IMG/VR virus record: IMGVR_UViG_3300028840_000504 | Location: 1 to 28,772 of that record | Length of the DNA: 28,772 bases | Reading direction: 5' to 3' (one strand) | Source: a virus | Shown: in pieces, positions 1 through 28,772 of the stretch | Layout of the letters: each line of letters opens with the position of its first letter | How positions within the stretch are numbered: the stretch's first letter is position 1 | Translations under genes and position numbers: made by a program | Notes under the pieces: model-generated | The model's database searches: none | What the model was told of the DNA's origin: nothing | The model's input: only the letters and a program-made list of their open reading frames with translations

Positions 1-370
1 GGCCAAGCGCACCTGCCGCGAACGACAAGGCATCGCTGACTGAATCTACATCTTTGAGGCTGCTGATCTCAGGAGCATACTGTTGCGCACCTTCAGCGTA
101 AAGCTGCGCCCGCTCAGCTGAATCCATCGCACCCTGCTCGTCACCGACCAGTGCTTTTGTAACCGCCGCTGCGCCGTGATATGACTCGCCTATTCCAGCA
201 AACCCAGTTTCCAAGCCGCGCGAAAAGCTCGACATATCGTCGATCTTAGCCTGCTCGGCTTGACGCTGGCGGGCCTGTTCTTGCTCTACGGTGTAGGCGT
301 TAGACTTCGTCAGCGCGGTCTGAACCGGGGCGGGCTGGTCCAGGTAAGTTTTGCGCGGCGGGTTCGCCAT
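1..370 (-). CDS. Internal virion / DNA-ejection protein, N-terminal part (cut by window edge)
   Basis: Open frame starting with ATG at 370 and still open at base 1, so only the first 123 residues are seen. It begins MANPPRKTYLDQPAPVQT and continues with a Gln/Glu/Arg-rich helix and a segment reading SFSRGLETGFAGIGESYHGAA. The start lies three bases after the stop codon of the upstream gene (TAA at 376-374), so it is translated in the same late operon. The low-complexity polar N-terminus followed by Gly/Ala-rich helices resembles the beginnings of large podovirus ejection proteins, and the position after the tail genes fits that. No catalytic domain is visible in this part, so a transglycosylase or other enzymatic role cannot be judged. 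Family call is an inference. Confidence 0.6.
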   Translation of the reverse strand, partial: MANPPRKTYLDQPAPVQTALTKSNAYTVEQEQARQRQAEQAKIDDMSSFSRGLETGFAGIGESYHGAAAVTKALVGDEQGAMDSAERAQLYAEGAQQYAPEISSLKDVDSVSDALSFAAGALG

Positions 371-373
371 TAC

Positions 374-1567
374 TTATCGTCTCCCGAAGAGGCTCTGAAT
401 CTGCGCAATCTCGTTTCTGTTAAGGTCGTATTTTTCCAAGTTACGCGGGTCTTTAGCAGCATTGATTAGAATTGTTTCCAACTGCTGCGAAGACTCGGGC
501 ATGATGCCATCCTTGCGGAAAATGCCACCTATTGCTCTTGCCAAGATTGGGAACATTGAATCTCTTACAGACTGGTCATACTGAGCAGCTTCGCCGAACT
601 GATCAAGCAAGTTCAGCACACGCATTTGGGTGCCAGTGTCAGCTTCTTCTACACCGCTGTTGATTAGATAGCTCAAATCACGCTGGCGTTGCGCAAACTG
701 CTCTTGTGGATCTTCGAAACGAGCAGACCGCTGTTCCAACATCTGGTTCATATTTTCCAGGTTCTGCTGACGCTGCACATCGCCACGTTCAATTCCGTAT
801 TTTTCAGCTTCGAAACGTTGTTGTGCGCGAGACTTAGCCAGCTCAGCAGCAGTTTGCCCGGTAGCTACGCGCTCTTGCGAACGATCCCGCCCAGCAGCTC
901 CGTAGAACACAGTATCCTGCCCGCGCTGGCGTACTGCTTCAACAAGGTCAGCGTTACGCGTATCCTGATATAGCTTCGACCGTGCAAGTCCTTGCAAGCG
1001 CGGATCTGCTTCAGCAATTGCGGCAAACTGATCTGGGTCGAACGATTTCTGCCAACCACGCTTTGTACTGACAGTCTGGGTAGCCTGTTTACGAGCATTG
1101 CGCAGCGCAAGATCTTGCGCCCAGCGGCTAGGCTGGTACTGGAATCCACGGTTGATATCTTCACGCGGAATAGCGTTAGCTTCGCGGAATCGCGCAAGTC
1201 GCTCCTGGAACGTACCAGCGTAAGGGTTCGCAGCATTACGCATGGCTTCGGCAGCAGTTACCGGCCCGCCCCGGCCAGTGAACGTATTCCCGCTGCGGCG
1301 AAGCCCAGTCCCACGAGTGCCAGTAATGCTGGGGAGCGCACCAGCTGCTGGCGCAGCGGCAGTCGCAGCTCGCTCAGCCGCTCGTTTTGCCGCCTGCTCT
1401 GCAGCTTTTTTACGCTGCGCGGTACGAGCAAGGCCAGCACGAACTCGGGGGGCTTGCTGACTTCTAGGTGCCTGCAGCTGATTCTGAGCAGGCTCATCTT
1501 CGTAGCGCTTCTGCATATTCCGCGCTTTACGAAGTTCCTGGCGAGTTGTTGCGCTGTTGTAGGCCAT
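374..1567 (-). CDS. Probable internal virion protein, 397 aa, function unknown
   Basis: I place the start at ATG 1567 (MAYNSATTRQELRKARNM) because AAGGAG lies six bases upstream of it; the open frame extends 23 codons further but that stretch has no ribosome site and would overlap the upstream gene. The N-terminal 100 residues are strongly basic and Ala/Arg/Lys-rich, followed by Gly/Arg-rich linker, then mostly helical sequence with many Gln and Arg. No signal peptide, membrane segment or enzyme motif is visible. It sits between the 630-residue helical protein (10 bases upstream) and a second probable ejection protein (three bases downstream). Context and composition suggest a protein packaged inside the virion; I do not recognise the family. 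Confidence 0.7.
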   Translation of the reverse strand: MAYNSATTRQELRKARNMQKRYEDEPAQNQLQAPRSQQAPRVRAGLARTAQRKKAAEQAAKRAAERAATAAAPAAGALPSITGTRGTGLRRSGNTFTGRGGPVTAAEAMRNAANPYAGTFQERLARFREANAIPREDINRGFQYQPSRWAQDLALRNARKQATQTVSTKRGWQKSFDPDQFAAIAEADPRLQGLARSKLYQDTRNADLVEAVRQRGQDTVFYGAAGRDRSQERVATGQTAAELAKSRAQQRFEAEKYGIERGDVQRQQNLENMNQMLEQRSARFEDPQEQFAQRQRDLSYLINSGVEEADTGTQMRVLNLLDQFGEAAQYDQSVRDSMFPILARAIGGIFRKDGIMPESSQQLETILINAAKDPRNLEKYDLNRNEIAQIQSLFGRR

Positions 1568-1577
1568 CCTTGGCTCC

Positions 1578-3470
1578 TTACAAACTTGTCGTAGTACTGT
1601 CCTGACCCGCGATGCTCGCGCCCAGGTTGATTGCATCCAGAGCCGACGCAGTCAGCTGCGCAGATGCAGTTGCGCCAGCCTGCAGAGCCTCTTGGTACAG
1701 AGTCAGCAAGTCCTTCGCGCGGGTAATGTTAATGTCTGCTTCTTTGAGGCGCAGATCCGCTTGAGCGCTAGCTGTACGAACTTTGGTCTCCAGGATAGCA
1801 CGTTCAGCTTCACTCCGAGAGACTTCGCCGGTCACAGACGCGCGGTACGCGTCGATCTCAGCGCCAAATGCCTGAACCTGAGTCCCAACTCGGGAACCTT
1901 CGGCTTCTACCAGTGCCCGGAATGCAGATACTTGGCCCTGGAATTCTTCCACACGGGCGCGGTTAAGATCTACGTCAGCTCGCACGCGAGTTGACTCAGC
2001 ATCTACCAGAGCGCGGTAACCGTTGACTTCTGAGCTGTATGCGTTGGCAGACGACTCATAAAGCCGTACCTTGGCCAGCTCCCCGTTAATCTGCTGAGCA
2101 TAACCTTCATACTCAGATGCCTTAGCATTAACACGCGCGGTGAACGCATCGACTTGAGCGCGGAAAGCGTCGATGGCTACGCGTTGTACATCTGCTTCGA
2201 CTCGCGCAGCTTCCATCTCAGTACGATATACGCTGGCGATGGTTTCAACTGCTTCAATAGAAGTCTTGTATGCCTCAAGATCCTGGGTGTTCAACGCAGC
2301 GATAGCCTGCTGGCCTTCGATCTGTGCGCGAAAAACTTCAATCTTAGCCAGCTCGGCTTCGATCTGGGTCTTGAATACATCGGCATAAACCCGGTAAGCC
2401 TGGACCTTAGCGTTATACGCATTGACTTTAGAATTGTATACCTGAACACCTGCATCAACGAGCGCAGTCTGCACCTGCAACAGTCGCTGATACATGTTGT
2501 TCGTGTAGTTCATCAACTGACCTTCGAGTGAAATCGAATTCTGGATGACAAACTTCAGGTGTTCATAAGCACGCTGTACCTGCTCAATGGTCTTATCCCG
2601 GCCCATCGTAATCGACTTTTCAACGCTTTCGCGTTCGGCCTGCTTTAGGCGAGTTGCTAGCGCACCCGGTGGCAGCTCGAAGCCACGAGCGGCGAATTCA
2701 TTAAGCGCGGTGCCAGACTGGCGGTTGTACTCTTTTAACTCGCGCTCTCGCTCACGCTCCCATATCTGGTCGATGATGTCTTCGGGTAAACCTCCATCTC
2801 CGTTCTGGAGCGTATTGAGCAGGCTTGTCTGCACTTGCTGCAGCAGCGTTGAATCGTACAACGACTCACTAAACGTGATCGTTGGTTCAAAAATACTGCC
2901 CGGCTCATCAGGCTCAATAGCAGAGAAACCCGGCAAGTCGATAGCCGGGGCATCAGGGATATTTAGCGAGCGAAGCGTCGGGGCTTCTGGAATCGTCGTA
3001 ACTGGCGCATCAGGAATCGTCGGCGACGTAAACGTAGGTACGTCGCTCGGGGCTTGGTCTGTAATCGGCGTAGGTGCTGCCGGGATTGTAATCGTTGGAT
3101 ACGCAGCCAGAAATTCCGGCGTAGTAGGAATCTCAATCTGAGAGATTGCCGACAGGGTGGGCGCAACCGGTGCGTCTGGCAAATTTAGATCCAAATCATC
3201 TGGAGCGCTAGGCGCAGGGCCGATAGTAGGCTGACCAAGCGTTGCTGCTGGGAATTCAACAGTCAGCTCAGAAGTTGGGATTTCCAGTTCAGCGGGGTCG
3301 ATTGCGTCGGTAAGGGCATTTAGGTACGTAATCGTGTATCCATACGCGTTGTTGCCGAACGCAGTCATGGAATTCCAGCCGTTACTAACGAGGTTACACG
3401 CTGGGACACTCGCGCACGCGTCCGAAATCGGTACTGGTTGGAATTCAGAAGGGTATCCAATAACGCCCAT
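1578..3470 (-). CDS. Long alpha-helical virion protein with Pro-rich N-terminus, 630 aa
   Basis: Residues 1-75 form a small head. Residues about 78-195 are rich in Pro, Thr, Ile and Asp, with IPDAP/IPEAP-type motifs repeated several times. From about residue 225 to 600 the protein is almost continuous helix with repeating Tyr/Phe-x-x-x-Val-x-Ala units (for example VNAYNAKVQAYR, IDAFRAQVDAF, VSAFRALVEAE), a pattern expected of a long coiled coil or helical bundle. The start ATG at 3470 follows the upstream stop directly and has GGAGAG seven bases before it. No enzymatic motif is seen. Proteins with this Pro-rich plus helical-repeat layout are common as structural proteins in phages, but the exact role (tail needle-like, fibre shaft or ejected) cannot be decided from the sequence. 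Confidence 0.75.
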   Translation of the reverse strand: MGVIGYPSEFQPVPISDACASVPACNLVSNGWNSMTAFGNNAYGYTITYLNALTDAIDPAELEIPTSELTVEFPAATLGQPTIGPAPSAPDDLDLNLPDAPVAPTLSAISQIEIPTTPEFLAAYPTITIPAAPTPITDQAPSDVPTFTSPTIPDAPVTTIPEAPTLRSLNIPDAPAIDLPGFSAIEPDEPGSIFEPTITFSESLYDSTLLQQVQTSLLNTLQNGDGGLPEDIIDQIWERERERELKEYNRQSGTALNEFAARGFELPPGALATRLKQAERESVEKSITMGRDKTIEQVQRAYEHLKFVIQNSISLEGQLMNYTNNMYQRLLQVQTALVDAGVQVYNSKVNAYNAKVQAYRVYADVFKTQIEAELAKIEVFRAQIEGQQAIAALNTQDLEAYKTSIEAVETIASVYRTEMEAARVEADVQRVAIDAFRAQVDAFTARVNAKASEYEGYAQQINGELAKVRLYESSANAYSSEVNGYRALVDAESTRVRADVDLNRARVEEFQGQVSAFRALVEAEGSRVGTQVQAFGAEIDAYRASVTGEVSRSEAERAILETKVRTASAQADLRLKEADINITRAKDLLTLYQEALQAGATASAQLTASALDAINLGASIAGQDSTTTSL

Positions 3471-4691
3471 TTAGACTCTCCTTGTCAGTACAACGGGCAA
3501 GAACTCAATCTGCTCTAGCTCCACTTCTTCACCAGCTCGGTTCACCAGCTCAAACTGCCAGTACCGGGAAACTACGCCTTTACCGAGTTTTGCCCGCTGG
3601 GTACTCAGGTCGCCATGCAGGGCCTGGGTCTCGTACCAGCGCTCTTTTCCGTCGTCGGCATACGTCTTTACGATGATTTTACCATCTGTGCGTACACCGA
3701 TATATGCCTGTGGGACGCGCGACTTGTAACCCGCTCCGAAGTCAAATGCGCCCATTTTGATTCGAACCGCAATGTCTGTACCAGCATCATCAGCGCCTTC
3801 CAGCAGGTAAATGCCGGAATCGTTAGCGCCATAGTAGCTAGTGCCAATTTTTGCAATCGAATTGAAGTTGTAGTTGTTGTATTCAGTAATTCCGCCAACA
3901 GCTGGATTCATAACCCAGCCGGTATAGACTGACTGGTCTTCCCCGTCCCACACCGAGAACGTGAAGCTATCGTCGAACAGGGCTTCGAAAATAGCTTCCT
4001 GGGTGGCTGCGTCGGCGAAATCTGCCGTATCGCTGAGACTCTGTGTTGCAATAGCCAGATAGCTAGTGCTGTCGCCCGCCAGGATGGACTCTACGATCCC
4101 CTCATATAGCGTAGCGGCTCCTTGGAGTAGATCCTGAGCAACCAATTCATCGCTCAGCGTCTCATATTCCCAGTGAGCTGCTAGGTCAGTAAACGCCAGC
4201 GCTGATGCAATTAGCTTCCCGTAGATTGATACTGGGTCAGCTACATCAGTAAGATTCAAACGCTCAGTAAGCGTATTTGCCCAAAATTTGACGAAGGCAA
4301 CCGTGTCATTGATCTGGAGTGACTCTGATAGGAGTTCTCCAAATGCTTGGTATACCGTGTCAGTAAGTACAAGCTCGTCTGCAAATGTACGCTGAGCGAT
4401 CAGATCAGCAATGACCTCTTCGTCCCAGCTGATGATCTCCAGGAGGTAAGCCCCGAAGTCATACGCGGTCGAGTCATTTAGCGTAAACGAGTCAAATACA
4501 GGAGTAGTAGCGAGCTGCGCCAGCAGCTCACCAAACGAAGCAGCGTCAGAAACAGAGCCGCCGAAGATCGACGGCCCTGTTACGGAACCCGTCAGCTCAA
4601 GAGTTTCTGCAAGCGTAGCTAGAGTAGCACCGTCCGTTGTCGGAAGTGACCCGTAGCTGCGTTCGCCATACGACGTTACGCCGTAGCTCAT
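3471..4691 (-). CDS. Tail fibre/spike-type virion protein with N-terminal repeats, 406 aa
   Basis: Starts MSYGVTSYGERSYGSL, three SYG units, with a weak AAGGTG ribosome site. Residues about 20-240 contain irregular repeats of roughly 35-45 residues, each with a hydrophobic helix-like part followed by a Leu-x-x-x-Asp/Asn-Thr/Ser motif (DSFTLNDS, ADELVLTDT, SLQINDT, RLNLTD). The last 150 residues are different: rich in Tyr, Gly and beta-forming residues (SVYTGWVMNPAVGGITEYNN and on), ending in a basic TRRV tail. This looks like a fibre or spike with a distinct C-terminal beta domain. It lies in the tail gene run. Role inferred from context and composition; no enzymatic signature is seen. Confidence 0.7.
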   Translation of the reverse strand: MSYGVTSYGERSYGSLPTTDGATLATLAETLELTGSVTGPSIFGGSVSDAASFGELLAQLATTPVFDSFTLNDSTAYDFGAYLLEIISWDEEVIADLIAQRTFADELVLTDTVYQAFGELLSESLQINDTVAFVKFWANTLTERLNLTDVADPVSIYGKLIASALAFTDLAAHWEYETLSDELVAQDLLQGAATLYEGIVESILAGDSTSYLAIATQSLSDTADFADAATQEAIFEALFDDSFTFSVWDGEDQSVYTGWVMNPAVGGITEYNNYNFNSIAKIGTSYYGANDSGIYLLEGADDAGTDIAVRIKMGAFDFGAGYKSRVPQAYIGVRTDGKIIVKTYADDGKERWYETQALHGDLSTQRAKLGKGVVSRYWQFELVNRAGEEVELEQIEFLPVVLTRRV

Positions 4692-4699
4692 AAGTCACC

Positions 4700-5185
4700 T
4701 TACGAGCTAGAGCCAGTAATTTCGTACGTGATCTTGATCTGGTCGTTGGTGTCCAGCGTCTTCGAACCGCCGGTGAACTGTTTTGCTGCCAGCAGCGTAC
4801 CAACAGAGCCGCTGTTAGCCGAGCAAACAAACGCACCGTAGATCACCGTGCTGTCTGAAGTGATCGTGAAATCAGCAGTAGACGCGGTATTCGACAGGGT
4901 CTGGCTAGAACGGACTTTCGACCAAGTCGGGCGGTTACCGGAGTAAGCCGTGATTTCCGTGCCAGTCAGGTCACTCAGAATAGTCGTGGCAGACGGGGTC
5001 ACGTTGCCCATCAAGCCAACGTACCAAGTCGTTGGGACAATACCACTGTCCATCGCAGCCTGGATACCGACGTTCACCACGATATTGTGGTCGGCCTCGA
5101 AGTCACCTTCTTCGACCCAGAGACGTTCACCATCACGGAAAGCTTCTGCGATGAAACGCCCAGTAAATTTCAGATTGCCTTCCAT
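4700..5185 (-). CDS. Small tail-associated virion protein, 161 aa
   Basis: ATG at 5185 has GGAGG eight bases upstream. The protein contains an N-terminal beta segment, then NIVVNVGIQAAMDSG followed by a WYVGLMG motif near residue 55 and a Ser/Thr-rich beta-sandwich-like C-terminus (TSDSTVIYGAFVCSANSGS and on). The arrangement 'N-V-G-x-x-x-x-L/M-D ... W-Y-V-G-L' is one I know from small structural proteins in many phages, usually next to fibre genes, but its precise role is not established to my knowledge. It stops eight bases before the next gene. A possible promoter lies just upstream, overlapping the previous stop codon. Confidence 0.7.
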   Translation of the reverse strand: MEGNLKFTGRFIAEAFRDGERLWVEEGDFEADHNIVVNVGIQAAMDSGIVPTTWYVGLMGNVTPSATTILSDLTGTEITAYSGNRPTWSKVRSSQTLSNTASTADFTITSDSTVIYGAFVCSANSGSVGTLLAAKQFTGGSKTLDTNDQIKITYEITGSSS

Positions 5186-5213
5186 GGCAAAAACCTCCTT
5201 TTAAGGTGGCTGG

Positions 5214-5222
5214 ATTATACCA
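5214..5222 (-). promoter_or_regulatory. Possible extended -10 promoter (TGGTATAAT)
   Basis: On the minus strand the sequence reads TGGTATAAT, a full extended -10 match (TGnTATAAT), about 29 bases before the start of the 161-residue gene. No convincing -35 is seen 16-18 bases upstream. The hexamer overlaps the Val-Val-stop codons of the upstream gene, so it may be there by coding chance. Confidence 0.3.
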
Positions 5223-6489
5223 CCGAGTTGCGTACTATTTCGACTGACACCCGGTCAGTCATTCCGAAGTTGTTGTCTTCGTCTGTTGGGGATTTCATGA
5301 GGCCTACGAGAGTCGTCACGCCATCCTGTTTTACTTTACCTAGCGTGCCCAGTTCGGACACCGCGAAAGTAAAGTCGGCCTCGGTCATATGCTGTACCAC
5401 ACCACCGGGCGCTCCCAGTATGAACCCTCGGTCAGAAAGCCACACTGCGTGTTCTTGGTTGATTTCCGGCATTTCGCCCGGAAGTAGGTATTGCAGTGTG
5501 CCTTTTACGGCCTTGGCATCACTGACAACATCCTGATTCATGGTTTCGGGGTCATTACCCTGCAGAAAATACGTCCTGTCCGCGCTGACATAAATTCCGT
5601 TGTCTACCGGTGCGACGAGCGAAATATCGTCTGCAAACGCGAAAAACTGATTCATGCGAAACCAGCTAGGGGAAAACGGATCCGTGTAAAACAAATACGG
5701 TCCATCTGCGATCAGCATGCGGCCTTTGTGATACCCGACTTGCGTGCCAGGAAACGGCGCTACGACATCAAGTGTCTGCAGAGGACGGCCAAAATCTACG
5801 GTATTACGGATAACTACGCTGGCTGTACCGGTGCTGACCTGAGCAACTTCGTATAAAGTTTCACTATCCGCTAGGCTGCAATAAACACTGACTGTTGCAG
5901 CATTTGGATCAACTGGGGGGATTGCTACGTCGATCCCGGCGCGACTGGAAAGGGTTATCATTGCGTAGTCTTCGACTCCAGACTCTTCCCCAGAAGCTAG
6001 TCGCTGAGTCGTAGCGATTCTGTAAACTCCAGTCGGCAGAGATCCTGCGGTCTGTATCAGGGCGGCTGGAAGGAGTGGTTGGAGTCCCCATGGCTGGTGC
6101 CCCGTAGCTACGCTGTACGAGCCACGCTCGCCAGCCTCGTTAATATAGTAAACGGTCCCACCAGCGCCTTGGACAAATTGCATGGGAGACCGTCGAGTCA
6201 AGTCAGACCGCAAAACAGTCTCATTTAGAGATCGGTCCAGCGCGATCAGCGACTGATCTCGGACTACCAGCGCCATGTCACCACTAGACCAGAGGCTGTG
6301 GTGGGAGCCAGCAGTTTGGAGTACGTAGCCGGGCCGACTTTTCAGCCGCCTAGCATTAGTAAGGTAAACGTTTTCGCCCTCAAGCAGAGGAAACTGTGCC
6401 CGGTTGGCACCAGTCAGTTCTTCTGGCGAGACGGTATTGACTAGTCCAGCAAAGCCGCGAACCTTCGTAGTGTTCTGGTTACGAGGCAT
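5215..6489 (-). CDS. Propeller-like tail hub/nozzle protein, P22 gp10-like, 424 aa
   Basis: Begins MPRNQNTTKVRGFAGLVNTVSPEEL, followed by LLEGENVYLTNARRLKSRPGYV near residues 35-56. The rest is rich in short beta strands with repeated aromatic/Gly turns (VQGAGGTVYYINEAGERG, KGRMLIADGPYLFYTDP, NGIYVSADRTYFLQG), as expected for a beta-propeller. Proteins of this type act as the tail hub/nozzle or stabilisation protein that closes the portal channel in P22-like podoviruses (P22 gp10 is about 470 residues). Start ATG overlaps the upstream gene's stop by one base (TAATG arrangement), so translation is coupled. The family assignment is from pattern recognition; another propeller-like virion protein is the main alternative. 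Confidence 0.6.
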   Translation of the reverse strand: MPRNQNTTKVRGFAGLVNTVSPEELTGANRAQFPLLEGENVYLTNARRLKSRPGYVLQTAGSHHSLWSSGDMALVVRDQSLIALDRSLNETVLRSDLTRRSPMQFVQGAGGTVYYINEAGERGSYSVATGHQPWGLQPLLPAALIQTAGSLPTGVYRIATTQRLASGEESGVEDYAMITLSSRAGIDVAIPPVDPNAATVSVYCSLADSETLYEVAQVSTGTASVVIRNTVDFGRPLQTLDVVAPFPGTQVGYHKGRMLIADGPYLFYTDPFSPSWFRMNQFFAFADDISLVAPVDNGIYVSADRTYFLQGNDPETMNQDVVSDAKAVKGTLQYLLPGEMPEINQEHAVWLSDRGFILGAPGGVVQHMTEADFTFAVSELGTLGKVKQDGVTTLVGLMKSPTDEDNNFGMTDRVSVEIVRNSVV

Positions 6490-6776
6490 TACTTGTACTT
6501 ATGCTCGACGATCTTGACCTTAAACGAACGTTCTGCTGTTTCGTCTGTTGTAACAGTAGTAATTACGTTCGTAACCTCGTAGGTTTGCCCGATTGTCCCG
6601 CCAGATAGCTTGATACGCGTAGTATCAGCCGTAGCTGACGTAGATTCAGACGTTAACCCCGTTGGTACAGACCATGTTGACGTATCAATTGAGTCAGAAT
6701 TGGTGGCGAGCCAATCTGACCAATCAATGGCATACACCAGCTTCTCGTCGTCGCCTTTCTCTTTTGCTTTAGGCAT
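6489..6776 (-). CDS. Conserved small phage structural protein, 95 aa
   Basis: Residues 14-40 read YAIDWSDWLATNSDSIDTSTW, followed by a Ser/Thr-rich stretch, then LSGGTIGQTYEVTNVITT near residues 57-74 and a basic C-terminus. The combination of an aspartate/tryptophan N-terminal motif with a 'GG-x-x-G-x-x-Y-x-V-T-N' beta motif is familiar from small structural proteins of many phages, often beside fibre or adaptor genes. It likely makes a single Ig-like or beta-sandwich domain attached to the tail. It sits 11 bases after the preceding gene and overlaps the start of the following one by one base. Exact function unknown. Confidence 0.7.
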   Translation of the reverse strand: MPKAKEKGDDEKLVYAIDWSDWLATNSDSIDTSTWSVPTGLTSESTSATADTTRIKLSGGTIGQTYEVTNVITTVTTDETAERSFKVKIVEHKYK

Positions 6777-6787
6777 GACGACCTCTA

Positions 6788-7153
6788 TTAAGTCGGATCA
6801 GCGATCTCAATGTCCCAAGCGTTAAAGGTCATCGTGTTACTCGCTGTCAGCGCCTGCGACGTACAAGTCGTAACGTACAGCAGAACAGTCGCATCACACA
6901 GAGCAACGTGATTTGCAGTACCAGAAGTATCGATAGTTACCCCGGTTTTCTGCGCAACCGTGACTTTTCGCCCGCTAACATCACCATCTGCGTTCGTGTA
7001 GTCGCCACCAGACATGGTAACGTCTGCGAGTGCATAGGTAGTCACAGCTTCAGTGCGATTAGTCGGTTCAGCGGAGCAAGCTGTCATGATGGTTGCCGTA
7101 GCAATCTCATTCAGCGCTGCGTCCAGCACATCATTATGAACGCTCTTTGCCAT
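6788..7153 (-). CDS. Small virion protein, 121 aa, beta-rich
   Basis: Starts MAKSVHNDVLDAALNEIATATIMTACSAEP with AAGGAGG seven to eight bases upstream; that ribosome site lies inside the end of the upstream 49-codon gene. The rest alternates Thr/Ala/Val beta strands (YALADVTMSGGDYTNADGDV, GRKVTVAQKTGVTIDTSG, ALTASNTMTFNAWDIEIADPT). I know this kind of protein as a recurrent small structural protein in phage tail regions but no experimental role comes to mind. Probable minor tail or fibre-associated component, by context. Confidence 0.7.
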   Translation of the reverse strand: MAKSVHNDVLDAALNEIATATIMTACSAEPTNRTEAVTTYALADVTMSGGDYTNADGDVSGRKVTVAQKTGVTIDTSGTANHVALCDATVLLYVTTCTSQALTASNTMTFNAWDIEIADPT

Positions 7154-7283
7154 TTTCGTCCTCCTTGACGTTTTGGGCCTTCTTAATTGCCTCTAAAAGG
7201 GCTTCGGCCAAGGCCGAATTTTTCGGATTAGGATCTTTCACCGCAAGGATGGAATCATCCGGCTTAAGTACAATGTCCGTCAC
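7134..7283 (-). CDS. Short unrecognised gene, 49 aa, GTG start
   Basis: Starts at GTG 7283, which overlaps the fibre gene's TGA stop as GTGA, with GAGGA eight bases upstream; ends in TAA at 7136-7134, 20 bases inside the next gene. The product is hydrophilic and helical (MTDIVLKPDDSILAVKDPNP, then an Ala/Leu/Lys helix and an acidic tail). Both overlaps and the internal AAGGAGG for the next gene argue that it is translated as a linker gene in the operon. No family recognised. Confidence 0.65.
   Translation of the reverse strand: MTDIVLKPDDSILAVKDPNPKNSALAEALLEAIKKAQNVKEDENGKERS
7203..7223 (+). terminator. Possible plus-strand (antisense) terminator
   Basis: TTCGGCC-AA-GGCCGAA followed by TTTTT reads as an intrinsic terminator on the plus strand, antisense to the late operon. 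It lies inside the 49-codon gene, so coding constraint or chance palindromy is possible. It would block transcription entering the late operon from the left. Confidence 0.35.
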
Positions 7284-10200
7284 TCACACGTTCCTCGTGA
7301 ATCTGGCTTTAAGGTACGGTCTTCTGCCGCAATTACTATTGTCCGGTCCTCTGCCCGGATTATAACAAGTTGGTCAGTACAAACGAAGTCAATTTCGGAG
7401 TATGCATTTACATTGTCAGCAAAGTGTGCATGCAGCGCATCGCTGACCAACAGGATATGTTGCTGGGTAAATGTTCCGGTATCTGCCGCGTGCGCATGGA
7501 CCGCACTGGCGATATCCAGGAGATACCCCAGCGACATGCTCATTTCGTCGGCAAAATGAGCGTGGGTCGCGCTGTTGATATCGACCAAATGCTCCATCGA
7601 CAACAACGCTGCGGCGGCAATATGGCCGTGCGTCGCTGCGTCGATCAGAAGGCTATGAATCTGGGAAAGCGTGGCCGTGTCTGAACTCAGCGCATGGGTA
7701 GCACTAAAGATTGCCAGCACACCCGCTGGCGACAGGACCGCGTTGTCTGCCGTATGGCCATGAGTAGCTGCGTCGATGAGCAGGCTGTGAAGCTGGGCTA
7801 GAGTCGCATTATCAGCCGTGTGATTGTGCAGTGCATCATTAATCAACAGGGCGACAATCTCAGCCAGCGTAGCGTTATCAGCAGCGTGGCTGTGAGTCGA
7901 ATCAGCAACGATCAGGCTGTGAATTTGGCTGAGCGTAGCATTATCAGCCAAATGTCCATGTGCAGCCGCGTCTACCAGCAAGACATGAAGCTGGTTGAGA
8001 ACGATGTTCGCAGCCGAGTGTGCGTGGAGAGAGTTCGCAATCTCCAAGACACCTGTTGTAATGACAACAACCTGATCAACCGTATGCGCGTGGAGCGCGT
8101 CGTTGATAAGCAGGGTATGAAGCTGACTCAGCGCCACATTTGCTGCCGTATGCCCGTGCGCCGCATTAGCGATATCCAGCAGTGCTGTTACCAGCAGCGT
8201 AACGTTCTCAGCTGAATGCCCATGCGCAGCTGCATCGACAAGCAGCGTATGCACCTGACTTATCGTCGGAGCATCCGCCAAATGTGCATGTGCCGCAGCC
8301 GCTATGATTAGCTGGTGTACCTGAGCGAGTGTCAAGCCGTCTGCGGTATGCGCGTGGCTGGCTTCGTTTACCAACAGCGTGTGCAGCTGACTTAGCGTAG
8401 CTGCGTCTGCCGTGTGCGCATGCGTAGCCGCATTGATCAGCAGCTCTACTAACGAAGTAAGTGTTGCGTTGTCTGCGGTATGCGTATGCGTCGCCGCCGC
8501 AACGATCAGGCTATGAACCTGTGCGAGTGTCAGTCCATCAGCGGCATGAGCATGAGCAGAATCTGCAATGGAAATCGAAACTTCAATCGCAGAATAATAA
8601 TAATCTGCACCGATAGGCCATGCGGTGCCGCTGGCGGGCATGGCATCGCCATCGATGTCATAGATAGGCGACGTCAGGTCGCCCGAATCGTATAGGTTTA
8701 GGCCTGCGTCGACCAGGGATGATGATGTGGAAAGGTGATAATCGTCGTTTGCGGCGTCTAGGAACTCTGCCGAGGTTATTTCGTAAATGCTGTTTGCGCC
8801 GACTAGGTCGCTATTTGCGCTTGTCTTGCTTGACGCGTTGTAGTCTTCGTCGGTTCCAGATGCCAACAAGACCTCTATTCCGTCTATCTCAAAAAATACA
8901 TTGTTTTTTACTACGCCATTCACAGATCCAGCAGAAACAGCAAGCCCATGTATTGCATTTCCGTTGCCTACAAACACATTATTCGCAATAACAACATTGT
9001 CGCAATAGATGCCTAGACTAACCGCGTATCCGCTAGTGACTGCCGTGTTTCGAAAGAATATGTTGCTTATGATTTTTATATCATCATGATGTCCAGCTGA
9101 TTTTATACAGTTTGCGTAGCAATCCAGTATGCACCCACTAACTTCGCAGCCGGGTTCCAAATCCATCAATTCAGAATTGTATTGATATTCAATATCTAGA
9201 TTCTTAATTTTTGTATATTCTGCGACTGTCTCAAATGGTCCTTGGAATAGTCCATTGTCGTTGTAGACGCGAGCGCCACTACCCTGCGTTCCGTCATGCG
9301 CTTCGCCGCTTGCCGCTCTGAATTCCATGTAGCAAGCGGCGCTTGTTGTCCAGCCTATCGCGTTGAGATTGTCTTCAAGGCCAAAGGTTGACCCAGATCC
9401 GCCCCAATCATCCGCGTAAAGCTCAGCGGCGGCAATCTCACCAAATGCTGTCAGATCACTTCCGTATGTTGTTTGCTGCGCGGCCTCCCATGCTGTGAAG
9501 CTCGTATAGTCCGGTGCCGGGCTAGTTGCTCCTGACTCCCTTATCGCGCTGACTACTTCAACTACGCCACGGCTCGCACCTATAGGCCAATGCTCGTTCG
9601 ATGCCGAGTCGGCAAAACTAAACCCTTCGATGTCGGTATAGTCAGATGCCGTGCCAAGATCAGCGCCGGCATCGAATAGGCTGGTCGCACTTGAGTCGAT
9701 GCGATAATCGTCGTTCGCGGCGTCTAGGAACTCTGCCGCGGTTATTTCGTAAACAGCATTTGCATCTAATCCATTTAGCGCGCTTGATCCGCTCGCTACA
9801 TCTGTAGCGTTATAGGCTACTGTTTCGTTTGAAAGGTTTCCTGTTCCGGTTAACTCATTTTCGCAGTCGAAGAAAATATTGTTACTTATTGTCCATGCGT
9901 CTGCGTTTGTCCCTATTTCAATTCCTATGCTGCCACTGTTCCCGCTTCCGATTATTGTATTGTTCGCGTAAACATGATCGTCGGGAAGGTTCCCATGTGC
10001 AATTACCGCCTCCCCATTTGTTGCATGTTCAGAAAGCATCAAACAGCCAATAGCCGTAATAGCACTTCTTTGGTTGGATTTTAAGCAATTATCACCTCCC
10101 GCATTCCACATTATGCAGTTTTCTATTCTTTGAATAGCCTGCAAGCAGTAAACTGGCGGGTAGATATTCTCGGTCTTAAATTGCAGCCGTTTTAATCTGC

Positions 10201-10510
10201 AATACGACTCATCTAGCGATATGGGTTCTTGAAAGTTTTGTGTTTTCCAAACACGCGCACCAGAGTTGAGCGTTCCATCGTGTGCCTCGCCGTCTGCTGC
10301 CCGAATTTCTATATAATTCGTGGCGCTTGTTGTCCATCCTGATACAATGCAAGCATCTTCTAGACCATCGCCCGCCCAGTCGTTGTAAAGCTCGGCAACA
10401 GCGATCTCATCTGCGGTGACGAGATCGCGTTGTTGCGCAGCTTCCCAAGCCGACAGGGACGTATAGTCCCCACCAGACGAGCGAATGGAATGGACGACCT
10501 CGGTAGCCAT
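7280..10510 (-). CDS. Large tail fibre/spike with two beta-helix modules and 18 His-x-His repeats, 1076 aa
   Basis: Residues 1-313 and 316-636 are two copies of one module. Each opens with a 'DYTS-x-x-AWEAAQQ' motif, then 'GWTTSA ... Y-x-E-R-A-A-x-GEAHDGT', then right-handed parallel beta-helix sequence with N-N-x-F ladders (NNIFFDC; SNIFFRN, NNVFVGN, NNVFFEI), and closes with 'YEIT-x-AEFLDAANDDY' and WPIGA. Residues 650-1045 are eighteen 22-residue repeats without any gap, each beginning around His-x-His-x-Ala-Asp. The tail (RAEDRTIVIAAEDRTL) is a short repeat often seen at ends of phage structural proteins. Beta-helix folds are common in spikes that bind or degrade surface sugars; no catalytic residues can be assigned. 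It is the biggest gene in the window and the likeliest host-recognition protein. Ends in TGA overlapping the next GTG. Confidence 0.85.
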   Translation of the reverse strand: MATEVVHSIRSSGGDYTSLSAWEAAQQRDLVTADEIAVAELYNDWAGDGLEDACIVSGWTTSATNYIEIRAADGEAHDGTLNSGARVWKTQNFQEPISLDESYCRLKRLQFKTENIYPPVYCLQAIQRIENCIMWNAGGDNCLKSNQRSAITAIGCLMLSEHATNGEAVIAHGNLPDDHVYANNTIIGSGNSGSIGIEIGTNADAWTISNNIFFDCENELTGTGNLSNETVAYNATDVASGSSALNGLDANAVYEITAAEFLDAANDDYRIDSSATSLFDAGADLGTASDYTDIEGFSFADSASNEHWPIGASRGVVEVVSAIRESGATSPAPDYTSFTAWEAAQQTTYGSDLTAFGEIAAAELYADDWGGSGSTFGLEDNLNAIGWTTSAACYMEFRAASGEAHDGTQGSGARVYNDNGLFQGPFETVAEYTKIKNLDIEYQYNSELMDLEPGCEVSGCILDCYANCIKSAGHHDDIKIISNIFFRNTAVTSGYAVSLGIYCDNVVIANNVFVGNGNAIHGLAVSAGSVNGVVKNNVFFEIDGIEVLLASGTDEDYNASSKTSANSDLVGANSIYEITSAEFLDAANDDYHLSTSSSLVDAGLNLYDSGDLTSPIYDIDGDAMPASGTAWPIGADYYYSAIEVSISIADSAHAHAADGLTLAQVHSLIVAAATHTHTADNATLTSLVELLINAATHAHTADAATLSQLHTLLVNEASHAHTADGLTLAQVHQLIIAAAAHAHLADAPTISQVHTLLVDAAAHGHSAENVTLLVTALLDIANAAHGHTAANVALSQLHTLLINDALHAHTVDQVVVITTGVLEIANSLHAHSAANIVLNQLHVLLVDAAAHGHLADNATLSQIHSLIVADSTHSHAADNATLAEIVALLINDALHNHTADNATLAQLHSLLIDAATHGHTADNAVLSPAGVLAIFSATHALSSDTATLSQIHSLLIDAATHGHIAAAALLSMEHLVDINSATHAHFADEMSMSLGYLLDIASAVHAHAADTGTFTQQHILLVSDALHAHFADNVNAYSEIDFVCTDQLVIIRAEDRTIVIAAEDRTLKPDSRGTCE
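7376..8563 (-). repeat. Eighteen 66-bp units encoding a 22-residue His-x-His repeat
   Basis: In the fibre protein the first His of the His-x-His pair falls at residue 653 and then every 22 residues to 1027, eighteen times with no insertion or deletion. The consensus is roughly A-A-T-H-A-H-T-A-D-N-A-T-L-S-Q-L-H then a Leu/Ile/Val-rich end. Copy 14 (residue 939) has lost the second His. About half the copies carry a third His at unit position 17. DNA copies have diverged, so the array is old or strongly recoded but length is kept. Confidence 0.9.
8737..9753 (-). repeat. Near-identical 50-bp segments 966 bp apart within the fibre gene
   Basis: Bases from 8737 to about 8787 and from 9703 to about 9753 match in all but about two positions, while the surrounding beta-helix modules differ much more. 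The offset of 966 bp equals 322 codons, the module length. This marks the module duplication and suggests recent recombination or gene conversion at the segment coding for the AEFLDAANDDY end motif. Confidence 0.75.
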
Positions 10511-10830
10511 TAACTGATGTCAATCGTTCCCGTCAGGCCGAGGAACTGTTCCAGCTTCTTGTACAGCGCGTATTCTATAGCGTCCTGTACCGGCGTTCCT
10601 GGGTTGTTTGTTTGCAGTTGATCGGCCAACGTAAAAACAGATGCAAATTGCGCCTCCGGCACCGTAACCATCTGATCGTTGAACAGCACGGTAAAGGCCG
10701 AACCGTTCCAGTTGCCTAGCTGATAGCTGACATGTGCTTCGCTGCGCTCAAGATCAACAGAATAGGTGCTGATGATCAGCGCGTTTACGGTTTTGGTCTC
10801 ATCGACCGGGGTTGTGTAGTCAAATCGCAT
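10510..10830 (-). CDS. Unrecognised virion-region protein, 106 aa
   Basis: ATG at 10830 overlaps the upstream stop as TAATG, and the gene ends one base into the fibre gene, so it is translationally coupled on both sides. The product begins MRFDYTTPVDETKTVNALI, has a beta-rich middle (HVSYQLGNWNGSAFTVLFND) and a helical C-terminus with EYALYKKLEQFLGL. No signal peptide or membrane segment. Its place just before the fibre suggests a fibre adaptor, chaperone or baseplate-like component, but that is inference from position only. Confidence 0.65.
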   Translation of the reverse strand: MRFDYTTPVDETKTVNALIISTYSVDLERSEAHVSYQLGNWNGSAFTVLFNDQMVTVPEAQFASVFTLADQLQTNNPGTPVQDAIEYALYKKLEQFLGLTGTIDIS

Positions 10831-11201
10831 TAGTCTCTCCCGACTGGTTTTTGGGTGATAGTCGTATTATCCGCCTCAATCTTGTACCAACGTCGGCGGC
10901 GGCTCCGCCCTGGATTGTACTTGTCGCCTATGAGCAACGCGCGCATCAGGCGGGTGATGCGCAGCATAGATCTTGGGTTGTCGTCTTTCGGTGTGCGCGG
11001 TTCACCGGCTCGTAGGTATTCGTAGTCTGCTGCCGGTCCCGGCAGTGTGACCACACGGAAAGGCGCTTGCTGTTCCTTCGCACTGTACTCGTGCGAATCC
11101 TCAGCAACGTAAACAACATCGCCAATCTTATATGCACCTTCACGATCCTTCACTGGATCAAGGTGCGTGTTGTCACGGTCAAATACCAGTAGCTTAGCCA
11201 T
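10830..11201 (-). CDS. Conserved phage protein of the virion region, 123 aa
   Basis: I choose ATG 11201 (MAKLLVFDRDNTHLDPVKD), with AGGA nine bases upstream; the longer frame to 11276 would run through the upstream small membrane gene. The N-terminal pattern 'A-K-L-L-V-F-x-R-D-N-T-H-x-D-x-x-K-D-x-x-G-x-Y-K-x-G-D-V-V' is one I recognise as recurrent in phage virion gene clusters, always uncharacterised. The C-terminus is very basic (GRSRRRRWYKIE). The first eight bases overlap the end of the 39-residue membrane gene. Confidence 0.7.
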   Translation of the reverse strand: MAKLLVFDRDNTHLDPVKDREGAYKIGDVVYVAEDSHEYSAKEQQAPFRVVTLPGPAADYEYLRAGEPRTPKDDNPRSMLRITRLMRALLIGDKYNPGRSRRRRWYKIEADNTTITQKPVGRD

Positions 11202-11313
11202 GTTTAGTTTTCCTTTTCTGTTTTTCCAATCTATGGCCAACAGAAATGCCATATAAAACTGAAAAAATAACTGCAAATAACGCTGGAATGACTATGGATA
11301 AGAACTCAACCAT
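11194..11313 (-). CDS. Small single-span membrane protein, 39 aa
   Basis: ATG at 11313, GAGG eight bases upstream, TAA at 11196-11194 overlapping the next gene's start by eight bases. The product MVEFLSIVIPALFAVIFSVL continues to a short loop and a basic tail (RLEKQKRKTKHG). A hydrophobic segment at residues 4-26 followed by many Lys/Arg predicts one membrane span with the C-terminus in the cytoplasm. Too short to recognise. Accessory lysis or membrane function is possible, given the lysis cassette 1.3 kb upstream. Confidence 0.65.
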   Translation of the reverse strand: MVEFLSIVIPALFAVIFSVLYGISVGHRLEKQKRKTKHG

Positions 11314-11316
11314 ATC

Positions 11317-11535
11317 TCAATCCTCTGAAATAAATTCATTGGCGCGCAGTTCTTTTGCAATTTGAAACGCTAAGTCATTCCAATAATAACATTCTTCGTC
11401 TGTGTCAGGCGACGCGCAATCAACAAGGCCCGCCAGAAGTAGCACTTCTGGGTGGGGCCATTTAGTTGTATCTACCTTTACCGGACTTGCCGGTCGGGTC
11501 CTTTTTTCTCGCCCGTGTAAACGACGTCGTCCCAC
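11317..11535 (-). CDS. Short unrecognised gene, up to 72 aa, start uncertain
   Basis: The frame opens with GTG at 11535 and overlaps the upstream 88-residue gene by 58 bases. No clear ribosome site precedes that GTG. The C-terminal half (WPHPEVLLLAGLVDCASPD, then DEECYYWNDLAFQIAKELRANEF) looks like genuine protein, whereas the first 18 residues (Arg-rich) look like out-of-frame translation. A later GTG at 11445 would give 42 residues. It ends four bases before the 39-residue membrane gene. Function unknown. Confidence 0.5.
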   Translation of the reverse strand: MGRRRLHGREKRTRPASPVKVDTTKWPHPEVLLLAGLVDCASPDTDEECYYWNDLAFQIAKELRANEFISED

Positions 11536-11744
11536 GGCTGTCCGGGCAAATTTGGGTCGTCAGCTTTCATCCGGCCAAGTTCTTCAGCGAACGCAACGAG
11601 ATTCTTCGTGGCTTCCGTGTTAAACACGTTTGCTTGCGTCACATCATCGTAGAACGTTTCCCACGTAAGCCGCGACAGCAGCTGCCCACCCGTGGTGTAC
11701 TGAGTTGCCGTCACAATAACGACATCTTCTCTTTCATCACCCAT
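11478..11744 (-). CDS. Unrecognised small protein, 88 aa
   Basis: I place the start at ATG 11744 (MGDEREDVVIVTATQ) because AGGAG lies eight bases upstream and the upstream frame is occupied by a separate 45-codon gene. The product has a beta-rich N-terminus, a helix around residues 40-60 (NTEATKNLVAFAEELGRM) and a Pro/Asp-rich, then basic, C-terminus. No membrane segment or known motif. It is part of a run of small genes between the spanin region and the fibre. Confidence 0.65.
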   Translation of the reverse strand: MGDEREDVVIVTATQYTTGGQLLSRLTWETFYDDVTQANVFNTEATKNLVAFAEELGRMKADDPNLPGQPWDDVVYTGEKKGPDRQVR

Positions 11745-11748
11745 TTCT

Positions 11749-11886
11749 TTATCTCCTATTGTGGCCACAATACGAGGCCACGATGTCATCGTAAAATCCG
11801 TTTGCGATGATAACCGGCCATGCCCAGCCACCTGCCCATAGCACTGCGCCTATTAGACAGGCGGCTATAAGCAAGTAGCGGAGCAT
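11749..11886 (-). CDS. Small membrane or exported protein, 45 aa
   Basis: ATG at 11886, six bases after the preceding TGA; TAA at 11751-11749, four bases before the next ATG. The product begins MLRYLLIAACLIGAVLWAGG, a hydrophobic span of about 20 residues after one Arg, then WAWPVIIANGFYDDIVAS and a short basic end. It could be a single-span membrane protein or carry an uncleaved signal. The ribosome site is weak, so translation probably depends on coupling with the upstream gene. Confidence 0.6.
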   Translation of the reverse strand: MLRYLLIAACLIGAVLWAGGWAWPVIIANGFYDDIVASYCGHNRR

Positions 11887-11892
11887 AGGTTA

Positions 11893-12459
11893 TCAGCGTG
11901 CCCCACCACCACTGGACGGGCCAAAGGTGGAACCCGGCTCGGCGGTGACAGGAAGGTCGATAAAAATGTCACCGTTCTCATTTTGCTGCTCTTCGATCTC
12001 ATCAAGCAGCTTCGAGATGACATCAATGTTGTTAGCAGCACGCTCCGCGTCTTTCGCAGTCAGGCTACCCGGCAGCGCGGCGCTGTTCGAAGTAGCGAGT
12101 TCTGCAGCCATCAGCATCCACTGTTCAGCCAGCAGCTGGGTTTCCTCGTTCAGAGGGATCTCGTTGCCTGCCATGTCAGTGGTGAAAGTCTCGTACGGCT
12201 CCGAAAAATCAATCGGAAGCTGAACACGAGCTGCGCCTTGGCGATCAGGCAGCGGACGCTCAGAAAGCTTGGCAATCTTGGAACGAGCCTTAGCGACGTA
12301 AGCACGCTGGCGTTCCAGCATATGCTCGTCGATACCGAAGGTATGCGCCGCAGAAGTTTCACCAGCAGCGGTTTTGCCAACCTCATAAAAGAACTTGGCA
12401 ACGTTACGCAGTTCCGAGTTACGGTTCGGATAGACCGTGAAAAGATCATTGAAGGCCAT
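11893..12459 (-). CDS. Virion-region protein of unknown function, 188 aa
   Basis: ATG at 12459 with GAGG eight bases upstream. The product MAFNDLFTVYPNRNSELRNV is helical over most of its length, with a conserved-looking DEHMLERQRAYVAKARSKIAKL helix, a middle section TTDMAGNEIPLNEETQLLAEQW and a Gly/Ser-rich C-terminal tail. No membrane span. I have the impression of similar proteins in other phage structural regions but cannot name a function. The 5' leader is highly structured (see 12469-12561), which may control its translation. Confidence 0.65.
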   Translation of the reverse strand: MAFNDLFTVYPNRNSELRNVAKFFYEVGKTAAGETSAAHTFGIDEHMLERQRAYVAKARSKIAKLSERPLPDRQGAARVQLPIDFSEPYETFTTDMAGNEIPLNEETQLLAEQWMLMAAELATSNSAALPGSLTAKDAERAANNIDVISKLLDEIEEQQNENGDIFIDLPVTAEPGSTFGPSSGGGAR

Positions 12460-12468
12460 TTGACTTAC

Positions 12469-12561
12469 CTCAAGAATTCAGACTCCCGCAAGCCTTAGCT
12501 CTTGAGTTGTCCCGCCCCTTGTACGGGCAAGGGGCACGCTAGGCGCCAAAGGGGACAACTC
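12469..12561 (-). promoter_or_regulatory. Structured intergenic RNA element before the 188-aa gene
   Basis: On the transcript, GAGTTGTCCC (12561-12552) can pair with GGGACAACTC (12513-12504), ten perfect pairs. They enclose a second hairpin GCCCCTTG/CAAGGGGC (8 pairs, loop of six). Downstream, TCTTGAG (12475-12469) overlaps the GAGG ribosome site and is complementary to CTCAAGA (12506-12500), whose first three bases are also used by the 10-bp stem. The two pairings therefore exclude each other. No U-tract follows, so this is not a normal terminator. Confidence 0.55.
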
Positions 12562-12569
12562 TGTTGCGA

Positions 12570-12752
12570 CTAATTGTCGCAGATTCGTTTCCAGGTTTCG
12601 TTGTGTTTTAGTATCTGGCGCAGCGTTTCCGGCGTATCCTGGGCACTTGCCTTGATCGGCGCAGTCAACTGACAAAAATCAGTCGCGGATCCACCCGTTG
12701 TCGCGCAGCTTGTCAAGAATGTCACCATCAGACATATCATCGACATCAGCAT
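12570..12752 (-). CDS. Outer-membrane spanin lipoprotein (Rz1-like), 60 aa
   Basis: Begins MLMSMICLMVTFLTSC; the LTSC lipobox puts the lipidated Cys at residue 16, giving a mature peptide of 45 residues. AGGA lies five bases before the chosen ATG at 12752. The mature part has two further Cys (ATDFCQ... and ...RICDN), a spacing common in phage Rz1-like proteins. The gene starts inside the i-spanin gene in another frame and runs past its end, the classic Rz/Rz1 nesting. The product should be anchored in the outer membrane and join with the i-spanin across the periplasm to fuse the membranes at lysis. Confidence 0.8.
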   Translation of the reverse strand: MLMSMICLMVTFLTSCATTGGSATDFCQLTAPIKASAQDTPETLRQILKHNETWKRICDN

Positions 12753-12933
12753 CAACTTCCTGGGAAGTTTTGATACGCTCAAGCGTTCTCTCCTGTATTT
12801 CAGCTCGCATTTCTTCCTGTGCGCCTTTGCGGACTTTGTAGCGAATTCGCAAAACTGCAGCGAGCAGGGCCACCGCACCAACAATGAGCGTGGCGAACTT
12901 TCCCCATAGACCACCCAGGAGTCTAAGTATCAT
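12679..12933 (-). CDS. Inner-membrane spanin (Rz-like), 84 aa
   Basis: An N-terminal hydrophobic segment (residues about 3-28, LRLLGGLWGKFATLIVGAVA and on) is followed by a basic turn (RIRYKVRKGAQ) and a helical, coiled-coil-like periplasmic part ending DILDKLRDNGWIRD. This matches the i-spanin layout: one N-terminal span and a periplasmic coiled coil. It starts directly after the endolysin gene's stop (12934) and contains the start of the lipoprotein gene in another frame. Predicted partner of the lipoprotein in the final lysis step. Confidence 0.8.
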   Translation of the reverse strand: MILRLLGGLWGKFATLIVGAVALLAAVLRIRYKVRKGAQEEMRAEIQERTLERIKTSQEVDADVDDMSDGDILDKLRDNGWIRD

Positions 12934-13542
12934 TTAGACCCCCTCCCTGTCTATTTTGATCACGCGTTCATGGATAATAAACGCGGCAATCGCAATTACA
13001 GCTGTAATTTGCGCCCATTTAACAAGATCTTCGTTGATATCCGTCAAATATCCGACGAATTCAGAAATTGCGGCGAACGCTTCGGGGATAAAGGCTGCAA
13101 TCGGGAATCCAACTGCTGCTGCGGCAACAGTTTTACTATTTTTAACCGTTTTAGGTTTGGCGGTCAGTGGGTACATATTCCACGACAGCTGAATGTGCGT
13201 TCCATCCTTGAACGAAGTCCAATCCCCGCCCCAAGTAATGTCGATACGCAGATCCCGCGCAGCCTGCTTAAACAAGTCCGCGAGCTGCTTATAATACTGG
13301 AATTCCCAAGTCACCTTGCCGTCCTTTACCACCGCAAAATCAATTGCGTGGCCAGTAAGGTGCCTAGAATTCATCGTCTTAGATTTACCTTTTTCCAGCA
13401 GCTCTTTTTGCCGCTCCGCAGTGCGAAGTCCTTCGGTAATAATGAAGGGAAGGGAGGTGCGCTCAGCTACTTCTTCTACTAAGCGTACTAGGTCTGGATG
13501 TACGCCTACCAGATTCTTCCGGCTGCGTTCAGTAAGGTTCAT
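12934..13542 (-). CDS. Endolysin: M15-type peptidase with C-terminal membrane segments, 202 aa
   Basis: Peptidoglycan peptidase of the M15 (VanY/L-Ala-D-Glu peptidase) group. The zinc site is visible as S59-R-H61-L-T-G64-H-A66-I-D68 and H116 in GTHIQL; WGGDW at 104-108 supplies the usual catalytic-region motif. The catalytic domain ends near residue 125. Unusually, the last 65 residues carry two hydrophobic segments, about 138-163 and 177-191, followed by a basic end. This suggests a membrane-anchored or holin-assisted enzyme. AGGA lies seven bases before the ATG at 13542. Upstream is a 36-residue membrane gene, downstream the spanins, making a complete lysis cassette. It would cleave cross-link peptides of the cell wall. 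Confidence 0.88.
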   Translation of the reverse strand: MNLTERSRKNLVGVHPDLVRLVEEVAERTSLPFIITEGLRTAERQKELLEKGKSKTMNSRHLTGHAIDFAVVKDGKVTWEFQYYKQLADLFKQAARDLRIDITWGGDWTSFKDGTHIQLSWNMYPLTAKPKTVKNSKTVAAAAVGFPIAAFIPEAFAAISEFVGYLTDINEDLVKWAQITAVIAIAAFIIHERVIKIDREGV

Positions 13543-13546
13543 CTAT

Positions 13547-13657
13547 TTATCCTAGCAGAGCCGATATAACAACGCCAACTCCGACACCTACCGCAAACGC
13601 TAGTTTACACGTGGACCAATTCGTGACCATGTAATTTTTCAGATCTTCCAATTTCAT
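13547..13657 (-). CDS. Small membrane protein in lysis cassette, 36 aa, possible holin-like
   Basis: ATG at 13657 with AGGAG six bases upstream; TAA at 13549-13547, four bases before the endolysin ATG. The product MKLEDLKNYMVTNWSTCKLA ends in a Gly/Val-rich hydrophobic stretch (residues 19-36) typical of a single C-terminal span with the N-terminus outside it. Position directly before the endolysin makes a holin or pinholin-like role plausible, but one short span alone does not prove it. The C-terminal spans of the endolysin are the rival explanation for how the enzyme reaches the wall. Confidence 0.7.
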   Translation of the reverse strand: MKLEDLKNYMVTNWSTCKLAFAVGVGVGVVISALLG

Positions 13658-13673
13658 CGGGTTCTCCTAATAT

Positions 13674-14273
13674 TTACTGTGTTAATTTCGGCATCACCGC
13701 TTGTTCCAAGCGGTCTATACGTTTATTTACCGCCTTGAACTCTACATCAGCGTTTTGCCTTGTAAACCGGTTTGCTGTAGCCGCAGTATTTCCGCGTTCA
13801 AGCGCAGTAAGCCGTTCGTTCAGGTTATCTAGCTGATGCTGCGTAAACTCAGTACGCTTTGTTATTGCTTCGCGAGCTTGCCTCAGTAGCTCATCGTGTC
13901 GCACTGTAGCGCGAGCTTCATAGCGACTAATACGCCCTTCCACCTCCGCAATCTTCGCTATTACGCGCTCTGGGTGTCCATCAGAGACATGGTCATTGAA
14001 TCGCTCTATAAATCGATCACCCCAACGTTCAATCCGGCTTAAATCCGCCGTAATCCCCGCCACAACCAACGACCCAATTGTAATCAGAACGCCAACCCAT
14101 ACTGCTACTGTTGCCCAATTTGTCTTGCTTCGCTCTCCTATTGAGTCCGTAACTTTGGTAACTAAATTCGTTAGTCGAGATATATCAGCGGTAATACCTT
14201 CAACCGTTGCTTCAAGGCGCGATAAGCGCTCGTCTAACCCTGTACTCATAGGCCTTCGTCTGCGTCTGGTCAC
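13674..14273 (-). CDS. Coiled-coil protein with one central membrane span, 199 aa
   Basis: The frame opens with GTG at 14273 (MTRRRRRP...) or ATG at 14249 (MSTGLDERL); neither has a strong ribosome site, the ATG having AAGG very close. Residues 12-48 form a heptad helix (ERLSRLEATVEGITADISRL), residues about 52-74 a membrane span (WATVAVWVGVLITIGSLVVA), and 76-199 further long helices with heptads ending LEQAVMPKLTQ. It lies between the adaptor and the lysis genes, 16 bases before the 36-residue membrane gene. A lysis-associated or membrane-anchored virion role is possible; I do not recognise a family with a proven function. Confidence 0.65.
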   Translation of the reverse strand: MTRRRRRPMSTGLDERLSRLEATVEGITADISRLTNLVTKVTDSIGERSKTNWATVAVWVGVLITIGSLVVAGITADLSRIERWGDRFIERFNDHVSDGHPERVIAKIAEVEGRISRYEARATVRHDELLRQAREAITKRTEFTQHQLDNLNERLTALERGNTAATANRFTRQNADVEFKAVNKRIDRLEQAVMPKLTQ

Positions 14274-14287
14274 TTGACTTCACTTTG

Positions 14288-14989
14288 TTAAATTCCGCCG
14301 TAGCTGGTAGTGCCAGCCTTCCGGTACTTAAGCCGGAAGTATGTTCGGGCTTCGGGGATTACTCGCTGATTCCAGTCAGCTTCCATCTCACGAGCGCGAG
14401 TAGCATCCTGGGTTTCAGCGTCTTGTTTTTTATAAGCCATGTGTTTCGCCCAAACTAGCAGCTCATAATGCCAGTTTTCGTCAATTTCCAGTTCAGAAGT
14501 TGTCGCGGTAATTCCATCAAGCGGGAGGCGAAACACAGTCCACTCAATGGTGTCCGCTGAGGTAGGAATCGGGACAAGCCGATCCGACTCAGCATCAAGA
14601 TCAGTAACTACGTATTCCGGCACACCAGTAGCTACGCGCCAATCTGATCGCGTACCAATGCCATAGTCATCAATCATATACCCCCGGTCGATATCAACCT
14701 TAGTGACTGGCGTGATAGTACGCCGTGCTGTGGTCAGATACCCTTCGCGAATACGAACAATGCTTGGGTCTTTATCAACCCAAGTCGTGCCATCGTCGAT
14801 AGTAGAGGTATAGTTTCGAGAGTCAGGAAGACACTCGGTTTTCATCGCAAATACTCGCTGAGCTTGATCAATGTAGTGCAACAGCTCTGCATCAAGCCAC
14901 AACGAGTCGGAGTCATCGCCAGACCCCGGTAGCTCTGGATCTTCGAGATCCAGGCGCAACTGCGCGATAAGTTCAGCTACCGTGGCCAT
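14288..14989 (-). CDS. Head-tail adaptor-like protein, P22 gp4-like, 233 aa
   Basis: Begins MATVAELIAQLRLDLEDPEL and continues with a helix 'WLDAELLHYIDQAQRVFAMKTE', a pattern typical of phage portal-adaptor proteins that start with a helix-loop-helix packing on the portal. The middle is beta-rich (YVVTDLDAESDRLVPIP), and the end has a helix WHYELLVWAKHMAYKKQD followed by a basic C-terminus. Its length (P22 gp4 is 166 residues) and position after capsid genes support an adaptor that fills the portal channel after packaging. AAGGAG lies five bases before the ATG. Family call from motif pattern and order; no direct proof. Confidence 0.65.
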   Translation of the reverse strand: MATVAELIAQLRLDLEDPELPGSGDDSDSLWLDAELLHYIDQAQRVFAMKTECLPDSRNYTSTIDDGTTWVDKDPSIVRIREGYLTTARRTITPVTKVDIDRGYMIDDYGIGTRSDWRVATGVPEYVVTDLDAESDRLVPIPTSADTIEWTVFRLPLDGITATTSELEIDENWHYELLVWAKHMAYKKQDAETQDATRAREMEADWNQRVIPEARTYFRLKYRKAGTTSYGGI

Positions 14990-14998
14990 GTCATCTCC

Positions 14999-15409
14999 TT
15001 AAGAACCAACAAGTTCAGGCTTCAGTTCCGTCCACACAGCCTTGCGCTCAGCAGTTTGTACTTTGAAAGTCAGCTTTTCATTCAACGGGCCAGCTTTCGG
15101 CATACCATTTGCGTCGAAGTCATCCGGGTTATTCAAGCCCACAATATCCTTCATTGCCTGGACAATCAAGGTCTTGCGCTCTTGGCCGGTAGGCTCCGCA
15201 GCAGCTTTCTCTTCCTTGCTCTCCGCGACCTCCGAGTTATCGGGCATATCAACCTCGTTAACTGGGGCTGCGCCCGAAGCCATTGCCTCTTGGACAGCAT
15301 CTGGCGGCACATTGACTGGTTTGTTTGGACCTTTAAAGCCAACTGAATGGCCTGACAGAGTGTGGAGGGTAAACGTACGAATATGAACCATAGGGATGGG
15401 TTCAGCCAT
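14999..15409 (-). CDS. Virion-region protein of unknown function, 136 aa
   Basis: First gene after the capsid-unit terminator; GGAG lies ten bases before ATG 15409. Residues 1-45 are beta-rich (HIRTFTLHTLSGHSVGFKG, then NKPVNVPPDAVQEAMASGA), residues 50-75 are acidic and low complexity (Glu/Ala/Lys), and the C-terminal part is helical (TLIVQAMKDIVGLNN and on). Small proteins with the same N-terminal 'F-x-G-x-x-x-x-VP' fold occur near capsid and adaptor genes in many phages, with no known role. It ends nine bases before the adaptor gene. Confidence 0.65.
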   Translation of the reverse strand: MAEPIPMVHIRTFTLHTLSGHSVGFKGPNKPVNVPPDAVQEAMASGAAPVNEVDMPDNSEVAESKEEKAAAEPTGQERKTLIVQAMKDIVGLNNPDDFDANGMPKAGPLNEKLTFKVQTAERKAVWTELKPELVGS

Positions 15410-15435
15410 TTTTTATGTACTCCAGGTTATGCGGG

Positions 15436-15464
15436 AAAAAGCCGGGGGGCTGGATGCCCCCCGG
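15436..15464 (-). terminator. Strong intrinsic terminator after the capsid unit
   Basis: On the minus strand CCGGGGGGC (15464-15456), loop of five, GCCCCCCGG (15450-15442), then C and TTTTT (15440-15436). Nine G/C-rich pairs followed by a U-tract, 16 bases beyond the partner gene's stop. It should end most transcripts from the capsid promoter; some read-through must serve the downstream tail and lysis genes unless they have their own promoter. Confidence 0.88.
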
Positions 15465-15480
15465 AAGTCCCCACGGTAAA

Positions 15481-15876
15481 TTAACCCTGAACTTCGTGGC
15501 CGCGATCTTCGACAACGTACATGATGTTAATCCGCGCAGCACCAGCAGTCGTAGCGCCAGTGATGGTAGGAGTCGCATCAATAGTGTCAGTCTCAGTGTA
15601 CTTATAGCCCGTCAGAGTCAGGGCAGTACGGCCAGCGGATTTAAGGTTGATGATGGTACTGGTATACCGATCATCATCCGCGCCATCGCCGATGTCGAGG
15701 GTTGCAGAGGTTGCCGAGTCCCAGGCGGTATCAACGATGATTTCCCCGCCAACAACCGTTGCTCCTGCCGGGATCTGACACAGATCCTCAACAACAGTCG
15801 TGGTCAGATCAGCATAGGTGAAGCTCACCGAAGCTACAGCCGGGTACTGGACAGTTTGTGCTTTCGTAATAGACAT
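15481..15876 (-). CDS. Capsid-associated small protein (possible decoration/head protein), 131 aa
   Basis: ATG at 15876 has AAGGAG eight bases upstream and starts 12 bases after the capsid gene. The product is beta-rich throughout (QYPAVASVSFTYADLTTTVV, DLCQIPAGATVVGGEIIVDT, then LDIGDGADDDRYTS near residue 60-75) with no helix-rich or membrane part. The 'hIDIGDG-x-D-x-x-Ry' motif is one I know from small structural proteins located right behind capsid genes. Sharing the capsid's promoter and terminator suggests it is made in similar amount, as expected of a decoration or minor head protein. Role is inference. Confidence 0.75.
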   Translation of the reverse strand: MSITKAQTVQYPAVASVSFTYADLTTTVVEDLCQIPAGATVVGGEIIVDTAWDSATSATLDIGDGADDDRYTSTIINLKSAGRTALTLTGYKYTETDTIDATPTITGATTAGAARINIMYVVEDRGHEVQG

Positions 15877-15888
15877 TGTCAGTACTCC

Positions 15889-16998
15889 TTAGATAGCAAC
15901 GTCGAGGGTCATGACGCCGAAATCTTCAACCGTCTCGGTCTGCGGGTCAGTGTACTTCGGCTTACGGAAGCCAAAGATCTTACCAACGCTGATACCGGGC
16001 TGGTTGTCATAATCGAACATCTTTTCGTTCCACTCCGGACGACCGATGTCGGCCATGCCGAGTGCCTGCGCACCACACAGAAGGATACGCGACCCATCTA
16101 CCGTGCCGCCGCCCCACTTCGAACCAGAAGCTGCGCCCATCGTGGTGTAAGCGTGGTGATAAGGAGTCAGCAACATGCCATCAACCATCACCGAATCGGT
16201 GCCTTTCCACAGAGCGTTGCCGTCGCCACGGACGCCTGCGTTGCGGATATTGGCCAGATAATCGTTATCCTTCTTAAGCGAGTTCATCGCCAAGTGGTTA
16301 ATAAACACATGATAGTAGCTAATACCATCAGTGGTGCGGACTGGCTTGAGCTTGTAGTACTCAGCCTGGGTTTTCAGGTCAACCAGAGCGTTCCAGGTCA
16401 GGGTATCGGCAGCAACGAGGTTAGCGTTACTGTCGTTACGCAGCAGCGAAGTCGTGCCTTCATCCCAACGGAAGTTGCGGTACGCGGTCGGAGCTGAGAC
16501 GTCCGAAGCGAACTCCAGGACAGGCAGCTGCGAGCCTACACGATCAGCACCGTTAGTAGCCTTGCTGTACGAAATACCCGACAGGGTCAGCATAGCCATC
16601 TGGTTCAGGCGATCCTGCATCCAGTAGCCGAGGTTGTTGGTAGCGGCATTACGGAAGTTAACGACAGACTTCTGGTCAGCCATTTTACCTTTGTGCCGGT
16701 GAGCATGGCGCAGCTGGTCCATCGTAACCACGATGTCGCTGGACTGCAGCTCTTCTTCGTTGCCTTCCAGCTGGTTATCACCTGCAACACCGTCGCCTTT
16801 GGAATCGGCGATCAGGGTCAGAACGGCGCGTGCGCCTTTCTCATCCTTGGTCAGCTCGGTAATACGCTGAATGACAGAATCTTCGGATTCGCCCGCGAAC
16901 TTGTCGACGAACGAACGGTTACGCATATGACGCCAGAATTTCATCGACCATGCAGTTTTCTGCTCGGTCGTCAGCGCCGCAAAGTTAGTAACTGCCAT
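15889..16998 (-). CDS. Major capsid protein, N4 gp56/DUF4043 type, 369 aa
   Basis: Product starts MAVTNFAALTTEQKTAWSMK. Recognisable family segments are the N-terminal WSMKFWRHMRNRSFVDKF, the early SVIQRITELTKDEKG helix, the VTMDQLRHAHRHKGKMADQK segment near residues 91-110, and NNLGYWMQDRLNQMAMLTLSG near 120-140. These match the N4 gp56-type capsid family (DUF4043), which has the HK97 fold. AAGGAGG lies six to seven bases before the ATG. A near-consensus promoter is about 185 bases upstream and a strong terminator follows the next gene. The scaffold gene precedes it, so capsid assembly is scaffold-directed. Length is typical of the family. Confidence 0.88.
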   Translation of the reverse strand: MAVTNFAALTTEQKTAWSMKFWRHMRNRSFVDKFAGESEDSVIQRITELTKDEKGARAVLTLIADSKGDGVAGDNQLEGNEEELQSSDIVVTMDQLRHAHRHKGKMADQKSVVNFRNAATNNLGYWMQDRLNQMAMLTLSGISYSKATNGADRVGSQLPVLEFASDVSAPTAYRNFRWDEGTTSLLRNDSNANLVAADTLTWNALVDLKTQAEYYKLKPVRTTDGISYYHVFINHLAMNSLKKDNDYLANIRNAGVRGDGNALWKGTDSVMVDGMLLTPYHHAYTTMGAASGSKWGGGTVDGSRILLCGAQALGMADIGRPEWNEKMFDYDNQPGISVGKIFGFRKPKYTDPQTETVEDFGVMTLDVAI

Positions 16999-17181
16999 GA
17001 CTTCCTCCTTGAAAGGGCAGTGGCGGGGTCAGCCATCCCTGGCTATTGTGGGCTTCCTGCCCTTCCCCATAACAAGTTGTACTTGCTGTTTTATCGCTGC
17101 AGCGTGCGAAATTCCGACTCTGGTGGAGGGGTTGCGATACCCTATAGTTCCCGACTATCGTGCGGGTGCCGTTTGTTAGAG

Positions 17182-17209
17182 ATTATGCACAATTAGGACG
17201 GTGTGTCAA
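17182..17209 (-). promoter_or_regulatory. Near-consensus sigma70-type promoter for the capsid gene
   Basis: Minus strand reads TTGACA (17209-17204), 16 bases, CATAAT (17187-17182): a perfect -35 and a five-of-six -10. Start of transcription would be near 17175, giving an untranslated leader of about 175 bases with several small hairpins, including an 8-bp pairing of AAGGGCAG with CTGCCCTT just before the ribosome site. The -35 lies in the loop and 3' arm of the hairpin that follows the scaffold gene. Confidence 0.75.
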
Positions 17210-17225
17210 TAAAACACACCGTCCT
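17195..17225 (-). other. 12-bp hairpin directly after the scaffold gene
   Basis: AGGACGGTGTGT and ACACACCGTCCT pair perfectly around a seven-base loop, starting five bases after the scaffold stop codon. No U-tract follows on either strand, so simple intrinsic termination is unlikely. On read-through transcripts it could protect the 3' end or be an RNase III-type processing site separating scaffold from capsid messages. It also contains the -35 of the capsid promoter. Confidence 0.75.
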
Positions 17226-17230
17226 GGCCA

Positions 17231-18226
17231 TTATCCCGCGAAGTTATTACCCAATGCTTCGTCCCAATCCGCATCAGTCAGAGTATCCAAGTCATCCAAC
17301 GTCATCTTGCCGATCTCGACTTTATGGCCTCGCCCATAATTCGGGCTATCTTCGCCAGACTTCGACGAATTAGGCGGCTGGCGGTTAGCCGCATCCACCT
17401 TACTCTTCAGCGAGTTAGCTTTCTGCTCGGCTTTCTTAGTGTTTGGGTCCGTTTTTGGATCAAACGCCTGCGGCATCGCCACTTCAATCGACTTCACCAG
17501 CGCTTCGGACTCTGTAAACCCCTGATGCTCGTAAAAAGCCCGGAATTCTTCGATTCGCGAGACCAGCGTTTGATCGAAACTCTCGGACTCTGGGTTCAAC
17601 ACATCGTGGTTTGCTACCAATTCATCGACAAGCGTATCCGTCAACACTGAGTCGCGTGACTCAGAAATAACCCCGGTGCGGGTCTCTTTCAGCATCGACT
17701 CGAACTTCTGGCCCTGCAGCTTCATCATCTGCATGTTCAAGTCCGCCATTTTGTCCGCATCTGCGTCCGCAGTAGCCTGAGCAAATTCCTTAGTCAGGGC
17801 AGCAAGTTGCGTGTCGAGATCGTCAGTAGCGTCCTCAGTTTTGTCCGCAGTTTTGTCCGTATCCTCGGACTTTTCCATGTCCGCAATACGCTTCTCCGCC
17901 TCGCGCAGGCGGCGGCGGTAGCTATCCAGCCGGGATTTCGGTACAAACGGCTCCTTCTTAGGAGCTTCGTCTACTTCAGTATCATCCTCCGCTTCGCCAA
18001 CCGTCTCTGTATCATCAGCATCAGCCTCGGACTCCTCTTCAGTGTCGGTGGATTGCGCATCGACGCTAGCGTCATCCATGCTTTCATCCGCCTGACCTTG
18101 CGTACTCCCTTCGTCTTCCAGGTCAGTATCGAATCCGGTATCACCAAAATCGGCAGTGGTTTCGTCGAAGTGGTCATCAAAGCTGCCTTCTACGTTATCA
18201 AGCGCCTTCTGGGCTTCCGCGTCCAT
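17231..18226 (-). CDS. Scaffolding protein, 331 aa
   Basis: Residues 1-95 are extremely acidic and Ser/Thr/Asp-rich (for example DDHFDETTADFGDTGFDTD). Around 95-115 there is a basic turn (VPKSRLDSYRRRLREAEKR) followed by helical coiled-coil sequence to about 190 (ADMEKSEDTDK, QLAALTKEFAQATADADADK). A more ordered segment with EEFRAFYEHQGFTESEAL follows, and the C-terminus (MTLDDLDTLTDADWDEAL) is an acidic amphipathic helix. Such composition, and the position between portal and capsid, are typical of phage scaffold proteins that template the procapsid and then leave. ATG 18226 has GGGAG six bases upstream and overlaps the portal gene by 29 bases. Confidence 0.8.
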   Translation of the reverse strand: MDAEAQKALDNVEGSFDDHFDETTADFGDTGFDTDLEDEGSTQGQADESMDDASVDAQSTDTEEESEADADDTETVGEAEDDTEVDEAPKKEPFVPKSRLDSYRRRLREAEKRIADMEKSEDTDKTADKTEDATDDLDTQLAALTKEFAQATADADADKMADLNMQMMKLQGQKFESMLKETRTGVISESRDSVLTDTLVDELVANHDVLNPESESFDQTLVSRIEEFRAFYEHQGFTESEALVKSIEVAMPQAFDPKTDPNTKKAEQKANSLKSKVDAANRQPPNSSKSGEDSPNYGRGHKVEIGKMTLDDLDTLTDADWDEALGNNFAG

Positions 18227-20360
18227 TGTTGTCTCCCGTGGGTTTATCCTGCTGCTGGTTAGCAGCTTCCTTTCTCATAGCAGCTTCCTTATCGGCCTGC
18301 TGCCGCTTAATCGCCAACTCGCCCAGCATCTTTTCGCGCTGGAGGCGAAGATTCGCAATCATTTCTTCGCGCCGTATGCGCATCTCCTGGTCAATCCTGT
18401 ATTTCTCAAGCTGCGCTTCCATGAGCGCCTGCTCTTGCTCGGCGACAATCTTCTGCATCTCGCCGCGCTGCTCATTGTCTTGGCCGTTATCTTCATCTGC
18501 GGCCTGCTGCGCCCGAACCAAGTTAAGCACGGTCTGCGATTCAGTCTCCTTAATCTTAGCCTGCTTATCCTGGGCTTCCAGCTCTTTGAGTTCATTCTCA
18601 AGCATAGCCGCCTGCTGCTCCAGCTCACTCGGATCGCCCCAGCCAGTGCGCTGCTTGATCTCTTCAGACAGCTCCTGCTTGCGGTTTAAGTGACTGTGTT
18701 CGATCAAGACATGATCTGGCACCTTGACACCAAGCTCGCGAAGCGCCTTCGCCTCTTCGAACTGGCTATCTTCAAACTCATTACGCGCCGGGACTGCAGT
18801 AACCACAATGCTGTACTCACCCTGCGTGACGTCGTTGAGAATCTCACCTTCAGGCGTGATCTGGTTGATCGTGACGTCTTCTTCGGTGGGCTGCAAGCCA
18901 CCACCTGTGATTCGGTACGTCCGCTCTTCAGTGTAGAAGTCCTGCACACACTCCAGCACCTTGCGAGCCACGATGCGCCGCGTGATCAGTAGATTACTCA
19001 GCGCTTTCGCGAAGTTCACCGACCCACTGGCTTTCTTGGCCTGGATTGCCTTAGCTGCTACGTCAGCCCGGTCAAACCCGCGCTGTGAGTCCGAAACCAT
19101 ACTGGTCTCTTTCAGATCTTCGCCGATGATGTACACCAGCCGATCAAGGCCCGTGGGGACTTGGTTAGGCTGGATCTTCTCAGCATCCTTGACATCATCC
19201 AGCTCCATCGCCAACCCAGTCTCGGAACCACGCTCCTCCAGGTCTTCGATGGTCATGTTTTTCAGCGAACCCTGCTTGACCTTCCAGCCACCGTTCGCTG
19301 CGCTGTTTACGATGTGCAGCTCCTGGCTAGTAGTCTTGTTATAAAACTCCTGCGGGTCCAGCATGTTCTCCACGAGGCCCAGTGTTTCGCCGCGTCGGAA
19401 GAACGGGAAGTACGGTACTAGTGTGAAGCTACGGTACGGAGACTTCTTATCATGCGCCAGCACATCGTCGATACTAGCCGTCCAGTGCAGCTCCTCTGTC
19501 TGCCGTTTCACCACGGCCACGTGATCAAGCATTTCCAGCGTGGTTGCAATCCGGTTACGATCCCAGTCTTCCGGGATCAAACGCGTATCGCCAGACATCA
19601 CATCCACAAAATGCTCAGCCCACTTTGTCTTCTTGTGCTGCCGCTCAATCAAGCGCAAGCGGCGACGATGCCGTTTCTCATCGTCACTAACCCGCTCGAA
19701 CGTGCTAATGTTGCCGAAACTGGACATCCGCTGGTCAATAAAATCATACCCGAACCCACTGTCTGACGAAGTCTTGCCACGCAGCTCCTTATATACATCT
19801 TCGCCATACAGCCGCTTGATGTCGTCGAGGCTCAGCCACTTCGTATAGAAGATTTCTTTCCATTTCGCCGGATCATATTCCTCAGCGTCTGGGTCCAGCA
19901 TGACGTTAAGCGGGTTCGCCAGCTCAATCTTCAGCTCGCCATAGATGTTCTTACTGTAGTCCATGCGGATATCGACGAAGCCGCGCGAGCCGATGATGCC
20001 GTCGTCGAACATGAAGCTCTCGACGTCATCGTAGCTGTTGTCATTCATGATATGCAGATACAGCTTATCCAGCGCAGCTGCCGTCTCTGGCGATCCACTT
20101 GTTGATGCGCGGAACGCAACATCGACACGGTTATTAATCTGCTCTCCCTGAACTGCCGCGATGCTGGGCAGCACCTTATTGATCGTCAGGGCTGGGCGGC
20201 GCAGACGAGCTAGGCGGGCTTTTGTCGCCTTATCCCACTGCCTACCGGCGTAGAACTCCTCGCAGCGTTGTGCCTTAGTAACGTAATCAATGTGACCATT
20301 GTCGCGGGCGTAGCGGTAACGGTCGTGCTGGTCTTTTATCTTGTCGCGATCAGTTGCCAT
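18198..20360 (-). CDS. Portal protein, P22-like, 720 aa
   Basis: Forms the twelve-fold ring through which DNA enters the head. I start at ATG 20360 (MATDRDKIKDQHDRYRYARD) since GAGGA lies eight bases upstream; a longer frame overlaps the 56-residue gene. P22-type portal features seen are the early EEFYAGRQWDKATKARLARL and RPALTINKVLPSIAAVQGEQ segments near residues 35-75, and DDGIIGSRGFVDIRMDY with NPLNVMLDPDAEEYDPAKW near 120-165. From about residue 560 a Gln/Glu/Lys/Arg-rich coiled coil runs to the end, as in the long barrel of P22 gp1 (725 residues). The gene overlaps the 56-residue gene by 11 bases and the scaffold by 29. Confidence 0.88.
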   Translation of the reverse strand: MATDRDKIKDQHDRYRYARDNGHIDYVTKAQRCEEFYAGRQWDKATKARLARLRRPALTINKVLPSIAAVQGEQINNRVDVAFRASTSGSPETAAALDKLYLHIMNDNSYDDVESFMFDDGIIGSRGFVDIRMDYSKNIYGELKIELANPLNVMLDPDAEEYDPAKWKEIFYTKWLSLDDIKRLYGEDVYKELRGKTSSDSGFGYDFIDQRMSSFGNISTFERVSDDEKRHRRRLRLIERQHKKTKWAEHFVDVMSGDTRLIPEDWDRNRIATTLEMLDHVAVVKRQTEELHWTASIDDVLAHDKKSPYRSFTLVPYFPFFRRGETLGLVENMLDPQEFYNKTTSQELHIVNSAANGGWKVKQGSLKNMTIEDLEERGSETGLAMELDDVKDAEKIQPNQVPTGLDRLVYIIGEDLKETSMVSDSQRGFDRADVAAKAIQAKKASGSVNFAKALSNLLITRRIVARKVLECVQDFYTEERTYRITGGGLQPTEEDVTINQITPEGEILNDVTQGEYSIVVTAVPARNEFEDSQFEEAKALRELGVKVPDHVLIEHSHLNRKQELSEEIKQRTGWGDPSELEQQAAMLENELKELEAQDKQAKIKETESQTVLNLVRAQQAADEDNGQDNEQRGEMQKIVAEQEQALMEAQLEKYRIDQEMRIRREEMIANLRLQREKMLGELAIKRQQADKEAAMRKEAANQQQDKPTGDNNGRGSPEGA

Positions 20361-20520
20361 GGACAAAGTCCTCGTAGTCTTCCGAGGACACAATCTCTAG
20401 CCCCTCGTCTTCAAATACCTCGACCACCTGTTGCGGTGTGGTGTCGTAACCAAACATTTCCAACAGCTGAATCAGCTTCGGAACTGCCGAGTCAACCTTC
20501 TCCTCCACTCCGCCATCCAT
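20350..20520 (-). CDS. Unrecognised acidic small protein, 56 aa
   Basis: ATG at 20520 with AGGAG seven bases upstream; TGA at 20352-20350, overlapping the portal start by 11 bases. The product MDGGVEEKVDSAVPKLIQLL is a helix followed by EMFGYDTTPQQVVEVFEDEG and an acidic end with SSEDYEDF. It is clearly negatively charged and has no membrane span. The good ribosome site and overlap with portal support it as a real gene. Function unknown; a small partner of portal or terminase is conceivable. Confidence 0.75.
   Translation of the reverse strand: MDGGVEEKVDSAVPKLIQLLEMFGYDTTPQQVVEVFEDEGLEIVSSEDYEDFVHGN
20368..20389 (-). promoter_or_regulatory. Hairpin covering the portal ribosome site
   Basis: GTCCTCG and CGAGGAC pair perfectly (7 bp, loop of eight) and the portal's GAGGA ribosome site sits inside the 3' arm. 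The hairpin is inside the upstream 56-codon gene, so ribosomes reading that gene would open it: a likely case of translational coupling that ties portal synthesis to its neighbour. Confidence 0.55.
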
Positions 20521-20542
20521 GGCCTCGCTCCTTAGTTATATT

Positions 20543-20590
20543 TCAGCACTTCCTGCCGCCGCCGCCTTTGCGTCCTTTACCTTTCTTCAT
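20543..20590 (-). CDS. 15-residue Lys/Gly/Arg peptide ending in Cys
   Basis: ATG at 20590, directly preceded by AAGGAG with seven bases between, starting 10 bases after the terL stop; TGA at 20545-20543. The product is MKKGKGRKGGGGRKC: seven basic residues of fifteen, six Gly, and a terminal Cys. The ribosome site is among the best in the operon, which is hard to explain unless the reading frame is used. Too short for family recognition. It might bind nucleic acid or join to other molecules through the Cys; both are guesses. Confidence 0.6.
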   Translation of the reverse strand: MKKGKGRKGGGGRKC

Positions 20591-20600
20591 AACAGTCTCC

Positions 20601-22742
20601 TTAGGCATTTAGATGACCTCCACCCATACGCGCGTTGCGTGCGTACCCGTTAACTTTATCTCTCCAGGACTTCACTTTCCTGTGTTGCGCAGGCGTCGGC
20701 GGCGAAACCTTGTTTGTCATCTTCGCCAGCCACGCCAGTGCGTCAACTATGTCGTCATTTAGACCGCCAGGAAAGCGCATCAGCTCAGTCTGCAAGTCTT
20801 CCAGCCACGGCTGGTTCGATGGATATATTATACGCCCCTGCTGCATCATTGCCTGTGCTGTCCTTGCACGGGCAACCTTGTCACTCACAGGCTTCAGGGC
20901 GTGCTGCCCTTCAGCGAAGCTGACTGCTATCTTCTCTTCCTTGATCTTGCGCAGCAGCTCAGGCCAGATTGCCATCTGAATCTGCCCCTGTTCAAGACCG
21001 AATCTTACCATGCGTTTCTCGTAACGTTTCAGCAGCGCTATCGTGTTCTCAATTATCGGGTCTGCACCACCCTTGAATCGACTCATATCTATGATGTGCA
21101 GCTGCCCCTCGAAGTCCATCGCACCTACGAGCAACACTGTCCAGTCATTACTCTGCTTACTACCCAGCGCCAAGTCACCAGCCATGTACAGATCCCACTG
21201 CCGCCAATCTGGCAACGTCGGCTCGTACCTGAACATACTCTTCGTGAAAATCTCCCCTTCTTCGGGGACAGGGTTCTGCTGGTGCAGTGCAGACCAGTGG
21301 CGTGGCTCCATCGTCTGCTTCATGCGGATTATCATCCGCTCATTAAATCGTGCCGGGTGCAGCGGCTCACCCTTCTTGCGGACGAGAACACGCCCATGAT
21401 CCGGGCTGTCATAGAACATGTCGAACGCCGGGTGGTAGTACTCGTCTGCCGTCGCTTCCTGCGGGAACACCAGGATGTCCCAGCGCTCCATGCTGTCGTA
21501 CTCCTTCTCTAGCTGAGCCAGCTCGTCCCTGAGCGCTCCCTCGACCGCTTGTGTCAACAGCGGCTCTGCAAGCTCCGTCTTTACCCGCTCAATCTCTTCC
21601 GTGAGTTCCTGTTCACGCTCCTTCTGCCTGCGAATGAGGCGACCGCTGAGATCGTCATCGTGCCAACGCGTCTGAATAACCAAGACGCCCCCTCCTGGGG
21701 CAAGACGCGTATAGAGCGTCGATGAATACCAATCCCAGACCTTCTGCCGCTGCGTCTCTGAGTCTGCCTCTTCTGCGTCCTTAACAGGGTCATCGACGAT
21801 TGCAACATGCGCCCCTTTACCGGTGATACCAGTCCCTACACCCGCCGCGACGTAGCCACCACCTTTCGTGGTAAGCCACGCCTCTGCTGCCTGACTAGTC
21901 TTACTGAGAGCTGTTTTTGGAAAGACCTGCTTGTAACTAGCACTGGTAATCAGATCCTTAACTTTCCGTGAAAAACCCAGCGGCAGGCTCACCGCGTAGC
22001 TTGACGCAATAATCTCATGCTCCGGGTAGTGACCAAGGTGCCACGCCGGGAAAGTCTTCGATGCAATCTCAGACTTCCCGGCCCGTGGCGGCATGAATAT
22101 CATTAACCGTGGGGACTTCCGGTTAGCAACATCCCTGCTGAACTTCTCCAGCCGCTTACATATCGCGCGGTGGACCCACCCTGCCTCGTACTTCTCGTTA
22201 AACCTCTGTATGAACGGCAACAACCGCTCGCGAGCCAGCTTCCGCTGCGCCAGCTCTCTCACCGCCATCTGTTCGCGCGACTCCAGCTTCTTCTGAGCCT
22301 TGCGCACCTTCTTGTAATTACGCGCTTCGCGGGTCGCTACCTGATGTATCTTCTTCTTCATAATCCGACGCCGCGACACCGCAGCAGCCGGTTTTACCAA
22401 GTCCTCGTACTTCGACTGGCACGCCTGACAGATATTTGCCCTTGAACCTTCCCTCGTCAAATCCCTCTTGAACGACTGCACGCCGCGCTGCAGCTCACAG
22501 ACCAAGCACACCTGTCCAGGCAACCGCTCGTTGTACAGGTGGTGCTTGTGGTAACTGGGATTCTCCTCCTTAGACAACCGGTTCTCTGGCGTAGCCGGGG
22601 ATCCATCAGCATGCGTGGCTTTCTTGGCTTCCGCGAGTCGCTGGCGATAGAGTTCTATGAACGCAGTATCTTCCGCCGTATGGCTCAGCGCCGCCATCTC
22701 CTCCACTTCAGCCGCGTTTTCCGGGCTAAGGTGACGGCCCAT
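20601..22742 (-). CDS. Terminase large subunit, 713 aa, with N-terminal zinc-finger-like extension
   Basis: Packaging motor ATPase and headful nuclease. Counted from ATG 22742: Walker A MPPRAGKS at about 217-224, Walker B VAIVDD at 313-318, coupling motif QTRWHDDDL at 357-365, nuclease acidic residues D523 (YMAGDLALG), E584 (GLEQGQ) and the D cluster 663-667 (GGLNDDIVDALAW). Before the ATPase lie about 200 extra residues with a CxxC...CxxC pair (C79, C82, C105, C108) and long basic helices. A charged coiled-coil insert (370-417) separates motor and nuclease. I prefer ATG 22742 to the upstream TTG at 22751. It overlaps terS by 17 bases. Most terminases of this type are 450-550 residues, so the extension is notable. 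Confidence 0.92.
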   Translation of the reverse strand: MGRHLSPENAAEVEEMAALSHTAEDTAFIELYRQRLAEAKKATHADGSPATPENRLSKEENPSYHKHHLYNERLPGQVCLVCELQRGVQSFKRDLTREGSRANICQACQSKYEDLVKPAAAVSRRRIMKKKIHQVATREARNYKKVRKAQKKLESREQMAVRELAQRKLARERLLPFIQRFNEKYEAGWVHRAICKRLEKFSRDVANRKSPRLMIFMPPRAGKSEIASKTFPAWHLGHYPEHEIIASSYAVSLPLGFSRKVKDLITSASYKQVFPKTALSKTSQAAEAWLTTKGGGYVAAGVGTGITGKGAHVAIVDDPVKDAEEADSETQRQKVWDWYSSTLYTRLAPGGGVLVIQTRWHDDDLSGRLIRRQKEREQELTEEIERVKTELAEPLLTQAVEGALRDELAQLEKEYDSMERWDILVFPQEATADEYYHPAFDMFYDSPDHGRVLVRKKGEPLHPARFNERMIIRMKQTMEPRHWSALHQQNPVPEEGEIFTKSMFRYEPTLPDWRQWDLYMAGDLALGSKQSNDWTVLLVGAMDFEGQLHIIDMSRFKGGADPIIENTIALLKRYEKRMVRFGLEQGQIQMAIWPELLRKIKEEKIAVSFAEGQHALKPVSDKVARARTAQAMMQQGRIIYPSNQPWLEDLQTELMRFPGGLNDDIVDALAWLAKMTNKVSPPTPAQHRKVKSWRDKVNGYARNARMGGGHLNA

Positions 22743-23211
22743 CGTCCTCAATCACCTCATATTCACCTTGAATCACCTCAAGGCTGTCCTTCCCAGCAAT
22801 TTCCAGCAGCTCCTCGGTGCTGAGAGACTCAATCTGCCTCGCTAGATCCGCGTTGCTAAGCTCCACAGTAACCTTGCGCTCTTCGGGAGCATAGAAACCA
22901 CACATCTTCCCAATCTCTGTCCACCCCTTAATCTGAGTATTGGGATCTCCTGCCAGCTTCGCGTCGTTAATCGCGTCCTTAAACCCTTCAAGAACCTGAT
23001 CGCGTGTGATATTCACCTTGCGCCTAGCAGCTTGGTACACCTTCGCCAATTCGCGTTGCACGATTGGCCTGCGTTTCATCCGCTCCAAGGCGTCCGTCGC
23101 ATCCTTATACCCTGCAGCCAGGACGGCTGGGCGCGGATCCATCCCCACCTTGATATTTTCAAGGTAGCGCTCTTCTCTGGACGTCAAAACATCGTCTTTC
23201 AGCTGCGGCAT
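22726..23211 (-). CDS. Terminase small subunit, 161 aa
   Basis: DNA-recognition subunit of the packaging terminase. The N-terminal LTSREERYLENIKVGMDPRP and VLAAGYKDATDALERMKRRP segments form the helix-turn-helix typical of these proteins ('A-A-G-Y' followed by a 'R-R-P-x-V' end). A second helical part (VNITRDQVLEGFKDAINDAK) is the expected oligomerisation core, and the C-terminus is acidic (EVIQGEYEVIEDDG), probably for contact with the large subunit. No strong ribosome site precedes ATG 23211, so coupling to the upstream short gene, 17 bases away, is likely. Directly followed by the large subunit. Confidence 0.85.
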   Translation of the reverse strand: MPQLKDDVLTSREERYLENIKVGMDPRPAVLAAGYKDATDALERMKRRPIVQRELAKVYQAARRKVNITRDQVLEGFKDAINDAKLAGDPNTQIKGWTEIGKMCGFYAPEERKVTVELSNADLARQIESLSTEELLEIAGKDSLEVIQGEYEVIEDDGPSP

Positions 23212-23228
23212 GGCCGGAATTTAGCAAA

Positions 23229-23312
23229 TCAAGGTCCAAAAAACCAGGTGTACATCCAAATAAACACGGCAAAGAACGCTACGGAAAGCAAAAAACTAGG
23301 ATCCGCTTCCAT
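23229..23312 (-). CDS. 27-residue single-span membrane peptide
   Basis: ATG at 23312 with GGAG six bases upstream; TGA at 23231-23229; overlaps the end of the preceding gene by 17 bases. The product MEADPSFLLSVAFFAVFIWM plus seven residues is almost all hydrophobic from residue 6 on, with aromatic residues at the far end, as expected for one membrane span. The overlap and ribosome site support translation. It is upstream of the terminase genes, away from the lysis cassette, so its role is unknown. Confidence 0.6.
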   Translation of the reverse strand: MEADPSFLLSVAFFAVFIWMYTWFFGP

Positions 23313-23532
23313 CCCTGACTCCGTAGTCAGTAATCAGGAAAGCATCGTGTGCCCGCCACGGCCAGAGATACCTATTCAGCCAAGACACCTCGAACACTTC
23401 GATCAATACGACCGGATCTCCGTTCTGAACGGTTATAACTGCATCGTCTCGGCTTTCTAGGCATTGGCCTTGTTCATTAACAAACCTAGCAGTGAAGCCG
23501 ATAAAGGGGAGAATTCCGCCCAGAATACGCAT
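23296..23532 (-). CDS. First gene of the late operon, unrecognised, 78 aa
   Basis: I start at ATG 23532 (MRILGGILPFIGFTARFVNE): GGAGG lies five bases upstream, and the promoter at 23559-23567 would begin transcription near 23552, leaving a short leader of about 20 bases. Starting at the earlier ATG 23544 would leave no room for a ribosome site. Residues 1-15 are hydrophobic, the rest beta-like (AVITVQNGDPVVLIEVFEV) with Trp-rich patch SWLNRYLWPWRAHD. Could be membrane-associated by its N-terminus. No family recognised. Confidence 0.65.
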   Translation of the reverse strand: MRILGGILPFIGFTARFVNEQGQCLESRDDAVITVQNGDPVVLIEVFEVSWLNRYLWPWRAHDAFLITDYGVRDGSGS

Positions 23533-23558
23533 AGCAACCTCCATGTTTGCGAAGATCG

Positions 23559-23595
23559 ATTATATCAATAGTAAGTTGTTCTCTGTTTGTTCTCT
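23559..23595 (-). promoter_or_regulatory. Late-operon promoter: extended -10 with tandem AGAGAACAA upstream
   Basis: Minus strand has TGATATAAT (23567-23559), a perfect extended -10. The expected -35 is absent; instead the region from 23595 to 23576 holds AGAGAACAA twice, centre to centre 11 bp (one helical turn). An 11-base gap, including CTTAC, separates it from the -10 hexamer. This arrangement fits a promoter needing an activator bound in tandem over the -35. A related copy of the element lies at 28217-28236. Confidence 0.7.
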
Positions 23596-23599
23596 TCTA

Positions 23600-23919
23600 G
23601 GAGGGCTTGCAAAATTTATTCTCCGGGAGGCTACGGGTCCCCTACCTACCCCTACCACGCGACCTACCCCACTTCGGATTCGCAATCCTGAACCAAGTCG
23701 CGAGGGACCCATGCCCTGCCTGTAGCTGAGCCTGCTCCGCACCCATGCCCCATGCGCACTGAGCTGACAGCATACCCACCCCCCGCCCTACCCTGCGCCA
23801 ACTCGCAGAGCGAGTTGTCTTGTGCAGGGCTTAGCCCGCTAGGTCGGCGCTGGCGCGCCTCCCCCTGTCCTTCGGCTCATGTAGTCGCTGTTGACTACGT
23901 ACCAACTGGAGAGATTGCC
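23600..23919. other. GC-rich, strongly self-complementary control/leader region without genes
   Basis: No convincing gene is seen. Nested pairings include GGGTCCC/GGGACCC (23635-23641 with 23704-23710) around CGCGAC/GTCGCG (23658-23663 with 23697-23702) around GGATT/AATCC (23676-23688), and CCCTGC/GCAGGG (23791-23796 with 23824-23829) around CAACTCGC/GCGAGTTG (23799-23817). GTAGTC/GACTAC (23881-23898) precedes the first gene. The minus strand of 23637-23670 has several GG and GGGG runs and could form a quadruplex. ACCCATGCCC is repeated at 23707 and 23741. I see no clear plus-strand promoter. It may be the leader of the rightward transcript or a packaging signal beside the terminase genes. 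Confidence 0.6.
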
Positions 23920-24198
23920 ATGTACACCGTGAGTGCATACGACCATCAGGCCAAGCGCCTGCATCTGACCCATGTGGAGAGCTACGCTGAGGCCAAGAAG
24001 CTGGCCTACCGGGCCACGCACGCTATCAAGCGTGTGGGGTACAACCGGCAGGTGGTGAAGCCCCTGCCCTACCGTGAGGTGCGCATCGCAGAGACCGAGT
24101 CTGGTCGCCGCGTCATCTGGTATCTCGGCAACCACATGGTGACCGAGTCAACTGCAAAAGCTGTGCGGGACGAGGTCCTGGCCAGCCTGGAGGGCTAA
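23920..24198 (+). CDS. First rightward gene, unrecognised, 92 aa
   Basis: I start at ATG 23920 (MYTVSAYDHQAKRLHLTHVE) with GGAGAG about six bases upstream; the open frame extends to 23752 but that part reads like non-coding, Pro/Ser-rich sequence over the structured leader. The product is basic, mixed beta/helix (VESYAEAKKLAYRATHAIKR, then EVRIAETESGRRVIWYLGNH), with no membrane segment. The 4-base gap to the next gene and a ribosome site inside its last codons show an operon. Function unknown. Confidence 0.7.
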   Translation: MYTVSAYDHQAKRLHLTHVESYAEAKKLAYRATHAIKRVGYNRQVVKPLPYREVRIAETESGRRVIWYLGNHMVTESTAKAVRDEVLASLEG

Positions 24199-24201
24199 GC
24201 A

Positions 24202-24468
24202 ATGTTCAGACGCATTTGTGAAATCCTGGCGATTTTCGCCTTCTGCGGCCTGCTCGGAGGGGCAGGCCAGTGGATCCTGCTAACGTTCGGGGTTCCCTTG
24301 CTCACTGCGGTGAATCTCGGCGGTTTGCTCGGGATCTTGATGTTCCTGCTAATCGCGGATATCCGCGAAAAGCGGGAGCTGGCCCGCGACATCCAGGCTC
24401 GCCTGGACGCTATGCGGTTCTATCGCGCTAGGCCGGTTCATCCGGCTCTGCTGACCAAGGAGGACTGA
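24202..24468 (+). CDS. Two-span membrane protein, 88 aa
   Basis: ATG at 24202, ribosome site GGAGGG seven bases upstream within the previous gene's end. Residues about 5-30 (ICEILAIFAFCGLLGGAGQW) and 32-53 (VPLLTAVNLGGLLGILMFLL) are hydrophobic, followed by a charged helix IADIREKRELARDIQARLDA and a short basic tail. This predicts two spans with a cytoplasmic C-terminal helix. Unrecognised. It is one of several small membrane proteins in this rightward operon. Confidence 0.7.
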   Translation: MFRRICEILAIFAFCGLLGGAGQWILLTFGVPLLTAVNLGGLLGILMFLLIADIREKRELARDIQARLDAMRFYRARPVHPALLTKED

Positions 24469-24470
24469 GC

Positions 24471-24551
24471 ATGGAATGGCTGGGTGTGGTGCTGGGTTTC
24501 CTCGTTGCTTTGTTCATAGGAGGGTTGGTATCGAAATGGCTAGGCTTGTGA
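24471..24551 (+). CDS. 26-residue membrane peptide
   Basis: ATG at 24471, three bases after the previous stop, with AAGGAGG eight to nine bases upstream; TGA at 24549-24551. The product MEWLGVVLGFLVALFIGGLV plus SKWLGL is one hydrophobic span with Trp at both ends. Its strong ribosome site argues that it is real. It overlaps the next gene by 16 bases in another frame. Function unknown. Confidence 0.65.
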   Translation: MEWLGVVLGFLVALFIGGLVSKWLGL

Positions 24552-24772
24552 TGTGGGGTATTGGAATTGCCTTGTTTCTCCTGGTCCACCCGTGGGCTGG
24601 GATGGCCTGGGGCGCTGCGGTGCTTAGCGCGTGGGCGCTGGGTGACCATATGCGTCAATATCTTGACCAAATAACCGCGAGTGAACAGATTTTTCACGAT
24701 GCGGTAAAAAATGGGTCAAATGTAACGTTTCGTTACATTTTGGCCTGGATTGAGCGGCTCAGAACGCTCTAA
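24536..24772 (+). CDS. Small membrane protein, 78 aa
   Basis: Start ATG 24536 (MARLVMWGIGIALFLLVHPW), with AGGAGGG about 11 bases upstream; the longer frame to 24476 overlaps the 26-residue gene and lacks its own ribosome site. Residues about 4-36 are hydrophobic (two short spans or one long hairpin, GMAWGAAVLSAWALG), followed by a soluble helical part (MRQYLDQITASEQIFHDAVK). The codons for NVTFRYI contain the first copy of the palindrome described at 24718-24794, so that element is within the coding region. Unrecognised. Confidence 0.65.
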   Translation: MARLVMWGIGIALFLLVHPWAGMAWGAAVLSAWALGDHMRQYLDQITASEQIFHDAVKNGSNVTFRYILAWIERLRTL

Positions 24773-24794
24773 TTGTAACGTTTCGTTACATTTT
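24718..24794 (+). repeat. Two identical 17-bp palindromes, 53 bp apart, before the 104-aa gene
   Basis: TGTAACG-TTT-CGTTACA occurs at 24721-24737 and 24774-24790, each followed by TTTT; with flanking A/T bases each can fold into a hairpin of about ten pairs. The 53-bp spacing is close to five helical turns, so both copies face the same side of DNA. The first copy is in the 3' end of the 78-residue gene, the second in the 38-base gap before the next ATG. Candidate operator pair, or weak terminators/attenuators. Confidence 0.75.
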
Positions 24795-24810
24795 CACTGG
24801 AGAGGTATAG

Positions 24811-25125
24811 ATGAATATCTATGAAATGACCAACAATGAGCTGTATATGCTTATAGCTCCTGGACACCCATCTGGGCACTACGTGGAAGCAGTCGACGGG
24901 TGTGTAAAGCATGACATGCCCAACAGCCATTACTACGTTACCAAACGTACTAAAGAGTGCACCGAAATGTGGGTTGTACGTCACATCCACTATTTCGCCT
25001 GTTTCGACGGATGGGACAATCATGATGAAGATGTTTCAGAACATCCTACTGAGCGGGATGCACTCATGGCTGCTGTGTCGTACATGGCGCGTGCTTACTT
25101 CCAAACTATCGGGGAGGGCGTGTAA
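24811..25125 (+). CDS. Unrecognised protein, 104 aa, His/Cys-rich
   Basis: ATG at 24811 with GGAGAGG about seven bases upstream, 17 bases after the second palindrome. The product MNIYEMTNNELYMLIAPGHP contains several His and Cys residues in its middle (C..H.....H, C..., HIHYFACFDGWDNHD), which could hold a metal, though no standard spacing is met. The C-terminus is a helix (PTERDALMAAVSYMARAYFQ). It overlaps the next gene by one base (TAATG). Function unknown; the palindromes suggest separate regulation from here on. Confidence 0.65.
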   Translation: MNIYEMTNNELYMLIAPGHPSGHYVEAVDGCVKHDMPNSHYYVTKRTKECTEMWVVRHIHYFACFDGWDNHDEDVSEHPTERDALMAAVSYMARAYFQTIGEGV

Positions 25126-25421
25126 TGGGCCTGGATGTCACATTTCCGTTAAAAGAGCTTCTCGACAACATTGATGTCGAAACTCGGGTGGATGTCATCG
25201 ATTACAGAGATGTAGGCGACGATACCCAACATCTTCAAATGCTACTGCGCATACCTGGAATGCCTGTTGAAGGTGGCATGAAAGTATGGGTGCAGATGTA
25301 TACCTTCACGGGTGCTGATGGTGACTTATACGCTAGCGTCAGAGCCAATCCGTGGGGGCGAGTCTATAAGCCACTCACAGATTTCCTCAGTAACCATGAA
25401 ATTGAGTGGCGGGAGGGCTGA
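25125..25421 (+). CDS. Unrecognised protein, 98 aa
   Basis: ATG at 25125 overlaps the previous stop as TAATG, with GGGAGGG about five bases upstream. The product MGLDVTFPLKELLDNIDVET is acidic and beta-rich (MLLRIPGMPVEGGMKVWVQM, LYASVRANPWGRVY) and ends SNHEIEWREG. No membrane segment or known motif. The final codons include the ribosome site of the next gene. Function unknown. Confidence 0.65.
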   Translation: MGLDVTFPLKELLDNIDVETRVDVIDYRDVGDDTQHLQMLLRIPGMPVEGGMKVWVQMYTFTGADGDLYASVRANPWGRVYKPLTDFLSNHEIEWREG

Positions 25422-25426
25422 ATATC

Positions 25427-25705
25427 ATGGGTGAATTCGTTCTAGCCGGGTTCTTCACGGCACTCGGCATTCTCATAATCCTATACAAACTCGGCATTCG
25501 CCGGGTGTTGTATTGGGAACTGGTGATTGATGCCACACTGACTATTGGCATCCCATTTCTCTTTGCTGGCACATATAGCGGCATGATGACTGCTATCTTT
25601 GCTGGTATTTTCGTCAGTATCGCGCTTCGGGCTACGCGCTTGTGGTTCCGCATTGATGATCCTGACATATTTGCCGCCATGCGCGGTAAGGGGTGGTGGA
25701 AATGA
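25427..25705 (+). CDS. Membrane protein with two to three spans, 92 aa
   Basis: I start at ATG 25427 (MGEFVLAGFFTALGILIILY) with GGAGGG nine bases upstream; the earlier ATG at 25406 lies inside the previous gene without a ribosome site. Spans are predicted at about residues 3-22, 30-48 (LVIDATLTIGIPFLFAG) and 52-68 (GMMTAIFAGIFVSIAL), followed by a charged tail ending GKGWWK. It overlaps the next gene by four bases (ATGA). Unrecognised. Confidence 0.65.
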   Translation: MGEFVLAGFFTALGILIILYKLGIRRVLYWELVIDATLTIGIPFLFAGTYSGMMTAIFAGIFVSIALRATRLWFRIDDPDIFAAMRGKGWWK

Positions 25706-25890
25706 GCTTTACCGAAGTAGAACCGTGTGCTTGTGTATACGGTAAAAACGAAAAAGGTAATCCTGTATGGATTGAAGCTGATCCATCATGTTCTCATTGT
25801 AGAGGAACAGGACTTATCGAATGCACTTATGACTTAGGCACAGATGAAGTTTGTCTAAGCCCAATTTTGGTGAAGCCCTATGAAAGATAA
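25702..25890 (+). CDS. Small zinc-ribbon-like protein, 62 aa
   Basis: Start ATG 25702 overlaps the previous stop as ATGA. The product MSFTEVEPCACVYGKNEKGN goes on to WIEADPSCSHCRGTGLIECT. The CxC near residue 9, the CxxCxGxG at about 31-38 and a further Cys at 42 resemble one half of a DnaJ-type zinc repeat. A zinc-binding fold is likely, with protein or nucleic-acid contacts as possible roles. It overlaps the next gene by 11 bases. Confidence 0.6.
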   Translation: MSFTEVEPCACVYGKNEKGNPVWIEADPSCSHCRGTGLIECTYDLGTDEVCLSPILVKPYER

Positions 25891-26077
25891 AGCAACTGCA
25901 ATCACTATTGTGGTTGCAATTCTGGCCTTAGTGCCAGTAATGGCCACAATAGCGTGGCTCGTTCTTGGTGGTGTCATTGGATATGCCTTCTGGCACCGCA
26001 AGCGCTTTGAGAAGTTCGTCACCGATCTCAAAGATGTCATCCGAGGTGACTCACAAGATGGAGGCAACAGCCTATGA
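25880..26077 (+). CDS. Small membrane protein, 65 aa
   Basis: ATG at 25880, 11 bases before the previous stop. The product MKDKATAITIVVAILALVPV continues MATIAWLVLGGVIGYAFWHR: residues 7-39 are hydrophobic, enough for one long span or two short ones. A basic/acidic cytoplasmic part follows (KRFEKFVTDLKDVIRGDSQD). It ends overlapping the next gene by four bases (ATGA). Unrecognised; coupled translation with both neighbours is likely. Confidence 0.65.
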   Translation: MKDKATAITIVVAILALVPVMATIAWLVLGGVIGYAFWHRKRFEKFVTDLKDVIRGDSQDGGNSL

Positions 26078-26232
26078 AGTCGCAATATCAGAAGCGCCGG
26101 GAAGCCGTCGCGAGAGCGAAAAAATACTCCTACAACCAAAGTCGAGCGAAGCGCCGTGGAGTTTCGCTCGACAAGTGGAAAGAAGCCAATGAGGCTTATA
26201 TCCACAGGTTGGAGGGTACGTTGAATGGCTAG
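26074..26232 (+). CDS. Very basic small protein, 52 aa
   Basis: ATG at 26074 with GGAGG nine bases upstream, overlapping the previous stop as ATGA; TAG at 26230-26232, eight bases inside the next gene. The product MKSQYQKRREAVARAKKYSY then NQSRAKRRGVSLDKWKEANE has about a third Lys/Arg and is helical. It looks like a DNA- or RNA-binding peptide. Starts and overlaps on both sides make the frame convincing despite its size. Confidence 0.65.
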   Translation: MKSQYQKRREAVARAKKYSYNQSRAKRRGVSLDKWKEANEAYIHRLEGTLNG

Positions 26233-26437
26233 CATCACACCTGATCAGTCAATGGATGCAAGTCCAGCACAGACTGCGTGGGTAGAAGCCCATAGCCAAA
26301 TCTTCGTCCGTTCGTTGGATGAAGAATTCATCGCGGCTGAACGCGAAGCCGCTATCAGTCTCGGATACGCAGCGTGGGATTGGGAATCTTGGTCCCGTGA
26401 TCGCTTCGTGCACGAACTGGCTAAGCTCCGTTTCTAG
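26225..26437 (+). CDS. Unrecognised acidic protein, 70 aa
   Basis: ATG at 26225 with GGAGGG eight bases upstream in the previous gene's end. The product MASITPDQSMDASPAQTAWV is acidic and helical, with EEFIAAEREAAISLGYAAWD and ESWSRDRFVHELAKLRF at the end. No membrane segment. An inverted repeat GCCACTT/AAGTGGC (26464-26483) lies in the 80-base gap that follows. Function unknown. Confidence 0.65.
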   Translation: MASITPDQSMDASPAQTAWVEAHSQIFVRSLDEEFIAAEREAAISLGYAAWDWESWSRDRFVHELAKLRF

Positions 26438-26517
26438 CGGCAGCACTTCTGAGTAAGACCCTGGCCACTTGGGTTAAAGTGGCACACATCAACACACAAA
26501 CCGCAAAGGTAAACATC

Positions 26518-27321
26518 ATGAACTATGAACTGAAAGAAAACTATCTGGAAAACATCGACGATCTGATCAGCCGTTTTGAAGGTCTGACCTATTACGGTAG
26601 TGATGGCGCATTGAGGATCAAGCAGTGGCTTGCCAGCGCGTACATCACCTCAGCTGTATCTGCTGCCGTGTGGCTGGAGAAGCAACAGCGCCGTGTGAAC
26701 CACGTAGCTGAGGCTAACCCCTTCGCTGAGTTCGATGCTGCACAAGCTGATGCAATTGATGAGGTTCTGCGCCAACCGGAAGAACGTTATGATAGTGCTC
26801 TGCCGAAAGCTCAGTTCTTCTGGTATCAGTTGGGTGAAAAGCAACGTCCAATTCTTTCTGAAATTGGGCAACGCTTCCTGGAAGGCCGAGCTGACGAAGC
26901 TTACTACGAAGCACAGCTCAAGGTACACGGATTGACTCGGGAGCAAGCTGAGGAAAAGCGCAAGAAGGCAAATATCGCTATGAATGCACCGTTCACTCAG
27001 GTCATTGCCAGCACATTCACCAGCATCATGGACGCACCGCGTGATGAAGCTCGCTTCACTCATGATGATTGGGTGAGGTTCCTTGAGCGTCTGGACCGCT
27101 ACTGCAACACATTCCTCAGATTTTACGTTGGGGAAGGTGATGTAGCCGGTCGTGACCAGCGGGAACATACCAATCCCGCCGCGTGGATGGCAGACATTGA
27201 GCTGGTACGTGATATCCAGGCTGATATCCAAGCCTTGCTCAAGGCTAACACGACAGAGCAGGAAGAAGTGCCGGAAGCCGATGCAGGTGCGCATCGCGGT
27301 ACGATCCCTGAAGTTCACTAA
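26518..27321 (+). CDS. Unrecognised helical protein, 267 aa, largest rightward gene
   Basis: I start at ATG 26518 (MNYELKENYLENIDDLISRF) with AAAGG about seven bases upstream; the frame extends to 26479 but there lies the arm of an inverted repeat and no ribosome site. The product is soluble and largely helical (QWLASAYITSAVSAAVWLEK, DAPRDEARFTHDDWVRFLER), with a polar acidic tail ending in EADAGAHRGTIPEVH. No motif of a known enzyme is visible. Its own gap upstream and terminator downstream suggest it can be expressed on its own. Possible early takeover function, by position only. Confidence 0.7.
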   Translation: MNYELKENYLENIDDLISRFEGLTYYGSDGALRIKQWLASAYITSAVSAAVWLEKQQRRVNHVAEANPFAEFDAAQADAIDEVLRQPEERYDSALPKAQFFWYQLGEKQRPILSEIGQRFLEGRADEAYYEAQLKVHGLTREQAEEKRKKANIAMNAPFTQVIASTFTSIMDAPRDEARFTHDDWVRFLERLDRYCNTFLRFYVGEGDVAGRDQREHTNPAAWMADIELVRDIQADIQALLKANTTEQEEVPEADAGAHRGTIPEVH

Positions 27322-27328
27322 CCATCAC

Positions 27329-27350
27329 GGCCCGCTTATGCGGGCCATTT
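27329..27350 (+). terminator. Hairpin terminator after the 267-aa gene
   Basis: GGCCCGC-TTAT-GCGGGCC, seven G/C pairs and a four-base loop, followed by ATTT. The U-tract is short, so termination is probably partial, leaving some transcription for the two small genes that follow. Confidence 0.6.
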
Positions 27351-27372
27351 CCCAACCCTTGTGGAGACTAAA

Positions 27373-27555
27373 ATGATTAAGTCAAAGAAACAAGCCATTC
27401 GCATTACCACGAATGCAGCAAAGCGTAATCCAAAAATTTGCACATATGGCATGAATTACATGCCTCGTGCAGTACGTAGGTTCGTCAAAGACGATTTTTC
27501 GCTTCTAGCAGATATTCGTGAGAAAGCTGCTGCTAACGTTAAACTCAAGCGTTAA
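27373..27555 (+). CDS. Basic small protein, 60 aa
   Basis: ATG 27373 with GGAG six bases upstream. The product MIKSKKQAIRITTNAAKRNP is strongly basic, with TYGMNYMPRAVRRFVKDDFS in the middle and a Lys-rich end. The charge suggests nucleic-acid or ribosome contact, but no fold is recognised. It lies 22 bases beyond the hairpin and 16 bases before the next gene. Confidence 0.6.
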   Translation: MIKSKKQAIRITTNAAKRNPKICTYGMNYMPRAVRRFVKDDFSLLADIREKAAANVKLKR

Positions 27556-27571
27556 TTTGGAGACAACTAGC

Positions 27572-27733
27572 ATGAAAGACGCACAGTGGTATCGCAAAGG
27601 TCATATCCTTCGTCACGCAACCGACGGTCGTGTCGAAGACTGCAAAACCATCAACAATGCCAAGCGGCGTAGCCGTGCTCTGCAAATGGAGCTGGACGGA
27701 GCGCTTGGTCGTGGGTCCGTGAGGATCAACTAA
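27572..27733 (+). CDS. Basic small protein, 53 aa
   Basis: Start ATG 27572 with GGAGA about eight bases upstream; the longer frame to 27518 overlaps the previous gene. The product MKDAQWYRKGHILRHATDGR continues VEDCKTINNAKRRSRALQME and ends LGRGSVRIN. Basic, no membrane part, no recognised family. Followed by a strong terminator, so it closes the operon. Confidence 0.6.
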   Translation: MKDAQWYRKGHILRHATDGRVEDCKTINNAKRRSRALQMELDGALGRGSVRIN

Positions 27734-27752
27734 TCACTCTCCGGTGAAGGTT

Positions 27753-27784
27753 GGTCAGGAGCCGAAAGGCTCCTGGCCCTTTTT
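27753..27784 (+). terminator. Strong intrinsic terminator closing the rightward operon
   Basis: GGTCAGGAGCC and GGCTCCTGGCC form eleven pairs (one G-U) around a GAAA tetraloop, followed by C and five T. All features of an efficient intrinsic terminator are present. It isolates the small-gene operon from the A+T-rich region and the primase-like gene. Confidence 0.9.
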
Positions 27785-27975
27785 AAGAATGGGGGCCAGG
27801 AGAGCTACGGGGATATAGATGAAATCCGCTAGTGAAAGACCGACCATTCATTGTGGTTATTCGACCTGATCGCTGACCCGCCTTTCAACTTTCGTAATTT
27901 ACGAACGTTCCTATCCCCCCATAGAATAATACTTTTTTTTATACCTCTTATTCTTATCTATTAACTAAATTTACT

Positions 27976-28283
27976 GTAAGAATGTAAGAATAGAGAGAAT
28001 AGAGGGTATTAAAGCTCAAAAATCAACAACTTGGTCACCTTACACTTAAATGTAAGAAAACCCTCGACTTACGTAAGTTACTTAAATATAAGTATTTTCT
28101 TATTTGTTAATATATTAACTTACTAAGCATTCTCACGAAATTACTACTTATACTACTGATTTCGTAAGAATACTTAATTTTCAACGACTTACTTATTACA
28201 CTCTTACAACTTTTAAAGAGAACAACCAGAAAACAACTAGTTACAGCTCAAATTTGTAGTGAAAAATGCTTGCCCCAGCTTAC
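27976..28283. repeat. Array of eleven CTTAC/GTAAG elements
   Basis: GTAAG at 27976, 27984, 28052, 28073, 28164; CTTAC at 28039, 28068, 28119, 28188, 28203, 28279. Chance would give about one in this length. On the GTAAG strand several copies share a longer form, T/C-GTAAGAAT (27976, 27984, 28164 and nearly 28052). Three pairs form inverted repeats. The density suggests binding sites for an initiator or regulator. Confidence 0.75.
28217..28236 (+). promoter_or_regulatory. Tandem AGAGAACAA-type element, second copy
   Basis: AGAGAACAA-CC-AGAAAACAA: two 9-bp units with 11-bp period, matching the late-promoter element at 23595-23576 (minus) in all but two of 20 bases, and sharing AAG before and CT after. 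No good -10 is seen 11 bases downstream. Both copies lie close to CTTAC/GTTAC. Confidence 0.6.
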
Positions 28284-28337
28284 AAAGGTGTAATAGTCTG
28301 AGCGCCTCACCGAAGCACAATAAGGAGGTCCAGTCTC

Positions 28338-28772
28338 GTGAAACTCACGTTTCTACGCGCAGCGAATGGCCGTAAATTCGCCAAGTCAATTACCAAAAAC
28401 CAGACTGGATACTCAGTTGAACCTTATCCGAACATCCGAGAAATGCACTCCGAGACCGTTGAGGTCTCAAGTCTCACTGAGTTTAAAGACGCCTTGGTCA
28501 GCTTCGCTGCCAAGGGTTACGCTCTCTTAAAAGGCAACACCAAGAAGCAGCTGGTCAATGAGTCTCGAAAAGGCTCGCATGACCCCATAGCACCCACGTG
28601 GTGGCTCTGTATCGACTTCGATAAGCTCCTAGGTATCACTCACCCTAGACAAGCTCTTCAACTGCTAGGAAACGGTTTACAAGACGTCTCGTTCATCTAC
28701 CAGCCTAGCGCCTCAGCCAGCTATATTGACTCAGCAGACAGTTTTTCCGGGCATCTTTTCCTCCAGCTAGAG
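28338..28772 (+). CDS. Primase-like protein, N-terminal part (cut by window edge)
   Basis: GTG start at 28338, AAGGAGG nine bases upstream; 145 codons open to the window end. Product begins MKLTFLRAANGRKFAKSITK. The segment GYALLKGNTKKQLVNESRKG is followed by TWWLCIDFDKLLG near residue 95-107, a hydrophobic strand ending in D-x-D, and later SASASYIDS...SGHLFLQLE, a Ser-x-His strand. A D-x-D strand followed by an S-x-H strand is the pattern of archaeo-eukaryotic primase/PrimPol catalytic motifs I and II, and similar N-termini occur in phage primase or primase-helicase proteins. The origin-like region upstream supports a replication role. Motif III would lie outside the window. Confidence 0.6.
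   Translation, partial: MKLTFLRAANGRKFAKSITKNQTGYSVEPYPNIREMHSETVEVSSLTEFKDALVSFAAKGYALLKGNTKKQLVNESRKGSHDPIAPTWWLCIDFDKLLGITHPRQALQLLGNGLQDVSFIYQPSASASYIDSADSFSGHLFLQLE

Follow-up and report, generated by a model that had tools for sequence, protein, structure and literature searches.

A candidate iteron-type replication origin preceding the primase-helicase gene of a KPP25-like podovirus, and related arrays in other phages

The stretch of DNA analysed here (the window) is an entire IMG/VR record of 28,772 bases, which has no end repeat and is therefore a fragment of a phage genome. Genes for both terminase subunits (small and large), for a P22-like portal, for the major capsid protein and for an M15 endolysin are on its minus strand, together with a 1076-aa ORF (7280-10510) that contains His/Ala-rich repeats of ~24 residues and probably encodes a tail or virion protein, and the early genes lie on the plus strand from ~24 kb onward. 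By portal comparison, the nearest named phages are the Pseudomonas podoviruses KPP25 and phiR18 (37% identity), and two contigs from other metagenomes carry DNA identical to the window over the 1472 bp compared. Within the early region, two near-identical AAATGTAACGTTTCGTTACATTTT-like palindromes, ~55 bp apart (24717-24793), stand just before an ORF at 24811; they are operator-like, and the word cluster is also found in sister contigs. Towards the right end of the record, a gene-free gap extends from the last upstream stop codon (27733) to the GTG start codon (28338) of a primase-like gene. This gap contains just spurious ORFs of 25-38 aa, none of them credible, an Rfam search returned zero family matches, and a nucleotide search with the gap sequence against phages gave no match. 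The features of the gap are as follows:

27734-28337, no strand: gene-free gap with the candidate origin; no credible ORF and no Rfam family
27753-27778, plus strand: intrinsic-terminator-like hairpin, predicted by consensus match only to end the upstream transcript
27887-27909, no strand: imperfect palindrome AACTTTCGTAATTTACGAACGTT at the left edge (self-inverted match, 87%)
27941-27962, plus strand: pyrimidine-rich left arm of a long inverted repeat, the best of 27931-28020 (reached by 1% of shuffles)
27976-27991, plus strand: tandem iteron doublet GTAAGAAT GTAAGAAT, 8-bp period, inside the loop of the inverted repeat
27989-28010, plus strand: purine-rich right arm of the long inverted repeat
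28021-28033, plus strand: IHF-consensus site AATCAACAACTTG (consensus match)
28039-28078, no strand: iterons at 28039 (minus), 28052 (plus), 28068 (minus) and 28073 (plus), including the palindrome ACTTACGTAAGT at 28067-28078
28078-28120, no strand: A+T-rich core with the palindrome GTTAATATATTAAC, a candidate unwinding zone (78-88% A+T in 40-bp steps, the record maximum)
28119-28283, no strand: right-hand iterons at 28119 (minus), 28164 (plus), 28188 (minus), 28203 (minus) and 28279 (minus)
28124-28176, no strand: imperfect inverted repeat TAAGCATTCTCACGAAAT ... ATTTCGTAAGAATACTTA (53 bp, 75% self-complementary, E 8e-8), bearing one degenerate and one intact iteron
28338-28772, plus strand: DUF5906 primase/SF3-helicase gene, N-terminal 145 aa, cut by the record end

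The pentamer GTAAG/CTTAC occurs exactly 11 times within 308 bp (27976-28283), and its remaining 35 copies in the window are dispersed across 27.6 kb. Three of the clustered copies are extended to GTAAGAAT (starts at 27976, 27984 and 28164), and two perfect palindromes of 12 bp (28067-28078) and 14 bp (28106-28119) are present; at least two palindromes of at least 12 bp were seen in 1.8% of shuffles. The count of CTTAC compares with 0.74 expected from composition, and none of 2000 dinucleotide shuffles matched its clustering when all pentamers were considered family-wise. All these elements had been described in the initial annotation, which took a random spread of the motif as evidence against an origin; none of the 548 other tiles of the window equals the CTTAC cluster. 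That annotation was also right about an A+T-rich, gene-free gap before a primase-like gene, with figures that are here revised from about 72% to 70.7% A+T (27891-28283) and from 550 to 604 bp. The richest A+T 120-bp stretch of the entire record (28081-28200) lies inside the array, and six iterons are located to the left and five to the right of positions 28078-28118. Repeat clustering far above chance in non-coding DNA, and an A+T-rich element adjoining the iterons that could serve in unwinding, are thus both found here at the sequence level, as in iteron-type origins. Exact words of at least six bases, evaluated in the window alone, display modest clustering (for k=6, p = 0.02, with 33 other tiles equal or better), and the regularity of this array is below that of the arrays in relatives described below. 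No DnaA boxes were found in the gap, and promoter consensus matches in the window are not more frequent than in shuffles.

The complete primase-helicase gene (806 aa) was identified in a contig of the same phage (L003:8001-10421), where tandem small genes encoding near-pure Gly-Tyr repeats (10760-11600) lie downstream of it. The protein contains a DUF5906 domain (PF19263, E 2.9e-19) and a Walker A motif (GTTGTGKG), and residues D93, D95 and H139, invariant in 11 sequences, were assigned by inspection as putative AEP primase motifs (DxD, then H). The closest solved structure to its AlphaFold model (pLDDT 82) is the C-terminal region of NrS-1 PrimPol (Z 27.4), and matches were also obtained to the SaPI5 primase-helicase (Z 18.4), to poxvirus D5/E5 and, more weakly, to AAV Rep and papillomavirus E1, all of which are SF3-type replicative helicases, including several origin binders. 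The gene product is a DUF5906 primase/SF3-helicase, modelled with the NrS-1 PrimPol fold. Its C-terminal 160 residues, the least conserved portion of the primase-helicase, are modelled as a winged helix (pLDDT 84) whose best match corresponds to NrS-1 residues 620-718 (Z 7.5; the next match scores 4.0, and other winged helices at most 4).

A scan of genome contigs with the full protein as query returned no relative; a profile search with the primase recovered ten relatives at 28-37% identity, plus the two same-phage contigs. The whole contigs of these relatives were subjected to an unbiased clustered-word scan and, separately, to a ranking by A+T content. The search for the motif in relatives, which had been proposed as a check, revealed that the architecture of the array recurs and is confined, in a given genome, to one or two intergenic positions rich in A+T. 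Related octamers (TCGTAACA, GTTCCGAA and GTGTAACA) are arranged around an A+T-rich core, and the array coincides with the 120-bp maximum of A+T content in its contig or comes close to it. In G003, G005, G008, G010 and G012, the richest 120 bp directly precede the primase-helicase gene, as in the window, and contain tandem and inverted short repeats, usually with a pyrimidine/purine inverted repeat. G006 harbors GTTCCGAA arrays, one of them ~0.8 kb before the primase gene, and the arrays of KPP25 and G011 do not adjoin this gene: all 13 copies of TCGTAACA in KPP25 (64 kb) fall in two arrays, one at 26.4 kb and the other at 58.3 kb, and all 19 copies in G011 likewise fall in two arrays. A single DnaA box, TTATCCACA, lies just before an array of KPP25. 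The placement of iterons on both sides of the core is clearer in the relatives, and in the more distant phages RDJL1 and MJing1, than in the window. The clustered-word scan detected no clear iterons in phiA008, G007 and G009; phiA008 and G009 contain an A+T-rich gap with inverted repeats. High-scoring coding repeats in KPP25 (30 kb), G007 (24-25 kb), G001 (4.2-5.0 kb) and PaMx28 were excluded as protein repeats. Two further loci were observed, namely a strong inverted repeat, TATACCCTCTTT...AAAGAGGGGGTATA, at 3850-3932 of L024 (contig of L014), which lies in a gap rich in A+T and is array-like in style without clear iterons, and seven tandem AGGGTT units, telomere-like, in the phage contig L036 (18203-18250; contig of L008).

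The recognition word follows the protein clade, being TCGTAACA in KPP25 and G011, GTGTAAG in G008 and G010, and CTTTAGAAC in G003 and G012, and closer proteins have closer iteron words. When aligned by eye, the words TTCGTAACA, TTCGGAACA, GTGTAACA, GTGTAAGT, ATGTAAGAA and TTAGAACT look like variants of one motif. Furthermore, alignment of the two arrays of one genome showed that the iterons are 84-88% identical, compared with 59% outside them, which indicates selection acting on the repeats. Between the window and its relatives, no credible shared genes were found beside the array except a small-terminase homologue 3-5 kb upstream, so that gene order does not account for the conservation. The IHF consensus is present in 4 of 15 arrays, including that of the window, against 0.31 expected, and none of 400 shuffle sets reached four. 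The extremes of GC skew are displaced by ~2-9 kb from most of the arrays and by more from the remainder, with inconsistent signs in the window and KPP25; this skew is probably dominated by gene orientation.

Arrays of this kind were also found near some of the more distant DUF5906-type genes, among nine records picked for diversity out of 166 matches, a sample that does not constitute a survey. Immediately downstream of the PrimPol gene of Nitratiruptor phage NrS-1 lie 11 copies of AGTGTAAC together with an inverted repeat that is A+T-rich (L053 17060-17380), overlapping the annotated ORF NRS1_29, and on sequence grounds we regard this region as a candidate origin. In RDJL1, Mcat5, MJing1 and ZQG1, arrays of other words with an A+T-rich core adjoin the DUF5906-type primase gene or lie within ~2 kb of it; iteron arrays of GCTATACA (L054 9250-9530), CCTGCACA (L055 5270-5580), ACCCTGAC (L056 1450-1700) and GTCCGA (L062 7200-7650) are located near the DUF5906 primase genes of Roseobacter, Moraxella, Microcystis and Pseudomonas phages. 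Among the sampled records, FoX4, Bm1 and Milano displayed no clear array near the primase and PaMx28 is without one; Vibrio D63, also sampled, was counted neither with nor without an array. The paper on phage TLS reports no iterons in TLS.

Taken together, these results suggest that the gap at 27.9-28.3 kb is probably an iteron-type replication origin of a KPP25-like podovirus, which its own primase/SF3-helicase would bind, and, judged from sequence, copying of the phage DNA most likely begins there. The candidate origin put forward in the initial annotation is supported by the recurrence of the array in distant relatives, the linkage to DUF5906/SF3 genes, and the conservation of the repeats relative to their diverged flanks. 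In the proposed mechanism, the 806-aa protein would bind GTAAGAA-type iterons flanking the A+T-rich core, with contact made through its C-terminal winged-helix domain; host IHF, given the frequency of its consensus among the arrays, may help by bending the DNA at 28021-28033; and hexamers of the primase-helicase would form on the core and at either side of it, melting the DNA there before priming, so that theta replication would begin at the core. We infer binding, melting and initiation from SCCmec Cch2 and the PICI origins.

In the origins of PICI/SaPI elements, short iterons form two sets, one on each side of an A+T-rich core (PMC6092414), and the array in the window shares this layout along with an initiator (primase-helicase/Rep) of related fold; by analogy, it appears to work as those origins do. 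Since two iteron sets flanking an A+T-rich core are already published (PMC6092414), the new design claimed for the origin in the initial annotation is unsupported. The array is nevertheless not classed as a PICI/SaPI origin because both position and carrier differ: it is located 5' of the primase-helicase gene, in contrast to 3' of rep, and it belongs to a full-size podovirus with its own terminase, P22-like portal and major capsid protein, not to a satellite borrowing a helper virion. Moreover, iteron orientation is mixed here, and in several relatives a second array lies roughly half a genome away from the first. In SCCmec, the C-terminal domain of the initiator helicase Cch2 binds 5-nt iterons, AAGTG (PMC7581432); the iteron length is the same as here and the mode of binding, demonstrated for Cch2, is presumed for our protein, although SCCmec has its helicase and its primase in two distinct proteins and its repeats cover a short region. 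Bacillus phage SPP1 has two distant direct-repeat sites with an A+T-rich unwinding element in one genome, oriL and oriR (PMC6316719). This resembles the two similar repeat/A+T-rich sites per genome of the KPP25 group, G011, G006 and G010, but SPP1 employs the origin-binding gp38 and a DnaB-type helicase, and its sites are ~13 kb apart. Satellite phage P4 encodes alpha, a fused primase, helicase and origin binder acting with two iteron-bearing cis sites, ori and crr; the likeness is drawn from description and not from sequence, and the iteron sequences differ, as does the small satellite genome. Both alpha and the ori of P4 are mentioned in PMC6092414. NrS-1 offers the closest solved structure and an iteron array adjoining the PrimPol gene, but it is a temperate siphovirus with the array 3' of that gene; the NrS-1 PrimPol paper discusses two 8-nt priming sites as a possible origin, and the passages of it that were searched do not mention the AGTGTAAC array (PMC7102993).

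An array of this kind could instead consist of operators, as the initial annotation considered in proposing a regulator-binding array at a master early promoter: a phage regulator, or an autoregulating primase-helicase, would act on the GTAAG sites at a strong promoter of the replication operon, and the A+T richness would be that of promoter DNA. The position of the array immediately upstream of the primase gene, which has a good ribosome-binding site, and its separation from the upstream genes by a terminator-like hairpin agree with such a role. However, promoter-like matches are not commoner than in shuffles, and in the annotated cases arrays occupy gaps between co-directional genes, including, in KPP25, one between two early genes and another within the late operon; these positions, as well as those 3' of the primase gene in NrS-1, Mcat5, MJing1 and ZQG1, are unfit for a primase promoter. 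We therefore consider regulation alone unlikely. Autoregulation is often found together with origin function, and the array may, besides being an origin, also take part in controlling the primase promoter, but such control does not explain the arrays 3' of the gene or within the late operon.

The two arrays of one genome are separated, centre-to-centre, by 0.496 of the genome in KPP25, 0.496 in G011, 0.462 in G006 and 0.391 in G010, and by 0.497 in phiR18, 0.486 in CRPAP1904 and 0.499 in YMC17; KPP25 and the latter three belong to the same genus and thus represent one lineage. In G006 and G010 the two ends overlap by 127 bp, as would be expected of complete circles, and the G011 fraction is provisional because this genome may be incomplete. 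G003, G005 and phiA008 each have a single site, and the window, part of a genome, has one array. Paired arrays could represent two origins, or an origin and a late origin or fork barrier as in SPP1, whose initiator, when bound at the second origin, has been proposed to arrest the fork and so set off the synthesis of concatemers (PMC3485210, PMC6316719). Both this proposal and the spacing of about half a genome in KPP25, G011, G006 and G010 would also suit a fork barrier, terminus or partition/packaging signal in place of an origin, the two-copy relatives then having one origin and one barrier. Nonetheless, iterons flanking an A+T-rich core, the signature of origins, are present in both copies, no partition genes were found in the KPP25 annotation, and two opposite copies are ill-suited to a single pac site, making such a function quite improbable for the array in the window. 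Finally, a chance cluster in a low-complexity A+T-rich gap would fit the modest clustering of exact words of at least six bases, but it is hardly credible and largely refuted by the sequence comparisons, given a family-wise p below 1/2000 for the pentamer, the repetition of the architecture in distant relatives and the conservation of iterons against diverged flanks.

With an origin as the preferred reading, we tentatively propose, as a possibility somewhat short of even, that KPP25-like phages have a pair of satellite-type iteron origins spaced by roughly half the genome, with a single SF3 primase-helicase binding the two; one origin would start theta replication, and the other would be either a late origin or a programmed barrier to the fork, switching replication to concatemers. 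In this proposal, origins of the class would occur together with DUF5906 PrimPols in many full-size phages. The novelty lies in finding, in full-size phages, a layout until now ascribed for the most part to small satellite elements, and in the fact that several of these phages have it twice. Arrays beside DUF5906 primase-helicases, including that of NrS-1, connect phage and satellite replication, and candidate origins become testable for phages lacking known start sites; in the case of the paired arrays, a switch from theta to concatemer synthesis becomes testable in culturable Pseudomonas phages.
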